Source: Microcoleus sp. bin48.metabat.b7b8b9.023
GTDB lineage: Bacteria; Cyanobacteriota; Cyanobacteriia; Cyanobacteriales; Microcoleaceae
DNA: 64,000 nt
Reading direction: 5' to 3'
Assembly: GCF_013299185.1 (NCBI RefSeq)
Contig: NZ_JAAFKG010000008.1
Coordinates: 39,823 to 103,822 of the forward strand
In this document: positions 1-64,000 of the stretch, in pieces
Layout of the letters: every line of letters starts with the position of its first letter
Numbering within the stretch: position 1 is the stretch's first letter
The notes under the pieces: generated by a model
What the model saw: only the letters and a program-made list of their open reading frames with translations
Told to the model about the DNA's origin: nothing
Databases searched by the model: none
Translations under genes and position numbers: made by a program

Positions 1-867
1 GTAAGGTTTGTAGTGAGGACTTCAGTCCTTCCTAAATGCGGACTAAAGTCCTCACTACAAACAGTAAGTAAGGTTTGTAGTGAGGACTTCAGTCCTTCCT
101 AAATGCGGACTAAAGTCCTCACTACAAGCAGTAAGTAAGGTTTGTAGTGAGGACTTCAGTCCTTCCTAAATGCGGACTAAAGTCCTCACTACAAGCAGTA
201 AGTAAGGTTTGTAGTGAGGACTTCAGTCCTTCCTAAATGCGGACTAAAGTCCTCACTACAAGCAGTAAGTAAGGTTTGTAGTGAGGACTTCAGTCCTTCC
301 TAAATGCGGACTAAAGTCCTCACTACAAGCAGTAAGTAAGGTTTGTAGTGAGGACTTCAGTCCTTCCTAAATGCGGACTAAAGTCCTCACTACAAGCAGT
401 AAGTAAGGTTTGTAGTGAGGACTTCAGTCCTTCCTAAATGCGGACTAAAGTCCTCACTACAAACAGTAAGTAAGGTTTGTAGTGAGGACTTCAGTCCTTC
501 CTAAATGCGGACTAAAGTCCTCACTACAAACAGTAAGTAAGGTTTGTAGTGAGGACTTCAGTCCTTCCTAAATGCGGACTAAAGTCCTCACTACAAACAG
601 TAAGTAAGGTTTGTAGTGAGGACTTCAGTCCTTCCTAAATGCGGACTAAAGTCCTCACTACAAACAGTAAGTAAGGTTTGTAGTGAGGACTTCAGTCCTT
701 CCTAAATGCGGACTAAAGTCCTCACTACAAACAGTAAGTAAGGTTTGTAGTGAGGACTTCAGTCCTTCCTAAATGCGGACTAAAGTCCTCACTACAAACA
801 GTAAGTAAGGTTTGTAGTGAGGACTTCAGTCCTTCCTAAATGCGGACTAAAGTCCTCACTACAAACC
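1..867. repeat. Tandem array of thirteen 67-bp palindromic units (family A)
   Basis: Thirteen head-to-tail units of 67 bp begin at 1, 68, 135 and so on to 805; the array is cut by the left window edge. Each unit holds two 19-nt arms (GTAGTGAGGACTTCAGTCC and GGACTAAAGTCCTCACTAC) that pair with one C/T mismatch, and each arm contains its own small palindrome (GGACT-AGTCC). Units are almost identical; the visible variation is AAAC versus AAGC before the CAGTAA spacer, with AAGC in units 2-6 only. There is no unique spacer, so this is not a CRISPR. Single or few copies of the same family recur at 25459, 39759, 41821, 45164, 50484 and 62104. Confidence 0.95.
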
Positions 868-1029
868 TTTTTTATGGCGATCGTTCGATCGCACCTGAGA
901 TCGGTTCGCTCGAATTCGATCCCATTGTAGGCGGGCGATCGCATATTTTCCTGATTTAGGTTGCAGGACGTGATAAAAAACTGTAGTGTGCGGATTAATT
1001 CCTCGAAATTTTTATTGAAATTTTCCTAA

Positions 1030-3822
1030 GTGGTGTGGTGGGTAATTCTCGTGTCAATACAACAAATCAAAAAGCCCGATAGAAATCAAGAAATTCGCTT
1101 TTTCACCTTCTTGCAAAGAGTCTTCATTGGGACTCTAGCGAGTACATTATTCAATCTCTCGATCCTATTTCCCTCTCCCAGTTTTGCCCAAGTAGTTCTG
1201 GGAGTTGTTCGCAGTTCCGAGAATTCCCCCGACTGGGTGAAGATTACCACGCGCCTCTGGGAAAGCGGCATTGCTTACAAACCAATAAATCTCGAAGACA
1301 TCAAAAATTTGGCGGATTTAGCAGGCGTTAACGTGCTGTTTTTGCCCAATATAGAAACTTTGACTCCGGCGCAAATTAAAGTTTTAGAAGCTTGGACAAA
1401 ACAGGGAGGCCGCTTGATTGCTTCAGGCCCAGTCGGCCGCAGTTCCCCAGCCTTGGTACGTCAATCTTTACGATCGCTCCTCGGGGCCTATTGGGCTTTT
1501 CCGTTGACTCAGCGGGGAGGTGTGCAACCCCGCACCCGCTGCCGCGATCTCGCTTGTACCAGTTCTAGCAACTGGGTTCCCCCAGAACAAAAAAATGCCT
1601 CGGTTCAAGGCGGCGTCTTGATTCCCGCCGACGCGAACAGTCAAACCATCGCTACCTGGAAAGATAGTTCCGGTTCCTCCGCTGCGATCGCCACCGATCG
1701 CGCTACCTATCTCGGCTGGCGCTGGGGTAGCGACGGTTCTCCAAATATAGACTCGGCTTGGCTGCGGGCCTCGATCGCCCGCTGGGGAGGAACTGTGGGT
1801 AGGCCTGTCGAGCCGCCAACAGCAGCCGCACCACCGCTGCCAAATCCCCCCTCCAGGGTCACGAGAAATACCCCCAGTTCGCCGCGCAATACTCCGCTGA
1901 GCCGACTTTCTCCTTCTCCCCCCCTTCCCGATCCCGTACCTGCAACTTTTACAGACCCTTCGGATCAGTCGGCGCCTGCGGGTTTGGACGTGCAGATAAA
2001 TTCCAATAAGCCGATCGTCAGCATTGAAGCCTACTTGATGCGCCAAGAACTCACCAACCTCCTCGGCAGGTTTGAAAGCGCCCTGACAGCAGCTAATTCA
2101 GGCAATACTGCGGTCAATATCAATGCTGCTATCCCCCCTCAATTGGTGGCGTCAAACAACAGTGTCGGTGGGCCGCAGGCGAGTCGCCCGTTGGTTTTGC
2201 CAGCAGCAACCACAGGGGCGATCGCCAAGGCCCGTCAGGTTTTGCAAAATTTTGACCAACTCCTGCAAGAGCAAAAATACGCTGAGATCAGGCAGCAGTG
2301 GGTGCAAGCGCGCCAGTTGCTGTGGCAAAATTACCCCCAGGAAGGGCAGCGCGTTGGGGCGGAAATTCGCGCCGTTTGGCTCGATCGCGGTACGATCGTC
2401 GCAGCGCGATCGGAACAGGGTTTGGCCTCGGTGTTCGATCGACTTGCCGCCGCCGGAATCAATACGGTTTTCTTTGAAACTTTAAATGCCGGATATCCGA
2501 TTTATCCCAGTCAAGTTGCACCGCAACAAAACCCCCTCACAGTTGGCTGGGATCCTCTGGAATCTGCGGTTAAATTAGCCCACGAGCGAGGCATAGAACT
2601 GCACGCTTGGATTTGGACTTTTGCCACGGGCAATAAACGCCACAATACTTTAATTGGCAAACCTGGTTCTTATCCAGGCCCGGTACTTTCGGCCTATCCA
2701 AATTGGGCAAACATTGACAATAAAGGACGCACCCAAAACCCTAACGATGGAAAATTTTATCTCGATCCTGCAAACCCGGAAGCGCGGAATTATTTACTAA
2801 GAATTATCAGCGAAATTACCAGCAAATACAAAGTAGATGGTGTGCAATTAGACTACATTCGCTATCCTTTTCAAGATGACAATGCAGGTTTTGTCTACGG
2901 TTACGGTTCAGCAGCAAGGCAGCAATTTAAACAGTTAACTGGTACCGATCCGGTGAATATTTCGCCGAGTTCTGGCAATTTGTGGCGCCAGTGGGTTGAG
3001 TTTAAAACCAATCAAATTAATAGTTTTGTAGCTGAAGTATCTCAGCTTTTGCGGCAGAATTATCCGCGCACTATTCTGTCAGTCGCGGTGTTTCCCCACC
3101 CCGAAAGTCAGCGGATTTACAAAATTCAGCAAAATTGGGAAGTTTGGGCCCGTCAGGGGATTGTAGACTTGATTGTGCCGATGACTTATGCTTTGGATAC
3201 GAACCGACTTCAACGCATTACGGAACCGCTAGCAAAGGAACAAATGCTCGGTTCGGCCTTGATTTCTCCCTCGGTTAAGTTGTTGACACTCCCGGAAGTT
3301 GTGGCGATCGACCAAATTCAAGCTTTGCGCGATTTGCCGACTGGGGGCTATGCTATTTTTGCGGTGGAAAGTATCAGCAGCGGGATGCAGGGCTTTTTTA
3401 ACCGGACTCAAGGTGTCAGAGTGCGATCGTCTACCAGGGCTTCGCTAACAACTTCTGCTTCCGAACCAATTCCTTACCGCCAGCCCTTTGCAGCAGCAGC
3501 TTCGCGCTATACTGCTCTCAAGCAGGAATGGAGTTTTTTGTTGGCTAACAATCAGTTGCGGGTGTCGGAATCTGAATTGAAAGTTCTCAAAAGTCGATCG
3601 GAGGAATTGGGTGTTGCCTTGAGCAGATTGGCTGCAAGTCCTTCTGCCGAAAGCTTAACAACTGCTAAAAGATTGTTGGCGAGTTTTGAAGCTCAATTTC
3701 AATCTACGATGCGCTTGCATTCTGGGGAAAATAGCTATCAGGTGCAAACTTGGCAAAATCGTTTGGAAAGCTTGGATATGTTGTTGCGTTACGGCGAAAG
3801 GGTGGAGTTGAATCGCAGGTAA
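1030..3822 (+). CDS. Secreted glycoside hydrolase-like GHL10 family protein
   Basis: A 930-residue exported protein. A hydrophobic signal segment (about 28-53) ends in PSFA before QVV. Residues about 55-255 form a domain with a glutamine-amidotransferase-like look (VLFLPNIETLTPAQ, then a GGRLIASGP turn). A proline/serine-rich linker follows (about 258-310). Residues about 443-780 are the GHL10 (DUF187-like) TIM-barrel-type domain, with RAVWLDRG, LHAWIWTF, NWANID, FYLDPANPEAR and VDGVQLDYIRYPF. The last 110 residues look helical. The family is thought to cleave cell-wall or exopolysaccharide glycans, but the substrate here is unknown. The start is GTG at 1030; GTG at 1051 also keeps the signal peptide. 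It stands alone. Confidence 0.85.
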   Translation: MVWWVILVSIQQIKKPDRNQEIRFFTFLQRVFIGTLASTLFNLSILFPSPSFAQVVLGVVRSSENSPDWVKITTRLWESGIAYKPINLEDIKNLADLAGVNVLFLPNIETLTPAQIKVLEAWTKQGGRLIASGPVGRSSPALVRQSLRSLLGAYWAFPLTQRGGVQPRTRCRDLACTSSSNWVPPEQKNASVQGGVLIPADANSQTIATWKDSSGSSAAIATDRATYLGWRWGSDGSPNIDSAWLRASIARWGGTVGRPVEPPTAAAPPLPNPPSRVTRNTPSSPRNTPLSRLSPSPPLPDPVPATFTDPSDQSAPAGLDVQINSNKPIVSIEAYLMRQELTNLLGRFESALTAANSGNTAVNINAAIPPQLVASNNSVGGPQASRPLVLPAATTGAIAKARQVLQNFDQLLQEQKYAEIRQQWVQARQLLWQNYPQEGQRVGAEIRAVWLDRGTIVAARSEQGLASVFDRLAAAGINTVFFETLNAGYPIYPSQVAPQQNPLTVGWDPLESAVKLAHERGIELHAWIWTFATGNKRHNTLIGKPGSYPGPVLSAYPNWANIDNKGRTQNPNDGKFYLDPANPEARNYLLRIISEITSKYKVDGVQLDYIRYPFQDDNAGFVYGYGSAARQQFKQLTGTDPVNISPSSGNLWRQWVEFKTNQINSFVAEVSQLLRQNYPRTILSVAVFPHPESQRIYKIQQNWEVWARQGIVDLIVPMTYALDTNRLQRITEPLAKEQMLGSALISPSVKLLTLPEVVAIDQIQALRDLPTGGYAIFAVESISSGMQGFFNRTQGVRVRSSTRASLTTSASEPIPYRQPFAAAASRYTALKQEWSFLLANNQLRVSESELKVLKSRSEELGVALSRLAASPSAESLTTAKRLLASFEAQFQSTMRLHSGENSYQVQTWQNRLESLDMLLRYGERVELNRR

Positions 3823-4405
3823 ATGCAGGTGTTTCGGGTGCCGGTGGCTGCGGATAGTGCGATCGTACCCAATCACCTGCATCGATAGTTCTCCAAAAAC
3901 TTTCTCTTGAAATACGCTAGATTAATTTAAATTAATACCCTGGACAGTTGTCAGTACGGACAATATCTGCATAGCAGTTATACCAATCTGCATTTCCCGC
4001 AACAAGTAAGTAGGTCATCAAAAAAAACCTGATTCTCTTGTAAGGGCTGGTGTCGGTTAAAATTCTATGATAGAAGCTAGTAGAGCAGCGCTTTCACCCG
4101 CCCAACTGATGTAATCTTTATTTGTAACCACCTACTTATGCCGCGGACATCTCTATTGCGTGTCCGAAGACCGGAAGGCAAGCGATCCGATCGCGATCGC
4201 CAACACCCAGGATTGCTTCGCACTCGCAAATCAGGTTAAAAAACTCTAATTGTGCAGTCACGAGGGAAGTCCTCAAAACTCTCAAAAGGCGATCGCCAAC
4301 ACTTTTACGATGAGTCAGGAACCGGATTTGAGACAACTCCCTCCTGTATCGCTCCAAGACTTTAAGATCTACTAATTTCCACGACCAATTTCAATTATTT
4401 TTAGG
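3823..4405. other. Intergenic region, no gene supported
   Basis: 583 bp between the GHL10 gene and the first sensor kinase. It has several HIP1 sites (GCGATCGC) and no clear hairpin, RNA or coding signal. A reading frame on the minus strand (4357-4136) starts with TTG, has no ribosome-binding site and encodes nothing recognisable. The promoter of the signalling block probably lies here, but no convincing -10/-35 pair was found. Confidence 0.5.
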
Positions 4406-7400
4406 ATGAATATGTTTCCTAAACCGCTGAATCGCTTTGCTACCAAAATTATCGGCAAAGCTCCATTACAAACTGTGCTCGTGCTTCCTTTTTTAGTGCA
4501 AATTGTTGGCATAGTAGGAGTTGTAGGTTGGCTGTCGTTCCAAAACGGTCAGCGCGCGGTCAACGATGTGGCCGCTCAGTTGCGACAAGAAATTAGCAAC
4601 CGAGTTTACGATCGCGTCAAAAGCTACCTCCAAGTTCCCCAACAAGTCAATCAAATTAACTATTATGCCCTGCAACAGGGCTTGTTAGACTTTCAAAAAC
4701 TCTCAGAAGCTGAACTTTATTTTTGGCGGCAAGTTCAAGCTTTCCCTTCTTTAGGCAATGCTGGCCTTGCCAATGCAGAAGGTCAATCTTTCCGTGTCGG
4801 TTGGATCGATAGAGAATCAACTTCGGAACAACCGCAGATTGCAGAACAACTGACCCCAGGTGGCGGCGATCTTTACTACTACAACATCGACAATAATGCC
4901 AACCGCGTCAAACTTGCTAAAAAAGTTCCTAACTACGATCCACGTAACCGTCCTTTTTATACGAGTGCTATCAAGCAAGGAAAGCCTACTTGGAGCGAAG
5001 TTTACATAAATTTTGGCTATAACGTGCTGCAAATAAAAGCGAGCAGACCTTTTTATAATAGCAGTGGCAAACTGTTAGGAGTTATCGCCTCTGAATTGGG
5101 AATCAACCAAATTAGTCATTTTTTGCAAACGCTAAAATTTGGTCGTTCAGGGCAAGTATTTATTCTCGAACCGACAGGTGATTTAGTGGCAAGCTCGATT
5201 AAAAGTCAAGCCATATTAACGGGAAAAGCCAAAGATTCCAAACGCATTCAAGCAGTAAACAGCGATAATTTAATTATGCGCTCTAGTGTTGCTTTTTTGA
5301 AAAATCACTTCGTCAGTTTAAAAAATATTCAGCAAAACTATCAATTTGAATTTAAGATCGACGGGCAACAAGAATTTCTCCAAGTTTTTCCCATTACTGA
5401 CGAATACGGCTTAAATTGGCTGGTTGTGGTGGTTGTGTCAGAGTCTGATTTTATGGAGCAAATTAACTCTAATACGCGCACGACGATTTGGCTGTCGGTT
5501 GCAGCTTTGATAACAGCGACAATTCTAGGGATTCTGACTGCGAAATGGGTGGTGCGACCGATTTTAATGTTAAATTTGGCCGCGAAAGCTTTGGCGAGCA
5601 ATGAGTGGGATACAAAATTAGTGAGTTATCGTTCTGACGAACTCGGAGAACTTGCCACTGCTTTTAACAGCATGGCAGAGCAATTGCAGCATTCATTTAC
5701 TTCGCTCTCGGAAAGTGAAAGCCGAGTTAAACAATTTCTCGATGCAGTACCGCTAGGCATTTTTATTGTCGAAAAAAATGGTAAACCTCACTACATTAAT
5801 CCTATAGGAGAGCAACTTTTTGGTCAAGGAATCATAGCAGCAGATGCCGAAAATTTGCGCCAAGCTTACAAAGTTTATTTAGCTGGAACCCAGGAAATTT
5901 ACCCGGCGGAACACGACCCTATTTTAAATGCTTTGCAGGGCAAAAGTGTCACTGTCGATGACATGGAAATCTCCTCCAGTGACAAAACTGTTCCCCTACA
6001 AGTTTGGGGAACTCCTATTTACGACGCCCAAGGACATATTATCTACGGGATGTGCGCTTTTCAAAATATTACGGAACGCAAACAAGCGGAGCAACTGTTA
6101 AAAGAATACAACCAAAACTTAGCAGTGCAAGTTGCAGAACGTACCGCCGCTCTTGCCAAGGCAAAAGAAAAGTTTTCTAAAGCTTTTCGTTCTAGTCCAA
6201 ATGCAATTACGATCACGAGAATCAGTGACGGTCGCCACATAGAAGTTAATGAAAGCTTTTGCCGGATGATTGGCTACACGCACGACCAAATTATTGGCAA
6301 AACAGCCGTAGATCTGAATTTTTGGGCGAGTCTAGGAGAGCGCGATCGCATGATTCAAATGTTAAGAAACCAGACAGCCCTTCACAATTACGAGCTGAGA
6401 TTTCGCAAAAAAAACGGTACAGAAAGAACTGCCCTGCTGTCTATTGAAACCATCGATATTGACGGAGAAGCTTGTTTTCTCTCGATTTCGAGCGATATTA
6501 CCGATCGCCAAAAAGCAGAAACCGCCCTCCGCGAAGCAGAAGAAAAGTATCGCAACATTTATGAAAACGCTTTGAATGGCATTTTTCAAACTGCTGCTGA
6601 CGGGACATACCTCAGCGCCAACCCCGCTTTAGCTGAACTCTACGGTTACGAATCGCCCGCAGAATTAATCGCAGCACAGCCGAATTTCAAGAACCAGCTT
6701 TACGTGAAACCCAACCGCCGCAGCGAATTTGTAGCGCTGATCGACGAGTACGGGATACTGTCTAACTTTGAATCGGAAATTTACCGCAAAGATGGTAGCA
6801 TCATCTGGATTTCCGAAAATTGTCGGGCCGTGTGCGATCCCGCAGGAAATCTACTTTATCACGAAGGTTTTATTAAAGATATTACGGATAGCAAACAAGC
6901 ACAAATCAAAATGGAGCAGGCGAAAGAAGCCGCCGAAGCAGCCAACAAAGCTAAAAGTACGTTTCTCGCCAATATGAGCCACGAATTGCGATCGCCCCTG
7001 AACGCAGTCATCGGCTTTGCTCAAGTCATGATCCGCAGTAAAAATTTGTCTCCCGAAAATCAAGAAGATGTCGGGATTATCCTGCGGAGCGGCGAGCATT
7101 TGCTGACGTTAATTAACCAAGTTTTAGACTTGTCAAAAATTGAAGCCGGACGCACTACCATTAATGAAAAAAGTTTCGATTTATACCGACTTCTCGACGA
7201 TTTAGAAGATATGTTTGCTCTCAAAGCTGAGGAAAAAGACTTGCAATTAATCTTCGATCGAGATGCAGAAGTTCCCCATTACATTTCCACAGATGAAGTG
7301 AAATTGCGCCAAGTATTAATTAATTTGCTCAACAATGCAATTAAATTTACTTCACAAGGTGGAGTGTCTGTGCAAGTGAAAGGAGGAAAGCGGAATTTAC

Positions 7401-8371
7401 ACAAAAACAGCGCTGATGAAATGCCCGGCCGCTACTCGCTTCACTTTGAAGTTCAAGATACTGGTGCAGGCATTGCCACCGAAGAAATCCATCAGTTGTT
7501 TGAAGCATTTGTGCAGACAACAACGGGTAAAGATTCTCAAGAAGGCACGGGTTTAGGTTTAGCGATCAGCCGCCAGTTCGTGCAATTGATGGGAGGTGAA
7601 ATTACTGTTAGCAGCGAGGTGGGCAAGGGTGCGCTATTTCAGTTTGACATCCAAGTTCACCTGGTGGAAGCTAGTGATATTGAAAGCAAAAAAGCTCTAC
7701 GTCGAGTTGTTGCCCTCGAACCGAATCAGCCACCTTACCGCTTGCTAATTGTGGACGACAAACCTTTGAACCGCCAACTGTTAGTAAAACTTCTCAGTCC
7801 GTTGGGATTTCTGTTGAGAGAAGCGAATAACGGTCAAGAAGCGGTGGATATTTTTAGGGATTGGGAACCGCATCTAATTTGGATGGACATGAGAATGCCT
7901 GTAATGGACGGGTACGAGGCAACGAAACAGATTAAAACTACAACTGGCGGGCAAGCAACGGCGATTGTTGCCCTGACTGCTAGTGTTTTGGAGGAAGAAC
8001 GGGCGGTGATTCTTTCGACGGGTTGCGATGATTTTATGCGGAAACCGTTCCGAGAGGAAGATATCTTTGCGGCCATGGGGAAACATTTAGGAGTACGCTA
8101 TATTTATGAAGAGCCAACAGAGGTCAGTATGGGGGGTGCGGGGGAGTCTAGTCAGGATGTGCTGACACCAGAGGCGATCGCCTCTCTTTCTCCAGACTGG
8201 AGGGTTCAATTCAAGCAAAATATTTTGAGTGTAGACATGGAGGCGATCGCCAGTTCGATCGCACAAATCGGCACTATCAACCCCTCTCTGGCTGCCACGC
8301 TTCAAGATTGCATTAATAATTTTGAATATGACAGAATTTTGACCATAATCGAGCGCAGCGAACAACAGTAA
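4406..8371 (+). CDS. Membrane hybrid histidine kinase (Cache-HAMP-PAS3-HK-REC)
   Basis: A 1321-residue sensor kinase. TM1 (about 22-44) and TM2 (about 360-383) bracket a large extracytoplasmic Cache-type sensor domain (RPFYTSAIKQGKPTWSEVY, SGKLLGVIASELG). HAMP follows (about 384-435), then three PAS domains (about 440-560, 590-705, 715-835), HisKA with His859 in MSHELRSP, and HATPase with LINLLNNAIKFT, DTGAGI and GTGLGLAIS. The C-terminal receiver has Asp1161 (WMDMRMP) and a RKPF lysine. The last 130 residues form a tail shared with the three hybrid kinases downstream (MEAIASSIAQI here, SADFDLIARTIEQ in those). ATG 4412 is an alternative start. Only 6 bp separate it from the next kinase gene, so co-transcription is likely. 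The ligand is unknown. Confidence 0.93.
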   Translation: MNMFPKPLNRFATKIIGKAPLQTVLVLPFLVQIVGIVGVVGWLSFQNGQRAVNDVAAQLRQEISNRVYDRVKSYLQVPQQVNQINYYALQQGLLDFQKLSEAELYFWRQVQAFPSLGNAGLANAEGQSFRVGWIDRESTSEQPQIAEQLTPGGGDLYYYNIDNNANRVKLAKKVPNYDPRNRPFYTSAIKQGKPTWSEVYINFGYNVLQIKASRPFYNSSGKLLGVIASELGINQISHFLQTLKFGRSGQVFILEPTGDLVASSIKSQAILTGKAKDSKRIQAVNSDNLIMRSSVAFLKNHFVSLKNIQQNYQFEFKIDGQQEFLQVFPITDEYGLNWLVVVVVSESDFMEQINSNTRTTIWLSVAALITATILGILTAKWVVRPILMLNLAAKALASNEWDTKLVSYRSDELGELATAFNSMAEQLQHSFTSLSESESRVKQFLDAVPLGIFIVEKNGKPHYINPIGEQLFGQGIIAADAENLRQAYKVYLAGTQEIYPAEHDPILNALQGKSVTVDDMEISSSDKTVPLQVWGTPIYDAQGHIIYGMCAFQNITERKQAEQLLKEYNQNLAVQVAERTAALAKAKEKFSKAFRSSPNAITITRISDGRHIEVNESFCRMIGYTHDQIIGKTAVDLNFWASLGERDRMIQMLRNQTALHNYELRFRKKNGTERTALLSIETIDIDGEACFLSISSDITDRQKAETALREAEEKYRNIYENALNGIFQTAADGTYLSANPALAELYGYESPAELIAAQPNFKNQLYVKPNRRSEFVALIDEYGILSNFESEIYRKDGSIIWISENCRAVCDPAGNLLYHEGFIKDITDSKQAQIKMEQAKEAAEAANKAKSTFLANMSHELRSPLNAVIGFAQVMIRSKNLSPENQEDVGIILRSGEHLLTLINQVLDLSKIEAGRTTINEKSFDLYRLLDDLEDMFALKAEEKDLQLIFDRDAEVPHYISTDEVKLRQVLINLLNNAIKFTSQGGVSVQVKGGKRNLHKNSADEMPGRYSLHFEVQDTGAGIATEEIHQLFEAFVQTTTGKDSQEGTGLGLAISRQFVQLMGGEITVSSEVGKGALFQFDIQVHLVEASDIESKKALRRVVALEPNQPPYRLLIVDDKPLNRQLLVKLLSPLGFLLREANNGQEAVDIFRDWEPHLIWMDMRMPVMDGYEATKQIKTTTGGQATAIVALTASVLEEERAVILSTGCDDFMRKPFREEDIFAAMGKHLGVRYIYEEPTEVSMGGAGESSQDVLTPEAIASLSPDWRVQFKQNILSVDMEAIASSIAQIGTINPSLAATLQDCINNFEYDRILTIIERSEQQ

Positions 8372-8377
8372 ATACCG

Positions 8378-9802
8378 ATGAATTTAACTTTACCCAACAC
8401 CAATCGAGCTAATATTTTAGTGGTGGACGACACGCCACAAAACCTGCGGCTGCTGGCAGGAATTTTGAGCGACAAAGGCTATCAAGTTCGCCCGGTTCCC
8501 AACGGCAAGCTAGCACTGTCTGCCGCTCAAAAAATGCCCCCAGATATAGTCCTGCTGGATATTATGATGCCGGAGATGGATGGCTATGAAGTTTGTCAGC
8601 ACCTCAAAGATTCTGAAGTAACAAAAGACATCCCGGTGATTTTCATCAGTGCGATTAACGACGTGATGGATAAAGTTAAAGCTTTTGCAGTTGGGGGAGT
8701 GGACTTTATTACCAAACCGTTTCAGGTTGAAGAAGTTTTAGCCCGCATCGAAACTCATTTAAAAATTTGTTCGTTGCAACAAAGTTTGCAAGAAAAAAAT
8801 CAAGATTTAGCAACTGCTATCTACCAATTGCAAGCGACACAAGAGCATTTGATTCAATCGGAAAAAATGGCGGCACTGGGACAACTGATTGCCGGCATTG
8901 CCCACGAAATCAATACTCCGCTGGGCATCATAGGTTCATCTATCGATAATATTTCTAATTTTTGGGACGAAAATTTAGAAAAAATGCCTCAATTTTTTCA
9001 ACAACTTTCTGAAGAAAGCCAAGCTTGTTTTTTAGCTTTGCTGCACAGATCTATAAATCACGAAACGCTATTTACTAGCAGAGAAAAGCGCAAAATTAAG
9101 CAGCAGTTGACTAACGAGTTGATGGCAGGAGGCATTGAAAATGCGGAAGAAATAGCGGATAGTTTAGTTGACATGGAGATTTACGATCGCATAGAAGAAT
9201 TGTTGCCATTTTTTAAATTGCCGGATTGGGAAGTGGTTTTCAATACTGCTTACCAGTTTGCGAGCTTTAAAAAAAGTATTAGCCTGATCCAAAGAGCGAC
9301 AGCCAAGTCGGGAAAAGTAGTATTTGCCTTAAAAAGCTACGCTCATTTCGATAGCAAGCAAGAAAAAGTGCAGGCGAACTTGCATGATGGCATTGAAATG
9401 GTGTTAACTCTTTATCAAAATCAACTGAAACACGGCATAGAAGTAGTCAAAAACTATGGAGATTTACCGAAAATTATGTGCTATCCCGATGACTTAAATC
9501 AAGTTTGGACAAATCTAATTCACAATGCCCTGCAAGCAATGGATTATAAAGGTATTTTGACGATTGAAACTAAGCAGCAAGAGACAAATCTTGTCCTCAA
9601 ATTTACTGATGACGGCAAAGGTATTCCCCCAGAAGTTATTCCCAAAATTTTTCACCCATTTTTTACGACTAAATCTGCGGGGGAAGGTAGCGGTTTGGGA
9701 TTGGACATCGTGAGAAAAATTGTTGACAAACATGAAGGTACAATTGCTGTAGAGTCGGTACCGGGACAGACAAGCTTTACAGTCTCCCTCCCAATCTATT
9801 AA
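8378..9802 (+). CDS. Soluble REC-histidine kinase
   Basis: A 474-residue cytoplasmic protein. The N-terminal receiver (about 11-128) has VVDDTPQN, Asp61 in LLDIMMPEMDG and the KPF lysine. A coiled coil (about 132-165) leads into a HisKA domain with His176 (AGIAHEINTPLG) and a long helical insert (about 190-300). The ATPase has LIHNALQAM, DDGKGIPP and GSGLGLDIV. The REC-first layout is common in cyanobacteria, where such a kinase receives phosphate from an upstream kinase and passes it on. It follows the membrane hybrid kinase by 6 bp. It has no membrane segment. Confidence 0.92.
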   Translation: MNLTLPNTNRANILVVDDTPQNLRLLAGILSDKGYQVRPVPNGKLALSAAQKMPPDIVLLDIMMPEMDGYEVCQHLKDSEVTKDIPVIFISAINDVMDKVKAFAVGGVDFITKPFQVEEVLARIETHLKICSLQQSLQEKNQDLATAIYQLQATQEHLIQSEKMAALGQLIAGIAHEINTPLGIIGSSIDNISNFWDENLEKMPQFFQQLSEESQACFLALLHRSINHETLFTSREKRKIKQQLTNELMAGGIENAEEIADSLVDMEIYDRIEELLPFFKLPDWEVVFNTAYQFASFKKSISLIQRATAKSGKVVFALKSYAHFDSKQEKVQANLHDGIEMVLTLYQNQLKHGIEVVKNYGDLPKIMCYPDDLNQVWTNLIHNALQAMDYKGILTIETKQQETNLVLKFTDDGKGIPPEVIPKIFHPFFTTKSAGEGSGLGLDIVRKIVDKHEGTIAVESVPGQTSFTVSLPIY

Positions 9803-10116
9803 ACTAAACTTACACCTGTTAAAAAAAGAATGCCACTGTCAGCAAGCACCAAACCCCGATTGTCATCAGTGATACCCAATCGAACATCCCCAATCCTCCA
9901 ATGCCAAAATGGTATTATCCGCAGGGGCTGATTCCCGATAGCGACAGGGGCTGTCTCGCTGACAAACATAAGATTTATTGCGATTGACCGGGTTTCTTTT
10001 GTGAAGTTCTATTAAAATAAAATAGGGGACATAGATAGTGCATCCTCGCCCCAAATCAATAACACAGAAGCAAGTCATGTCGGTAAACCCATTAAAATAA
10101 TAGCAGAGAGCAAAAG
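9803..10116. other. Intergenic region, no gene supported
   Basis: 314 bp between the REC-kinase and the response regulator. A short inverted motif (GCGACAGGGGCTGTCTCGC, around 9940-9958) and AT-rich stretches (AAAATAAAATAGGGG) are present. No coding frame or recognised RNA was seen. An internal promoter for the downstream genes is possible. Confidence 0.4.
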
Positions 10117-10512
10117 ATGAATAAGCCTGTAATTCTTTGCGTTGACGATGAACCCGATATCTTGAAGACTCTCAAGATGCAGCTCAAGAATGAATTTAAA
10201 GATGATTATTTTTACGAATTAGCTGAAAGTGGTGATGAAGCTTTAGATTTACTGGAGGAGTTTCCAGCAGAAGCTGAGGTGATTGTGGTTGTTTCTGATT
10301 GGCTGATGCCGGGAATTAAAGGTGACGAACTGTTAATTAGAGTTCACCAAAAATATCCTAAAATCGTTAAGGTGATGTTGACGGGGCAAGCGGATAAAGC
10401 TGCTCTTCAGCGGGCAGTAGAAGAAGCCGATTTATACTGCTGTTTGTACAAACCGTGGAAAAGTAAAGAGTTAATAGATACGATCAAATCTGGGCTGGCA
10501 AAGTTATTATGA
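10117..10512 (+). CDS. Single-domain response regulator
   Basis: A 131-residue protein made only of a receiver domain. It has the acidic pair in CVDDEPD, phospho-acceptor Asp61 in VVSDWLMPGIKGDE, the switch threonine in VMLTGQAD and Lys in YKPW. The LTGQAD/KPW pattern resembles the RpfG/HD-GYP receiver subgroup and closely matches the N-terminal receivers of the three hybrid kinases downstream. Its stop codon overlaps the next gene's start (ATGA at 10509-10512), which implies translational coupling. With no output domain, it probably shuttles phosphate between the neighbouring kinases. Confidence 0.93.
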   Translation: MNKPVILCVDDEPDILKTLKMQLKNEFKDDYFYELAESGDEALDLLEEFPAEAEVIVVVSDWLMPGIKGDELLIRVHQKYPKIVKVMLTGQADKAALQRAVEEADLYCCLYKPWKSKELIDTIKSGLAKLL

Positions 10513-13001
10513 AAAAACCTGTGATTGTATGTATTGATGACGAACCTGATGTTTTGAACAGTTTAAAGATTGAACTGAAAAAGGCGATCGGGGATCGGTG
10601 TATTATTGAAACGGCTGAGGGGGGGGAAGATGCTTTAGAGTTACTGGAAGATTTGCAGGCGGATGAATACGAGATTGCGTTGGTGCTTTCCGATTATATT
10701 ATGCCGGATATTAAAGGGGATGAACTGCTTAAAAAAATTCACGAACGATCGCCCGATACGCTGACTATTATGCTGACTGGGCAAGCTGATTTGGAAGCTC
10801 TGAGCAATGCTATAAAGTATGCTAAATTGTACCGTTACATCCCTAAACCTTGGCACAATGAAGATTTGAAATTAACGGTAGTAGAAGCAATTCACAGTTA
10901 CTTGCAAGACCAAAAGTTAACAGATGAAATCCTGAAGCGGCAAGAAGTAAATGCGGCGCTGTCGGCGAGCGAAAGCCGCCTGAACCAATTTTTAGCAGCT
11001 CTGCCCGTGGGGGTATCTGTTTACAATCCCGACGGCTCGATCGCCTATTTCAACCAAGCAGCGCGGGATTTGCTGGGTGCAGACACTATCCCGGAAAGCA
11101 CTGCGGAACAATTAGCTGCAACTTATCAACTTTATGTTGCCAATACTGATGAGCTTTACCCGCCGGACAATCTACCAATTTTGCGCGCGCTCAAAGGAGA
11201 ATTTGTCAGGGTTGACGATGTAGAAATCCGTCAAGATGGCAAAATAATTGCGATCGAGATCAATACTACCCCAATTTTTGACGCTAGGGGAAATATTGTT
11301 TATGCGATCGCAGCTTTTCAAGATATTACCGATCGCAAACGAGCCGAAAAAATACTAGCAGATTACCAGCACACCTTAGAAACCAAAATAGACGAACGCA
11401 CAGAACAACTGCAACAAGCCGCCTTAGCTGCTGAAGCTGCAAACAAAGCTAAAAGCACGTTTTTGGCCAATATGAGCCATGAATTGCGGACTCCTCTCAA
11501 TTCGATACTGGGGTTTGCACAAATCATGGAAGGCAGCTCCAATTTTACTGTCGAAAACCACGAAAATCTGAGTATTATTCGCCGCAGTGGCGAACACTTG
11601 CTGGCCCTGATCAATGAAGTTTTAGACTTGTCAAAAATTGAAGCGGGGCGGATGATACTTGACCCTAAAGACTTCGACTTATACCGCTTGCTTGACGATT
11701 TACAAGATATGTTTCAAATGCGGGCAAAGAATCAAGAGGTTCAGTTGCTTTTTCAGCGAGCAAATGACGTTGCCCAGTATGTGCGAACCGATGATGTCAA
11801 ACTGCGGCAAGTGCTGATAAATATTCTCAGCAATGCAATTAAGTTTACGGAACAAGGTTCGATCGTTTTAAGGGTTTCACAATTAGAAAAATCTAGAATA
11901 GTTGATTTATTGGGGAATCCCACAGCTTGCATTGATACTACAAAAAGTATTAGAGACTTTGCCACCAATAGAATTGATGTGGCAACTGTTGTACCCACAG
12001 ATGAGCCTGATGATTTAACTGACGAGCGGGTAATTTTCCTTCAGTTTGAAATAGAAGATACAGGCGTTGGTATTGCTTCGGAAGAATTGGGGAATATTTT
12101 CAAGGCATTTGTGCAAACATCTTCGGGTCAAAGAACTCAAAAGGGTACGGGTTTGGGATTGACTATTACCCGTCAATTTGTCCGGCTGATGGGAGGAGAA
12201 ATCGTCGTAGAAAGTGAATTAGAACGCGGCACAAATTTTAAATTTGAGATTCCAGTAGGTGTGGTTGATGTTGCTAATATTCCTGCCCCAGAAATTAACC
12301 GGGAAGTTACTGGGTTGGAACCAAATCAACCCTGCTATCGAATTTTAATTGTAGACGATCGCGAAGACAACCGCCAACTTTTAGTCAAAATTCTTTCTCC
12401 CTTGGGTTTTGGAGTGCGAGAGGCTAGCGATGGCTGCGAAGCAATAGAAATATGGGAAAATTGGCAGCCGCATTTAATTTTGATGGATCTGCGAATGCCA
12501 GTGATGGACGGCTATGAAGCTACTAAAGAAATTAGGAACAGAATACAGCAGCAAGAGCAAGAGCGACAAGAAAACGGCTCTGTGATTCCGAAGATTGTTG
12601 CTTTGACAGCTAGCACTATTGAAGAGAAACGATCGTCTGCTTTATCTATAGGCTGCGACGATTTTATTAGCAAACCTTTCCGCAAAACTGATATATTTGA
12701 TACGCTCCACAAACATTTGGGAGTGAGGTACCTCTACTCTTACTCAACTGATTTTATCCCAACGGGCGATCGCCACAATCAATCTGACGCTACCTCTAAT
12801 GCTGCGCTTGCTTACTCGCCCGCACTTCCCGCAGAATGGATAGAAAACATGAGGCAGGTAATACGTAGCGCTGATTTTGACTTAATTGCGAGGACGATCG
12901 AGCAATTAAGGTACGATCGTCCTGAATTTGCCGAAATCCTCCAGGATCATCTCAATAATTTTGACTACCAGAAAATTCTTACTTTAATTGCCGAGGCATA
13001 A
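10509..13001 (+). CDS. REC-PAS-HK-REC hybrid kinase, paralog 1
   Basis: An 830-residue cytoplasmic hybrid kinase. Receiver 1 (about 3-125) has Asp62 and Lys113. A short coiled coil leads to a PAS domain (about 152-280). HisKA carries His324 in NMSHELRTPL. The ATPase has LINILSNAIKFT (about 436-447), DTGVGI (about 517) and GTGLGLTIT (about 546). Receiver 2 (about 610-735) has Asp660 in LILMDLRMPVMDG and a SKPF lysine. A helical tail of about 95 residues follows. A polar insert of about 50 residues (460-508) splits the ATPase domain. Two further copies lie directly downstream. The start overlaps the stop of the response-regulator gene. Confidence 0.93.
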   Translation: MKKPVIVCIDDEPDVLNSLKIELKKAIGDRCIIETAEGGEDALELLEDLQADEYEIALVLSDYIMPDIKGDELLKKIHERSPDTLTIMLTGQADLEALSNAIKYAKLYRYIPKPWHNEDLKLTVVEAIHSYLQDQKLTDEILKRQEVNAALSASESRLNQFLAALPVGVSVYNPDGSIAYFNQAARDLLGADTIPESTAEQLAATYQLYVANTDELYPPDNLPILRALKGEFVRVDDVEIRQDGKIIAIEINTTPIFDARGNIVYAIAAFQDITDRKRAEKILADYQHTLETKIDERTEQLQQAALAAEAANKAKSTFLANMSHELRTPLNSILGFAQIMEGSSNFTVENHENLSIIRRSGEHLLALINEVLDLSKIEAGRMILDPKDFDLYRLLDDLQDMFQMRAKNQEVQLLFQRANDVAQYVRTDDVKLRQVLINILSNAIKFTEQGSIVLRVSQLEKSRIVDLLGNPTACIDTTKSIRDFATNRIDVATVVPTDEPDDLTDERVIFLQFEIEDTGVGIASEELGNIFKAFVQTSSGQRTQKGTGLGLTITRQFVRLMGGEIVVESELERGTNFKFEIPVGVVDVANIPAPEINREVTGLEPNQPCYRILIVDDREDNRQLLVKILSPLGFGVREASDGCEAIEIWENWQPHLILMDLRMPVMDGYEATKEIRNRIQQQEQERQENGSVIPKIVALTASTIEEKRSSALSIGCDDFISKPFRKTDIFDTLHKHLGVRYLYSYSTDFIPTGDRHNQSDATSNAALAYSPALPAEWIENMRQVIRSADFDLIARTIEQLRYDRPEFAEILQDHLNNFDYQKILTLIAEA

Positions 13002-13023
13002 AAATAGCATGGTAGAGTTCATC

Positions 13024-13160
13024 AGTTGACAGTTGACAGTTGACAGTTGACAGTTGACAGCTACCTCTTCCATCGATAGAAGAGGATTGGAGCAATGAAT
13101 CATTTTGTTTGATTTCCCCCGTTTAGGGGGAGGCTTCAGATCCAATTTTCAGGCGTGAAG
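13024..13160. repeat. Spacer copy 1: GTTGACA microsatellite plus hairpin
   Basis: Within the 327-bp gap after hybrid kinase paralog 1. Five GTTGACA repeats (13024-13060) are followed by a block with an AGAAGAGGATTGGAG start and a CCCCCGTTTAGGGGG hairpin (about 13117-13131). The same composite recurs after paralog 2 at 15951-16093. The rest of the gap (13161-13328) has no gene; it holds one HIP1-like site and an A-rich leader. Confidence 0.85.
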
Positions 13161-13328
13161 GTCGATCGGGAAATTTCCTCTAGAGGATCACATTGAAATG
13201 GCGATCGAGATTCAACTCAATCTAGTGTTACCCAAAAAAGTTGGTAAAAAAAATCGGTTGAAATCTGATTCTTTACCAAAATTGTAGCAGCAAAGAGAGA
13301 AGCAAAAAAAACTCCGGGAAGCAAAATC

Positions 13329-15968
13329 ATGAAAAAACCTGTGATTGTTTGTATTGATGACGAAGCTGATGTTCTGAACAGTTTAAAGATTGAACTAAAA
13401 AAGGCGATCGGCGATCGGTGTATTATTGAAACAGCGCAAGGAGGAGAAGATGCTTTAGAGTTATTAACAGATTTACAGGCGGACGAACACGAAATAGCTT
13501 TAGTCGTTTCTGATTATATCATGCCGGATATCAAAGGAGACGAACTGCTCCAAATAATTCATGAACGATCGCCCAATACGCTGAAAATTATGCTGACTGG
13601 TCAAGCAGATTTAGAGGCAGTGAGTCACGCTATCAAGTATGCCAAGCTGTACCGCTACATCCCCAAACCTTGGCAAAAGGAAGATTTGAAGTTAACAGTA
13701 GTAGAAGCAGTTCACAGCTATTTGCAAGACCAAAAGTTGGCTGATGAAGTTATTAAGGGGCGAGAAGCAAACAAGCAGTTGCAGATAGTAAACCAGGAAT
13801 TGTCGGCGAGTGAAAGCCGGTTAAATCAATTTTTAGCAGCTTTGCCTGTGGGGGTATCTGTTTACAATCCCGACGGCTCTATCGCCTATATCAATCATGC
13901 CACCAACCAGTTGCTGGATGCAGATACTGGCTTGGCAGACAGTATGCTAGGCAACAGTGTTGAACAATTAGTTGCAGGTTCTCAATTTTATGACGCCGAA
14001 AACGATCGGCTGTATTTCCCTGAAAATTTTCCGATCTTGCGGGCGCTGAGAGGGGAATATGTCAAGGTGAATGAAGTTGAAATCCTTCAATACGGGCTGA
14101 CAATCACTCTAGAAATAAGTGCCACACCCATTTTTGACGGCAACGGAAATATTGTTTTTGCGATCGCAGTTATTCAAGACATCAGCCAGCGCAAAGAATT
14201 AGAAAATTTCCTATCCAATTACCAGCGCACCTTAGAAGCTGAAATTGTAGAACGCACAGAACAACTGCAAAAAGCTGCCTTCGCCGCCGAAGCAGCAAAC
14301 AGAGCGAAAAGTACCTTCCTTGCCAACATGAGCCACGAGTTGCGTACACCCCTCAATGCCATACTCGGCTTTACTCAAATCGTCGAACCCAGCCCGAATT
14401 TGACAGTAGAAGACCGAGAAAATATCAGAATTATTTACCGCAGCGGCGAACACTTGCTGACTTTAATCAATCAAGCTTTAGACTTGGCAAAAATCGAAGC
14501 GGGGCGGATGACACTTCTTCCGACTAACTTTGACCTTTACTGCTTGCTTGACGAATTGCAAGAAATGTTTGACCTGCGAGCGAAAAATCAAGATTTGCAG
14601 TTGATTTTCCAGCGCGATGCTGACATTCCGCAGTACGTGCGAACCGATGAAGTGAAGCTACGCCAGGTGCTAATCAATCTTCTGAGTAATGCCATGAAAT
14701 TTACTCAAATCGGCGGGGTGTCAGTAAGAGTGCGCCGGAAGTTAGAAGGTATTTCAGCAGCGAATTCGATCGCGAATATAGCCGAAATAAGCGATGAAGG
14801 GGAAATTGTCAGTCCCTTGAAAAATTCGACAGATTCAGATTTAGAAGCAAGCAATTATCCAGGAAATCCTATAATTTCCCGTCAGTCTGAAAGTAAAGTA
14901 TTGGCAAGAATGGATAATTTAAATATTTCTAATTCTCTGTTTTTGGAGTTTGAAATAGAAGATACGGGAGTTGGTATTGCCCCAGAAGAAATGGGCAATC
15001 TTTTTCAAGCATTTGTGCAGACAGCATCCGGTCAAAAAGCTCAACAAGGTACTGGTTTGGGATTGACAATTAGCAATGAATTTGTACGGTTAATGGGTGG
15101 CGTTCTAACTGTAGAAAGCCAGCTAGAACGGGGTACTATTTTTAGATTTGACATAGAAGTTAGTGCAGTTGATGCCGCTGCAATTGCCACTCCAAAAATC
15201 ATCCGTGAGGTGATTGGAATGGAACCCGATCAGCCATACTATCGAATTTTAATTGTGGACGATCGCACAGACAACCGCAAACTGTTAGTCAAAATGCTTT
15301 CTGGCTTGGGTTTCGGAGTCGAAGAGGCTAGCAACGGCCGTGAAGCGGTAGAAATGTGGGAAAATTGGCAGCCGCACTTGATTTTGATGGATTTGCGAAT
15401 GCCGGTGATGGACGGCTACGAAGCGACGATCGAAATTAGATCGAGGATACAGCGGAGAAAGGAAGAGGAACAAGGCGAGGGGAAGATGGATATTCCCAAT
15501 CCTCAATTCCTGAACCCGAAGATTGTTGCTTTAACAGCTAGTACCCATGAAGAGAAACGCGCTTTTTCTTTGTTGATGGGTTGTGATGACTTTATCAGAA
15601 AACCTTTCCGCAAAATGGATATATTTGATACGCTGAGCAAACATTTGGGGGTGAGTTATATCTATTCTGAATTGACAGGATCTGATTCAATGCCCGAGCG
15701 CAATAACCTATCTGATTCTTCTAATACTTTGTCTGCTTCTTTGCCCAACCTTCCCGCAGAATGGATGGATAATATGAGGCAGGTAATTCGCAGTGCTGAT
15801 TTTGACTTAATTGCGAGGACGATCGAGGAAATAAGGGATGCTCATCCTGAATTTGCCGACATCCTTCAAGGTCATCTAGAGAATTTTGATTACCAAAAAA
15901 TTCTCAACTTAATTATCGAAGCAGAGAAATTTAATAGTACGGGTGATCAGTTGACAGTTGACAGTTGA
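13329..15968 (+). CDS. REC-PAS-HK-REC hybrid kinase, paralog 2
   Basis: An 879-residue paralog of the preceding hybrid kinase. Receiver 1 has Asp62 and Lys113 (YIPKPW). The PAS domain is about 162-292. HisKA has His336 (NMSHELRTPL). The ATPase has LINLLSNAMKFT and GTGLGLTIS, with a serine/asparagine-rich insert at about 470-536. Receiver 2 has Asp688 (LMDLRMPVMDG) and a RKPF lysine. The final residues DQLTVDS and the stop codon are encoded by the GTTGACA microsatellite, so the C-terminus is longer than in paralog 1. The start ATG is placed by alignment with paralog 1 (MKKPVIVCIDDE). Confidence 0.93.
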   Translation: MKKPVIVCIDDEADVLNSLKIELKKAIGDRCIIETAQGGEDALELLTDLQADEHEIALVVSDYIMPDIKGDELLQIIHERSPNTLKIMLTGQADLEAVSHAIKYAKLYRYIPKPWQKEDLKLTVVEAVHSYLQDQKLADEVIKGREANKQLQIVNQELSASESRLNQFLAALPVGVSVYNPDGSIAYINHATNQLLDADTGLADSMLGNSVEQLVAGSQFYDAENDRLYFPENFPILRALRGEYVKVNEVEILQYGLTITLEISATPIFDGNGNIVFAIAVIQDISQRKELENFLSNYQRTLEAEIVERTEQLQKAAFAAEAANRAKSTFLANMSHELRTPLNAILGFTQIVEPSPNLTVEDRENIRIIYRSGEHLLTLINQALDLAKIEAGRMTLLPTNFDLYCLLDELQEMFDLRAKNQDLQLIFQRDADIPQYVRTDEVKLRQVLINLLSNAMKFTQIGGVSVRVRRKLEGISAANSIANIAEISDEGEIVSPLKNSTDSDLEASNYPGNPIISRQSESKVLARMDNLNISNSLFLEFEIEDTGVGIAPEEMGNLFQAFVQTASGQKAQQGTGLGLTISNEFVRLMGGVLTVESQLERGTIFRFDIEVSAVDAAAIATPKIIREVIGMEPDQPYYRILIVDDRTDNRKLLVKMLSGLGFGVEEASNGREAVEMWENWQPHLILMDLRMPVMDGYEATIEIRSRIQRRKEEEQGEGKMDIPNPQFLNPKIVALTASTHEEKRAFSLLMGCDDFIRKPFRKMDIFDTLSKHLGVSYIYSELTGSDSMPERNNLSDSSNTLSASLPNLPAEWMDNMRQVIRSADFDLIARTIEEIRDAHPEFADILQGHLENFDYQKILNLIIEAEKFNSTGDQLTVDS

Positions 15969-16093
15969 CAGTTGACAGTTGACAGTTGACAGCTACCCAT
16001 AGCAGTCGATAGAAGAGGATTGGAGGAATGAATCATTTTGTTTGATTTCCCCCGTTTAGGGGGAGGCTTCAGATCCAATTTTCAGGGGTGAAG
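15951..16093. repeat. Spacer copy 2: GTTGACA microsatellite plus hairpin
   Basis: Second copy of the spacer at 13024-13160. It begins inside the end of paralog 2 (15951-15968) and continues through GTTGACA repeats, the AGAAGAGGATTGGAGG block and the same CCCCCGTTTAGGGGG hairpin. Beyond it, 16094-16397 holds no recognised gene; it is AT-rich leader sequence for paralog 3. Confidence 0.85.
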
Positions 16094-16397
16094 TCTGAAA
16101 AAAAATCTCTGGATGACTGATGGCTAAAAATAATAGATACAATTCATCTTTAGTGGTGGCAATATCAAAATTTTAGACTAGACTTGAATTGCAGTCATTC
16201 ACAAACAATCTTGAAATTATCTACATCGCTTACCAGTTTCTCTGTAAATCAAACAATCATGCAAAAGCTCTCAATTTTATCTGTGGTGTAAATCTAAAAT
16301 CAACTTTCTGACTGGGGTGGCAAGGCAGTGAAACTGGCAAAAAAAGCGAAACCAAACAACTCTTTTTGCCTTGAATAAGTAAATATTCAACAAAAAA

Positions 16398-19085
16398 ATG
16401 GCAAATAAATTTATGAAGAAACCTGTGATTGTTTGTATAGATGACGAGCCTGATGTTTTGGAAAGCTTAAAGATTGAGCTCAAAAAGGCGATCGGCGATC
16501 GGTGCATTATTGAAACGGCAGAAGGTGGAGAAGATGCTTTGGAATTGCTGGCAGATTTGCGGGCTGATGAGCATGAAATAGCTTTGGTGCTTTCCGATTA
16601 CATCATGCCGGATATTAAAGGGGACGAGCTGCTCAAACAAATTCACGAACAATCGCCCGATACGCTGACTATTATGCTGACGGGACAAGCCGATTTACAA
16701 GCTCTGAGCAACAGCATCAAGTATGCTAAGTTGTACAGATACATCCAGAAACCTTGGCAAGATGAAGATTTGCAAATAACAGTAGTAGAAGCAATACACA
16801 GTTATTTGCAAGACCAAAAATTAACAATTGAAACTATCAAGCGACAACAAGCCAACGAGGAGTTAAAGAGAGTCAATGCGGAGTTAGAGGTGGTAAACGC
16901 AGACTTGAAGCTAGCCAATGAGGAATTATCTGCGAGTGAAAGTCGGCTGAATCAATTTTTAGGAGCTTTGCCGGTGGGGGTATCTGTTTACAATCCCGAT
17001 GGCTCGATCGCGTATTTGAATCATGCAGCGCAGGAATTGCTTGATTCACAAACTGTCCTCGCGAGGGCTGCCCAAACATGGCGTGGAATGGATCAATTTT
17101 ATAACGGCGAGAGCGATCGCCTATATTTTCCTGAAAATTTTCCGATTTTACGGGCGCTGAGAGGGGAATCTGTCAAAGTTGATGATGTTGAAATCACTCA
17201 ATACGGTTTGATAATTACTTTAGAGGTAACTGCTACGCCAATTTTTGACAGCAGCGGAAATGTTGTTTTTGCGATCGCAGCTATTCAAGACATCAGCGAG
17301 CGCAAAGAAGCAGAAAGAGTCCTCGCAAATTACCAGCGTACCTTAGAAGCTGACATTGTGGAACGCACAGAACAACTGCAACAGGCTGCATTAGCTGCCC
17401 AAGCAGCAAACAGAGCAAAAAGTACGTTTCTCGCCAACATGAGCCACGAGTTGCGTACCCCCCTCAATGCCATACTCGGTTTTACTCAAATCGTCGAATC
17501 TAGCCCGAATCTAACAGCAGACGATCGAGACAATATCAGAATTATTCACCGCAGCGGCGAACACTTGCTGACTTTAATCAATCAAGCTTTAGACTTGGCA
17601 AAAATCGAAGCGGGCCGGATGATTGTTTTTCCGACAAACTTCAATCTCTACGACTTGCTTGACGAAATGGAAGATATGTTTCAACTACGAGCGAAAAATC
17701 AAGGTTTGCAGTTAGTTTTCCAGCGAAATACAGATGTTCCGGAGTACGTGCGAACTGATGAGGTAAAACTGCGCCAAGTGCTAATCAATCTCCTCAGTAA
17801 TGCCATGAAATTTACCAGAGTTGGCGGGGTATCTGTAAGAGTGAGGCCTCTTAGGCAAGGCAGTTCGGCGGGGACAGATGTAGGGGATGTCATGGATGTG
17901 ACAGATAGAAGTAATAGAGAAGAAGCAAGAGGAAATGATTCAGAAGGCGAAATTGTCATTGCCGCTGAAAGTCCTACAAATTTAGATGGTTCGACAAGTT
18001 ACACTCTGCCTGAGAGTGGAAATTTGACGGAGAATAATTTAGATTTGTCTGGTTCGTTGTTTCTGCAATTTGAAGTAGAAGATACAGGAAGTGGCATTTC
18101 TCCCGAAGAATTGGGCAAGGTTTTTCAAGCCTTCGTGCAAACAGAATCCGGTCAAAAAGCTCAAAAAGGGACGGGTTTAGGCTTGACGATCAGCAGCCAA
18201 TTTGTACGGCTAATGGGCGGCAATATTACTGTGGAAAGCGAGCAAAATCGAGGTACGATTTTTAGATTTGAGATTGAAGTTGATGCAGTTGATGCCGCTT
18301 CGATTCCTACCCCGGAAATCAGCAGCCAGGTGATGGGAGTGGAACCAGATGGGATTTCCTACCGGATTTTAGTTGTGGACGATCGCAAAGACAACCGCCA
18401 ACTTTTAGTCAAAATGCTTTCTCCCTTGGGTTTTGCAGTGAAACAGGCTAGCAACGGCCGTGAAGCGGTAGAAATGTGGGAAAACTGGCAGCCGCACTTA
18501 ATCTTGATGGATTTGCAAATGCCGGTGATGGATGGCTGCGAAGCGACGATGGAAATTAGACTCAGGATACAGCAGAGACAGTCCAAGCAAGCAATGGGGG
18601 AGGAAATCAACGTCTCTGGTGTCAAACCTCTGATTCCGAAGATTATTGCTTTGACAGCTAGTACCATTGAAGGGAGGCGATCGTTTGCTTTATTCGTCGG
18701 CTGCGACGATTTTATTAACAAACCCTTCCGCAAAAATGATATCTTTGATACTCTTCACAAACATTTAGGGGTGAAGTATCTATACTCTAACTCAACGGAT
18801 TTGATGTCAGCGGGCGATCGCCACAATCTATCTGACTCCCAGTCTAATGATGCGCTTGCTTATTTACCCATACTTCCCGCACAATGGATAGATAACATGA
18901 GGCAGGTAATCCGCAGTGCTGATTTTGACTTAATTGGGATAACAATCGAGGAAATAAGGGATGCTCATCCTGAATTTGCCGAAATCCTCCAGGGTCATCT
19001 CGATAATTTTGATTACCAGAAAATTCTCAATTTAGTTGCCGAGGCGGAGGAATCAGATCGTGGAGATGAAGGCGGAACAAACTGA
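16398..19085 (+). CDS. REC-PAS-HK-REC hybrid kinase, paralog 3
   Basis: An 895-residue paralog. Receiver 1 has Asp67; the lysine loop reads YIQKPW rather than YIPKPW. A longer coiled coil (about 140-180, with NEELKRVN and NAELEVVN-like heptads) precedes PAS (about 183-305). HisKA has His350. The ATPase has LINLLSNAMKFT and GTGLGLTIS, with the longest polar insert of the three (about 482-552). Receiver 2 has Asp705 (LMDLQMPVMDG) and an NKPF lysine. The homologous start in the sister genes would be ATG 16413 (MKKPVIV). Its 3' end overlaps the cyclase gene, which implies coupled translation. Confidence 0.93.
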   Translation: MANKFMKKPVIVCIDDEPDVLESLKIELKKAIGDRCIIETAEGGEDALELLADLRADEHEIALVLSDYIMPDIKGDELLKQIHEQSPDTLTIMLTGQADLQALSNSIKYAKLYRYIQKPWQDEDLQITVVEAIHSYLQDQKLTIETIKRQQANEELKRVNAELEVVNADLKLANEELSASESRLNQFLGALPVGVSVYNPDGSIAYLNHAAQELLDSQTVLARAAQTWRGMDQFYNGESDRLYFPENFPILRALRGESVKVDDVEITQYGLIITLEVTATPIFDSSGNVVFAIAAIQDISERKEAERVLANYQRTLEADIVERTEQLQQAALAAQAANRAKSTFLANMSHELRTPLNAILGFTQIVESSPNLTADDRDNIRIIHRSGEHLLTLINQALDLAKIEAGRMIVFPTNFNLYDLLDEMEDMFQLRAKNQGLQLVFQRNTDVPEYVRTDEVKLRQVLINLLSNAMKFTRVGGVSVRVRPLRQGSSAGTDVGDVMDVTDRSNREEARGNDSEGEIVIAAESPTNLDGSTSYTLPESGNLTENNLDLSGSLFLQFEVEDTGSGISPEELGKVFQAFVQTESGQKAQKGTGLGLTISSQFVRLMGGNITVESEQNRGTIFRFEIEVDAVDAASIPTPEISSQVMGVEPDGISYRILVVDDRKDNRQLLVKMLSPLGFAVKQASNGREAVEMWENWQPHLILMDLQMPVMDGCEATMEIRLRIQQRQSKQAMGEEINVSGVKPLIPKIIALTASTIEGRRSFALFVGCDDFINKPFRKNDIFDTLHKHLGVKYLYSNSTDLMSAGDRHNLSDSQSNDALAYLPILPAQWIDNMRQVIRSADFDLIGITIEEIRDAHPEFAEILQGHLDNFDYQKILNLVAEAEESDRGDEGGTN

Positions 19086-20718
19086 AAACTATCAAGCAGA
19101 TATTTTAGTAGTTGACGATACGCCAGACAATCTGCGTTTGTTGATTAGAATCTTGCAAAAAAATGGCTATAAAGTTAGACCTGTTACTAATGGTTTTTCG
19201 GCTATAGATGCAATTCAGTCTAGCGTCCCAGATTTGATTTTGCTGGATATTATGATGCCGGATATTAACGGTTATGAATTATGTCAAAAACTGAAAGTAC
19301 AACCGCAATTTAGCGAAATTCCCATCATTTTTATCAGCGCGTTAGAAGAAGGAATAGATAAGGCAAAAGCTTTTGAAGTAGGCGGAGCAGATTATATCAC
19401 AAAACCTTTTCAGGTGAAAGAAGTATTGGCGCGAGTGAGCAATCAACTGACCGTGCGTTCTTTGCAAATGCAACTGCAAGAAAAAAATCAAAAATTGACC
19501 GATCAAAATGTCCAGTTGCACCAGGAAATTGCCGAACGCCGTCAGGTTGAAATGGAAACAAGATTGCTGCTGGAGGCAACTCAAGCTATTAGCAAATCTG
19601 ACAATTTTGAGTCGGCTATAGATGTGATTTTAGGTTTAATTTGCCAAACTATTGAATGGAATCTGGGCGAAGCTTGGATTCCTAACAGTGACGGCGTTTT
19701 AAGATGTGCTAGAGGCAGGTACGTCAGCGATTCGAGTTTTGCCCAATTCCGACAGACAAGTTGGCAGCTAACTTTTGCTCCTGGTGTGGGACTCCCAGGG
19801 AGGATTTGGCAGTCGCAGCAGTCCGAATGGATCGAGGATGTTTCTACTGCACCGGAACAAGTGTTTCTGCGATCGGAAATTGCGGTAAATGTGGGATTGA
19901 AAGCAGCTTTTGGTTTGCCAATTTTGGCGGAAAATCAAGTGTTAGCTATTTTGATTTTTTATCGCGAAAAAGTTCTGGAATCTCAGCCGCGCTTGCTGGA
20001 ATTGGTGAGTGCGGTTGCTACGCAGCTCGGTTCGCTGATTCAGCGGAAACAAGCTGAAGCAGCGCTGAAAGTGCAGCAAGAGCAAACAGAGAAATTGCTG
20101 CTGAATATTTTGCCTAAACCTATTGCTGAGCGCTTGCAAAAAGGCCAAAACCCGATCGCGGATCATTTTGATGAGGTGACGGTATTGTTTGCTGATTTGG
20201 TGGGTTTTACAGAGTTTTCGGCTCACAAAAGTCCGACGCAGTTGGTAGAAATTTTGAATGGAATTTTCTCGGAGTTCGATCGGTTGTCTGAGTTGCACGG
20301 GTTGGAAAAGATTAAGACGATTGGGGATGCTTACATGGTGGTTGGGGGTTTGCCGACGGCGCGCCAAGATCACTCTGAGGCGATCGCACTTTTAGCTTTG
20401 GATATGCAGGCAGCTTTGAGAAAGTTTAATCTCAAAATTGGAGAAGGTTTTCAATTGCGGATCGGAATTCACAGCGGTTCGGTGGTGGCGGGAATTATTG
20501 GGATTAGCAAATTTAGCTATGATTTGTGGGGAGATACTGTGAATGTTGCTTCGCGGATGGAGTCGAACGGATTGCCGGGTAAAATTCAAGTGACGGCGAA
20601 GACTTACGAGCGTTTGAAAGAGCAGTTTATTTTTGAAGAACGGGGGCCTATCACGGTTAAAGGTAAAGGAACAATGCTGACTTACTGGTTGCTCGAAGAA
20701 CAAACTCAATCTATTTAG
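19066..20718 (+). CDS. REC-GAF class III adenylate cyclase
   Basis: About 550 residues from ATG 19066; in-frame TTG 19036 and GTG 19060 are alternatives, and GGAGGA at about 19045 fits GTG 19060. The receiver (about 11-128) has Asp61. A coiled coil and a GAF domain (about 165-328) follow, then a class III cyclase domain (about 368-540). Metal ligands Asp377 (VLFADLVGF) and Asp421 are present. Lys417 (KIKTIGD) and Asp486 (SYDLWGD) are the adenine-selecting pair. Asn493 and Arg497 (NVASRM) are the transition-state residues. It should make cAMP under control of phosphorylation, comparable to cyanobacterial CyaC but without its own kinase. Its start lies 20 bp inside the upstream kinase gene. Confidence 0.92.
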   Translation: MKAEQTENYQADILVVDDTPDNLRLLIRILQKNGYKVRPVTNGFSAIDAIQSSVPDLILLDIMMPDINGYELCQKLKVQPQFSEIPIIFISALEEGIDKAKAFEVGGADYITKPFQVKEVLARVSNQLTVRSLQMQLQEKNQKLTDQNVQLHQEIAERRQVEMETRLLLEATQAISKSDNFESAIDVILGLICQTIEWNLGEAWIPNSDGVLRCARGRYVSDSSFAQFRQTSWQLTFAPGVGLPGRIWQSQQSEWIEDVSTAPEQVFLRSEIAVNVGLKAAFGLPILAENQVLAILIFYREKVLESQPRLLELVSAVATQLGSLIQRKQAEAALKVQQEQTEKLLLNILPKPIAERLQKGQNPIADHFDEVTVLFADLVGFTEFSAHKSPTQLVEILNGIFSEFDRLSELHGLEKIKTIGDAYMVVGGLPTARQDHSEAIALLALDMQAALRKFNLKIGEGFQLRIGIHSGSVVAGIIGISKFSYDLWGDTVNVASRMESNGLPGKIQVTAKTYERLKEQFIFEERGPITVKGKGTMLTYWLLEEQTQSI

Positions 20719-20786
20719 GTTTGAGATGTCAATTTCAATTAATATTAAAATTAGATCTAAATCGCACTTTCTGGAGAACTCATCCT

Positions 20787-21302
20787 TTGCAAACAGTTGA
20801 AACAAAATCGCCGACAGCATTGAAAAGAGTCCTAGTTGTTTTAATATCGCTGGTAGCTGTAGCGGTACTGGCGATCGCAACTTTTATCCTAATTCCCGGA
20901 GAAAAAACCATGTTTGCTGGAAAAAGACCTACTAATATCGGCATTGTATCAGGAAAACTGGCAGCGTGCCCTGCTTCCCCCAACTGCGTCAGCAGCTTCA
21001 GTCAAGATGCCGAGCACCAAATTGAGCCTTTGGCTTACACTTCGTCGCCTGCTGAGGCTATGGCTAAGCTCAAAGGGGCGATCGAGTCCTCGGGCAAAAC
21101 TAAAATTATCACCGCAACCGATAATTACCTGTATGCGGAGTTCAGCAGTGCTTTGATGGGCTTTGTGGATGATGTGGAATTTTTGGTAGATGATGGGGCA
21201 AAGGTGATTCACGTGCGATCGGCTTCGCGTCTGGGACAGTCGGATTTAGGAGTCAACCGCAAACGCATAGAAACCATCAGAGCTCAACTAAATCCACTCT
21301 AA
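20787..21302 (+). CDS. DUF1499 membrane-anchored protein
   Basis: A protein of about 171 residues from TTG 20787, chosen because GGAGA at 20773-20777 sits 9 nt upstream; TTG 20721 in the same frame would give 193 residues. One N-terminal membrane segment (RVLVVLISLVAVAVLAIATF) precedes a DUF1499 domain with the conserved ACPASPNCVSS start and the VEFLVDDGAKVIHVRSASR and DLGVNRKRIETIR blocks. DUF1499 proteins are widespread in cyanobacteria and plastids; their function is not established. It starts just after the cyclase gene and may be in the same transcript. Confidence 0.8.
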   Translation: MQTVETKSPTALKRVLVVLISLVAVAVLAIATFILIPGEKTMFAGKRPTNIGIVSGKLAACPASPNCVSSFSQDAEHQIEPLAYTSSPAEAMAKLKGAIESSGKTKIITATDNYLYAEFSSALMGFVDDVEFLVDDGAKVIHVRSASRLGQSDLGVNRKRIETIRAQLNPL

Positions 21303-21356
21303 ACCTAAAATTTCTAGCTTTCCTGAAGCCTCTCTCCTAGAACATTCTGAAACTAC

Positions 21357-21426
21357 AGGTACGTTGTTGGGCTTTAGCCCTCTTTAGACTGATAGAGAAA
21401 GAGGGCTAAAGCCCAACAACGTACCT
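21357..21426. repeat. Family B palindrome
   Basis: A 70-bp near-perfect inverted repeat. It begins AGGTACGTTGTTGGGCTTTA and ends with the complementary GCCCAACAACGTACCT. The arms carry an inner GGGCTTTAGCCCTCTTT/AAAGAGGGCTAAAGCCC stem. It lies in the 337-bp gap between the DUF1499 and PRC genes, which otherwise shows no gene. Confidence 0.9.
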
Positions 21427-21639
21427 AATTTTTTTTCGTTCCTCGCAATGACACTAGCCCTAACTGAACCGTATTGTGACTCAATCCAGTATTGAATCGC
21501 TGAGTGCGCTAGCACCGACACCGCGCTGTATTCCTATAGTATTAAACGCCCTAAATTGAGCAGTTCAGACTTTAGGGAGAGGGAAGTTAAGCCATTAATT
21601 TCTACTATTAATTTAAGTAGAGCGACGAGGAAAAAACAC

Positions 21640-22509
21640 ATGGCACTTCAAAGAATTGCAGAGTTTGAGCCTAACTATAAGGAAGAAATATTTGCGGGAG
21701 ACGACATCAAGGGATTTGATGTTTATGCCGGCGACTCTGACGAAAAAGTAGGCACCGTTTATGACGCATTGGTTGATGAAACTGGCCGTTTTCGCTATCT
21801 GGTAGTTGATACCGGCATTTGGATTTTTGGTAAAAAAGTATTGCTGCCGATCGGCTCGGCCCGCTTCGACTACGGAGCCCATCGCGTCTACGCCACAGGC
21901 CTTCGCAGCAAAGCTCAAGCAGAACAACTGCCGGCTTACAATGAATTAGAACCACTAGATTACGATCGCGAAGAACAGGTAAGAGGCATCTACCGCAATC
22001 CCGGCACAGCAGCAGCAGCAGCACCTGTGGCAAGCACTGCAACTCCTGCTAGCTACGATCGCAGCAACTACAGCTACGATATGGATCGCCCCCTCTATGA
22101 AACCAACGAACAAAACCACCAAAATCTCAAGCTTTATGAAGAACGCTTGATTGCCAACAAAAACCGCGCCAAAACAGGCGAAGTAGCAGTTGGTAAGCGG
22201 GTAGAAACTGAAACAGCAAGAGCTTCAGTACCCATTGAAAAAGAACGAGTCGTAATCGAGCGAGTCACACCAGTCGAAGCTGGTAGAGTAGTTTCAGTCG
22301 GTGACGCTGACTTCCAATCAGGGGAAGTTGCACGCATCGAAGTCTACGAAGAAACGGCCGACATTCACAAGGAAGCCTACGTGCGCGAAGAAGTCAACGT
22401 CAGAAAAGAAGTTGTTCGCAGCACGGTTGACGGGGAAGAAACCTTGCGCCGTGAAGAATTAGACATTCAGACTGACGGAACTCCGGTTGTAGATAATAAA
22501 ACTATCTAA
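21640..22509 (+). CDS. PRC-barrel / DUF2382 stress protein (copy 1)
   Basis: 289 residues from ATG 21640, which has CGAGG 9 nt upstream; a TTG start at 21556 would add 28 unlikely residues. An N-terminal PRC-barrel (about 15-85: GFDVYAGDSDEKVGTVYDAL, FRYLVVDTG, VLLPIGSARFD) is followed by an alanine/tyrosine-rich linker and a DUF2382 domain (about 165-285: LYEERLIANKNRAKTGEVAV, IEKERVVIERV, YVREEVNVRKEVV). This arrangement resembles YsnF-type general stress proteins. A related gene lies at 23087. It is probably soluble; the molecular role is unknown. Confidence 0.85.
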   Translation: MALQRIAEFEPNYKEEIFAGDDIKGFDVYAGDSDEKVGTVYDALVDETGRFRYLVVDTGIWIFGKKVLLPIGSARFDYGAHRVYATGLRSKAQAEQLPAYNELEPLDYDREEQVRGIYRNPGTAAAAAPVASTATPASYDRSNYSYDMDRPLYETNEQNHQNLKLYEERLIANKNRAKTGEVAVGKRVETETARASVPIEKERVVIERVTPVEAGRVVSVGDADFQSGEVARIEVYEETADIHKEAYVREEVNVRKEVVRSTVDGEETLRREELDIQTDGTPVVDNKTI

Positions 22510-23086
22510 ACCAACCGCAAAAAGTCTTGAATAGGAATTGCGGATTAATCGCATAATTCTCTCACCGCACAGGTTTGAATTTGGCGATCGCGCAATTCCT
22601 AGATGACGCGATAGGCTTCAGTTAAGCCAGATCGTCCTGGCGCTCCCCCTTAAGAAATACGGTGGTTTTATTCTGAGGATAGGAGATATAAAACTACCAA
22701 AAGTATCGCTCAAAGATCGGCTCGCACTTGGGCGAAGGTACGTAGTTGCGCTTCAGCGCTATACGCTTATATTATAAAGAGCGCCCAAGCGCAACTACAT
22801 ACCTAATTTTTCTGACGATGATAAAACAGCTATAACGGGAGTGTAGTGCGAAAATTGTCAGTTTTTGGCAAAGTTTATGCACTTTCCCAGAAATAATTAG
22901 TTTAAAGCCCGCCCGCCCGATCGGGAGAAATTAAAATCAGACAATTCATTACTCCATTTCTCTTCCTTCTAGGTAGAGGTCGCTCTCAAACTGTCAATTG
23001 TCAACTGTCAACTGTCAACTGTTGAACCGCCTTTACCAATTCGCCCCAATTCATAATAAAAATCTCTAAGTAGGAAAGTTTTAAAA
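22510..23086. other. Intergenic region with two repeats
   Basis: 577 bp between the two PRC-barrel genes. It contains a family B palindrome (22736-22804, AGGTACGTAGTTGCGC ... GCGCAACTACATACCT) and a short TGTCAACTGTCAACTG microsatellite (about 22996-23022). No gene was seen. The TAGGAAAG before ATG 23087 can serve as a ribosome-binding site. Confidence 0.7.
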
Positions 23087-23980
23087 ATGAACGGTCAAGC
23101 ATCAGCCGAAAAAGTAGCCACAGCCAAATCAAATACCCGTCTCAACCGGGTGCCGGAAAAAGTCAGGACTAAGCTAAAAAGTTTTACAGTAAAAGACAAC
23201 CAAGGTCACTTGGTAGGCAAAATCAAAGATGTCTATTTCGATCCTAACGGTCAGCTAAACTTTGTGGTATCAGGGCTAGGTCGCGAAAACCCCCGCATTT
23301 TTTTAGTAAGTATCAAGCTGCTCAAAAAAGTAGATTATCATCAAAAAACTCTGTTTGTAAGTATTAAGTCCGATGCAGTCGATCTGCTGCCCGGATTTGT
23401 GGGAACGGCAGAGTATGAATATTTAGGAAAATCCTCAGAACAGCTTGATGAAGTGAGCAAAAACGAGTCAACTAATCCCTCAACAGTTATGTCAAATCTA
23501 ACAGATGCCGATCGCCAAAATGAACATTTAGAGACCGATGAGGATGACGAAAACTTGGATATTGTCGATCGTGAAGTAATTCGCCTGCTAGAAGAACGAT
23601 TGGTAATCAATCGCAGCAAGCGCAAAGTCGGCGAAGTCATAGTCCGCAAAGAAATTGAGACTCGGATGGTACAAGTGCCGATCCAGTGGGAAAAGTTGAT
23701 TGTCGAACAAGTCGGCGACGATCCGAAGGTTTTGGCAGAGATAGATTTGGGCGAGGGAAACATCACCGGTATAGATTTGGCAGAGATTAAAAGCGATCGC
23801 CAGGAACCGACAGTTAAGGCAGAATTTACGTCTGTGCAGAAAGCTAGCAAAATCTTAAATGCGATCGCCTCTCAACCCCGCCACGGTTGCGTCAAAGTCC
23901 GCCTAGAAATAGTTTTGGAAGACAAGCAACTTGAGGATACGTACCAAAAATGGATGACAGAAAGCCACTCAGATAAGTGA
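23087..23980 (+). CDS. PRC-barrel / DUF2382 protein (copy 2)
   Basis: A 297-residue paralog of the preceding PRC gene. PRC-barrel is about 25-110 (KSFTVKDNQGHLVGKIKDVY, NFVVSGLG). An acidic linker rich in Asp/Glu follows (about 130-160). The DUF2382 core is about 162-215 (RLLEERLVINRSKRKVGEVI, VQVPIQWEKLIVEQVG). The C-terminal 75 residues (SVQKASKILNAIAS ... CVKVRLEIV) are extra relative to copy 1. It is probably a stress-related soluble protein. TAGGAAAG lies 8-15 nt before the start. Confidence 0.82.
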   Translation: MNGQASAEKVATAKSNTRLNRVPEKVRTKLKSFTVKDNQGHLVGKIKDVYFDPNGQLNFVVSGLGRENPRIFLVSIKLLKKVDYHQKTLFVSIKSDAVDLLPGFVGTAEYEYLGKSSEQLDEVSKNESTNPSTVMSNLTDADRQNEHLETDEDDENLDIVDREVIRLLEERLVINRSKRKVGEVIVRKEIETRMVQVPIQWEKLIVEQVGDDPKVLAEIDLGEGNITGIDLAEIKSDRQEPTVKAEFTSVQKASKILNAIASQPRHGCVKVRLEIVLEDKQLEDTYQKWMTESHSDK

Positions 23981-24298
23981 GGTACGTTGTTGGGCTTAAG
24001 CCCTCTTATACTTATCGTGTAGTAAACGGGGTTGCATCAAAAACTCCATTTACAGTCATACCTCATCTTTCGTTATAAATGTTATATATAAAGAGCGCTG
24101 AAGCGCAACTACGTACCTATTGTCTTGAGTAAACGGTGTTGTCTTATATATATGCCAATACGGTTTACTTAAGATCGTCATTGCGAGGAACGAAGCAATC
24201 TCCGTATCTATTTTTCATAGCGGTTTATCCCCAGGGCGCTATACAAGTAAACGGTATTGATATATATGCAAGAGCGCCCAAGCGCAACTACCTACCTA
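23980..24298. repeat. Mosaic of family B and family F repeats
   Basis: This gap is almost entirely repeat. 23980-24118 is a family B palindrome whose left arm is the GTTGTTGGGCTTAAGCCC type and whose right arm is the GAGCGCTGAAGCGCAAC type, with about 60 bp of foreign sequence between them. 24156-24259 is a family F element with CAATACGGTTTACTT and AAGTAAACGGTATTG ends and a CATTGCGAGGAACGAAGCAA core. 24270-24298 is a half family B arm. Confidence 0.8.
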
Positions 24299-24453
24299 TG
24301 GAAAAATTTCATCGGCTTCGCCAATATCTATCATATCCGCCCGAACTCCGCAAACCCCCCGGTCGGGATTTTTTAATTTTGAGCGATCGGCAACTCGACA
24401 AAATCTTACCAAATTGCGGTAAAATTGTGCTAGTCAAATTTAGAAATATTTGA
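24298..24453 (+). CDS. Possible 51-residue ORF upstream of glutathione peroxidase
   Basis: A short frame begins with MEKFHRLRQYLSYPPE directly after a repeat and ends 2 bp before the peroxidase ATG. It has no ribosome-binding site of its own, because the bases before ATG are the end of a family B arm. The sequence is not recognised. It could be a remnant whose 5' part was replaced by the repeat, or chance coding. Confidence 0.2.
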   Translation: MEKFHRLRQYLSYPPELRKPPGRDFLILSDRQLDKILPNCGKIVLVKFRNI

Positions 24454-24455
24454 AA

Positions 24456-24941
24456 ATGCCCAGCACCATCTCCGACATTAATGTAAAAACGATCGCAGGC
24501 GCAGACAAGCAGCTAGGAGAGTACGCTGGCCAGGTACTCTTGATAGTTAACGTAGCTTCCAAATGTGGCTATACACCTCAATACAAAGGACTCGAAGAAT
24601 TGAGCCAGAAGTACGGCGCCGCCGGACTCCGCGTTTTAGGATTTCCCTGCAACGACTTCGGAGCTCAAGAACCCGGAAGCAACGCAGAAATCGTCAATTT
24701 CTGCACTACAAAATACGGTGTCAGCTTTGAATTATTTGACAAAGTAAGCGCTAAAGGCAGCCAGCAGCACCCGCTGTACGCTCAGCTTACGAATGCAGTC
24801 GATCCCAAAGGTGAGGTTTCCTGGAATTTTGAAAAATTCTTAGTTAGCAAACAGGGTGAAGTGGTTGCCAGATTCCGCAGCAGCGTGGGCCCAGATTCGC
24901 CGGAATTGATCGCTGCGATCGATCGAGAATTGGCAAAATAA
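24456..24941 (+). CDS. Glutathione peroxidase (Cys type)
   Basis: 161 residues from ATG 24456 (TTG 24450 is in frame). The peroxidatic residue is Cys37 in NVASKCGYT, where animal enzymes carry selenocysteine. The FPCNDFGAQEPGSN block is the family's FPCNQFG(G/A)QEPG motif with Asp in place of the usual Gln at one position; the catalytic Gln in AQEPG is kept. The WNFEKFLV motif supplies the conserved Trp and Asn. Cyanobacterial enzymes of this type reduce lipid and organic hydroperoxides and often use NADPH or thioredoxin rather than glutathione. There is no signal peptide. Confidence 0.92.
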   Translation: MPSTISDINVKTIAGADKQLGEYAGQVLLIVNVASKCGYTPQYKGLEELSQKYGAAGLRVLGFPCNDFGAQEPGSNAEIVNFCTTKYGVSFELFDKVSAKGSQQHPLYAQLTNAVDPKGEVSWNFEKFLVSKQGEVVARFRSSVGPDSPELIAAIDRELAK

Positions 24942-25049
24942 GCAGTTCGGCAACGGATTTTTTGACCGATGTAACGGATGGATGTTTAGTTATTGTAGGG
25001 TGCGTCAGGGGTGAATGTTTTGCATACAGACTAACAATTTTCTTCCTGA

Positions 25050-25194
25050 TACCAATTTTTTATGAGGCTGCTCCCGAATCTGATCCCCCCCTAACCCCCC
25101 TTAATAAGGGGGGGACTGGAATCTTCTCAAAGTCCCCCTTCTTAAGGGGGATTTAGGGGGATCGGAATATGTGCAACTTCACATTAAATTGGTA
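25050..25194. repeat. Family D element, 145 bp, intact copy
   Basis: Starts TACCAATTTTTTATGAGG and ends CACATTAAATTGGTA, giving TACCAATTT/AAATTGGTA terminal inverted repeats. The interior is a long GATCCCCCCCTAACCCCCC ... GGGGGATC hairpin. TGA flanks both sides. An opposite-orientation copy lies at 26184-26535, and a core-only copy at 50685-50766. The gap 24942-25308 contains nothing else recognisable. Confidence 0.8.
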
Positions 25195-25308
25195 TGACGC
25201 ACCCTACGGTTAGTTAGCTTGTTTTTTCTTCTCTTCCCCATTGTTAAGAAGCAATCAGCAATTAATAAATAGTGATTATTGGATTTAATTGGAGAATGGT
25301 TTAATTTA

Positions 25309-25422
25309 ATGGAAAATACATCTGGATTAGATTTAGCTGTAGGTTTACTGGCGTTCGCGATACTGGGAGGCGGGCTGGCCATGCTATTTGTAGGTATGGC
25401 ATCGTTCCCTAAAGAAAAGTAA
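25309..25422 (+). CDS. 37-residue single-span membrane peptide
   Basis: ATG 25309 to TAA 25422 encodes 37 residues. A short polar N-terminus (MENTSGLD) is followed by one hydrophobic helix with a GGG hinge (LAVGLLAFAILGGGLAMLF) and a charged end (FPKEK). GGAG lies 14 nt upstream, slightly far. Size and topology resemble small photosynthetic or NDH/cytochrome complex subunits, but it matches none of those I can recall (PsbX, PetM, PetG, NdhP). Identity is unknown. Confidence 0.5.
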   Translation: MENTSGLDLAVGLLAFAILGGGLAMLFVGMASFPKEK

Positions 25423-25458
25423 CAATAATTGAGATTAAGTCCTCACGATCTTTAAATT

Positions 25459-25519
25459 GGTTCGTAGTGAGGACTTCAGTCCTTATAGAAATCTGAGGAC
25501 TGAAGTCCTCACTACAAAC
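25459..25519. repeat. Family A palindrome, single copy
   Basis: One unit of the 5' array family: TTCGTAGTGAGGACTTCAGT pairs with ACTGAAGTCCTCACTACAAA. It lies just upstream of the VOC gene and could be transcribed as a hairpin. Confidence 0.85.
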
Positions 25520-25568
25520 TCTGAATAAATTTCACATCGTCCAATTTTAACAGTAGCAATTGACAACC

Positions 25569-26042
25569 ATGCAAACTACCGAAAGCACCGTCAAAATTGC
25601 CTTGGCGCCGGGGAACTTGCGCCGCGTTCACCATATCGCTTTAAACGTGCGCGATATGAAAGCTTCCCGCCACTTCTACGGTACAATTCTCGGCTTGCAC
25701 GAACTCACAGGTGCAGAAATTCCCGTAAGTTTAACAGAAATGGTGGCTGCTGGTAAAGTCGCTAATTTCATCACTCCAGACGGGACTGTGATTGACTTAT
25801 TTTGGCAGCCAGATTTGGAACCGCCAAACCCCGATCCCCAAAAGGCTTTTACTCGCGCTAACCACTTGGCCTTTGACATCGATCGCGATTTGTTCGATCG
25901 CGCTTTGGAAGTGCTAAAGTCTAATGAAATTGCGATCGACAGCGGCCCCGTCACCCGCGCTACAGGACGCGGCATTTACTTCTACGATCCCGATGGATTT
26001 ATCATCGAAATCCGCTGCGATGCAGACAATATGGCGGTTTAA
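25569..26042 (+). CDS. VOC (glyoxalase/dioxygenase-like) family protein
   Basis: 157 residues from ATG 25569; TTG 25560 is in frame. The fold pattern is a single VOC module with two beta-alpha-beta-beta-beta halves. RRVHHIALNVRDMKASRHFY gives the first metal His, NHLAFDIDR the second, and FYDPDGFIIEIRCD the terminal Glu. The family includes glyoxalase I, fosfomycin-resistance and ring-cleaving enzymes; nothing here selects among them. Neighbours give no pathway clue. Confidence 0.85.
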   Translation: MQTTESTVKIALAPGNLRRVHHIALNVRDMKASRHFYGTILGLHELTGAEIPVSLTEMVAAGKVANFITPDGTVIDLFWQPDLEPPNPDPQKAFTRANHLAFDIDRDLFDRALEVLKSNEIAIDSGPVTRATGRGIYFYDPDGFIIEIRCDADNMAV

Positions 26043-26183
26043 ACCAGGTTTAGACAAACGAAGTCCATGCCAAGCAGGCTGAAGAAAATAACGTAATTTT
26101 AACCACCCGCTCTTCAACCCGCGCACCATCCGGGTTTTGTTTGTGTAGAAGCGGTTTCAACCGCCGTCTTATCTTACGTCTTA

Positions 26184-26535
26184 TACCAATTTAATGTGAA
26201 GTTGCATATATCTCGATCCCCCTAAATCCCCCTTAAGAAGGGGGACTTTGAGAAGAATCTTGTCCCCCCCTCCCACCCTACCGTGTACACACAAGTCGAG
26301 TTGGAAATCAAATGACGGAAAAAAACGGAAATTTATTTTTTTAATCCTTGATTTCCCGTCAACCATTATCAATAAGTTAAAACTATTGATAAAAACTTCC
26401 CTCATCTCAAAACCTTGCCTACGTCAGGTTGTGTCAGACACAGCCAGGTTTCTAGGAGTTGTGTGTACACGGTAGCCCTCCCACCAGGGGGGTTAGGGGG
26501 GATCAGATTCTATGCAGCCTCATAAAAAATTGGTA
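26184..26535. repeat. Family D element interrupted by a 198-bp MITE
   Basis: Reverse-orientation copy of the element at 25050-25194: it starts TACCAATTTAATGTGAAG and ends CATAAAAAATTGGTA. Removing the inner 198-bp element and one 10-bp duplication leaves 144 bp, matching the 145-bp intact copy. TTA flanks both ends. Just before it, a family C fragment lies at about 26114-26172. Confidence 0.85.
26278..26475. mobile_element. 198-bp MITE with 17-bp TIRs and 10-bp TSD
   Basis: The ends are perfect inverted repeats: CTACCGTGTACACACAA at 26278-26294 and TTGTGTGTACACGGTAG at 26459-26475. The 10-bp direct repeat CCCTCCCACC flanks it at 26268-26277 and 26476-26485. No transposase-length frame is present, so it is non-autonomous. 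The host repeat (family D) has an empty copy at 25050, which confirms insertion. A 9-12 bp duplication fits IS4- or IS701-like transposases, but the family is not assigned. Confidence 0.9.
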
Positions 26536-26540
26536 TTATC

Positions 26541-29153
26541 TTATTTGCTAATAGGTTGCTTCGGCCAAGTAAACCGAAAAGTTGCTCCCTCACCTTCGGC
26601 CGATTCCAGAGAAATAGTGCCGCCTTGAGATTCGACAATTTTCTTCACCAGCGACAAACCAATGCCAGTATTTTCAACTTTATCGCGAGCTTCCAAGGTC
26701 TGAAAAATCACAAAAACTTTATCGTGATATTGAGGAGCAATCCCCGGCCCGTCATCAGCTACAGCAAACTCGTAAAAATTCTCTAACTCCTTAAACGATA
26801 TGTTTACGCGGCCGGATTCATTTCTATTGTGTTTGATGGCGTTGCTAATTAAATTAGAAAAAACTTGCTGCAACGGCAATCTTTCAGTCACAAAAGTTGG
26901 CATTCCCGGTTCAACTTTTACTTCAAATCCTGACGGCGGTGCCAACGAATCAATAATTTCTGCTAATAACTTCCCAACTTTTACAGTTTCTGAAGCCAGT
27001 TGAATGCGTCCGACGCGGGAATATTGCAGCAGTCCCTCAATCAATGATTCCATCCGGTGAACTCTGCCGCGCAGCAGGTTCATTTGGTGCAGAGTATCCT
27101 CTGTCATCGAATCGCTGAGGTCTTCTTCTATCCAACTGCTGAGATTTGCGATCGCCCTAAGCGGCGCTTTCAAATCGTGAGAAACTACATAAGCAAACTG
27201 ATCTAACTCTTGATTCCGCTTTCTCAACACACTCGTCGTTTGAGCCAGCGAGTTCGCCGTCCACCTCAATTCTTCAGCGTGCAACCGCAACGATTCCTCA
27301 GCTTGTTTGCGTTCCCTAATATCTTCTACCACACCCATCAGCAATTGAGTGCCATTTTGTTCTTGCAGCAGCGAAACCGTCAAGTTGACCCACACTAACT
27401 CTCCGTCTTTGCAGACATAGCGCTTTTCTATACAGTAATTATCAATTTTTCCTGCTAACAATTGGCCTAAAAGTTCCAGTTCGTTTCCTAAATCTTGTCC
27501 AAAAGTAATATCCTGAAATTTTTTAGCCATCAATTCTTGACGGCTGTAGCCGACAATTTTGCAAAGTTTTTGATTGACTAACAGCAACTTGCCATCCACA
27601 CTCGCTTGAGCCATGCCGACTGCGGCTTGTTCAAAAGTATCGCGAAACCGCTGCGCGATTTCGGCTAAAGCACTTTCTGAGCGCTTGCGATCGCTAATAT
27701 CGTTGCTAATTTCCAAAATAGCCTGGGGTCGATCTCGATCGTCGCGCTGCAAAGTCCACCGACTCGCCACCGTAATTTTTGTGCCGTCTTCCTTGGTACG
27801 CACCAGTTCCCCTTGCCAATATCCCCGCTCGAAAAACACTTTTTGAATTTCGTCAAAAGGCTGCGTCCATTCTGTATGCAAAAGCTCGTGAATATTTTTT
27901 CCTATTGCTTGCGAATTCCGCCACCCGTAGAGCCACTTCGCCCCCAAATTCCAATAAGAAATCACCCCGTTCAAGTCGAGTACCGCGATCGTATCGTTCG
28001 CAAAATCCAGCATTTGCGCTTGCTTGCGGAGAGTTTCCTCAGCTTGTTTCCGTCCTCCCACATCGCGGCAAATCGCAACAAACAACCGTTGATTTGCCAG
28101 ACACATTTCGCTGATGGCAAGCTCCATCGGAAACTTGGTGCCGTCGCTGCGAATTCCGACAGTTTCTTGCTGGTAAGTCTTCAGTTTAGCATCGGGATTT
28201 AAGACAAAATATTCGATCGCATAATCTCCCGTGCTGCTGTCTGGCTGCGGTTGAGCTATCAGTTGGCGCAGGTTCGAGCCAATTGTGCGATCGGCTTTTT
28301 CGCCAAAAATCCGTTCTGCTGCCGCATTAAAAGACTCAATATTGCCCGATTCATCTAAAGTAATAATCCCGTCAGCGGCATTGTCTACCACAGCTTGAAT
28401 GCGAGTTTTACTTTCTTGCAAGCCTGCTTGCCGCTTCCTCAATTCCTGGTCTAAACTATGAAATAAATACCAGGAAGCTGCTCCACCCAGACAGCCGACA
28501 AGCAAACCAGCAAATTGCAGGAAATTAATTAAATCTACCAACTCACCTACTCGTCCCTCTAAAGCCTTCTGGTAGGCTTGGCTGGCATCAGCAAACGCAT
28601 CAATTTTTTCGCGCAGCTTATCCATCTTCAATTTATCTCGAACTAACACCTGAATTATTTCCGGCGACTGCACTTTTGTTCCCGCACTGTCGAGCTTATT
28701 CAGAGTGTTTTGCAATACAATTATTTGCTGTTCGGTACTTTGTTTAATTTCTGCAAATCCCTGAGCTGGCAGTTGATTTTCTGCCACCGCGATTTCGAGT
28801 TGAGCCAGCAGCGGAGGCAAACTCTTCTTTGCTTCTAAATATGGTGCTAGAAAATCGCGGCGCTTCGTCAACCCGTAACCCCGAATGCCCGTTTCCGCAT
28901 CCACCACGGTGGTTAACAAGCGGTTGGTTCCGTGAAGTATTTCCTTATTAGTATCTGCTCGCTTTCTTATCTGTATTGCACTATCCCGGAGTCCTGCAAT
29001 TGCAATCAGCGAAGCAAACAGACAAATCACGGGGATAGCAACGATGACAGTTCCCCGCTGGCGAATTGGTCGGTCTGTCCATACAAAGTGGACGAAGCGA
29101 TCGAGCAAATACTTCACCAGAAAAACGAGCGAGAAGCCCCGGGCTAACGACAT
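26541..29153 (-). CDS. CHASE3-PAS3 membrane histidine kinase
   Basis: An 870-residue sensor kinase. TM1 (about 34-55) and TM2 (about 209-231) flank a CHASE3 sensor (about 60-200: TNKEILHGTNRLL, VVDAETGIRGYGLTKRRDFL). Three PAS domains follow (about 248-370, 378-490, 498-617), with PAC-type ends such as GRKQAEETL. HisKA has His659 in YVVSHDLKAPLRAI, the cyanophytochrome-type kinase core. The ATPase has LISNAIKHN, DDGPGIAPQY and GIGLSLVKKIVESQGG. It ends without a receiver, so a separate response regulator must exist. The translation start has no obvious ribosome-binding site. An IscB locus ends 43 bp upstream and may have displaced its promoter. Confidence 0.92.
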   Translation of the reverse strand: MSLARGFSLVFLVKYLLDRFVHFVWTDRPIRQRGTVIVAIPVICLFASLIAIAGLRDSAIQIRKRADTNKEILHGTNRLLTTVVDAETGIRGYGLTKRRDFLAPYLEAKKSLPPLLAQLEIAVAENQLPAQGFAEIKQSTEQQIIVLQNTLNKLDSAGTKVQSPEIIQVLVRDKLKMDKLREKIDAFADASQAYQKALEGRVGELVDLINFLQFAGLLVGCLGGAASWYLFHSLDQELRKRQAGLQESKTRIQAVVDNAADGIITLDESGNIESFNAAAERIFGEKADRTIGSNLRQLIAQPQPDSSTGDYAIEYFVLNPDAKLKTYQQETVGIRSDGTKFPMELAISEMCLANQRLFVAICRDVGGRKQAEETLRKQAQMLDFANDTIAVLDLNGVISYWNLGAKWLYGWRNSQAIGKNIHELLHTEWTQPFDEIQKVFFERGYWQGELVRTKEDGTKITVASRWTLQRDDRDRPQAILEISNDISDRKRSESALAEIAQRFRDTFEQAAVGMAQASVDGKLLLVNQKLCKIVGYSRQELMAKKFQDITFGQDLGNELELLGQLLAGKIDNYCIEKRYVCKDGELVWVNLTVSLLQEQNGTQLLMGVVEDIRERKQAEESLRLHAEELRWTANSLAQTTSVLRKRNQELDQFAYVVSHDLKAPLRAIANLSSWIEEDLSDSMTEDTLHQMNLLRGRVHRMESLIEGLLQYSRVGRIQLASETVKVGKLLAEIIDSLAPPSGFEVKVEPGMPTFVTERLPLQQVFSNLISNAIKHNRNESGRVNISFKELENFYEFAVADDGPGIAPQYHDKVFVIFQTLEARDKVENTGIGLSLVKKIVESQGGTISLESAEGEGATFRFTWPKQPISK

Positions 29154-29195
29154 GGGGAGGAAAGCGGCAGCGACGACCGTCGCCTTGAAATATTT

Positions 29196-30470
29196 TTAAA
29201 ACCCATAGCTATAGCCATCTTTTTTGTGGATTGCTTTGCAATACTTGTGGCTAATACCTGTTACTCTCCCAGCCTTCGTTACGATATCAAAACTGCCTGA
29301 AGCACGGCATAGAAGCCGCCCTGTATAAGAGCCGACTTTCTTCCCTGCGGTAACGGTTGCGCTGACAATATCGCCAGTCTGAAACCCTTTGTGAATTTGC
29401 ACTCTGGACTTGTGCCGAATGGGAAATCCGTACTGGTTTGTGCCGCATATCTGTCGTGTCCCCTGACCTTTTGCCACAATCAACAAAGGCTTTGAAGTCA
29501 ATACTTTGAGCGTGTCAATGCTGCCCACACACGCAGCATCAAGCCAGTGCGATTTAGCCAACCCTAACCGATGGCGATTGAACTTAGTTTGTCCGCCCGT
29601 GCCAGTAGTGACGGGCAATCCCGTTTCTTTAAGTGCATTAAATAATGCCCATCGGGTTGAGTTGACCGCTGCTGCATCTTTGAGTGGTAGCTTTGCTTGT
29701 TTGAGGATGCGGTTTAACAGGTCGGGTTTAGCTGCCAGGAATGCTCGAATATCCTGATTGCCTTTCTTTTGATTGCAATCGTGACAAGCCAGTGTCAAAT
29801 TGGAAACCCTGTCAGAGCCACCTCTTGACTTGGGCTGAATGTGCTCAACCTCAAAAGGTACATTTTCTGCCGAGCAATAAGCACACTGCCGATGCCATTT
29901 TTCCAAGAGATACTGCCGGACTTCGTAACCCTGCAATTCTCCCTGCTGATACATAACGCCTGAGATTTCAGGGTTTTGCATGAGTTGAGAATCAAACCGC
30001 ACTAACTCTTGAACAATGCTGGCAACGGGAGCGAGTCGAATCAATTTGCGAACCCATGTAAGTGTTGTTTCGACTCGGTGTTGCCCCGATGGAGCGAGCC
30101 AACCATCGGGGCGAGTGCGATTGAGAAATCGTGCCTTACGGTATCGAGTTTTGCGATTGCGTCTCCCTCGCCTAAGTTGACGGCGAGAGAGAAGTGCATC
30201 TTTAATTTGCTGTCCCCGGTGTTGCAGTTCGGCTCCGAAGATAATCTTGTTGTCCTGTTTGATTGCAACCCCCGTGACTTTCGATCCCGGATCTAATTTC
30301 AGTTCTAGCGGTTCAGGATTCGTCTCAACTGCTTTTTTCAAAACAATCGTAAACGGATATCGGCGAAATACCGCTGCTTTTCCAGCTTTCAGCAATGACC
30401 TTGCTATTCCTGGTTTACAGGGTGATAGCGGTTTGCGATTGGTATCAATTACAAAGACAAAGTTAGACAT
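29196..30470 (-). CDS. iscB: IscB RNA-guided nuclease (RuvC-HNH), locus 1
   Basis: 424 residues from ATG at 30470, chosen because GAGGAG lies 9 nt upstream; an upstream TTG at 30512 is less likely. The PLMP-like N-terminus (VFVIDTNRKPLSPCKP) is followed by RuvC-I (LDPGS, Asp60), an Arg-rich bridge helix (RRGRRNRKTRYRK), RuvC-II (QELVRFD, Glu155), an HNH domain with Cys196/Cys199, VEHIQP (His210) and CHDCNQKKG, then RuvC-III (SHWLDAACVG, His308 and Asp311). All catalytic residues are intact. IscB is the ancestor of Cas9 and uses an omega RNA made from the 5' flank. No TnpA is nearby. Confidence 0.93.
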   Translation of the reverse strand: MSNFVFVIDTNRKPLSPCKPGIARSLLKAGKAAVFRRYPFTIVLKKAVETNPEPLELKLDPGSKVTGVAIKQDNKIIFGAELQHRGQQIKDALLSRRQLRRGRRNRKTRYRKARFLNRTRPDGWLAPSGQHRVETTLTWVRKLIRLAPVASIVQELVRFDSQLMQNPEISGVMYQQGELQGYEVRQYLLEKWHRQCAYCSAENVPFEVEHIQPKSRGGSDRVSNLTLACHDCNQKKGNQDIRAFLAAKPDLLNRILKQAKLPLKDAAAVNSTRWALFNALKETGLPVTTGTGGQTKFNRHRLGLAKSHWLDAACVGSIDTLKVLTSKPLLIVAKGQGTRQICGTNQYGFPIRHKSRVQIHKGFQTGDIVSATVTAGKKVGSYTGRLLCRASGSFDIVTKAGRVTGISHKYCKAIHKKDGYSYGF

Positions 30471-30479
30471 TGTTGCGTC

Positions 30480-30725
30480 TCCTCTGATTGCTCGTAATGT
30501 TCGCTTCGCCAATGTTTTTAAGGCTTGTCATGTTGGCTGCACTTCCTTAACCCATTACAGATGTTTAACAACCAACGATAGGGCTACAAACTAGCGACGC
30601 ATTTGTAGGTATCGTGACCTTAAAAACGTAGACGCTTGTTGCGTCTGAGGCTGGTCATGTTCTGGCTTGTATCCCGCTCGAAGAGTCGGACAGTCTACAA
30701 GCCCCTGCCTTTAGGCATGGGGTTC
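30480..30725 (-). ncRNA. Putative omega RNA of IscB locus 1
   Basis: The noncoding stretch directly upstream of iscB, read on the same strand. It contains a hairpin CCCC-GCCT/AGGC-GGGG at 30702-30722, typical of ends of IS200/IS605-related elements, a stem AGACGC/GCGTCT at 30630-30646, and a paired CTTGTA/TACAAG around 30665-30700. In characterised systems the guide is at the 5' end of the omega RNA, so here the guide would be read from sequence just beyond about 30725. Boundaries are inferred, not mapped. Confidence 0.65.
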
Positions 30726-30862
30726 ATGACGGATATTGTGAGGAGAAAGTTTGCTGTCAGTATATCGCTTTTTGGCAATTTATGCTATAGAACAGCTCGT
30801 TTTTTTGTGTTTGGCGATCGCCCGGACGCAACCGTGGAAACTAGATTATGCCCCGGCGATGG

Positions 30863-31135
30863 CTAGCTACTGACAGTGACAGAAGATTTTTTAGCAAGGT
30901 TTTTAAGCCCAAGCAAGGAGAAGGAAAAGCGTTTTTTCGGCAGCGAGACAGCAGGCACAGCACAAAGACTTGTTTCTACTTTACTTTCGTTTTCGCTTTC
31001 GGCTTTGGGTTTCAAACTAGAGTCTGTTTCGCAAACATTCTGAACTGCTGGAACTACAGTCCATTTGCCTGTAGTGGGATCGCGATAAGAAGTGAAAGGA
31101 TTTATTTTTAGCGGTTGACTGCAAGGTTTAATCAT
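30863..31135 (-). CDS. Small protein with NPF-YRDP-GKW motif
   Basis: 90 residues from ATG at 31135, set by AAGGAG 9 nt upstream; a longer frame to 31237 lacks such a site. The N-terminal block INPFTSYRDPTTGKWTVV is reminiscent of short conserved cyanobacterial proteins of unknown function. The rest is Ser/Lys/Glu-rich and probably disordered, ending in a basic-hydrophobic stretch (FSFSLLGLKNLAKKSS). It has no signal peptide or catalytic motif. It lies between the IscB locus and a repeat-rich stretch. Confidence 0.6.
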   Translation of the reverse strand: MIKPCSQPLKINPFTSYRDPTTGKWTVVPAVQNVCETDSSLKPKAESENESKVETSLCAVPAVSLPKKRFSFSLLGLKNLAKKSSVTVSS

Positions 31136-31532
31136 CTCGATGCACTCCTTTAATTTTGAGAACTTGTGTGCTGCTGTCAGTGGGATTGCTATCTCGGCAG
31201 TAGAGGCAGCAGTTTGAAGGTTCAAGGGAGAAGGCAAAAAGCCGAATTGTGTTTCTGAGTTCTTATGCCTTTGATAATTCCTGATTTCCTGTTAACTTTT
31301 GCCTTCTACTCGTTAGCGACGATAGCATTACTTTTACCAAATTGCCTTTCTAGAAGCAATACCCCCACCCCCCTTCTGTGGCAGGTTGAGGTGGGAATTT
31401 TGAATGCAGCAAGGCGCTATATCCTGGTTGTGGCAAAAGTTTGGGATAATGAAAGTATTCTAGGCTGGCAAAAAATGCGACTGTGTGATCGGAAACAGAG
31501 GTCGATCGCGATCGGTATCACAATTAACAGGG

Positions 31533-31662
31533 AATTGGTTATTGGTTATTGGTTATTGGTTGTTGGTTATTGGTTATTAGTTGTTAGTTATTGGTTATTA
31601 GTTATTGGTTATTAGTTGTTAGTTATTGGTTATTAGTTGTTAGTTATTGGTTATTAGTTGTT
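31533..31662. repeat. TTATTGGTTA / TTAGTTGTTA microsatellite
   Basis: About 130 bp of 7-10 bp imperfect tandem repeats (TTATTGGTTATTGGTTATTG then TTAGTTGTTAG). It marks the left side of the noncoding stretch 31136-32442. 31136-31532 has no supported gene; a frame starting at 31265 runs into this repeat and is not coding-like. Confidence 0.85.
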
Positions 31663-31818
31663 AGACCTATTGCAAAATAATTTTATGCTATAATCAAGGG
31701 TTTGGCTTAAGTGGAGCAGATTGCAGGTTAGATCGGCACTTTACAATTATGAGTTAGCTCTCAGGTCTAAAACTCAAAACCTTTAATTATAACTCGTGAT
31801 TTTTTTTGCAAGAGGTCT
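31663..31818. mobile_element. 156-bp MITE-like element, AGACCT ends
   Basis: The ends are inverted: AGACCTATTGCAAAATAA on the left and TTTTTTTGCAAGAGGTCT on the right (one mismatch over the first 15 bp). If the ends are taken as GACCT/AGGTC, a TA dinucleotide flanks both sides, as in IS630/Tc1-type insertions. No frame inside. Confidence 0.6.
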
Positions 31819-31819
31819 A

Positions 31820-31945
31820 TAGCAATCCTAAATGATTCATGCAGATTTGTAGGGGTAGTGCCCCCGTGCCTACCCCCTATCTATCGGGCTAACCTGGATC
31901 TTTAAGAACCCCCTACAAAATCATGCAAATGATTTAGGACTGCTA
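31820..31945. mobile_element. 126-bp MITE-like element, TAGCAATCC ends
   Basis: Imperfect terminal inverted repeats: TAGCAATCCTAAATGATTCA on the left pairs with TGATTTAGGACTGCTA on the right. The inside carries GTAGGGGTAGTGCCCCCGTG, also found in the element at 32133-32276. It abuts the preceding element. Confidence 0.55.
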
Positions 31946-32132
31946 TATTGGTTATTAGTCATTGGTAATGGCGAATTATTGCATCTTTTACCCATCCGTT
32001 AAATTCGTTAAATCTGTTAAATTCATCGCGCGACCGTTGCCTTTTTCCTAATAACGTTCGCGAGCCGGGAAGCTGACTAATGACTACCCTTAGACAAGCG
32101 AGCCGGGAAGCTGACTAATGACTAATGACTAA

Positions 32133-32276
32133 CAGGGCTATTTCATTCTTTGTAGGGGCAATCCCACGCCAGGTTGCCCCAATTCCTGAAATGCTTGCAA
32201 ATCATCGATAAGGAGGGTAGGCACGGGGGCACTACCCCTACAAAACCCTGGTTTCCCTGAGAATGAAATAGCCCTG
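32133..32276. mobile_element. 144-bp MITE-like element with perfect 17-bp TIRs
   Basis: CAGGGCTATTTCATTCT at 32133 and AGAATGAAATAGCCCTG ending at 32276 are exact reverse complements. The inner sequence (TGTAGGGGCAATCCCACGCC and GGCACGGGGGCACTACCCC) carries no coding frame. TAA may be a target duplication. It sits inside a TAATGAC microsatellite. Confidence 0.7.
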
Positions 32277-32457
32277 TAATGACTAATGACTAATGACTAA
32301 TGACTAATAACTAATGACTAATGACTAATAACTAATGACTGATAACGTTCGCGATCGGGGACAGCACTACTGACAACTGACAACTGACAACTGACAACTG
32401 TCAACTGTCAACTGTCAACTGACAACTGTCAACTGTCAACTGTCAACTGTCAACTTT
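32277..32457. repeat. TAATGAC and TGTCAAC microsatellites
   Basis: 32277-32342 is a run of CTAATGA units. 32366-32457 is a run of GACAACT/GTCAACT units that continues into the 3' end of the minus-strand kinase gene, where it encodes the last residues and stop. Confidence 0.85.
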
Positions 32458-34578
32458 GCCCTTTAATTGAACAATAAAAGTAGAGCCAACACCTAACTGA
32501 CTCTCAAGAGTGATATCGCCGCCCATCATCTGGCAAAACAAGCGGCTAATCGCCAATCCCAAACCAGTGCCTCCGTACTTGCGAGTAGTCGAAGCATCCC
32601 CTTGCATAAAAGGTTGAAACAAACCCTGCTGCTGTTGTTCAGACATTCCAATCCCCGTATCAGATACTTGCAAATAAACCCAATCGCTATCGCCTGCTGG
32701 CTCGCGAGTGGCGCCCAGCAGCACCGTTCCACCTTCGGTAAACTTGAGGGCATTCGAGAGCAAATTGAACAAAATTTGCCTGACTTTAGTTAAATCTGCA
32801 TACATTACTCCCAAATTTGGAGAGCAAGAAACTTCTAATTGATTGTGATTTTTTTCAACTAAAGGGTGCAAAGTTTCAACAACTTCTTCTATTAAATTGC
32901 CGAGGTCAAATTCTTCTAAGTAAACCTCCATCCGACCGGCTTCTATCTTAGAAAGGTCGAGAATATCGTTAATTAAATTCAGCAAGTGTTTGCCGGCGTT
33001 ACGAATTTTTTGGGTATCGGGGATGAAGTCATCGAGTCCGCAGTCCAGTGCTTCTTCTTCTAGCATTTCGCTGTAACCGATAATGGCGTTGAGCGGCGTC
33101 CGCAGTTCGTGGCTCATATTGGCTAAAAAAGTGCTTTTAGCTCTGGAAGCTGCTTCTGCTTTGTGTAAGGCTTCTTGCAAGGCGATTTCGGCTCTTTTAC
33201 GATCGGCAATTTCGCTGCGGAGCAGTTGATTGGTGGCGGTGATTTGAGCGGTGCGCTGATCGACGGTCATTTCTAGCTGCGCTTTGGCTTTGGAGAGTGC
33301 TTCCTGAGCTCGCTGGCGTTCAAATCCTTCGATCGCCAGCGCGACTAAATTTGCTAAAGAATCGGCGAAGGTACGCTCCTCCAGAGCCCACTCGCGGGGC
33401 GCGCCGATATGTTCTATGGAGAGGATGCCCACGATCTGGCCGCCGAGCCTAATTGCTACATTTAAGATCGATGAATTTGGCTTGCTTTTATTCGGTAGCA
33501 CACCGGAATGTTCGGCGATCGATGATAAGTGACACAAGTTTGTTTCGATCGAGTTTTGAGTGTGTGGCGCCGGTTCTAAACCATTGTCTTCAGCTAGATT
33601 TTCGCCCGGCGCGTCGTTTTCTATATCTAAAATTGAAAATTTTAAATCGCTTGCTGATATGCACTGGCGGCTCAAATGATGCTCGTGAGTGCGATCGTAC
33701 AAGTCGAGACAAACTAATTTGAGGTTGGGGATTTTAAATTGAGAATGATTGACTGACTCGTTATCGTTTCGGGGCGCCGCCTCTGTATCGAGAGATTCTT
33801 TTTGGTTGCGGGCGATCGCTCTGTGGGTAAAATTTAGCTGAGGATCGATCGGGTAGCCAGTTCCAAATCTGTCGTGGTTGTAAAGCCAGACGCTGACTTT
33901 TTCCACCTCCAAAGTGCGCGCAGCAGCCTCAGTAATTTCGCGAATTCCCACAGTCAGCGCACCGCTGTTGAGAGTCCTCTGCCGCCCTAGCTGCAACAGG
34001 GCCAGACTCTGGCGCCGGAGCCGCTTTTCGCTCTCTTGGAGAATGTTTTCTGCTTGCTTGCGCTGAGTGAGATCGTACAAGGCGCACAATGCCGTCGGCT
34101 GACTCTTAAACTGGAGGGACTGAACCGAGAGTATTGCCCAGAAAGGGGTTCCGTCTGATTTTTTGCAGTGGAGTTCGTAGTTTTGCAGGTATCCGTCTTG
34201 GGCGAGGGCGTCGAGTACCTTTGGGCGATCGGCAGGGTTGACGTAAAAGTCTGGGGTGCGGCAACCGATCAATTCTTCTAGGGGTATGTTTAGCAGAGAA
34301 GCCAATTGAGCGTTTGCATAAAGTATTAAGCCGTCCGAGAGACGAGAAACCAATACCGGAACGGGAGTTGCCGAGGCGATCGCCCGAAACTGCTGTTCGC
34401 TTTCGCGCACCGCCAACTGAGCTTGAGAGAGCAAGTGAGCTTCCATCGTATCCGAATGTTGGGTGGTAGTCTCCAGCAAGATTTCTAGATCGGACTTTTC
34501 ACATTTCAAGTTTTCTAGTTCCGCACTCAGTCGTTGAACGTCCAGAAGTAGCTGTTCTCTCGATGGTTCTTCCTGCAT
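32443..34578 (-). CDS. PAS-GAF histidine kinase
   Basis: A 711-residue soluble kinase. An N-terminal coiled coil (about 10-60) is followed by PAS (about 62-180) and a GAF-like region (about 200-425) that is interrupted by a low-complexity polar insert (about 255-355). A second coiled coil leads to HisKA (FLANMSHELRTPLNAIIGYS, about 485-550). The ATPase has LFNLLSNALKFT, DTGIGM and GTGLGLAISRLFCQMMGG. There is no receiver. Its last residues (KVDS) and stop come from the GTTGACA microsatellite. The STAS gene lies 142 bp upstream on the same strand and may be co-transcribed. Confidence 0.9.
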   Translation of the reverse strand: MQEEPSREQLLLDVQRLSAELENLKCEKSDLEILLETTTQHSDTMEAHLLSQAQLAVRESEQQFRAIASATPVPVLVSRLSDGLILYANAQLASLLNIPLEELIGCRTPDFYVNPADRPKVLDALAQDGYLQNYELHCKKSDGTPFWAILSVQSLQFKSQPTALCALYDLTQRKQAENILQESEKRLRRQSLALLQLGRQRTLNSGALTVGIREITEAAARTLEVEKVSVWLYNHDRFGTGYPIDPQLNFTHRAIARNQKESLDTEAAPRNDNESVNHSQFKIPNLKLVCLDLYDRTHEHHLSRQCISASDLKFSILDIENDAPGENLAEDNGLEPAPHTQNSIETNLCHLSSIAEHSGVLPNKSKPNSSILNVAIRLGGQIVGILSIEHIGAPREWALEERTFADSLANLVALAIEGFERQRAQEALSKAKAQLEMTVDQRTAQITATNQLLRSEIADRKRAEIALQEALHKAEAASRAKSTFLANMSHELRTPLNAIIGYSEMLEEEALDCGLDDFIPDTQKIRNAGKHLLNLINDILDLSKIEAGRMEVYLEEFDLGNLIEEVVETLHPLVEKNHNQLEVSCSPNLGVMYADLTKVRQILFNLLSNALKFTEGGTVLLGATREPAGDSDWVYLQVSDTGIGMSEQQQQGLFQPFMQGDASTTRKYGGTGLGLAISRLFCQMMGGDITLESQLGVGSTFIVQLKGKVDS

Positions 34579-34720
34579 AGCAATTGAAAATTGGTAATTT
34601 TTAGTCTGTGCTGAAGTTTTTTACAGTTTGGTGCTAACTTATATTTGCATGGTTCTTCAGGCGCCCTCATCCTGGTTGCCCAAGGCGGGATAGGCGAACA
34701 CCTTTACCTTGTGCGATTTA

Positions 34721-35065
34721 CTATTCCAATTCTAAGTGCAAGGAAGGCATCAGCCGCTGCAAGTTCTTCAGCGATTTTCCCTGCCATGGTATCTGTTTTG
34801 AGCCTTGTATGGTAATTTGAATATTTTTTAGCTGGCGCACTTCGATCGCAAATCTTGATATAATGTTAATTCCTGAACTATTTAAAAATTCTAGTTTTCG
34901 CAAGTCTAGAGTAATCATATTAGGCGAAGAGTCCGTCACTTCGTTTAGCAGATCGACGATCGGCGCGTATTCTTCCATCTGGCCGATCCGAAACGAGCCG
35001 CAGCAGGTAACTGTTTGGGTAGCGCGATCGTACTCAATGCTGTAATCTTTGGTCTGAATATTCAT
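34721..35065 (-). CDS. STAS-domain regulator (slr1659-like)
   Basis: A 114-residue single STAS-like domain. The core reads NMITLDLRKLEFLNSSGINI, where the Ser pair occupies the phospho-site region of anti-sigma factor antagonists. The N-terminus (YDRATQTVTCCGSFRIGQME) fits a cyanobacterial STAS subgroup that I recall as slr1659-like. It lies upstream of and co-oriented with a PAS-GAF kinase, so it may work in a partner-switching branch with it. No membrane segment. Confidence 0.75.
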   Translation of the reverse strand: MNIQTKDYSIEYDRATQTVTCCGSFRIGQMEEYAPIVDLLNEVTDSSPNMITLDLRKLEFLNSSGINIISRFAIEVRQLKNIQITIQGSKQIPWQGKSLKNLQRLMPSLHLELE

Positions 35066-35642
35066 ACTTTTGTCACTTGTCGGTTATGAACGGTAAAAGG
35101 GCTTTGGCTGCGGGAGCGAGGATGGAGAGTCAGTCGATGTTAGATTTTAAAATTGAAGAATGAGAGATTTACTACTCCACAGATGAATCTGGGAGCAGGA
35201 ACCTAATTCTAAAATTTGGGGTGGCTGGCGACTCCTGTCGGGGACTTCTATCCGTGTTTGCACGGGGGTCACGCTGGCACGATCCAAGCTGGGCCGTTTG
35301 CCTTTGTTTGTCTAACTTGCACTGGATATACTGCCAACTGTATCATTGTCAGAGGGCAGTTAGGAGTGTTTTTTGGGATTAATCTGTTGCGATGCAATTT
35401 TAAAAAGATCGTGCAACTGTAGACCAGCTCTAAACCCTGGTAGTCATCAATTATTGCCAATCTCAAATCTTCTATACTCCAATGCGAAAATTGTATAAGT
35501 TGTCAAGGTTGACGAAACCTGGTTTTGCTGAAGCGATCGCGATCGATCGATTCTGTTTTTTAGATTGAGTTGCCATTGACAAAATCACCAAAATGTGAGA
35601 AATATTTCATACCTGGTACAGCAGTAAGTTGGAGAATATTTA
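35066..35642. other. Intergenic region between STAS gene and cyanase
   Basis: 577 bp between divergent genes. Short hairpins occur: CCGTG-TTTG-CACGG near 35252, and ACTGCC ... GGCAGT near 35328-35360 followed by a T-run. They could belong to a small RNA, but none is recognised. A frame of 68 codons (35216-35422) has no ribosome-binding site and no coding signal. Confidence 0.4.
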
Positions 35643-36086
35643 ATGGCAATTTCAGAAATTACAGAAAAGCTTTTGGCTGCTAAAAAAGCTAAGGGAATTA
35701 GTTTTGCCGAGTTGGAAAAAGTTTTGGGTCGCGACGAAGTTTGGATTGCCGCGGTTATTTACCGTCAAGCTACCGCATCACTCGATGAAGCCGAGAAAAT
35801 TGTCTCGGCTTTGGGATTGGATGGCGAGACGGCTGCGGTGCTCTGCGAACCTCCGTTAAAAGGTTCTTTGGATGCAGCAGTTCCGGTTGACCCGTTGATT
35901 TATCGCTTCTATGAAATTATGCAGGTGTACGGGATGCCGCTCAAAGCAGTGATCCACGAAAAATTCGGTGACGGGATTATGAGCGCGATCGACTTTAGTT
36001 TGGATGTCGAGAAAGAAATAGACCCAAAAGGCGATCGAGTGAAAATAATTATGTCGGGAAAATTTTTGGAATACAAAAAATGGTAA
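35643..36086 (+). CDS. cynS: Cyanate hydratase (cyanase)
   Basis: 147 residues, close to the family's usual length of about 150. The N-terminal helix-turn-helix-like domain (about 1-75) precedes the catalytic domain. The active-site residues Arg88, Glu91 ([11 protein letters not shown]) and Ser114 ([10 protein letters not shown]) match Arg96, Glu99 and Ser122 of the E. coli enzyme. The enzyme is a decamer that converts cyanate and bicarbonate to ammonia and CO2. In cyanobacteria cynS is often linked to nitrogen control and cyanate transport; no transporter genes lie beside it here. Confidence 0.97.
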
Positions 36087-36446
36087 GCCAGTACGGCTTT
36101 ACTTCAAGGGAAAATAAAAACTTCAAAATTTGCTTCCATGAGTCATGACTCATGAGAGATGGATCAAAAGTGTTAACTTAGAAATAGAGAGCGCGAAGCT
36201 TGAGCAGGCAAAAAAATCGAGACAAGCCCCTGACTTAACTCGTGTAGAGCCCCAAATTTTAGACGAAGGTTCAACCTCCCAAATTTATCCGTGGAGTAAA
36301 TCTAAAATCTAAAATCTAAAATCTAAAATCGACTGACTGGCTGGGGTGTCCGCTGGGGAAGCCTTTCTAGGGCAGAGAATCGGTCGATTCCGGCGCAACT
36401 GGGCCAGTCTAACAAGCAACCGCAACCGTAAAGTAAGAGGCTAAAT
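36087..36446. other. Intergenic region before clpX
   Basis: 360 bp. It contains a perfect 18-bp palindrome (CATGAGTCATGACTCATG, 36137-36154) and a run of four AAATCTA units (about 36298-36330). No gene is seen. The palindrome lies 51 bp after the cyanase stop. Confidence 0.5.
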
Positions 36447-37829
36447 ATGTCAAAATATGACTCCCATCTCAGATGCTCCTTTTGCGGCAAGTCGCAGGAG
36501 TACGTCCGCAAGTTAATAGCTGGGCCCGGCGTGTACATTTGCGATGAATGTGTGGAACTGTGCAATGAAATTTTAGAAGAGGAGTTTTTTGACTCCAGCA
36601 AAACAATTGGTCAACAGATTCCCCAGTCAGAGGTGCGAGAGTCTCAGGGACAAGGAACGAAACGCCCGAGTCGATCGAGCAAATCGAAAATTGTTCTAGC
36701 TCAAATTCCCAAACCCACAGAAATTAAACAGCATTTAGACAACCACGTCATCGGCCAGCACTCAGCCAAAAAAGTCCTTTCTGTAGCAGTTTACAACCAT
36801 TACAAGCGCTTGAGCGTAGACCAAGCCAAAGACAGCGGCAAGTCTTCCCCCGACAGCGATGTCGAACTGCAAAAATCCAACATCATGCTAGTCGGGCCCA
36901 CAGGTTGCGGCAAAACCTTGTTAGCCCAAAGTTTGGCGCAAATGCTCGAAGTCCCGTTTGCGGTAGCCGATGCGACGACGCTGACAGAAGCTGGATATGT
37001 CGGCGACGATGTAGAAAATATCTTGCTGCGGCTGTTGCAAATGTCAGATTTTGATGTCGAATCGGCGCAGCGCGGGATTATTTATATTGATGAAATTGAC
37101 AAGATTGCTCGCAAAAGCGAAAACACTTCGATAACCAGAGATGTATCGGGAGAGGGAGTGCAGCAAGCGCTACTAAAAATGTTGGAAGGAACGGTGGTTA
37201 ACGTGCCCCCGCAAGGTGGCCGCAAACATCCTTACCAAGATTTTATTCAAGTTGACACGAGCAAGATTCTATTTATTTGTGGCGGTGCTTTTGTCGGTTT
37301 AGAAAAAATAGTTGACCAGCGTTTGGGTAAAAAATCTTTGGGCTTTATTCAGCCAACAGAAACTGAAAGCAACTCGACTTTGCCGGCAAAAGATAAGCGG
37401 GCGGCTGATATTTTGCAGCAGGTACAGCCGGATGATTTAGTCAAGTTTGGTTTAATTCCTGAGTTTGTGGGGCGGATTCCTGTGGTGACGGTGATTTCGC
37501 CGCTGGATGAGGCGGCGTTGATGCAGATTTTGACTGAGCCCCGAAATGCGCTGGTGAAGCAGTATCAGAAGCTGTTGAAGATGGATAGCGTGGAGTTGGA
37601 ATTTGAGCCGGATGCGCTGCGGGCGATCGCCCAGGAAGCCTACCGACGCAAAACCGGTGCAAGAGCTCTCCGCAGCATTTTGGAGGAGTTAATGCTGGAT
37701 GTGATGTACGAATTGCCTTCCCGCAAGGATGTGGCTCACTGTACGATTACCAAGGAAATGGTCGAGAAGCGATCGACTGCCGAATTGCTGTGGCATCCCG
37801 CATGGCACAAACAGCACGAAACAGCTTAA
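36447..37829 (+). CDS. clpX: ClpX, ATP-binding subunit of ClpXP protease
   Basis: A 460-residue AAA+ unfoldase. The N-terminal zinc finger uses Cys10, Cys13, Cys32 and Cys35. The Walker A motif is GPTGCGKT (150-157), Walker B is IIYIDEID (Asp215, Glu216), and the pore-loop GYVG is present in [13 protein letters not shown]. The ClpP-binding loop reads LGF where many bacteria have IGF. The C-terminal domain ends [14 protein letters not shown]. It recognises and unfolds tagged substrates for ClpP. In many cyanobacteria clpX follows tig and clpP; here neither is adjacent. Confidence 0.97.
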
Positions 37830-37838
37830 TTTGTAGCT

Positions 37839-37867
37839 TGTAAGGTGCGCGCGCCGCGCACCTTACA
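37839..37867. terminator. GC-rich hairpin after clpX
   Basis: TGTAAGGTGCGCG and CGCGCACCTTACA form a perfect 13-bp stem with a 3-nt loop, 10 bp after the clpX stop. There is no T-run, so it may be a repeat-type hairpin or mRNA-stabilising element rather than a classic terminator. Confidence 0.5.
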
Positions 37868-37897
37868 AACTTAGCAATATTTTATGACACTAAAAAA

Positions 37898-38470
37898 ATG
37901 TCAGCAAATTTAACTAAAGCCAGTAAAAAATCGAGATTGCCAGTATCCAGTTTGCTGCCGAGAATAGCGATTTACAGTGCTGTTGTGGCTGGCATCATAG
38001 CATCATTTTATGACTTCAAACTCAATACATTTTTCATCTCCTCGGAACCGAAATCCTCAGAAGCAAAACAATATATTAATGGCATCAATAAAGGGCAGCA
38101 AGCTTACTATGCAGAAAACGGTCAATTTAGCGATTCCATTGCAACATTGGGTGTGGGACTTGAACAACAGACCAAGAACTATAATTACACGATCGTGTCA
38201 TCAATGGGGCCAGTTCAAACATTACAAAATCAACGCGAACCAGCACAATTTGAAAGCGCGATCGCAATTGCCAAACCTAATGATATGAACGGAAAATCCT
38301 ACACGGGCGCAGTATTTGCTTTTAAAGAACCGGGTAGCGATATGATAACTATTGCTGCCATTTGCGAGAGCGATAGTATTAACGCAAGTTATGCAGAAAC
38401 TTGGAGTCCGCCAACTTTTGACGGTAAAAAAATTCACTGCCAGCCAGGAACAACTATGCTGCTTAAATAA
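37898..38470 (+). CDS. Type IV pilin-like G/H family protein
   Basis: 190 residues. One N-terminal hydrophobic helix (about 24-42: IAIYSAVVAGIIASFYDF) is followed by an extracytoplasmic domain with SSEAKQYINGINKGQQAYYAENGQF, the hallmark of the cyanobacterial pilin-like G/H family, and later YTGAVFAF and two cysteines (AICES, KIHCQP) that could form a disulfide. The prepilin G-F/T cleavage motif is not evident, so it may be a membrane-tethered relative rather than a processed pilin. Its stop codon directly abuts the end of the convergent kinase gene. Confidence 0.85.
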   Translation: MSANLTKASKKSRLPVSSLLPRIAIYSAVVAGIIASFYDFKLNTFFISSEPKSSEAKQYINGINKGQQAYYAENGQFSDSIATLGVGLEQQTKNYNYTIVSSMGPVQTLQNQREPAQFESAIAIAKPNDMNGKSYTGAVFAFKEPGSDMITIAAICESDSINASYAETWSPPTFDGKKIHCQPGTTMLLK

Positions 38471-39745
38471 TTAAGGTAAAACCTTGAAACTATTTTGCAC
38501 CACTTTTTGACCATCTAAATAAAATTCAAACTTCCAATTTCCTGGTTTGTCATCTTTTTGAAAGTTGTACCAACACCAAGTATTTAATCGATCGCCCGTC
38601 GTTTTTAAATAAGATTGACTTTGGGCTGCAAATAGTCCTTGAGGATTTATAACTTTACAATAACCTCGATATTCACCCTCTGGCAATTCAGTAGCACTTA
38701 CCGCAAAATAGACTTTATTCTTTTGTTTCAAAGACCAAACATCTCTAGTTTTGGTTGATGCTAATTCGTCAGTTAACATCACTTGAGTCTGAGGATTTAA
38801 CTTTCGTGTGTTGATTATTCGTTTGAGATCGACTGCTGTTTGAGGTTCGGGAGATTTCCAGAATAACGCAATAAAAATAGCAGCAATTGCTGTTAATACT
38901 CCGACTGATATCAGTACCATTTTTGAGTTGTTGCGCTGCTGAACTACCTCAAGGGGAATCAAAGCATTGAGGGCAGCATCCGCCGAAGGATAGCGGTGTT
39001 TAAAATTCGGTTCCACCATTTTTTGCAGCCAATCAAGAAATTCTGGAGTTAGCTGCGGTAAGCGATGTTTAAAATTAATCCGCCCCGTCTCGTCCATCAA
39101 GCTGCCAACTTCGGTAGAATTGATCCCGATCGACAAGCAAATTAGCGTCGCGCCGAGACTGTATAAATCGGATGCGACTGTTAGCTGGCGGTTGAACATT
39201 TGCTCGGGCGGCATAAAGCCCAAAGTGCCTTTAACAACGCTGCTAGCTGCCACTTCTCCCCCACCAATTCTAGCAAATCCGAAATCGACAAGGCTGACAT
39301 TCATCCTGTCATCAACCAAGATATTTTCCGGCTTCAAATCTCTGTGGATAACGGGTGGTACCCGATTTTGCAGGTATTTGAGTATTTCTAACACAGAAAT
39401 AGCAATTTGCTTGGTTTGTTGCGGTGTTTGCTGGCGCGAAGTAGCGAGGGAATTGGCATCTTTGTATTCCTGAACCATGCAGAAACCCGACGCAGTTTGG
39501 AAGGAATCTAAATAGCGAGGAATGCTGGGATGATCCAGTTCCCGCAAAATTTTAATTTCTTGTTCGCAAGCTTGATATTGAGTCCAATTAGCGCCTGTTT
39601 GGGCAAATTGAAATTGTTTGAGGGCGACGGAACGTTTGGTATTAATTTCGGTGGCGAGGTAGGTAACGCGGCCACCTGCGCGGTTGTGTCCGAGTTCACG
39701 AGTTACTTGATAGCCGTAGTTGGAAAAGTCTGGGAAAGAATTCAT
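38471..39745 (-). CDS. Ser/Thr protein kinase with one TM
   Basis: A 424-residue Hanks-type kinase. The domain spans about 12-262. Lys43 (ALKQF), the catalytic HRDLKPEN (Asp136), DFG (Asp154) and the MPPEQ activation end are intact; the glycine-rich loop is atypical (GHNRAGGRV). A single TM (about 275-296) follows. The C-terminal domain (about 300-424: TRDVWSLKQKNKVYFAVSAT, WCWYNFQ, NWKFEFYLDG) is probably extracytoplasmic and immunoglobulin-like. Its N-terminal half is closely related to the kinase at 39842-41818. Confidence 0.92.
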   Translation of the reverse strand: MNSFPDFSNYGYQVTRELGHNRAGGRVTYLATEINTKRSVALKQFQFAQTGANWTQYQACEQEIKILRELDHPSIPRYLDSFQTASGFCMVQEYKDANSLATSRQQTPQQTKQIAISVLEILKYLQNRVPPVIHRDLKPENILVDDRMNVSLVDFGFARIGGGEVAASSVVKGTLGFMPPEQMFNRQLTVASDLYSLGATLICLSIGINSTEVGSLMDETGRINFKHRLPQLTPEFLDWLQKMVEPNFKHRYPSADAALNALIPLEVVQQRNNSKMVLISVGVLTAIAAIFIALFWKSPEPQTAVDLKRIINTRKLNPQTQVMLTDELASTKTRDVWSLKQKNKVYFAVSATELPEGEYRGYCKVINPQGLFAAQSQSYLKTTGDRLNTWCWYNFQKDDKPGNWKFEFYLDGQKVVQNSFKVLP

Positions 39746-39758
39746 AGGTAATTTATAA

Positions 39759-39832
39759 GGTTCGTAGTAAGGACTTCAGTCCTGAGTTTGTAGTAAAGAC
39801 TTCAGTCCTTGAGGACTAAAGTCCTTAGTAGA
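39759..39832. repeat. Family A repeat between the kinase genes
   Basis: Diverged copy of the 5' array unit: TTCGTAGTAAGGACTTCAGT, then TTTGTAGTAAAGACTTCAGT, then AGGACTAAAGTCCTTAGTAG. It lies just upstream of the first kinase gene. Confidence 0.8.
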
Positions 39833-39841
39833 AAAAAGTTT

Positions 39842-41818
39842 TTACGGTTTAATTAAATTTGGTTGAGATTTGCGATACTTGGCAATAATCCTTTTTGGTT
39901 TAAAAACAATCAGGTCAATTAAGGGAATTGCAGTGACGGCTAAAGATGCCATTGTCGTTCCTCCTACAGCTATCATTTCCATTGGTTCCACCCATTCTAA
40001 TTGAGTACACAATTTAAAAAAAAGTGGAAATGCTGCTCCCAAGCTAGTACAAAATCCCGCAGTAAGAAAGGCTATTTTGGCAGCATCTAATTTAAGGGCT
40101 TTTCTGGTTATCTGCTCGGAAACAAGATTGTTAGCAATCGGATTGACTATCGCGTAAGCCAAAGCGGATATCAACATCACAAATGCCATCGGCAGAATAA
40201 CCAGCAACAATGACGGCCACGTCAAACAACACAATGAAAGGAATAAAAACAGCGAAACTACTACAACTCTAACACTCATTATATTGCCGACTAAAGCTCC
40301 AAGTAGAATTAATGATATAGGAACAACCACTATAACAAGAAACCGATAAATTATATTACTATTAAAGGTTGAATAATCAGTAGATATTAAAGCAATTATC
40401 AAGGACAACATAGCTGCCATTGCCCCTACAAACAATGCTCCGAACCAATTAGAATGGTATTTGTTTAACTTTGCCACGATTGTGATTTCAGAAACTGAAA
40501 ACCCAAATAATACACTCACAAAAGTGGCAATAACAATATAATTTTCGGTTGCTTTGTCGTCAAAAAAATTGGGGCTAGAAATCTGGTGTAGCATAAAACC
40601 TGACAAAATAAAACTGCATATAAAAGCCAGCCTGCCTAATGACACAGCATTAGTTTTTTGCGGTACTGGTAGGGCAGATGTGGTGACTTGCAACTCTATT
40701 GTATGAGTTTCTGGCTCGGAATTGGCGCGCAGAATAATTTGGCGTTTGTAAGTTTTAATTGCCAGCAATTTGCTCGTATCTACCGTAATTTGACATTCTA
40801 ATTCATTGCTATCAAATGACGGCGGTTCAAAGGAGATCCAAGAGTGGTCGTAGGGCGTGTGTGGCGGATCGTTTGGATGTGGCGCAACTTCCCACCTGCC
40901 ACAAAGTATTGTATCGGGAATTGGGTTGCTAATGGCGATTTTTTGCGTTACGATTTCTCCATATTCTGTAGCGGTTAATTCGAGCCGATCGCGCTCAAGC
41001 CTCACTTTCGGCAAACTGCTGGCATCAAGAGACCTCAAAGCCGTCAAAGCATCAGCCGCCGACTTGTACCTATCTTGAATTCTGGGCGCTACCATTGTTT
41101 CCAGCCAGTTCATCCAACCCTGCTGCAACGGCGGTACTAAATGCCGAAAATGAATGCTATAATTATCGTCGATCAAGTTGCCGACATCCCCAGATTTTGT
41201 ACCGGTCAACAAGCAAATCAGCGTCGCGCCCAAGCCGTAAAGGTCGGATGCTTCTGTTAATTGCCGGTTGAACATTTGCTCTGGCGGCATGAATCCCATT
41301 GTGCCTTTGACTACGCTGCTAGCCGCGATGTTTCCACCTCCTAAGCGGGCAAAACCGAAGTCTACTAGGTAAACATTTAACTCGTCGTCGATTAACAAGT
41401 TTTCCGGTTTGATGTCGCGGTGAATTACGGGCGGTTTTTGGGATTGCAGGTAAGCTAAAATTTCTAAAGTGGCGATCGCAATTTGTTTAATATCCGGCGG
41501 CGAGAAATTACGGGCGATCGCACTTTCGGCATTTTTGTATTCCTGCACCATGCAAAATCCGCTGTCAGTCCCGAAAGCATCGAGATAGCGGGGAATTCCA
41601 GGGAAATCCAAACTTTCCAGCACTTTGATTTCCTGTTCGTAAGCTTCGTATTCTGTCCAACTAGCACCTAATTGGGCGAATTGAAATTGCTTAATCACAA
41701 CGGAGTTTGTTGTGTTAATTTTTGTGGCGAGATAGGTGACGCGGCCGCCCAAACTGTTGTATCCGAGTTCGCGGGTTACTTGATAGTCGTGTGTGGAAAA
41801 GTCGGGAAAAGCGTTCAT
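39842..41818 (-). CDS. Ser/Thr protein kinase with multi-span membrane domain
   Basis: A 658-residue protein. The kinase domain (about 12-262) has Lys43 (VIKQF), HRDIKPEN (Asp135) and DFG (Asp153), nearly the same layout as the neighbour kinase. A beta-rich segment (about 270-390, with LRLERDRLELTATEYGEIV and WEVAPHPNDPPHTPYDHS) resembles domains found in cyanobacterial kinases. The C-terminal half (about 395-640) has seven or eight hydrophobic spans. Membrane input to the kinase is possible but unproven. The gene follows the riboswitch region and reads away from it. Confidence 0.9.
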   Translation of the reverse strand: MNAFPDFSTHDYQVTRELGYNSLGGRVTYLATKINTTNSVVIKQFQFAQLGASWTEYEAYEQEIKVLESLDFPGIPRYLDAFGTDSGFCMVQEYKNAESAIARNFSPPDIKQIAIATLEILAYLQSQKPPVIHRDIKPENLLIDDELNVYLVDFGFARLGGGNIAASSVVKGTMGFMPPEQMFNRQLTEASDLYGLGATLICLLTGTKSGDVGNLIDDNYSIHFRHLVPPLQQGWMNWLETMVAPRIQDRYKSAADALTALRSLDASSLPKVRLERDRLELTATEYGEIVTQKIAISNPIPDTILCGRWEVAPHPNDPPHTPYDHSWISFEPPSFDSNELECQITVDTSKLLAIKTYKRQIILRANSEPETHTIELQVTTSALPVPQKTNAVSLGRLAFICSFILSGFMLHQISSPNFFDDKATENYIVIATFVSVLFGFSVSEITIVAKLNKYHSNWFGALFVGAMAAMLSLIIALISTDYSTFNSNIIYRFLVIVVVPISLILLGALVGNIMSVRVVVVSLFLFLSLCCLTWPSLLLVILPMAFVMLISALAYAIVNPIANNLVSEQITRKALKLDAAKIAFLTAGFCTSLGAAFPLFFKLCTQLEWVEPMEMIAVGGTTMASLAVTAIPLIDLIVFKPKRIIAKYRKSQPNLIKP

Positions 41819-41820
41819 AA

Positions 41821-41882
41821 GGTTTGTAGTGAGGACTTCAGTCCGCAGAAATATCAGAGGACTAAAGTCCTTGCTACGAACC
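41821..41882. repeat. Family A repeat
   Basis: GGTTTGTAGTGAGGACTTCA and GACTAAAGTCCTTGCTACGA form a palindrome with an AT-rich loop. It lies between the kinase start and the cobalamin riboswitch. Confidence 0.85.
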
Positions 41883-41939
41883 GGGTTAATTTATGTGGGT
41901 AGATATTAAAAATCGCTGTTACCAACATAACTTTTTTGG

Positions 41940-42108
<169 letters not shown>

Positions 42109-42145
42109 TATCTAACTCACTTTTGAACGCATCTACGAGGTATGG

Positions 42146-42556
42146 ATGATGAATGGAACTAACACGGTTGTACGCACAAAACACAGTCTTTTGGTTTGCA
42201 CTGCTTGCGCTAGTGTTTGGAAAGATGGCAAGCGCCAAGGTAAAAGTGGCGGTCAACAATTCATGGAAGATTTATCTAAACTCGCTCAAGACTGGGAATT
42301 TTCCGAGCAGTTTGATATTCGGGAAGTTGAGTGCATGAGTGCTTGCAGTCACTCTTGTGCGGTCTCTTTTGCTGCTGCTGGAAAGTATACTTATCTGTTT
42401 GGTGATTTGCCTCCAAATGAACCGGAAAGTGTCGAGGCTGTGCTTGAATGCGCTGGTCAATACTATGCGAAACCGGATGGTTTATTGCCTTGGTCTGAGC
42501 GTCCTCAAGCTCTGAAAAAAGGTGTTTTAGCTAAGATTCCACCGCTGGGAAATTAG
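42146..42556 (+). CDS. DUF1636 metal-binding protein
   Basis: 136 residues from ATG 42146; ATG 42149 is equally possible given CGAGG at 42136-42140. Cysteine motifs VCTACASVW and ECMSACSHSCAV suggest a metal or Fe-S site, as annotated for DUF1636. The gene follows a cobalamin riboswitch, and DUF1636 genes are known members of predicted B12 regulons in cyanobacteria. A role in cobalt handling or cobalamin supply is inferred. It stands alone, followed by repeats. Confidence 0.9.
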   Translation: MMNGTNTVVRTKHSLLVCTACASVWKDGKRQGKSGGQQFMEDLSKLAQDWEFSEQFDIREVECMSACSHSCAVSFAAAGKYTYLFGDLPPNEPESVEAVLECAGQYYAKPDGLLPWSERPQALKKGVLAKIPPLGN

Positions 42557-42566
42557 AGATAAAAGT

Positions 42567-42851
42567 TCAATACCGTTTACTTAAGACTGTTCTGGGGGTA
42601 AAACCCTATGAAAAATAGATACGGAGATTGCTTAGTTCCTCGCAATGACAATCTTAAGTAAACTGTATTCAGATATAGCATTTCTAAAAAAGATTGAGGT
42701 ATGATTGGCAGCTTGTATAACCACTAGACTAAGAGGGCTAAAGCCCAACAACGTACCTTATAAGAGGGCTAAAGCCCAACAACGTACCTTATAAGAGGGC
42801 TAAAGCCCAACAACGTACCTTATAAGAGGGCTGAAGCCCAACAACGTACCT
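42567..42851. repeat. Family F element and tandem family B arms
   Basis: 42567-42670 is the opposite-orientation copy of the element at 24156: it starts CAATACCGTTTACTTAAG and ends CTTAAGTAAACTGTATTC, with the AGATTGCTTAGTTCCTCGCA core. 42729-42851 holds four tandem copies of a 31-bp unit (TAAGAGGGCTAAAGCCCAAC, then AACGTACCTTA). No gene between 42557 and 42906. Confidence 0.85.
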
Positions 42852-42906
42852 TATCTTTCTGATAAGCGCTATATCTTTCATAAAGCTGGTGTTAAATTGG
42901 CTAATT

Positions 42907-43878
42907 TTACGGAACAATCCGCTGTTGAAATTCAAATACATTAGGACTTTTTGGATCGTAAGTAGCGCGCAACCAATGCACGTTGGGAGAACCAAAAGTT
43001 TCAACTCTAGTAAAGTTTTGCAATCTCGGGAGTTGAGTGTCATCGTCAAAACGGGGTAAAGGTTTATCGATGCGGAAATAGTGAGTATCGCCGTGTACGA
43101 ATACGACTTGTCCTGGAAAATTGCGCGTTTCTGCTTCCAGAGTTGCGATAAAATCGTTGTACCCGCTTCTTCTTTTGTTTGCCGGATCGAGTTCAAATCC
43201 TGGATTTGCCTGGGCAATTAATATGATTCCTTTGCTGTTGCTGCGTTTGGCTGAGGTAAAAGATTCTTTAATCCAGGCTAAATTAGCGAAATTGCGATCG
43301 ACATATTCTTTATCTTGTTCGGGCGTGCGGCCAAAATTGTTGTTGCTTCCGGGCATATTAATTGCCAAAAACACAATTCCATGATATGTCCAGCGGACAT
43401 TTTCGCGATATTTAGCAAACTGCGGGTTTTCGCTTTGACGGGTGAGGGTTAAGGTGCGCTTTCCCAAACTTTGAGTACCTTTGCTGAAGATTTCCCGCAG
43501 TTTAGCGAGCCTTTCTACTGGATCGTAACTGCCGTTATTTGAACGGTGACAGTCAGTCCAATCATTATCGCCATAGGTGAGAATAAACGGTATCTCAAAT
43601 TTTTCAAATAACTGCTTGGTTTTAATAAAAACTGCATCGTCGCAGACAGTGTAACCGTTTTTGATGTCGCCGTCGTGGACGACAAATGTTGCGGGCGATC
43701 GATTGATATCGGCAATCAAATTTGGAAATTTTGCTTCTTGTTCTGCACTGTAAGGCAAATCGCCAATTAAGGCAAATTCAAAAGGTCGATCGCCTGAATC
43801 TTGAGCATAAGTTAAAATACCAAAACTCGCGATCGAAACAAAAACAATAAAGGCAATAATTAAATATTTTTTATTCAT
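42907..43878 (-). CDS. Exported metallophosphoesterase
   Basis: 323 residues with a signal peptide (about 1-25, ending TYA before QDSG). Calcineurin-like metal motifs are present: ALIGDLPY (Asp40), HDGDIKNG, TYGDNDWTDC, and FVHGDTHYFR near the C-terminus. The substrate is unknown; related exported enzymes act on phosphoesters or nucleotides. The gene is divergent from the CapA-like gene, and a 10-bp-arm inverted repeat lies between the two starts. Confidence 0.88.
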   Translation of the reverse strand: MNKKYLIIAFIVFVSIASFGILTYAQDSGDRPFEFALIGDLPYSAEQEAKFPNLIADINRSPATFVVHDGDIKNGYTVCDDAVFIKTKQLFEKFEIPFILTYGDNDWTDCHRSNNGSYDPVERLAKLREIFSKGTQSLGKRTLTLTRQSENPQFAKYRENVRWTYHGIVFLAINMPGSNNNFGRTPEQDKEYVDRNFANLAWIKESFTSAKRSNSKGIILIAQANPGFELDPANKRRSGYNDFIATLEAETRNFPGQVVFVHGDTHYFRIDKPLPRFDDDTQLPRLQNFTRVETFGSPNVHWLRATYDPKSPNVFEFQQRIVP

Positions 43879-43905
43879 TTTTGGATAGTAACTAATTTTT
43901 TCATG

Positions 43906-43937
43906 ATATCATAGGTGCCGATAAATTCCTATGATAT
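43906..43937. promoter_or_regulatory. Inverted repeat between divergent genes
   Basis: ATATCATAGG (43906-43915) and CCTATGATAT (43928-43937) are exact reverse complements separated by 12 bp. They lie in the 63-bp space between the metallophosphoesterase start and ATG 43942 of the CapA-like gene. It could be a shared operator; no classic ribosome-binding site remains between it and ATG 43942. Confidence 0.45.
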
Positions 43938-43941
43938 AGTT

Positions 43942-45165
43942 ATGAATTTTCGTCGGTTGCTTTCGCTAATTGCCGTGGTTTCGATCGCAAGCTGCGACAT
44001 CCAAACGCCAAAAACCAACACGCAGCGTACAGAAAGCCGTAGCTTGCGGGGCGGGACGCCATCGCCAATTGCAACACCTGCACCGGCTAAACCCAAGTCT
44101 GAGATTAAAGAAGCGCAACTAATTGCTGTCGGCGATATCATGATGCACATTACCCAAACAATCTCGGGCTACGATGCAAAAAAGCAAACATACAATTTTG
44201 ACAGCTTCTTCGCACCAGTTAAAAGTATCCTGTCAAAAGGCGATTGGGTAACGGGAAACCTGGAAACACCTTTAGCGGGCGAAGATGCGGGCGGATATAC
44301 GGGATATCCGCTATTTAACGCACCGACTCAATTACTGGATGCTGCGAAAAAAGCTGGATTTAATATCTTGACAACGGCGAACAATCATGCTTTGGATCGG
44401 GGAGAAATAGGGGTAATGAGGACGATCGCAAATTTGGGCGATCGCAAATTTGCGTCAACAGGGACAGCCAAATCGAAAGCAGCGGGCGATACGATTTTGA
44501 TCGTCACCAAAAATAACATATCGCTAGCCATGCTAGCCTACAGTTACGGCACAAACGGCATCCCCATACCCAAAGGCAAAGATTACCTAGTTTCGCTAAT
44601 CGACGAAAAACAGATAATCAAAGACATCGCCAAAGCCCGAAAAAAAGGAGCAGATGCGATCGCAATTTCGCTGCATTTTGGCGACGAATATCAGCGACAG
44701 CCAAACCCCCAACAAAAGCAATTAGTTGAAAACCTCTTAAAAGCTGGTGCAGATATCATTCTCGGCAGCCATCCCCACGTCGTCCAGCCTTACAAAATCT
44801 TTAAATTCAAAGGAAAGAATGGGAAAACCAGAAAGGCCGTAGCAATTTATTCAATGGGAAACTTCATCTCGGGGCAGACCCAAGATTATACAGATTTAGG
44901 CGTAATTGTGCAAATTAATATTCGCAAGATATTTCCCGAAAAAACCACAGAAATTACCAATATCAAAACAATTCCTACTTGGGTACACCGCTATACCCTG
45001 AACAATAAATCTAAGTATCGCGTTTTGCCGTTAGAAACAACTATCACCCAGAAAAAAGATCCGCTGCTAGCAACTTCGCAGTATCCAGTTTTAAAAGCAT
45101 ATCTACAAGAAATGAACAATCATCTTAACTCATTAAACAGCACTCCGAAAAAATCCCTAAAATAG
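43942..45165 (+). CDS. CapA family lipoprotein
   Basis: 407 residues from ATG 43942, which begins a lipoprotein signal (MNFRRLLSLIAVVSIASC, lipobox IASC); a GTG at 43915 would extend it. A Pro/Thr-rich linker precedes the CapA/PGA_cap domain (LIAVGDIMMHIT, VTGNLETPLAG, ILTTANNHALDRG, LHFGDEYQ, GSHPHVVQP). These motifs form the metallophosphatase-like fold of poly-gamma-glutamate capsule CapA proteins. The true substrate in cyanobacteria is unknown. It is divergent from another metallophosphoesterase gene. Confidence 0.9.
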   Translation: MNFRRLLSLIAVVSIASCDIQTPKTNTQRTESRSLRGGTPSPIATPAPAKPKSEIKEAQLIAVGDIMMHITQTISGYDAKKQTYNFDSFFAPVKSILSKGDWVTGNLETPLAGEDAGGYTGYPLFNAPTQLLDAAKKAGFNILTTANNHALDRGEIGVMRTIANLGDRKFASTGTAKSKAAGDTILIVTKNNISLAMLAYSYGTNGIPIPKGKDYLVSLIDEKQIIKDIAKARKKGADAIAISLHFGDEYQRQPNPQQKQLVENLLKAGADIILGSHPHVVQPYKIFKFKGKNGKTRKAVAIYSMGNFISGQTQDYTDLGVIVQINIRKIFPEKTTEITNIKTIPTWVHRYTLNNKSKYRVLPLETTITQKKDPLLATSQYPVLKAYLQEMNNHLNSLNSTPKKSLK

Positions 45166-45190
45166 GTTCGTAGTGAGGACTTTAGTCCTT
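45164..45190. repeat. Half family A arm
   Basis: GGTTCGTAGTGAGGACTTTA starts at the CapA stop codon; only one arm of the palindrome is present. A second widespread fragment (CGTCCTTTGCGCCTTCGCGG) follows near 45246. Confidence 0.7.
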
Positions 45191-45271
45191 CTTCATGCTA
45201 AATTTAAGCATTAGTTCTTCCAATCAACTTCTCCCTCTTCCTTCGCGTCCTTTGCGCCTTCGCGGTTCGTT

Positions 45272-46021
45272 TCAACTCAACTGCTGAATCAGCCAATCAA
45301 TCGCCCCAGCCACATCAGCAACCCGCTCAACATTGGGAATCGGAGTCCGTTGCACCATTACAACAGGAATACCCAACTCCCTAGCCGCGATAATTTTTGG
45401 ATATGTCGCAGCGCCACCGCTATTTTTGCTAACAATTGTATTAATTTGATATTCCAAGAGCAATTGCCGCTCGTCCGCCAATGAAAAAGGCCCCCTTGCT
45501 AATAATAACTCACCATCAGGAACAAGAGTATTTGGTGCCGGAGGATCGATCGCCCGCATCAAACACCAAACACCCTCCAAACCCGCAAACTGGGTTAATT
45601 CCTGCCTCCCAATGGTGAGAAACACCCGCCGAGAATGCCCTGACAAAGCTTTTGCAGCCTCCGAGTGGCTGGCGACTTCAATCCAGCGATCGCCCTCCAC
45701 GGCCTCCCACGCAGGGCGCACCAGCATCAAATGAGGCACGTGACACTCAGTCGCAGCCACCGCAGCATTGGCTGAAATCTGCGCTGCAAACGGATGAGTC
45801 GCATCGATTAAAAAGTCGATCGGGCTACAACGCAAAAACTCAGCCAGCCCAACGGCCCCACCAAACCCCCCAATCCGCACCGTACCCGTTTTTGGGGTCA
45901 AAGGCTGTTTCGTCCGCCCTGCTAGCGAAGATATCACCTCGATATCAGCAATTTGAGAAGCTCTGGCAGCTAATTCAACAGCATCACCCGTTCCGCCCAA
46001 AATTAATAAGCGTTTTTTCAT
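45272..46021 (-). CDS. cobK: Precorrin-6A reductase
   Basis: 249 residues from the ATG at 46021 (MKKRLLILGGTGDAVELA); a longer frame to 46048 is less likely. The Rossmann-like GGTGDA start, IDATHPFAAQIS, VFLTIGRQEL and VSKNSGG motifs define the CobK/CbiJ family, which reduces precorrin-6A to precorrin-6B with NADPH in corrin-ring synthesis. No other cob gene is adjacent. It is divergent from the TPR gene. Confidence 0.93.
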   Translation of the reverse strand: MKKRLLILGGTGDAVELAARASQIADIEVISSLAGRTKQPLTPKTGTVRIGGFGGAVGLAEFLRCSPIDFLIDATHPFAAQISANAAVAATECHVPHLMLVRPAWEAVEGDRWIEVASHSEAAKALSGHSRRVFLTIGRQELTQFAGLEGVWCLMRAIDPPAPNTLVPDGELLLARGPFSLADERQLLLEYQINTIVSKNSGGAATYPKIIAARELGIPVVMVQRTPIPNVERVADVAGAIDWLIQQLS

Positions 46022-46103
46022 AAAATTAGTCCTAACATATCGAACCAACAGCCAGAATTTTGGTTAATAATATCTTTAAGTAAAGTTTCAACTGCCACCA
46101 AAG

Positions 46104-46922
46104 ATGATTCGCTCACTTTTCACATTTTTTACAGTATTAATTGTAACCGGGTTAGTTTGGTTGGGAAATATCACGCCCGCCGCCGCACAAGTACAAGCAA
46201 CAGAGCTCACCCCTCAGCAGCAGGAATTAGGAGAACTTGTTCAGAAAGCTTTTGCAGCTACAAACGAAGGCAAATTTCCCGCCGCAGAAACTTTGTGGAC
46301 AGAAATTATTGACAAATTTCCCTCACAAGCAGCCGCTTGGAGCAACCGAGGCAATTCGAGAGTCAGCCAAAACAAACTACAATTAGCAATTGCTGACTAC
46401 GAAAAGGCGATCGAACTAGCTCCCAACGCCCCCGATCCCTACCTAAATCGCGGCACAGCTTTAGAAGGTTTAGGAAAATGGGAAGAAGCCATCGCAGACT
46501 ACAACCACGTGCTAGAATTAGATCCCAAAGATCCAGCCGCCTACAACAACCGAGGTAACGCCGAAGCAGGTTTAGGCAAATGGGAAATAGCCATTAAAGA
46601 CTACAACAAAGCCTTTGAATTAGCACCAGAATACGCCTTTGCTCGTGCCAATCACGCCCTCGCGCTTTATCAAAACGGGGAAACCAAAGAAGCAATTCGC
46701 AATATGAAAAATATTGTCCGCAGATATCCCCAATTTGCTGACATGAGAGCAGCCCTCAGTGCCTGTCTTTGGGAGGCTGGACAGCGCGGCGAAGCTGAGA
46801 GCAATTGGGTAGCAGCAGTCGGCCTCGATTCCCGCTACAAAGACCTCGATTGGGTGGCAAAAACCCGCCGCTGGCCGCCAGTTGTAGTTAGCGCCTTAGA
46901 CAAATTCTTGAACTTGAAATAA
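46104..46922 (+). CDS. Exported TPR protein
   Basis: 272 residues. The signal peptide (about 1-28) ends PAAAQ. About five TPR units follow (about 48-230), with typical AAWSNRGNSRVSQNKLQLAI and YLNRGTALEGLGKWEEAIAD repeats and asparagine-glycine turns. The C-terminal RWPPVVVSALDKFL is conserved in cyanobacterial TPR proteins of the lumen or periplasm. It is probably a protein-protein scaffold; the partner is unknown. Confidence 0.88.
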   Translation: MIRSLFTFFTVLIVTGLVWLGNITPAAAQVQATELTPQQQELGELVQKAFAATNEGKFPAAETLWTEIIDKFPSQAAAWSNRGNSRVSQNKLQLAIADYEKAIELAPNAPDPYLNRGTALEGLGKWEEAIADYNHVLELDPKDPAAYNNRGNAEAGLGKWEIAIKDYNKAFELAPEYAFARANHALALYQNGETKEAIRNMKNIVRRYPQFADMRAALSACLWEAGQRGEAESNWVAAVGLDSRYKDLDWVAKTRRWPPVVVSALDKFLNLK

Positions 46923-46927
46923 GATTA

Positions 46928-47470
46928 TACGGCGGTTCATTAGACGGCGGTTGATTATACGGCGGTTGAAACCGCGTCTACACAAACCAAACCCGCCGAC
47001 GCGGGTTGAAGATTATACGGCGGTTGAAACCGCGTCTACATAAACCAAACCCGCCTCCGCAGGTTGAAGATCAAACGGCGGTTGAAACCGCGTCTACACA
47101 AACCAAACCCGCCTCCGCAGGTTGAAGATCAAACGGCGGTTGAAACCGCGTCTACACAAACCAAACCCGCCGACGCGGGTTGAAGATCAAACGGCGGTTG
47201 AAACCGCGTCTACACAAACCAAACCCGCCGACGCGGGTTGAAGATAAAACGGTTAAAATTATGTTATTTTCTTGAGTCCGCGGAGGCGGACATCGTTTGT
47301 GTAGACGCGGTTTCAACCGCCGTCTGAGCGGACATCGTTTGTGTAGACGCGGTTTCAACCGCCGTCTTTCTTAAGTCTGCGGAGGCAGACATTGTTTGTG
47401 TAGACGCGGTTTCAACCGCCGTATAATTCTCCAATGTACCGACGCGGTTTCAACCGCCGTATAATTCTCC
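46928..47470. repeat. Family C array: direct then inverted units
   Basis: Five direct 58-bp units start at 46953, 47011, 47069, 47127 and 47185 (GGCGGTTGAAACCGCGTCTA, then CACAAACCAAACCCGCC). After a short AT spacer, three to four inverted units follow (47277-47470: GTGTAGACGCGGTTTCAACC). The whole could fold into one very large hairpin. The right end overlaps the 3' end of the HAD gene and encodes its last residues (YGG-stop). Fragments recur at 26114-26172 and 59272-59291. Confidence 0.9.
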
Positions 47471-48238
47471 AATTCGTGCAGCATTCAACTCCTCGATATT
47501 CCTAAAAATCGCCGCAGCACCAGCAGTTTTCAGCGCCGCAGCATAGGCTTCACAGCGAACAGAATCATCCAAAATATGAGGCGGCAAAATTCCTGCGCCC
47601 AGCCAAACCCGATTCGGTTGTAATTCCCGCGCCTTCACCACTGTGTAAATATCGGCAACCGTATCTCCGGCGTAAATTACGGGCAAATAGCTTTCTAAAC
47701 CGTGCAGATTTTCCAACTGTTCAATAGTCGCGAAAAGTCCCGTCGGATCTGGTTTTCCCGGTGCATCTTCCATCGCGACTAACACGGGAGAATTTAAGCC
47801 GAGTTTCCCTTGCAAAACATAAGCTGCTTCATCGCGCATTGCGCCACTAAAAAATCCCCAAGCAACGCCTCCAATTGTTAAATTTTCCAGGTAAGCTGGA
47901 TTTAACAGCAGCGGTTCGTCACAAATGTAACCAGTCCAATTTTGATCGTCATTCCCGCGATAGCGACTTTGGAAAAAAGCGACTAATTCGTCATATTTGA
48001 AATCGAGTTGATTTCGCGATCGCCCAATTCCCTCAAAATAACGGCAAACTAACTCCAAAGACGCCTGCCAGTCATTATTCCACACACCCTCAGACTTCAG
48101 AGAGTCAATATCGATCGAACTCGGGCGAAAAGCACCAGCCGTGAAATGTTCTACCGCATCTGCGATCGCCCGCCGATAGGAACCGGACACATCCCGCACC
48201 ACACCATCAATGTCAAAAACTAAAATAAATCTGCTCAT
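47450..48238 (-). CDS. HAD-superfamily phosphatase (subfamily IA)
   Basis: 262 residues. Motif I is FDIDGVVRD (Asp9, Asp11), motif II lies in FFSGAM, Lys and motif III in EDAPGKPDPTG and YAGDTVADIYTV. It matches a cyanobacterial HAD subfamily (hyp1 type) of unknown substrate. The last residues are encoded by the family C repeat, and ATAATTCTCCAAT from its 3' end is duplicated just downstream, so repeat insertion has altered the tail slightly. Confidence 0.88.
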   Translation of the reverse strand: MSRFILVFDIDGVVRDVSGSYRRAIADAVEHFTAGAFRPSSIDIDSLKSEGVWNNDWQASLELVCRYFEGIGRSRNQLDFKYDELVAFFQSRYRGNDDQNWTGYICDEPLLLNPAYLENLTIGGVAWGFFSGAMRDEAAYVLQGKLGLNSPVLVAMEDAPGKPDPTGLFATIEQLENLHGLESYLPVIYAGDTVADIYTVVKARELQPNRVWLGAGILPPHILDDSVRCEAYAAALKTAGAAAIFRNIEELNAARIGELYGG

Positions 48239-48426
48239 AACTTAATTATCCCTATAGCTGGGGGGAGTTTTGCACAAATTTTATTGGTTTCGGGCCCCTA
48301 AACAGCGGGAAACCCAGCCCTCCGACAAAACTTTTAATCGCCAATGACCCATTATTGAACAGAATGTGCTACGCTTAGCGATTGTAGAAATTTTTAATAA
48401 GTTCGATCGGAACCCTGGAGGTTTGC

Positions 48427-48726
48427 TTGTCCAAGTTCATCTTAAAAGTTCTCTGGCTAGAAGAGAATGTTGCCCTCGCCGTTGACCAAGTTGTCGGTAA
48501 AGGAACTAGCCCGCTGACATCTTACTTTTTCTGGCCGCGCAAGGATGCGTGGGAAGAACTCAAAAACGAACTCGAAGCCAAACACTGGATTGCTGACAAC
48601 GATCGCGTCGAAATCCTCAACCAAGCTACAGAAGTTATCAACTACTGGCAAGAAGAAGGCAGACGGCGCCCGATGACTGAAGCTCAGTCAAGGTTCCCCG
48701 AAGTGACTTTTACTGGCAGCAACTAA
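48427..48726 (+). CDS. Ribosomal protein PSRP-3 (Ycf65)
   Basis: 99 residues from TTG 48427. GGAGG at 48417-48421 supports this start, and the product begins [20 protein letters not shown], as in other cyanobacterial and plastid PSRP-3 proteins; [20 protein letters not shown] is the signature. It binds the 30S subunit in plastids and cyanobacteria. The rare TTG start may limit expression. Confidence 0.95.
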
Positions 48727-48739
48727 GCCTAGCTTTCAG

Positions 48740-49010
48740 TTGCTACCCAGATAAATTGCCTGTGATGGCTGAGTAGCAAAGAAATGGAGTAAATCGGAGT
48801 TTCCGGTTTACCCCAGGCATAAAAGCCCTGCTACCCCAGAATAAGATCCTTGGGATCTACGCTACCTGAGGTCAAAACCCCAATAGGATTCGCTAGTTCT
48901 AAGCGGTTTGGTAAATAGAACATTGCCTAGTTTCTGAGGGTGAAACACTATTTCCAGTGACAAGTCTCAGGAGCATTTTCAAAGCAAACATCACCCGAAA
49001 GGTGAAGCAG
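48740..49010 (+). ncRNA. Putative omega RNA of IscB locus 2
   Basis: The noncoding stretch upstream of the second iscB gene, same strand. Visible stems include GTAAATCGGA/TTCCGGTTTAC (48789-48811), AGATCC/GGATCT (48844-48858) and CACC-CGAAA-GGTG just before the start codon (about 48989-49001). The length (about 270 nt) and position fit an IscB omega RNA. The guide would be the sequence just 5' of the scaffold, inside or next to the PSRP-3 3' end. Boundaries are inferred. Confidence 0.65.
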
Positions 49011-49012
49011 AA

Positions 49013-50311
49013 ATGCAACCAACGAAACAACAGAACTGGGTATTTCAAATCAACGGAGACAAGCAACCGTTAGATATGATTCACCCCGGCAGATGCCGAG
49101 AATTACAGAATCGTGGGAAGCTTGCCAGTTTTCGCAGATTTCCTTATGTCGCAATCCAGCAACAAACTATCGAAAGTATCAAAACAAAGGAATACATCCT
49201 CAAGATTGACCCAGGTAGTCAGTGGACGGGGTTTGCCATTCAATGTGGTAATGATATCTTGTTTCGAGCAGAACTAAATCATCGAGGAGAAGCAATCAAG
49301 TTAGATTTAGTTAAACGGGCAGGGTTTAGACGTGGAAGACGTTCGCGCAATTTACGCTATCGCAAGAAACGCTTGAATCGTGCCAAGCCAGAGGGATGGC
49401 TAGCTCCATCAATCCGACACAGAGTGCTAACAGTTGAAACTTGGATTAAACGCTTTATGCGGTATTGTCCAATTGCCTGGATCGAAATTGAACAAGTTCG
49501 GTTTGATACGCAAAAGTTAGCTAATCCAGAAATAGATGGAGTTGAATACCAACAAGGTGAATTACAAGGATACGAAGTGCGTGAATACTTGTTGCAAAAG
49601 TGGGGTAGAAAATGCGCTTACTGTGGCACAGAAAACGTACCGCTAGAAGTTGAGCATATTCAACCTACGTCGAAAGGGGGGAGTAGCCGCGTAGGAAATC
49701 TAACTCTAGCTTGTCATGTCTGTAATGTCAAAAAAGGTAACTTGGACGTTCGCGATTTCTTGGCAAAATCACCTGACATTTTGAATCAAGTTTTAGAGAA
49801 TTCCACAAAACCGTTAAAAGATGCGGCTGCGGTCAATTCAACCAGATACGCAATCGTGAAAATGGCTAAATCTATTTGCCAGAACGTGAAATGCTCCTCA
49901 GGTGCAAGAACGAAAATGAACCGAGCGCGTCAAGGTATTGAAAAAACTCACAGCCTTGATGCTGCTTGTGTTGGCGAGTCTGGGGCAAGCATTCAAGTTA
50001 GAACCGATCGACCTCTATTGATTACCTGCAAAGGTCATGGCAGTCGCCAATCCATTCGAGTTAATGCTTCGGGATTTCCGGCAGTGAAAAACGCTAAAAC
50101 TGTTTTTACTCACATTGCAGCAGGTGATGTAGTCAGGTTTACTATCGACAAAAACCGGAAAAAAGTCAAAGCTGGAACTTATACGGCAAGAGTCAAGACA
50201 CCGACTCCAAAAGGGTTTGAGGTTTTGATCGATGGCGCAAGAATAAGTCTCTCAACCATGAGCAATGTAGTTTTCGTACATAGGAGTGACGGCTATGGCT
50301 ATGAGCTTTAA
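49013..50311 (+). CDS. iscB: IscB RNA-guided nuclease (RuvC-HNH), locus 2
   Basis: 432 residues. PLMP-like N-terminus (WVFQINGDKQPLDMIHPGR), RuvC-I Asp66 (KIDPGSQWTGFAI), Arg-rich bridge (RRGRRSRNLRYRKKRLNR), RuvC-II Glu160 (EIEQVRFD), HNH with Cys201/Cys204, His215 (VEHIQPTSKGG) and CHVCNVKKG, and RuvC-III His313/Asp316 (THSLDAACVG). All catalytic residues are intact. It is clearly related to locus 1 but differs at many positions, so it is not a recent copy. AAGGTG about 9 nt upstream can serve as the ribosome-binding site. No TnpA is nearby. Confidence 0.94.
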   Translation: MQPTKQQNWVFQINGDKQPLDMIHPGRCRELQNRGKLASFRRFPYVAIQQQTIESIKTKEYILKIDPGSQWTGFAIQCGNDILFRAELNHRGEAIKLDLVKRAGFRRGRRSRNLRYRKKRLNRAKPEGWLAPSIRHRVLTVETWIKRFMRYCPIAWIEIEQVRFDTQKLANPEIDGVEYQQGELQGYEVREYLLQKWGRKCAYCGTENVPLEVEHIQPTSKGGSSRVGNLTLACHVCNVKKGNLDVRDFLAKSPDILNQVLENSTKPLKDAAAVNSTRYAIVKMAKSICQNVKCSSGARTKMNRARQGIEKTHSLDAACVGESGASIQVRTDRPLLITCKGHGSRQSIRVNASGFPAVKNAKTVFTHIAAGDVVRFTIDKNRKKVKAGTYTARVKTPTPKGFEVLIDGARISLSTMSNVVFVHRSDGYGYEL

Positions 50312-50918
50312 TCTGCTCGCATTGACTCGGAATTACTCCAATAAAGCGATTTCTAGCGATCGGACAGGAAAACGAGAGAGGGGGAGAAGGCGAGAGGATT
50401 TGCTTTTTCCACCTCGTCCTGAAAAATACAATTTAAATGCGCTACAGCCGATCGATATCTTAAATATCATCTCCGAAAAACAAGTTTGTAGTGAGGACTT
50501 TAGTCCGCAGAAATTGATGCGGACTAAAGTCCTCACTACAAACCGCATTTTTTCAATGTAATCTGGTTCTTTAACAATCTGAAATTGTACAGTCAGCTAT
50601 CAACAAACTTCCCTCAAACCTATTCCCAAAGCGTATCTACTTACATCTAAAATCCTTTGTATCTATGGTTTGTATCAAAGTCTCGATCCCCCTAAATCCC
50701 CCTTAAAAAAAACCACTTTGACACTCACTCTTGTCCCCCCCTTAATAAGGGGGGTTAGGGGGGATCGAAGGCCTAAGCGTCAAACAGAAGACTACTACAT
50801 CTAACGCGCTTGTTGACACCAATAGCCTCTTCCGAATTCCGAATTCGATCAAAATTCCATCCGTTACATCCGTTAAATCCCGTACATTGCTCGTTGCCGA
50901 ACCTTCTTCCTCGAACTT
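50312..50918. other. Intergenic region with family A and D repeats
   Basis: 607 bp after iscB. A family A palindrome lies at 50484-50543 (GTTTGTAGTGAGGACTTTAG with GACTAAAGTCCTCACTACAA). A core-only family D hairpin lies at 50685-50766 (GATCCCCCTAAATCCCCC ... GGGGGGATC). No gene is supported; a minus-strand frame at 50742-50990 crosses the repeat and is not coding-like. Confidence 0.7.
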
Positions 50919-51992
50919 ATGGGCGCCGAAAGCACGATCGACCAAACCGAACAAATGCCGCTGGTAGTCAATCCCGACATTCTCCAGCAAGCCATCCTCT
51001 ACAAAATTAACACTCGCGTCACCGCACGCGGAGAATTAGTTTTCCCCTGCGTACCGGGAATGGCAGACCACTATCTCAAGTCAATCGAAAAGCTATTTAG
51101 CACCCTCGACAGACCACTTCCAGAAGACCGTAAAGAGGAACTCAGAAAGCTTTTAGCTACTAAATTAGAACAGGGCTACCGCACTTCAACAGCATCGATG
51201 ATGATTCTGCAATACGAATCTGTGCAGCCGCCACAAACCGGTTTAGCTTGCAAAGTAATTGTAACTACTTCAACAGTAGGAGAACAATATAAAAGCTGGG
51301 TTGACACTAGAGAACCGCCTCTATTTGGTTCCCATCCCGATGCAAAATTGATGGCAACGGCTGCTAAATTGGGAAATCCCGATCGCATCCGCATCTTAGA
51401 CGTGGGGGCCGGTACCGGGCGCAATACCTTACCGCTGGCGAGATTGGGCTATTCTGTAGATGCGATCGAGCTAACCCCAGCTTTTGCAGAACAATTGCAA
51501 ACAGCCGCCACCGCCGAAAACCTTCCCGTCACAGTAACAGAAGGCGACGTACTCGATCCCTTAATGCGGATGAAACCAGCCCGCTACCAGTTGGCAGTGG
51601 CAGCCGAAGTCATCTCACATTTTCGAGACATCGATCAAGTACGGCTTTTCCTTGCCAAAATGTGCGATTTCCTCTGTCCCGGAGGCGTGTTGCTCTTCAG
51701 CACATTCTTAACCGTCGGCGACTACCAGCCAGACGCCCTCGTGCGACAAGTTGCACAACTTTCATGGTCTACTTTATTCACGCCCCAAGAGCTCGCCGCC
51801 GCCATGGAAGGCTTACCCTTAGTCCAAATATCCGACGAATTGGTGTGGGAATACGAACGCCACCACCTGCCAAAAGAAGCCTGGCCGCCAACGCCTTGGT
51901 TCCCGAGTTGGGCCACAGGTAGAGATGTCTTCCCGATGGCAAATGGACGGCCGCCCATGGAATTGCGCTGGATTTTGTGCCGTCGCAGCTAA
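50919..51992 (+). CDS. SAM-dependent methyltransferase
   Basis: 357 residues. A helical N-terminal region (about 15-100) precedes a class I methyltransferase domain (about 140-290) with motif I ILDVGAGTGRNTLPLARLG, AIELTP, the EGDVLDP loop and a post-motif FLCPGGVLLFSTFL. The C-terminus (PPTPWFPSWATGRDVFP) is long. The substrate is unknown. An internal ATG (residue 13) is an alternative start. It stands alone between repeat regions. Confidence 0.85.
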   Translation: MGAESTIDQTEQMPLVVNPDILQQAILYKINTRVTARGELVFPCVPGMADHYLKSIEKLFSTLDRPLPEDRKEELRKLLATKLEQGYRTSTASMMILQYESVQPPQTGLACKVIVTTSTVGEQYKSWVDTREPPLFGSHPDAKLMATAAKLGNPDRIRILDVGAGTGRNTLPLARLGYSVDAIELTPAFAEQLQTAATAENLPVTVTEGDVLDPLMRMKPARYQLAVAAEVISHFRDIDQVRLFLAKMCDFLCPGGVLLFSTFLTVGDYQPDALVRQVAQLSWSTLFTPQELAAAMEGLPLVQISDELVWEYERHHLPKEAWPPTPWFPSWATGRDVFPMANGRPPMELRWILCRRS

Positions 51993-52698
51993 TACCATTT
52001 TCGATCTGAGGTACGTAGTTGCGCTTCAGCGCTCTTTATAATCTTAGGAAAGAGCGAAGACAGCACAACTTCGATCTGAGGTACGTTGTTGCGCTTCAGC
52101 GCTCTTTATAATCTCAGGAAAGAGCGCTAAACCGCAACTACGTACCTTTTTTTTAATGGTGTTTCTGCAAAACCTAGATCCACCCGGAGCGCTGAAGCGC
52201 AACTACGTACCTAAGAGCGCTGAAGCGCAACTACGTACCTTCGGAGCGCTGAAGCGCAACTACGTACCTTGATTGTTCGGTCTGGGACTGATTTATAAGC
52301 TATCCCAGCAATCAGAACCTTGAGATAGCCTGATACTTCCATCAAGTCTTTTTATTTTCACAGCATAATTCCGATTTGTTGTCAAATATTACGGAGCTGC
52401 TACACAATAATTTACAAATATATATATTAAAATGTAAACATAGCGAAGTAAAATCGCCCCTGGGTGAGAAACCCGGTTGCTGATTAGATCCTATCTTGGC
52501 AAACCTGTGATTGCTTGCGATAAATTGGGTCGATCTGGCGTTGAAATTACGTAAAATTCGATACGCCATCTAAAATCGGTGCAACTATACTTAACAATGA
52601 ATCAACAAAACCTATTCCTCCAGATAGACGACACTTTAGGGGAAGAGGATTAAACCATAGATTAGCTCGCTAATTGGCGAAGCTCCTGAGACACAAAT
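51993..52698. other. Intergenic region with family B repeats
   Basis: 706 bp. Family B palindromes and arms fill 52009-52269 (AGGTACGTAGTTGCGCTTCA, then GAGCGCTGAAGCGCAACTAC repeated). From 52270 to 52698 no gene is supported. An 18-codon frame starting at 52598 (MNQQNLFLQIDDTLGEED) could be a leader peptide but has no further support. Confidence 0.6.
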
Positions 52699-53574
52699 AT
52701 GCTTTTAACACGTCCACTACAAGCGTTTGGAGCAATCTTCGGGCACAAACCTTTCACAAAAAGATCGATCGAGCAAAAAACCAGTAAAAATTATTTAGAG
52801 GGGAATAGTTATCCCGCTCCAAACCAACAACTTGACTGGTATATCATCCAACTGGAAACGCTGATGAGTAACGCAAAATCTAACTGCACGGATAGAGAGA
52901 TTGCCGCTTGGCTGCGGGGATTGCTGACAATTGCTTGGGCTGACGGCAACTTTGACGAAAATGAGCAAAAAATGATTGCTAGCCTGACTCAGGATGAACT
53001 AAATCCGGTATCTTTTGAGACCGGTTTTGAACCGATTACCGCAGAGGAACTAGCTGCTGTATTAGGGACAGGCACCGCCAACGGGGAGAATTTTTTGAGA
53101 ACAGCAGTCATGGTAGCCTTAGCAGACGGTACCTACTCTCTGAGTGAAGACGAGGTACTTTACAAGTTTTGCACAGCTTTGGGTCATAACGTGGAGGCGA
53201 TCGAATCTCTGCGACACACGATCGAAGATAGCAGCACGCAGCCGCAGGAATCAAGCAGCCAAACAGCCGTTGATTATGCAGCAACACCTCTTTCTGCGCG
53301 GCCTCAACCTCAGCAGAAAAATGTCCTGACACCCGTGAAAGACTGGCTTGACGGCTGGGAAGTTCACGATCCGAGAGTGGCACGTTTTGTCTGCAAAATG
53401 ATTCCACCGCAGTGTCCGTTTGAACGAGATGTCGTATTATTCGGCCGCAAAATTGTCCACATTCCGGCGATGTGCAAACTTAACCCGCTGTACGAACAAT
53501 TGGTGGGGATGCGCTTTCGAGCTCTCTGCTATTTGGCAGATGATTGTAAGGAAGATATATCGTCATATTGTTAA
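52699..53574 (+). CDS. TerB-like / Mo-nitrogenase C-terminal-like protein
   Basis: 291 residues. The middle (about 70-165) resembles TerB: REIAAWLRGLLTIAWADGNF, DENEQKMIASL, then FLRTAVMVALADGTYSLSED. The C-terminus (about 210-291) matches the Mo-dependent nitrogenase C-terminal-like domain of cyanobacteria: VKDWLDGWEVHDPRVARFVC, KMIPPQCPFERDVVLFGR, HIPAMCKLNPLYEQL and RALCYLADDC. Despite the name, this domain is common in non-diazotrophs and its role is unknown. It is likely soluble. Confidence 0.85.
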   Translation: MLLTRPLQAFGAIFGHKPFTKRSIEQKTSKNYLEGNSYPAPNQQLDWYIIQLETLMSNAKSNCTDREIAAWLRGLLTIAWADGNFDENEQKMIASLTQDELNPVSFETGFEPITAEELAAVLGTGTANGENFLRTAVMVALADGTYSLSEDEVLYKFCTALGHNVEAIESLRHTIEDSSTQPQESSSQTAVDYAATPLSARPQPQQKNVLTPVKDWLDGWEVHDPRVARFVCKMIPPQCPFERDVVLFGRKIVHIPAMCKLNPLYEQLVGMRFRALCYLADDCKEDISSYC

Positions 53575-53584
53575 GAGTCATTAG

Positions 53585-53890
53585 TCATTGGGCATTGGGC
53601 ATTGGGCATTGGGCATTGGGCATTGGGCAAACAGGGCATTGGCCAAACAGGGCATTGGCCAAACAGGGCATTGGGAAGAAGGCTCGCGCAGGGCATTGGG
53701 CATTCTTGTCAAATGTTCGATTAATGACTGTAAGTTATTAACTAATGACTACTAATTAGTCCAGTACGATTTGCACTGCGCGCCAAAAGATAAACATTGT
53801 ACTTGGATCTGGTATCATAACTAATGACTGCTGACTAATGACTAATGACTAATGACTAATGACTAATGACTATTGACCAATGATTATTGA
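53585..53890. repeat. GCATTGG and TAATGAC microsatellites
   Basis: 53585-53708 is a run of GGGCATT units with GCCAAACA interruptions. 53818-53890 is a run of CTAATGA units ending 8 bp before the obg start. No gene lies in this 323-bp gap. Confidence 0.85.
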
Positions 53891-53897
53891 TTAAATT

Positions 53898-54938
53898 ATG
53901 CAATTTATCGATCGCGCAGATGTTCAAGTCGCAGCCGGCAAAGGCGGCGATGGGATGGTAGCTTTTCGCAGAGAAAAGTATATACCGGCGGGGGGGCCAA
54001 GTGGTGGCACCGGCGGGCGGGGCGGTTCTGTGTTTATGGTGGCGGTGGAAAGCCTGCAAACGTTGCTGGATTTCCAGTACAACCGGATTTTTAAAGGCGA
54101 AAACGGGAAGAAGGGCGCGCCGAAGAATATGACTGGTGCTTCAGGAGCCGATCGCACGATCGAGGTTCCCTGCGGTACAGTAGTTTACGATGCGGAAACT
54201 CAGGCAATTTTAGCAGATTTGGTGACGCCCGGACAGACTTTTTGTGTTGCCAAAGGTGGTAAAGGCGGTTTAGGAAATAAGTGTTTTCTGACAAATTCTA
54301 ACCGCGCTCCAGATTATGCGCTACCGGGAAAAGAAGGAGAACATAAGTTTTTGCGCTTGGAATTGAAGCTGTTAGCTGAAGTGGGAATTATTGGCTTGCC
54401 GAATGCTGGCAAATCGACGCTAATTTCTGCTTTGTCGGCGGCGCGTCCGAAGATTGCAGATTATCCGTTTACAACTTTAGTTCCGAACTTGGGCGTAGTC
54501 AAAAAACCGACTGGCGACGGTACTGTTTTTGCTGATATTCCGGGATTAATTGCCGGAGCTCACGAGGGCGCGGGTTTGGGTTATGAGTTTTTGCGGCACA
54601 TTGAACGGACTCGGTTGTTGCTGCATTTAGTCGATATTACTTCTGAAGATCCGATCGCCGATTACATCACAATTCAGGAAGAATTGAAAGCTTACGGGCG
54701 AGGTTTGGGCGATCGACCGCAGATTTTGGCTTTTAATAAGGTAGATGCGATCGATCTTGAGGATGAGGAAATTGGAAATGCGATCGCGCGATTGCAGGAA
54801 ATCAGCGGTGCTCCGGTGTTGATGATTTCGGCTGTGAGTCGAGTTGGGTTGGATGAGTTGATGCACCAAGTTTGGCTGAAACTCGATGAGATGAATGAGA
54901 GTGAAGCGGAGGCGCTGTTAGCAGTCGGAGTTTTGTAG
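53898..54938 (+). CDS. obg: GTPase Obg/CgtA
   Basis: 346 residues. The glycine-rich Obg fold (about 1-158: AAGKGGDGMVAFRREKYIPA, GGTGGRGGSV) precedes the G domain with G1 GLPNAGKST (166-174), G3 DIPG (213-216) and G4 NKVD (280-283). The long C-terminal TGS-like extension of some Obg proteins is absent, as in many cyanobacteria. It is a ribosome-associated GTPase essential in most bacteria, linked to 50S assembly and stress response. A terminator follows. Confidence 0.97.
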   Translation: MQFIDRADVQVAAGKGGDGMVAFRREKYIPAGGPSGGTGGRGGSVFMVAVESLQTLLDFQYNRIFKGENGKKGAPKNMTGASGADRTIEVPCGTVVYDAETQAILADLVTPGQTFCVAKGGKGGLGNKCFLTNSNRAPDYALPGKEGEHKFLRLELKLLAEVGIIGLPNAGKSTLISALSAARPKIADYPFTTLVPNLGVVKKPTGDGTVFADIPGLIAGAHEGAGLGYEFLRHIERTRLLLHLVDITSEDPIADYITIQEELKAYGRGLGDRPQILAFNKVDAIDLEDEEIGNAIARLQEISGAPVLMISAVSRVGLDELMHQVWLKLDEMNESEAEALLAVGVL

Positions 54939-54958
54939 TCTGATATTTGATTTTTGAG

Positions 54959-54988
54959 CATTTACCCGAACCGGTAAGTGTTTTTTTT
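54959..54988 (+). terminator. Rho-independent terminator after obg
   Basis: CATTTACC and GGTAAGTG form an 8-bp stem (one G-T pair) with loop CGAACC, followed by eight T. It lies 20 bp after the obg stop. Confidence 0.75.
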
Positions 54989-55382
54989 AAGGCGTCAATT
55001 TTTTCGGCTGTATTGCTTGCACAGTATGGGTTTGAGGTGCTCAGCCGAAAAAAGATTCCTGTTTAGGTGGTGACTCGGGCGATCGGGTTTCAAAGTTTTG
55101 GGTGACTCATCTCAAATCCGGCAATAAGCTATTGGGGATCTAAATTAGATTTTTTGGGCGGGCGATACGCCCAACCCCTACTCCCCACAGGACTTTTCTT
55201 AAACTCGACTATACAATTTAAATACACTTCAGCTTATCGGAATTATCAGGCTGAACGGAAATTTAGATAATATCAATTCTGCTCTTCATCCTCCTGTATT
55301 CATCTCTCTTATCTCTCTCTGTGTTCTCTGCGTACTCTGTGGTTAAATCATCCTGTATTCATCTAGAAACCATCGGCAAAAA
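54989..55382. other. Intergenic region after obg
   Basis: About 390 bp with no gene seen. A short CTCTGTGTTCTCTGCG/TACTCTGTGGTT repeat (about 55309-55344) matches a common intergenic family that also forms the hairpin at 57992-58101. Confidence 0.5.
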
Positions 55383-56051
55383 TCAAACCTTGTCTCGAAA
55401 TTTATCGAGGCCGTTGAGGAGCAATTCTAGCCCGAAGTCGAAATCATGAATACCGTCATAACGACCCTCTATGACGTAATGTGTCAGCCTGTTGAGATAA
55501 GGAAACTCGTCAGCGGGGATGAGTGAAAGTCCGGTTTGGGCCGCTTCGGAATACTCCGCCGCCTCGAAGGGAAAGTTCAACTCCTGAAGTGTGAATCCAT
55601 AGATATGACTGTCGATCGCATTCCAAACGCGATCGGCCATCTCCAGCGAAAAGCCCGCCTCGCATAGACAGCCCAGCGTCCCATCCACATAGCGCAACAT
55701 TGCCGGCCCCACATTAGCCCGCGAGACGATCGCCATTGTCGCCCAGGGATGACGCACCAGCACCTCATGGGCAGAATTCGCCCGCCGCCGCATGGCAATT
55801 TTCCAGTCAACACCCAGACTCGGCACCTCAATCTCGCCGGCAACAATATCGACGATGCCATTGATGATGTCATCCTTGTTGGCTACGTGGTTGTACAGCG
55901 ACATCGCCTGAACGCCCAAATCCTGAGCCAGCTTCCGCATCGAGAGGGACTCAATGCCACCCTCGTCAGCCATGCGAATCGCCGCGCGCAGCACCCGTTC
56001 CCGGCTTAAAGGGACTTGGGGCGCGGTATTTGAGTCGATCGTCTTAGCCAT
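55383..56051 (-). CDS. TetR-family regulator
   Basis: 222 residues. The N-terminal helix-turn-helix (about 14-60: RERVLRAAIRMADEGGIESL, MRKLAQDLGVQAMSLYNHV) is followed by a TetR_C_1-type ligand domain (about 85-215). It is divergent from an oxidoreductase gene, and the 90-bp gap contains two inverted repeats that are likely its operators. It probably represses both genes and is released by a small molecule; the ligand is unknown. Confidence 0.9.
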   Translation of the reverse strand: MAKTIDSNTAPQVPLSRERVLRAAIRMADEGGIESLSMRKLAQDLGVQAMSLYNHVANKDDIINGIVDIVAGEIEVPSLGVDWKIAMRRRANSAHEVLVRHPWATMAIVSRANVGPAMLRYVDGTLGCLCEAGFSLEMADRVWNAIDSHIYGFTLQELNFPFEAAEYSEAAQTGLSLIPADEFPYLNRLTHYVIEGRYDGIHDFDFGLELLLNGLDKFRDKV

Positions 56052-56085
56052 TTAATTCTTCTCAAATCGATTCTTGAACTATATC

Positions 56086-56126
56086 TTGACAAACTTACGC
56101 CGTAAGTTAGACTTACAGTATAAGTC
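56086..56126. promoter_or_regulatory. Divergent promoter with two inverted-repeat operators
   Basis: AACTTACGCCGTAAGTT (56092-56108) is a 7-bp-arm inverted repeat around GCC. GACTTACAGTATAAGTC (56110-56126) is a second, 6-bp-arm repeat. TTGACA at 56086-56091 and TAGACT at 56108-56113 (16-bp spacer) could be the oxidoreductase promoter, with the first repeat filling the spacer. This is the classic layout of a TetR-type control region. Confidence 0.65.
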
Positions 56127-56141
56127 TAAAGGAGTGACACC

Positions 56142-57128
56142 ATGAAAGCGATCGTTCAAACGAAGTATGGTTCGCCGGATGTCTTGAGTCTGATGGAGGT
56201 CGATCGGCCTGCGGTAAAAGACAATGGTGTCCTGGTGCGAGTCCATGCGAGTTCTGTGAATGCAGGGGACTGGCATCTGATGCGCGGAACGCCCTTCATC
56301 GCTCGTCTCGCCTTCGGACTCCGCAAACCTAAATTCAAGACACTGGGGATGGATGTTGCTGGACAGGTGGAGGCGGTGGGTCAGAATGTGACGCAGTTTC
56401 GACCTGGGGATGAGGTTTTCGGTGACATCTCTGAGTGTGGGTTTGGAGCTTTTGCGGAATATGTCTGTGTGCCGCAAGACGCATTGGTAATCAAACCTGC
56501 AAATATCAGCTTTGAACAAGCCGCAGCGGTTCCGGCGGCGGCACTGACGGCACTTCACGCGTTATGCAAATCCGGTCAGATTCAGGCAGGACAACGAGTT
56601 TTAATTAATGGTGCGTCGGGTGGTGTCGGGTCTTTTGCTGTGCAGATTGCGAAGGCTTTTGGGGCTGAGGTGACGGCGGTTTGTAGCACGAAAAAAGTGG
56701 ATATGGTGCGATCGATCGGTGCAGATCGTATCATTGATTACACCCAAACGGATGTGACGAAAACTGGACAAACCTATGATTTGATTTTGGATGCGGCGGC
56801 TTATCGATCGGTCTTTAATTATCTGCCAATTTTGACACCCACGGGAACCTACGTCCTCATCGGTGGTTCAACAACGCGACTGTTTCAGGTGATGTTGTTT
56901 CTTGGGCCGTTGATTTCGCTCATGAGTCGCCGCAAGGTGAAATGTCTTGTCCTGACTCCCACTCAAGCAGATTTGGTCATTTTGAGAGATTTGCTGGAAG
57001 CCGGCAAAATTGTTCCGTGGATCGATCGACGTTACCATCTGAGCGAAGTCCCCGCAGCAATTCGTCACCTCGAACAGCGGCAGGTGGTGGGGAAAGTCGC
57101 CATTAGTGTTGCGCCCGTGGGACTCTAA
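56142..57128 (+). CDS. NAD(P)-dependent MDR oxidoreductase (quinone-reductase-like)
   Basis: 328 residues. The N-terminal GroES-like domain has LVRVHASSVNAGDWHLMRGT and GMDVAGQVEAVG but no structural or catalytic zinc cysteines. The Rossmann motif is INGASGGVGSFAVQIAK. It resembles quinone oxidoreductases and zinc-free alcohol dehydrogenases; the substrate is unknown. AAAGGAG lies 9 nt before ATG. It is divergent from a TetR gene that likely controls it. Confidence 0.9.
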   Translation: MKAIVQTKYGSPDVLSLMEVDRPAVKDNGVLVRVHASSVNAGDWHLMRGTPFIARLAFGLRKPKFKTLGMDVAGQVEAVGQNVTQFRPGDEVFGDISECGFGAFAEYVCVPQDALVIKPANISFEQAAAVPAAALTALHALCKSGQIQAGQRVLINGASGGVGSFAVQIAKAFGAEVTAVCSTKKVDMVRSIGADRIIDYTQTDVTKTGQTYDLILDAAAYRSVFNYLPILTPTGTYVLIGGSTTRLFQVMLFLGPLISLMSRRKVKCLVLTPTQADLVILRDLLEAGKIVPWIDRRYHLSEVPAAIRHLEQRQVVGKVAISVAPVGL

Positions 57129-57201
57129 TATTTAGAGTTAGCTGATTTTGCTTTTGGGTGAGGTTAGCCAATTAAAACTACTTGCTAGATTTTGAACAAT
57201 C

Positions 57202-57858
57202 ATGAGAAAACCGCAAACAGTAAAATCTCTGGAAAAATTAGGACGTATCCAACTTTCAAAGAGTTTTTTTATGCGTGAGTTTCTGTATTCTGAAATTTCA
57301 CAAATTGAAAATATTCCCAATATCCCAGACGATCCAGATTTAGCAATTGAAGCCGGAAGAAATCTGTGCGAAAAAGTGCTTGAGCCAATTCAAGATGCAC
57401 TCGGTCGAATCAGCGTCCGTTCCGCTTTCCGTGCTAGTGCTGTCAATAAAATAGGTGCGGAAAATCAAAATCAATATAGTTGCGCCAGTAATGAAGCAAA
57501 TTATGCCGGACACATCTGGGATGTCAAAGATAAGGATGGATATATGGGTGCAACTGCCTGTGTTGTTGTGACTTCTTTTATTCCTTATTACGAGCAGACA
57601 GGAGATTGGACAGCATTAGCTTGGTGGATTCACGATCGTATTGATGCGTACTCAGCAATGGAATTTTACCCAAACTACGCAGCTTTCAACATTACTTGGT
57701 CTGAGAATCCAGAGCGTAAAAAAGTGATTTACAGCTATGTACAAAATCCACATACTGGCAAGAGTGGGTATTTAACAAAGACTGGGATGGAAAACTTTTC
57801 AGGGTCACATGAGCAGTTTTATCAAGAGTATATTCGGCAGTTGTACCCAGCTAGTTAA
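57202..57858 (+). CDS. Unidentified protein, possibly M15-like
   Basis: 218 residues, no signal peptide or membrane helix. The middle region has VRSAFRASAVN, then a Tyr/Asn-rich NYAGHIWDVKDKDG and MGATACVVVTSFIPYY, and later WWIHDRID and MEFYPNYAAFNITWSE. The order resembles M15-type D,D-peptidases (a basic-VN motif, an H-x-x-D motif, a later His), but the SxHxxGxAxD signature is not exact. Function is not assigned. It lies 73 bp after the oxidoreductase gene and may be co-transcribed. Confidence 0.55.
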   Translation: MRKPQTVKSLEKLGRIQLSKSFFMREFLYSEISQIENIPNIPDDPDLAIEAGRNLCEKVLEPIQDALGRISVRSAFRASAVNKIGAENQNQYSCASNEANYAGHIWDVKDKDGYMGATACVVVTSFIPYYEQTGDWTALAWWIHDRIDAYSAMEFYPNYAAFNITWSENPERKKVIYSYVQNPHTGKSGYLTKTGMENFSGSHEQFYQEYIRQLYPAS

Positions 57859-58232
57859 CCAGGGCTTGTAACAGAATGGAGATTTATGCTATTAGTTATA
57901 ATACAGTCGTGTTTTATGGAAGACTTAAATAGCTAACAGGTACAAAGTCTGAATGTTAAAATATGTCCCACTTCATTAAGAGAAGATTTTTGAACCACAG
58001 AGGACGCAGAGGGCGCAGAGGGAAGAGTGTTATGAGGGTTTTGGATTTCGTGAAAAACCGCTGATTCCTCCTCTCTCTGTGTCCTCTGCGCTCTCTGTGG
58101 TAAAATCCTCTTAATATCTATTTCACTTCTTTATAACCCTACAAAGCTACTATTTGAAACTACTTGCTAAATAGCTAAACATAAATAGTAAACTCCTGAG
58201 ATAATTGGGAAGCAGTTAACCAGGCCAACAGC
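57859..58232. other. Intergenic region with long imperfect hairpin
   Basis: 374 bp. An inverted repeat spans 57992-58101: AACCACAGAGGACGCAGAGG on the left with CCTCTGCGCTCTCTGTGGT on the right. This is a common intergenic family in cyanobacteria. No gene is seen. Confidence 0.65.
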
Positions 58233-59138
58233 ATGAGTATTGACCAATTAAACACCGACTATGGCATTGCCGGCCACCTCACCTTCGCCGCCGGAAACGG
58301 TGGTTTTCCGATGATTCACATCGACAACGGCCAAGCCAAAGCCTTGATATCTGTGTATTCCGGCCAAGTGCTCTCCTTCCAACCAGCCACCGAAACCGCA
58401 GATTTGATGTTCCTCAGCGACAAAGCCTACTACGCCGAAGGGAAAGCCATCAAAGGCGGTGTACCCATCTGTTGGCCTTGGTTTGGCCCAGATCCCGAAG
58501 GCTTGGGCCGCCCAGCCCACGGGTTTGTGCGGAATCGCCTCTGGAATGTGGTGTCAACCAGCACTACTTCAGAGGGCGCAACTCAAGTGATTTTGGGGCT
58601 TAAGGATACTGAGGAAACGAGGGCGATGTGGCCTCAAGCTTTTGAATTGGCGATCGCCATTACGATCGGCACCACCCTCACAGTAGAATTAATCACCCGC
58701 AATCTCGGCGACAAAGCATTTCCCCTCACCCAAGCCTTCCACACCTATTTTCTAGTCGGAGACATCAACCGCGTGCAGGTGTTGGGTTTAGAAAACAGCC
58801 AATATCTTGATAAAGTTGACGGTGGAGTGGAAAAAACTCAAGTAGGTGCAGTCGTAGCTGTCGGTGAGGTCGATCGAATTTATCTCGATGTCACCAACGA
58901 ATTCGTCATAGACGATGCCGCCCTCAACCGTCGGATTCGGATTAAATCATCTGGCAGTAAATCCGCCGTAGTATGGAATCCCTGGGTGACAATTTCTAAA
59001 AACATGGCCGACCTTGATGATGCAGATTATCAGCGTTTAATCTGCGTGGAAACGACCAATGCGGCGACGGATATTGTGGAAGTCCCCGCGCATGGTGAGT
59101 TTAGTTTGCAGGCAGTTTATAGCGTTGAACGCGACTAA
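58233..59138 (+). CDS. D-hexose-6-phosphate mutarotase
   Basis: 301 residues of the aldose-1-epimerase superfamily, YeaD-like subfamily. Conserved blocks are IKGGVPICWPWFGP, RPAHGFVRN (catalytic His), QAFHTYF (second His) and VVWNPW. The family interconverts alpha and beta anomers of glucose-6-phosphate and related sugars. It precedes a phosphohexomutase by 193 bp in the same direction, fitting glycogen or sugar-phosphate metabolism. Confidence 0.9.
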   Translation: MSIDQLNTDYGIAGHLTFAAGNGGFPMIHIDNGQAKALISVYSGQVLSFQPATETADLMFLSDKAYYAEGKAIKGGVPICWPWFGPDPEGLGRPAHGFVRNRLWNVVSTSTTSEGATQVILGLKDTEETRAMWPQAFELAIAITIGTTLTVELITRNLGDKAFPLTQAFHTYFLVGDINRVQVLGLENSQYLDKVDGGVEKTQVGAVVAVGEVDRIYLDVTNEFVIDDAALNRRIRIKSSGSKSAVVWNPWVTISKNMADLDDADYQRLICVETTNAATDIVEVPAHGEFSLQAVYSVERD

Positions 59139-59207
59139 AGAATGAGAGTTTAATGTCAGCGGTGACGGGGCTATAATTCCCAGTAATCTGTATTGCCACA
59201 TTAAAAA

Positions 59208-59291
59208 AGGTACGTTGTTGGGCTTTAGCCCTGAATCTGGGGCTAAAGCCCAACAACGTACCTAAAAAATCCTTCGGTTTCAACCGCCGTA
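59208..59291. repeat. Family B palindrome plus family C fragment
   Basis: 59208-59263: AGGTACGTTGTTGGGCTTTA pairs with TAAAGCCCAACAACGTACCT, a near-perfect palindrome. A short CGGTTTCAACCGCCGT family C fragment follows at about 59274-59290. Both lie between the mutarotase and the mutase. Confidence 0.85.
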
Positions 59292-59331
59292 TTATCTTCT
59301 TCATTCTTCCTTCTACTTACCATCAATCATT

Positions 59332-60858
59332 ATGCAAAACTACAACTGGACAAAACTGCAAAATGGATCGGACATTCGCGGTATCGCCCTCGAAGGGGTG
59401 CCAGGGGAAACAGTCAACCTCACGCCGGAAATTGCGACAATTTTAGGTCAATCCTTTGTCAGTTGGCTGGTACAGAAAGTCAATAAACCAGCCGAAAAGT
59501 TGATAATTGCGATCGGGCGTGACAGTCGCCTATCCGGGCCAACTTTAATGCAAGCAGTCATGGACGGCATCGCCTCAGTTGGTTCTACAGTATATGATTT
59601 TGAAATGGCATCAACTCCCGCCATGTTTATGAGTACAATCACCCCAGGTTTTGAGTGCGACGGCGCGATTATGCTGACTGCTAGCCATTTACCTTTTAAT
59701 CGCAACGGCTTAAAGTTTTTCACTGCTAAGGGTGGATTACAAAAAAAAGATATTACCGATATCTTAGCATTTGCCGAAACCAATGAGTTTGAAAAAGCCA
59801 CCGTTCCCGGTACTATTACCAAGCATGATTTTATCTCTGTTTATGGCAACCAATTCGTCGAAAAGATTAGGGAATCAGTCAATCATCCCGATAATTTTGA
59901 GCAGCCGCTGACAGGCTTGAAAATTGTTGTGGATGCGGGGAATGGTGCGGGCGGATTTTATGTGGATAAAGTCTTAAAGCCTTTAGGTGCAGACACGACG
60001 GGCAGTCAATTTTTAGAACCGGATGGTACATTCCCGAATCACGTGCCGAATCCCGAAGATAAACAGGCAATGCAGTCAATTTGTCAAGCGGTAATTGCCA
60101 ATCAAGCTGATTTTGGGATTATTTTTGATACGGATGTCGATCGCAGTGCGGCTGTGGATCAATTTGGCAAGGAACTGAATCGCAATCGGTTAATCGCGTT
60201 GATTTCGGCGATCGTCCTACAAGAGCACCCAGGCTCGACTGTCGTTACGGATTCTATCACATCCGATGGTTTAACGCAATTCATCGAACAGGATTTGAAA
60301 GGAATTCACCATCGCTTTAAACGCGGCTACAAAAATGTGATTGACGAGTCGATTCGCCTCAATGCAGCGGGACAGGAATCATGGCTAGCCATTGAAACTT
60401 CTGGACATGGCGCTTTGAAGGAAAATTACTTTTTGGATGATGGCGCTTATTTGGTTAGCAAACTATTGATTGAATTGGCTAAATCCCAATTAGCTAATCA
60501 ATCTTTGCCGGATTTGATTGCGAATTTACAAGAGCCTGAAGAAAGTGCAGAGTTTCGGATTAAAATTGGTGTGGATGATTTCAAAGCCCACGGAACTAGC
60601 GTCATTGAGCAACTGCAAGAATTTGTCTCAACCCAAGCCGACTGGGGAATTGTACCCAATAATTACGAAGGTTTGCGAGTTTCCTGCACGTCAGCTAGCG
60701 AATCGGGCTGGTTTCTGCTACGCTTGTCACTGCACGATCCGGTGATGCCTTTGAATGTTGAGTCGAATGTTAAGGGTGGTGTTGCTCAAATAGTCGATCG
60801 CCTTTTAGCTTTTTTCCAAACAACAGAATCCCTTGATTTGTCGGCACTATCGAGCTAA
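59332..60858 (+). CDS. Phosphohexomutase (PGM/PMM family)
   Basis: 508 residues. The catalytic serine is Ser118 in MLTASHLPFNRNG. The metal-binding loop is DTDVDR (Asp266, Asp268, Asp270). The sugar-binding SGHGALKENYFLDDG and a C-terminal phosphate loop region follow. It interconverts hexose-1- and hexose-6-phosphates; glucose and mannose cannot be told apart from sequence alone. The neighbouring mutarotase supports a glucose-phosphate role. A hairpin and T-run (60862-60890) follow the stop. Confidence 0.92.
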   Translation: MQNYNWTKLQNGSDIRGIALEGVPGETVNLTPEIATILGQSFVSWLVQKVNKPAEKLIIAIGRDSRLSGPTLMQAVMDGIASVGSTVYDFEMASTPAMFMSTITPGFECDGAIMLTASHLPFNRNGLKFFTAKGGLQKKDITDILAFAETNEFEKATVPGTITKHDFISVYGNQFVEKIRESVNHPDNFEQPLTGLKIVVDAGNGAGGFYVDKVLKPLGADTTGSQFLEPDGTFPNHVPNPEDKQAMQSICQAVIANQADFGIIFDTDVDRSAAVDQFGKELNRNRLIALISAIVLQEHPGSTVVTDSITSDGLTQFIEQDLKGIHHRFKRGYKNVIDESIRLNAAGQESWLAIETSGHGALKENYFLDDGAYLVSKLLIELAKSQLANQSLPDLIANLQEPEESAEFRIKIGVDDFKAHGTSVIEQLQEFVSTQADWGIVPNNYEGLRVSCTSASESGWFLLRLSLHDPVMPLNVESNVKGGVAQIVDRLLAFFQTTESLDLSALSS

Positions 60859-60861
60859 GTT

Positions 60862-60890
60862 GCAGCAACCTGGCTGCTAAAGGTTTTTTT
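60862..60890 (+). terminator. Probable terminator after the phosphohexomutase
   Basis: GCAGC and GCTGC form a short stem with loop AACCTG, followed after TAAAGG by seven T. The stem is short, so it is only moderately convincing. Confidence 0.5.
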
Positions 60891-60959
60891 AGGTACGTTG
60901 TTGCGCTTGGGCGCTCTTGTTGTCTATATGAAAGAGCGCTGAAGCGCAACTACGTACCT
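60891..60959. repeat. Family B palindrome
   Basis: AGGTACGTTGTTGCGCTTGG and the complementary AGCGCAACTACGTACCT arms enclose GCGCTCTTG ... AAAGAGCGC. It ends just before the ribosome-binding site of the next gene. Confidence 0.85.
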
Positions 60960-60980
60960 TAGCAAAGGAGGGATTTTATT

Positions 60981-61208
60981 ATGTGGCTTTTAATCATTCA
61001 ATGTTCTGCGGAAAGCTGGACTGTCAATTCCAAAGCTTTCAAAGTCATTGCTGACAAATATCCGGCTACGCCTCTTTCTTCCAAAAAGATGAAAGGCGAC
61101 GGTCAACGCATCATGGAATATAAACTTGAGAATGTCAATGATGTAGAGGATTTTATGGATGAATGCTTGACTTTAGAGGGTTTTACTGCTAATTTTGAAT
61201 CTCTGTAA
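60981..61208 (+). CDS. Small conserved-looking protein
   Basis: 75 residues with a strong ribosome-binding site (AAAGGAGG about 10 nt upstream). The sequence (LLIIQCSAESWTVNSKAFKV, EYKLENVNDVEDFMDECLTL) is a compact alpha/beta pattern with no known motif, signal peptide or TM. It lies between family B repeats. The function is unknown. Confidence 0.6.
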   Translation: MWLLIIQCSAESWTVNSKAFKVIADKYPATPLSSKKMKGDGQRIMEYKLENVNDVEDFMDECLTLEGFTANFESL

Positions 61209-61223
61209 ATCTCAAATCAAAAA

Positions 61224-61584
61224 AGGTACGTAGTTGCGCTTCAGCGCTCTTCCTTATCTCAGGATAAAAAACCGAAAAATCAAAAAGGTACGTAGTTGCG
61301 CTTCAGCGCTCTTCCTTATCTCAGGAACAAAGAGCGATGAATCGCAACAACATACCTAAAATCAAAAAGGTACGTTGTTGCGCTTCAGCGCTCTTTCATA
61401 TATCAGGAGTAAAGAGCGATGAATCGCAACAACGTACCTAAAATCAAAAAAGGTACGTTGTTGCGCTTCAGCGCTCTTCCTTATCTCAGGATAAAAAACC
61501 GAAAAATCAAAAAGGTACGTAGTTGCGCTTCAGCGCTCTTCCTTATCTCAGGAACAAAGAGCGCTAAAGCGCAACTACATACCT
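61224..61584. repeat. Family B cluster
   Basis: Five left arms (AGGTACGTAGTTGCGCTTCA, or with GTTGTTGCGC) and three right arms (AAAGAGCGATGAATCGCAAC or AAAGAGCGCTAAAGCGCAAC) alternate with Rho-independent-like TTCCTTATCTCAGGA loops. Two right arms carry GATGAATCGC where the left arms read GCGCTTCAGCGC. It fills the gap 61209-61599. Confidence 0.85.
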
Positions 61585-61599
61585 AGAAGAGTCCTAATG

Positions 61600-62001
61600 T
61601 TAAAATCGGTTGGAGCTACGAATGCGTCCGTTGTAATTGACTGTGATTCTGCCATGTTGGGAAACAGTCACAACTGTCTCAACTGTATAGACAGATGAAC
61701 CGGGTTTGTAACCTTGAAAAGTAAATGTCCAAGTACCGTCACCATTTTCAACAAAAGGCGATTCGGCTGAAATGCCGTGCATCGATGCTTCGGCTCGATA
61801 TTGGCCTAAACCGCCGTTAGCATTCTCTGCTGCTTGACGGGCTAAGTTTTTTGCTCGATTCAGTTCGATATTATTGGAAGTAATTGTAATATCCGTGAAT
61901 TCAGTTTGAGAAGAGCGAAGAGGATTGCTGAAGGCGGGGGAGACTCCCACGGCTAAGGTTGAGAGCGCTAGCAAACAAGCAAGTCGGGTGGTTAGTTTCA
62001 T
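61600..62001 (-). CDS. Small secreted protein
   Basis: 133 residues with a clear signal peptide (about 1-25, PAFS before NPLR). The mature part has LARQAAENANGGLGQYRAEA, then a beta-rich GDGTWTFTFQGYKPGSSVYT and VVTVSQHGRITVNYNGRI. No family is recognised. It is probably periplasmic or extracellular. Confidence 0.65.
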   Translation of the reverse strand: MKLTTRLACLLALSTLAVGVSPAFSNPLRSSQTEFTDITITSNNIELNRAKNLARQAAENANGGLGQYRAEASMHGISAESPFVENGDGTWTFTFQGYKPGSSVYTVETVVTVSQHGRITVNYNGRIRSSNRF

Positions 62002-62103
62002 AATACAAACTCATTTATAGTTTGTAAACTTTACGCGACTTGCGGTAACATAACCGGAAGAGTTAAAAATTGTCTCAATAGTCTCGAAGTTACAGGTTTT
62101 TAT

Positions 62104-62273
62104 GTTTGTTAGTGAGGACTTCAGTCCTCGGATTTGGATGCGGACTGAAGTCCTCACTACGAACCTATTTGGATGCGGACTGAAGTCCTCACTACGAACC
62201 TGATTTGGATGCGGACTGAAGTCCTCACTACGAACCTGATTTGGATGCGGACTGAAGTCCTCACTACGAACCT
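62104..62273. repeat. Family A cluster
   Basis: One left arm (GTTTGTTAGTGAGGACTTCA) is followed by four right arms (GGACTGAAGTCCTCACTACG) in tandem with ATTTGGATGC spacers. It lies between two minus-strand genes. Confidence 0.85.
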
Positions 62274-62290
62274 ATTTTAGGTTGAATGAA

Positions 62291-63910
62291 TTAATTTTTG
62301 ATTTTAACTTTGGAATCGGTGGGTGTTTCCCCGTCGTTCAAATAGCGGTAACTCATCTTAGAAATATCCCGAATCAATGTTTGAGCTGGTTTCTCGGTTT
62401 CCTGCGGATGCTTTACCATCACTGCTAGTAAATAACGCTTGCCGTTTGGCAAATCCACCATCCCCGCATCGGCTAGCATTGTATTGATGTTGCCAGTTTT
62501 GTGAGCAATCACTGCTCCTTCGCCCAAGCCTCTGGGTAGCAAAGTATCGTTTTTGGTTTGGCGCATGATTTGCAAAATGCGATCGCGCGATTTGACCGAA
62601 ACCAAATTTCCGCGATCGACTTGAGCTATAATATTTATCAAATCCTTCGGGCTGCTAGTATTCGTTCCCTCCAAATCTGGCAACTTATTTCGCAGCACCG
62701 TCGCCCTCAATCCCCAGTTGGCAAATTGCTGATTTAAAACTTCCGCACCTCCCAGCAACTCAACGAGCATATTTGTCGCTGTATTGTCGCTGACAACAAT
62801 CATCTTTTTCGCAACTTCCAAGGCCGAATATTTTTCACCCGGTGCGTCGTCTTGCATATCGCCAGAGCCGCCGACAATGTGTTCCGGTTTCATCGTCAGC
62901 ACTTGATCTAACTGGATTTTGCCCTCATCTACTGCTTGGAAAAAAGCTACTAAAATTGGCACTTTTATCGTGCTCGCTGAAGCAAAAGGAGCATCGCCGT
63001 TAAAATTTAGGTAGCTTCCTGTATCTAAATCAACTAGAAATATTCCCGCTGTCAAAGTGGCATTTTCTGTTGCTATCACCTGAACTTGTGTTTTCAAAGC
63101 TGCCATTTCTTGATTCAATTGCAATGCTTCTGGGGTGGCGGTGGCGGCAACTGCGCTATCGGCTGGCTTTGTCTGACCTGCGGGGGTTTCCTGTGTCACT
63201 ACGCCCGATCGACTCACAGCATTCACCACTGACAGCAGCGTACCGCAAATCACCGCCATCCCAACTCCCAAAATCAGCAACCGAGTAGCATATACCAACG
63301 GCGGCACGTTCCCAGTTGCAGAGCGTTTGCCCGGTCTCTGATTCGCTTGCGGGCGCGGTTTCGGCACGGGGGCTTTTTTGACCTTGGGGGCTGTTACCGG
63401 GTCTGGAATGCTCTCTGGTGGGGCGCTGGCTCGACTTTTACGGGGTGGGGGGGGAGTTGTCGTTTCGGGTTCGCTGGTGGGATTGCTGGGGGGAGTGCCC
63501 ACAGGGGAATTCGGTTCGGGAAACTCGAACATATCGACAGCAGCGAGGCCTTTTTTGCGAGGTTGGCGACTCTTCGCCTCCCCAATTTTAGTGGTTTTGG
63601 TGGTTCTGGGTTTTCTGGGATTAATTGCTGATTGGGGATTGGACAAAAAGTCCTGCGCGCTCAATTCTTCGGAGGTAGGTGCGGGAGAATTGGCTCTACT
63701 TCTCTTGCTGCGGCTTGGTTGTGGTGAGAAAGTCGCAGTTTCTGATGGGGGAATTTCGGAATTGCTATTTGGCGGTTGGGGAGGGCGGCGACGGCTGGAT
63801 TTGCCAGACTCGCTTGAAGCGCCGGATTGAGGCGGCTGCGGGCCGGAGTTGGCAGAGGCTATCGAGGACATCACTGATAATATCGATCGTTTGGGAAACC
63901 GCTCTGCCAC
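62291..63910 (-). CDS. Membrane-anchored beta-lactamase-like serine hydrolase
   Basis: 539 residues from GTG at 63910, which has AAGGAG 6 nt upstream; ATG at 63871 lacks one. The first 200 residues are Pro/Ser/Thr/Lys-rich and probably disordered in the cytoplasm. A TM (about 208-230) follows, then a periplasmic class A beta-lactamase-like domain (about 285-525). It has STIK (313-316), SDN (374-376) and KTG (471-473). The usual Glu166-type omega-loop motif is not clear (LPDLEGTNTSSP), so it may be a penicillin-binding or D,D-peptidase-type relative rather than a true lactamase. Confidence 0.85.
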   Translation of the reverse strand: MAERFPKRSILSVMSSIASANSGPQPPQSGASSESGKSSRRRPPQPPNSNSEIPPSETATFSPQPSRSKRSRANSPAPTSEELSAQDFLSNPQSAINPRKPRTTKTTKIGEAKSRQPRKKGLAAVDMFEFPEPNSPVGTPPSNPTSEPETTTPPPPRKSRASAPPESIPDPVTAPKVKKAPVPKPRPQANQRPGKRSATGNVPPLVYATRLLILGVGMAVICGTLLSVVNAVSRSGVVTQETPAGQTKPADSAVAATATPEALQLNQEMAALKTQVQVIATENATLTAGIFLVDLDTGSYLNFNGDAPFASASTIKVPILVAFFQAVDEGKIQLDQVLTMKPEHIVGGSGDMQDDAPGEKYSALEVAKKMIVVSDNTATNMLVELLGGAEVLNQQFANWGLRATVLRNKLPDLEGTNTSSPKDLINIIAQVDRGNLVSVKSRDRILQIMRQTKNDTLLPRGLGEGAVIAHKTGNINTMLADAGMVDLPNGKRYLLAVMVKHPQETEKPAQTLIRDISKMSYRYLNDGETPTDSKVKIKN

Positions 63911-64000
63911 GTCTTACTCCTTCTGCACTGTAAATTTCAAGTTTAAGATTTTTTAGCTTAACAGATACATTTAACCCGGCAAATCCAGGACTAAGCCTGA

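Follow-up and report, generated by a model that had tools for sequence, protein, structure and literature searches.

The signaling locus described here appears, at slightly better than even confidence, to encode a cAMP module built as a colinear His-Asp chain, in which the copies of one gene (gX) act in parallel and the sensor of the first gene (g1) has been replaced by recombination. The window that was analyzed is a stretch of 64,000 nt from the filamentous cyanobacterium Microcoleus sp. bin48.metabat.b7b8b9.023 (assembly GCF_013299185.1, contig NZ_JAAFKG010000008.1, positions 39,823 to 103,822, forward strand). This reading draws on gene content, conservation, copy-number variation, the matching of neighbor types in other loci, and a foreign-type sensor within a native g1, and from these we infer phosphotransfer, its direction, cAMP output, a change of ligand, and recombination as the cause of the sensor replacement. 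The features, in window coordinates and with the kind of evidence used, are as follows.

4406 to 8371, + strand: g1, membrane Cache-HAMP-3xPAS-HisKA-HATPase-REC hybrid kinase, DHp type 1 (HELRSPLN) (ORF, Pfam, motif scan)
4586 to 5425, + strand: apparently replaced sensor segment of g1 (about aa 61 to 340, nearly the entire extracytoplasmic dCache) (DNA and protein comparison)
8378 to 9802, + strand: g2, REC-histidine kinase, DHp type 2 (HEINTPLG) (ORF, Pfam, motif scan)
10117 to 10512, + strand: g3, stand-alone receiver, stop overlapping the g4 start (ATGA) (ORF, Pfam)
10509 to 13001, + strand: g4, gX copy 1, REC-PAS-HisKA-HATPase-REC, DHp type 1 (ORF, Pfam, motif scan)
13073 to 13160, no strand assigned: 88-nt dispersed repeat in the g4-g5 gap, outside the signaling unit (genome search)
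13329 to 15968, + strand: g5, gX copy 2, tandem paralogue (ORF, Pfam, motif scan)
16006 to 16093, no strand assigned: second copy (98%) of the 88-nt dispersed repeat, in the g5-g6 gap (genome search)
16398 to 19085, + strand: g6, gX copy 3, tandem paralogue, 20-nt overlap with g7 (ORF, Pfam, motif scan)
19066 to 20718, + strand: g7, REC-GAF-class III cyclase with Lys417 and Asp486 (ORF, Pfam)

An earlier note, made from the letters of this DNA, had described seven genes on one strand, each encoding a receiver, with a membrane Cache kinase at the head and a REC-GAF-cyclase at the end of the row. The open reading frames lie as that note had placed them, and the Pfam domains agree, with at least one receiver in all seven proteins, Cache, HAMP, PAS, HisKA, HATPase, and REC in g1, and REC, GAF, and Guanylate_cyc in g7. 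The H, N, and G boxes were present in all five kinases by motif scan; phospho-acceptor Asp motifs were recognized by pattern in g3 to g6 and by eye in g1, g2, and g7. Intergenic distances from g1 to g7 are, in order, +6, +314, −4, +327, +429, and −20 nt. Three gaps thus exceed 300 nt (g2-g3, 314; g4-g5, 327; g5-g6, 429), and the start overlaps that had been pointed out were recovered for g4 in g3 (−4 nt) and g7 in g6 (−20 nt). The Guanylate_cyc domain of g7 (PF00211, 226.8 bits) is of class III, and counting from the ATG at 19066 places Lys417 and Asp486, which we take to be the adenine-selecting residues of class III cyclases, exactly where they had been proposed; g7 is a putative cAMP-making enzyme. 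A mechanical list of open reading frames starts this gene at 19036.

Each of the two longest gaps (g4-g5 and g5-g6) contains one copy of the 88-nt repeat. A shared regulatory element was considered for this 98% intergenic repeat and ruled out, as the repeat is dispersed through the genome: there were at least 41 genome matches, with 40 of 132 candidates scored, and 10 of the matches were at ≥88% over ≥76 nt. Promoter-like sites (42, versus a shuffled mean of 30.6, SD 6.1) and terminator-like sites (21, versus 19.2, SD 4.1) were left out of the interpretation.

The conserved locus of the genus comprises five genes: the Cache-hybrid kinase g1, the REC-kinase g2, the receiver g3, the REC-PAS-kinase-REC protein gX, and the REC-GAF-cyclase g7. 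Since this core is conserved across the genus, the arrangement is not due to chance; and since gX varies from one to three copies around it, the seven genes that had been taken as a unit are not a natural one. Among 22 same-genus loci readable through g1, 17 have one gX, 3 have two, and 2 have three, as the window does; order and strand were kept in 21 of the 22. The g3/gX ATGA overlap was retained in all 21 genus orthologues examined and the gX/g7 overlap in 23 of 24 loci measured. Three of the seven genes in the block are tandem paralogues of a gene that is single in most relatives. They are 63 to 90% identical in REC1, PAS, DHp, and REC2 and 54 to 60% identical in the ATPase domain (pieces shorter than 600 aa, from L122 and L136, were excluded from the gX trees). 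The g7 matches in six genomes (G006, G015, G021, G022, G023, and G025) have one stop listed inside the match, with open frames of 549 to 570 aa.

The pairing of neighboring genes was assessed using class models of receivers and DHp domains that were trained on block orthologues only and were applied to 158 other cyanobacterial loci, leaving out L001 to L010 and all block orthologues (L119 to L145). These loci had been selected because they resembled g7 or the gX receiver (the 40 selected for the gX receiver were picked by hand), and pairs were collapsed at 50% identity, which left 41 pairs from 34 loci. In 47 of 47 raw pairs and 26 of 26 de-duplicated ones, the gene after a type-1 kinase carried a g2/g7-type receiver; for type-2 kinases, the next gene carried a gX-type receiver in 33 of 34 raw pairs and 14 of 15 de-duplicated ones (Fisher P = 4e-10 for type matching after de-duplication). 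The rule still held where the upstream kinase has an N-terminal receiver of its own (de-duplicated counts of 11, 0, 1, and 3; P = 0.009). Receiver and kinase types within the same protein showed no association (18 de-duplicated proteins, P = 1), nor did pairs in reverse order, a small set of 12 de-duplicated pairs (P = 0.58). One de-duplicated pair (L219) is an exception. At L227 a gX-type REC-cyclase has as its sole neighboring kinase one that is type 1 and lies downstream, and 14 of 37 REC-cyclase genes are uninformative, having no typed kinase in the same run. Inside the block, g4→g5 and g5→g6 go against the rule, as tandem copies would. The matching could in part be inheritance of old neighbors, despite collapsing at 50% identity. 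In the literature searched, we recognized no earlier report that describes the type rule or a natural swap of sensors.

The matching of neighbors, taken with its controls, supports a colinear chain g1→g2→g3/gX→g7, and the g1-g2-g3-gX types occur in the same order in another family (L211). In this chain, the type-1 kinase of g1 would phosphorylate the g2 receiver; the type-2 kinase of g2 would phosphorylate both the stand-alone receiver g3 and the receiver at the N terminus of gX; and the type-1 kinase of gX would phosphorylate the g7 receiver and so set cAMP output. The g2 and gX proteins would then be adapters, in each of which receiver and kinase differ in type, and the three gX copies would work side by side at a single step, each tuned differently. 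This scheme assigns no partner to the C-terminal receivers of g1 and gX. What the earlier note had suggested to be a branched or amplified relay is best read as linear, with parallel copies at one step in place of free branching; comparison supports a relay insofar as it links neighbors as kinase→receiver pairs.

The types leave room for another wiring. The kinases of g1 and gX both fit, by type, the g2 as well as the g7 receiver, so that direct action of g1 on g7 is possible, and it is conceivable, if rather unlikely, that the type-1 kinases of g1, g4, g5, and g6 all phosphorylate the g7 receiver, adding up their inputs, with g2/g3 as a side branch. The kinase type shared by g1 and gX is indeed the one that precedes g7-type receivers, and elsewhere in the same genome (L158) a type-1 hybrid kinase lies directly before a REC-GAF-PAS-cyclase. 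However, g2 sits between g1 and g7, and its receiver is of the kind found after type-1 kinases; the succession of a type-1 kinase and a REC-type-2 kinase recurs in L172, L211, L221, L224, L226, L228, L233, and L237; and in 6 of these 8 loci g3-like and gX-type receivers directly follow that step. We regard it as improbable that the system consists of separately wired two-component pairs, merely juxtaposed and kept by common inheritance or coexpression. The three gaps longer than 300 nt would fit such pairs, and coincidental juxtaposition was named as an alternative for loci with alternating components by Williams and Whitworth 2010 (PMC3018481); order conserved in the genus, the retained gene overlaps, and the directional matching in 41 de-duplicated pairs from 34 loci argue against it.

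Similarly doubtful is a classical relay in which an HPt protein encoded elsewhere takes phosphate from the C-terminal receivers of g1 and gX and hands it on to g7. There are 15 HPt matches in the genome, among them hybrid kinases encoded near cyclases on C44 and C82, and four block proteins carry a receiver near the C terminus. Neither Pfam nor the genome search placed an HPt within the block, however, and the block is for that reason not a phosphorelay in the classical sense, with an HPt between two receivers, so that this meaning of the earlier claim finds no support. No His is invariant across 26 sequences of the tail after the last receiver, and its model, with three main helices, had no significant structural match. 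A degenerate HPt in this tail is only weakly excluded, since the Escherichia coli YojN HPt was second of 37 weak hits (E = 4.1).

The sensor at the head of the chain appears to have been replaced, such that a foreign-type sensor sits inside a native g1. Identity between the window g1 and that of the nearest relative (L119) is 44% in the Cache, versus 98 to 100% in the other g1 domains and 85% in TM/HAMP. Along the segment, 10-codon windows are 33 to 63% identical in DNA to the relative's g1 and 80 to 100% identical to a Cache-HAMP-cyclase gene of another strain, apart from two windows at 70 and 77%. The DNA breakpoints lie near 4590 and 5425, the right border being less sharp than the left because the adjoining TM/HAMP has also diverged from L119. 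In 21 of the 27 neighborhoods fetched (L122, L126, L132, L136, L144, and L145, which have no full g1, were left out), the native Cache domains are 74 to 98% identical among themselves and 40 to 46% identical to that of the window. Its nearest relatives found, at 87% (G015) and 65% (G098), both belong to HK-Cache-HAMP-CYC proteins, and the incoming Cache would have been exchanged by recombination. A native-type sensor was not found elsewhere in the strain's genome (best match, 50%). Paralogous misassembly was rejected, as the genome has neither a second copy of the window Cache (next match, 41 to 42%) nor that native-type copy; the segment may be another kind of assembly error, such as a chimera with foreign reads.

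The apparent exchange reaches the predicted ligand pocket. PctA is a dCache_1AA amino acid receptor whose pocket residues include Y121, R126, W128, Y129, Y144, and D173 (PMC10104139 and PMC11245519); D146 was added here by residue counting. The L119 sensor, which is of the native type, can be aligned with PctA, and the seven residues (YRWYYDD) are kept in each of the 21 native sensors compared, as expected of dCache_1AA. The window sensor keeps the dCache fold but reads YRFYYNE, where Phe stands for Trp128, Asn for Asp146, and Glu for Asp173, so that two of the six named residues (W128 to F, D173 to E) and D146 differ. With its sensor apparently swapped, the chain probably answers a ligand different from that of its relatives. 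The extracytoplasmic Cache signal proposed earlier keeps its place at the head with this change.

The block also differs from known systems. We take the CyaC architecture to be REC-HK-REC-cyclase, with kinase and cyclase in one polypeptide; g7 is REC-GAF-cyclase only. The remark that CyaC parts are split here is fair, because the same genome also has a fused CyaC-like protein, REC-GAF-HK-REC-CYC (C31; L176). Common to both is a receiver-controlled class III adenylate cyclase downstream of a histidine kinase, but in the window these parts are spread over several genes and two kinase tiers are added. For CyaC of Arthrospira/Anabaena, the phytochrome-like kinase AphC purportedly phosphorylates CyaC (PMC4284465). 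In the redCDEF four-component system of Myxococcus xanthus, the donor of phosphate to the second transmitter is a receiver rather than an HPt (PMC3018481). The block shares its alternation of transmitters and receivers in one locus but, as known from sequence, has more tiers, a cyclase output, REC-kinase adapters, and tandem copies of one tier. The GacS-GacA hybrid multikinase network, studied with engineered receiver swaps, likewise leads several hybrid kinases to one output, and partners there can be predicted from how kinase and receiver domains are related in evolution (PMC8175716); in the window, the members are encoded together, presumably in the order of signaling, and the apparent swap is a natural one that affects the sensor.

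In its broadest form, which we hold tentatively and at a little under even chances, the wiring in these cyanobacteria follows gene order: the gene after a kinase carries the receiver that it targets, the row switches back and forth between two incompatible kinase/receiver dialects, adapters translate between them, and replacement of the head sensor moved the input from amino acids to another ligand class. Cyanobacterial kinase partners are hard to guess, and the type rule yields concrete, falsifiable predictions of partners in dozens of loci, some of them chains with a cyclase at the end. The variation from one to three gX copies shows a signaling tier caught expanding or contracting. A swap relative to a near-identical strain, with junctions near the extracytoplasmic borders, suggests how chimeric receptors may arise in nature, predicts that the two strains differ in ligand, and would allow a test of how bacteria rewire their senses. 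If the broad form is true, long signaling chains would be readable directly from DNA, and the window strain would be a natural experiment in head-sensor replacement.

Reading the open reading frames of the window confirmed the seven co-oriented genes of the earlier note, to which Pfam assigned the following domains.

4406-8371, g1: dCache-HAMP-PAS-HisKA-HATPase-REC
8378-9802, g2: REC-HisKA-HATPase
10117-10512, g3: REC
10509-13001, g4: REC-PAS-HisKA-HATPase-REC
13329-15968, g5: REC-PAS-HisKA-HATPase-REC
16398-19085, g6: REC-PAS-HisKA-HATPase-REC
19066-20718, g7: REC-GAF-Guanylate_cyc

The intergenic distances from g1 to g7 are +6, +314, -4, +327, +429, and -20 nt. The HisKA match of g2 scores 22.9 bits, under the curated cut-off of 26.9 bits; H, N, and G boxes were found in g2, as in g1 and g4 to g6. 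Lys417 and Asp486, the residues named in the earlier note, are present in g7, and a Pfam scan and genome search found no HPt within the block. TTGACAG tandem heptamer repeats (at about 13023-13060 and 15948-15992) immediately precede each copy of an 88-nt dispersed repeat. Class III cyclase family matches number 40 in the genome (7.5 Mb, 125 contigs); for receivers there are at least 151, with 150 of 191 candidates scored.

A g7 match at 78 to 98% identity was present in 27 of the 28 other genomes of the genus, incomplete in one (G028) and split into two pieces in another (G024); none was found at this level in G003, a genome that is 74% complete. Neighborhoods were fetched for 26 of the same genus and one of another genus (L144), and 22 of the 26 were readable through g1, with L122, L132, L136, and L145 truncated at contig ends. 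The order g1-g2-g3-gX-g7, where gX is the gene type of g4 to g6, was recognizable in 21 of these 22, g3 being uncalled in L129 and g2 broken into two open reading frames in L134. The exception, L126 (G020), is a decayed locus without g2, g3, and most of g1. Its gX persists in a form shortened to 660 amino acids, and its g7 still shares 90% identity with that of the window. In all 21 loci examined, g3 ends in an ATGA that overlaps the start of gX, and gX and g7 overlap in 23 of 24 when measured from the methionine closest to the receiver. Comparing the window with L119 or L125 gave dN/dS ratios of 0.13 to 0.34 across g2-g7, in keeping with purifying selection, and ratios of 0.43 and 0.27 for g1.

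The kinases fall into two DHp classes, type 1 (g1, with HELRSPLN, and gX) and type 2 (g2, with HEINTPLG). Class models for DHp domains and receivers were trained solely on the window and its genus orthologs and applied to 158 other loci: 78 named loci (L011-L088), 40 near cyclases (32 from the window genome, 8 from others), and 40 hand-picked near gX-type receivers (1 from the window genome, 1 from another of the genus, 38 from elsewhere in the order). A pair consisted of a kinase gene and a co-oriented gene lying no more than 600 nt downstream that carries an N-terminal receiver; single-domain receivers were skipped. Among 81 raw pairs, type 1 preceded g2/g7-type receivers 47 times and gX-type receivers never, and type 2 preceded them 1 and 33 times, respectively. 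Merging pairs in which both partners were at least 50% identical left 41 pairs from 34 loci, with counts in the same order of 26, 0, 1, and 14 (Fisher test, 4e-10), although the loci had been selected by similarity to two block proteins and related genomes persist after collapsing. Of the 14 type 2 pairs, 9 had a g3-like receiver in between; of the 26 type 1 pairs, none did. When the upstream kinase had its own N-terminal receiver, the counts were 11, 0, 1, and 3 (p=0.009).

No such association appeared between receiver and kinase inside one protein (16, 16, 15, and 6 raw, p=0.16; 6, 4, 5, and 3 de-duplicated, p=1) or in the small reverse sample, in which the receiver of one gene was compared with the kinase of the next (5, 10, 4, and 1 raw, p=0.13; 4, 3, 4, and 1 de-duplicated, p=0.58). 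The association therefore holds between neighbors and, within the limits of the small reverse control, is directional. In the window genome, a string of type 2 kinase, g3-like receiver, and gX-type receiver-cyclase occurs in L173 (twice), L177, and L181, and in L172 it is preceded by a Cache hybrid and a REC-kinase; in L158 a type 1 hybrid lies immediately upstream of a g7-like REC-GAF-PAS-CYC gene. L219 violates the rule, L227 departs from the usual string, and 14 of 37 REC-cyclase genes and 3 of 41 gX-type genes have no typed kinase in their run. Type matching is not phosphotransfer.

Applied to the block, the rule would have g1 signal to the receiver of g2, g2 to the receivers of g3 and gX, and gX to the receiver of g7. 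The steps g4 to g5 and g5 to g6 do not match it, as expected if the gX copies act in parallel. The earlier note's observation of the block stands, and its interpretation as a branched or amplified relay from a Cache signal to cAMP is supported in part. A locus from another family (L211, G169) has the g1-g2-g3-gX gene types in the same order, but its g1-like kinase lacks PAS domains and two more hybrid kinases take the place of the cyclase. Williams and Whitworth (2010, PMC3018481) noted loci of alternating transmitters and receivers and suggested relays with a second transmitter in place of an HPt, citing redCDEF; the alternative they gave is coincidental juxtaposition. Their 200-bp cut-off would divide the block into four foci. 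Compared with the alternating loci of that paper, the block is longer, its output is a cyclase, and it adds adapter proteins and a type rule. By analogy alone, the output of the block could plausibly be motility: according to a review (PMC4284465), gliding motility and mat formation of Spirulina were stimulated when cAMP was added, and CyaC is purportedly activated by AphC. Elsewhere in the window genome (contig C54, L171:2884-16452), three Cache-HAMP-HK-REC-cyclase fusions lie close together on one strand, the whole pathway within single proteins, in triplicate.

One gX copy is present in 17 of the 22 loci (including L126), two in L134, L135, and L140, and three in L119 and L125, the window being the third three-copy strain. 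In the full-length tree, g4 joins the single copies and g5 and g6 join copies of L134, L135, and L140; in PAS and kinase segment trees, five single copies (L137, L138, L139, L141, and L142) are closer to the g5/g6 side. In first-receiver and PAS trees, g5 groups with copy 1 of L134, L135, and L140 and g6 with copy 2; in the first-receiver tree, copies 2 and 3 of L125 both fall with g6. Kinase and C-terminal receiver trees group both copies of L134, and both of L135, by genome (support, 0.77 to 0.99), as the C-terminal receiver tree does those of L140 (0.88). Paralogs within one genome share 71 to 94% identity in DHp and 50 to 82% in CA. As a secondary point with mixed support, we read the copies as having different inputs and a common output, with some gene conversion.

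The g1 sensor of the window differs from those of its relatives. All domains are 98 to 100% identical to those of L119 except the Cache domain (44%) and the TM/HAMP stretch (85%), and 21 other g1 Cache domains share 74 to 98% identity with one another and 40 to 46% with the window. DNA identity to L119, scanned in 10-codon windows along g1, is 90 to 100% up to amino acid 60, 33 to 63% for 61 to 340, 57 to 90% for 341 to 420, and 93 to 100% thereafter. Over amino acids 61 to 340, identity to L195 is 80 to 100% except in two windows (77 and 70); this PAS-HK-Cache-HAMP-cyclase protein, 87% identical over the segment, comes from strain G015, whose listed completeness is 86% and contamination 7%. 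In this protein (L195:1-3567) the H-box histidine is, by eye, seemingly lost, making it a possible pseudokinase-cyclase fusion. A 65% relative (L248, G098) has the same plan. Relatives at 50 to 55% form a family present in many strains, mostly as open reading frames of 666 to 775 amino acids; the sole member scanned (L198), of the same Cache subfamily as window positions 4586 to 5425, ends in a SpoIIE-type phosphatase. The window genome yielded neither a second copy of the window Cache nor a native-type Cache elsewhere (best match, 50%), and GC falls to 0.36 at 5000-5399. Recombination is therefore the most likely way in which this segment was acquired.

Such a replacement may have changed the ligand. 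PctA ligand residues Y121, R126, W128, Y129, Y144, and D173 are named in PMC10104139 and PMC11245519; we located them by PctA alignments, adding D146 by our own counting. The residues are YRWYYDD in each of the 21 native sensors compared and YRFYYNE in the window sensor and L195. The native sensors are thus predicted to be amino acid sensors, and that of the window, whose Cache model (mean pLDDT, 84) matches dCache structures, is probably not one or is altered. The change stays a prediction, since the substitutions Trp to Phe and Asp to Glu are both conservative. A literature search of open papers, at the level of listings, found no prior report of the type rule or the g1 sensor swap. The neighbor rule and the putative natural replacement of a sensor would be of interest to specialists.
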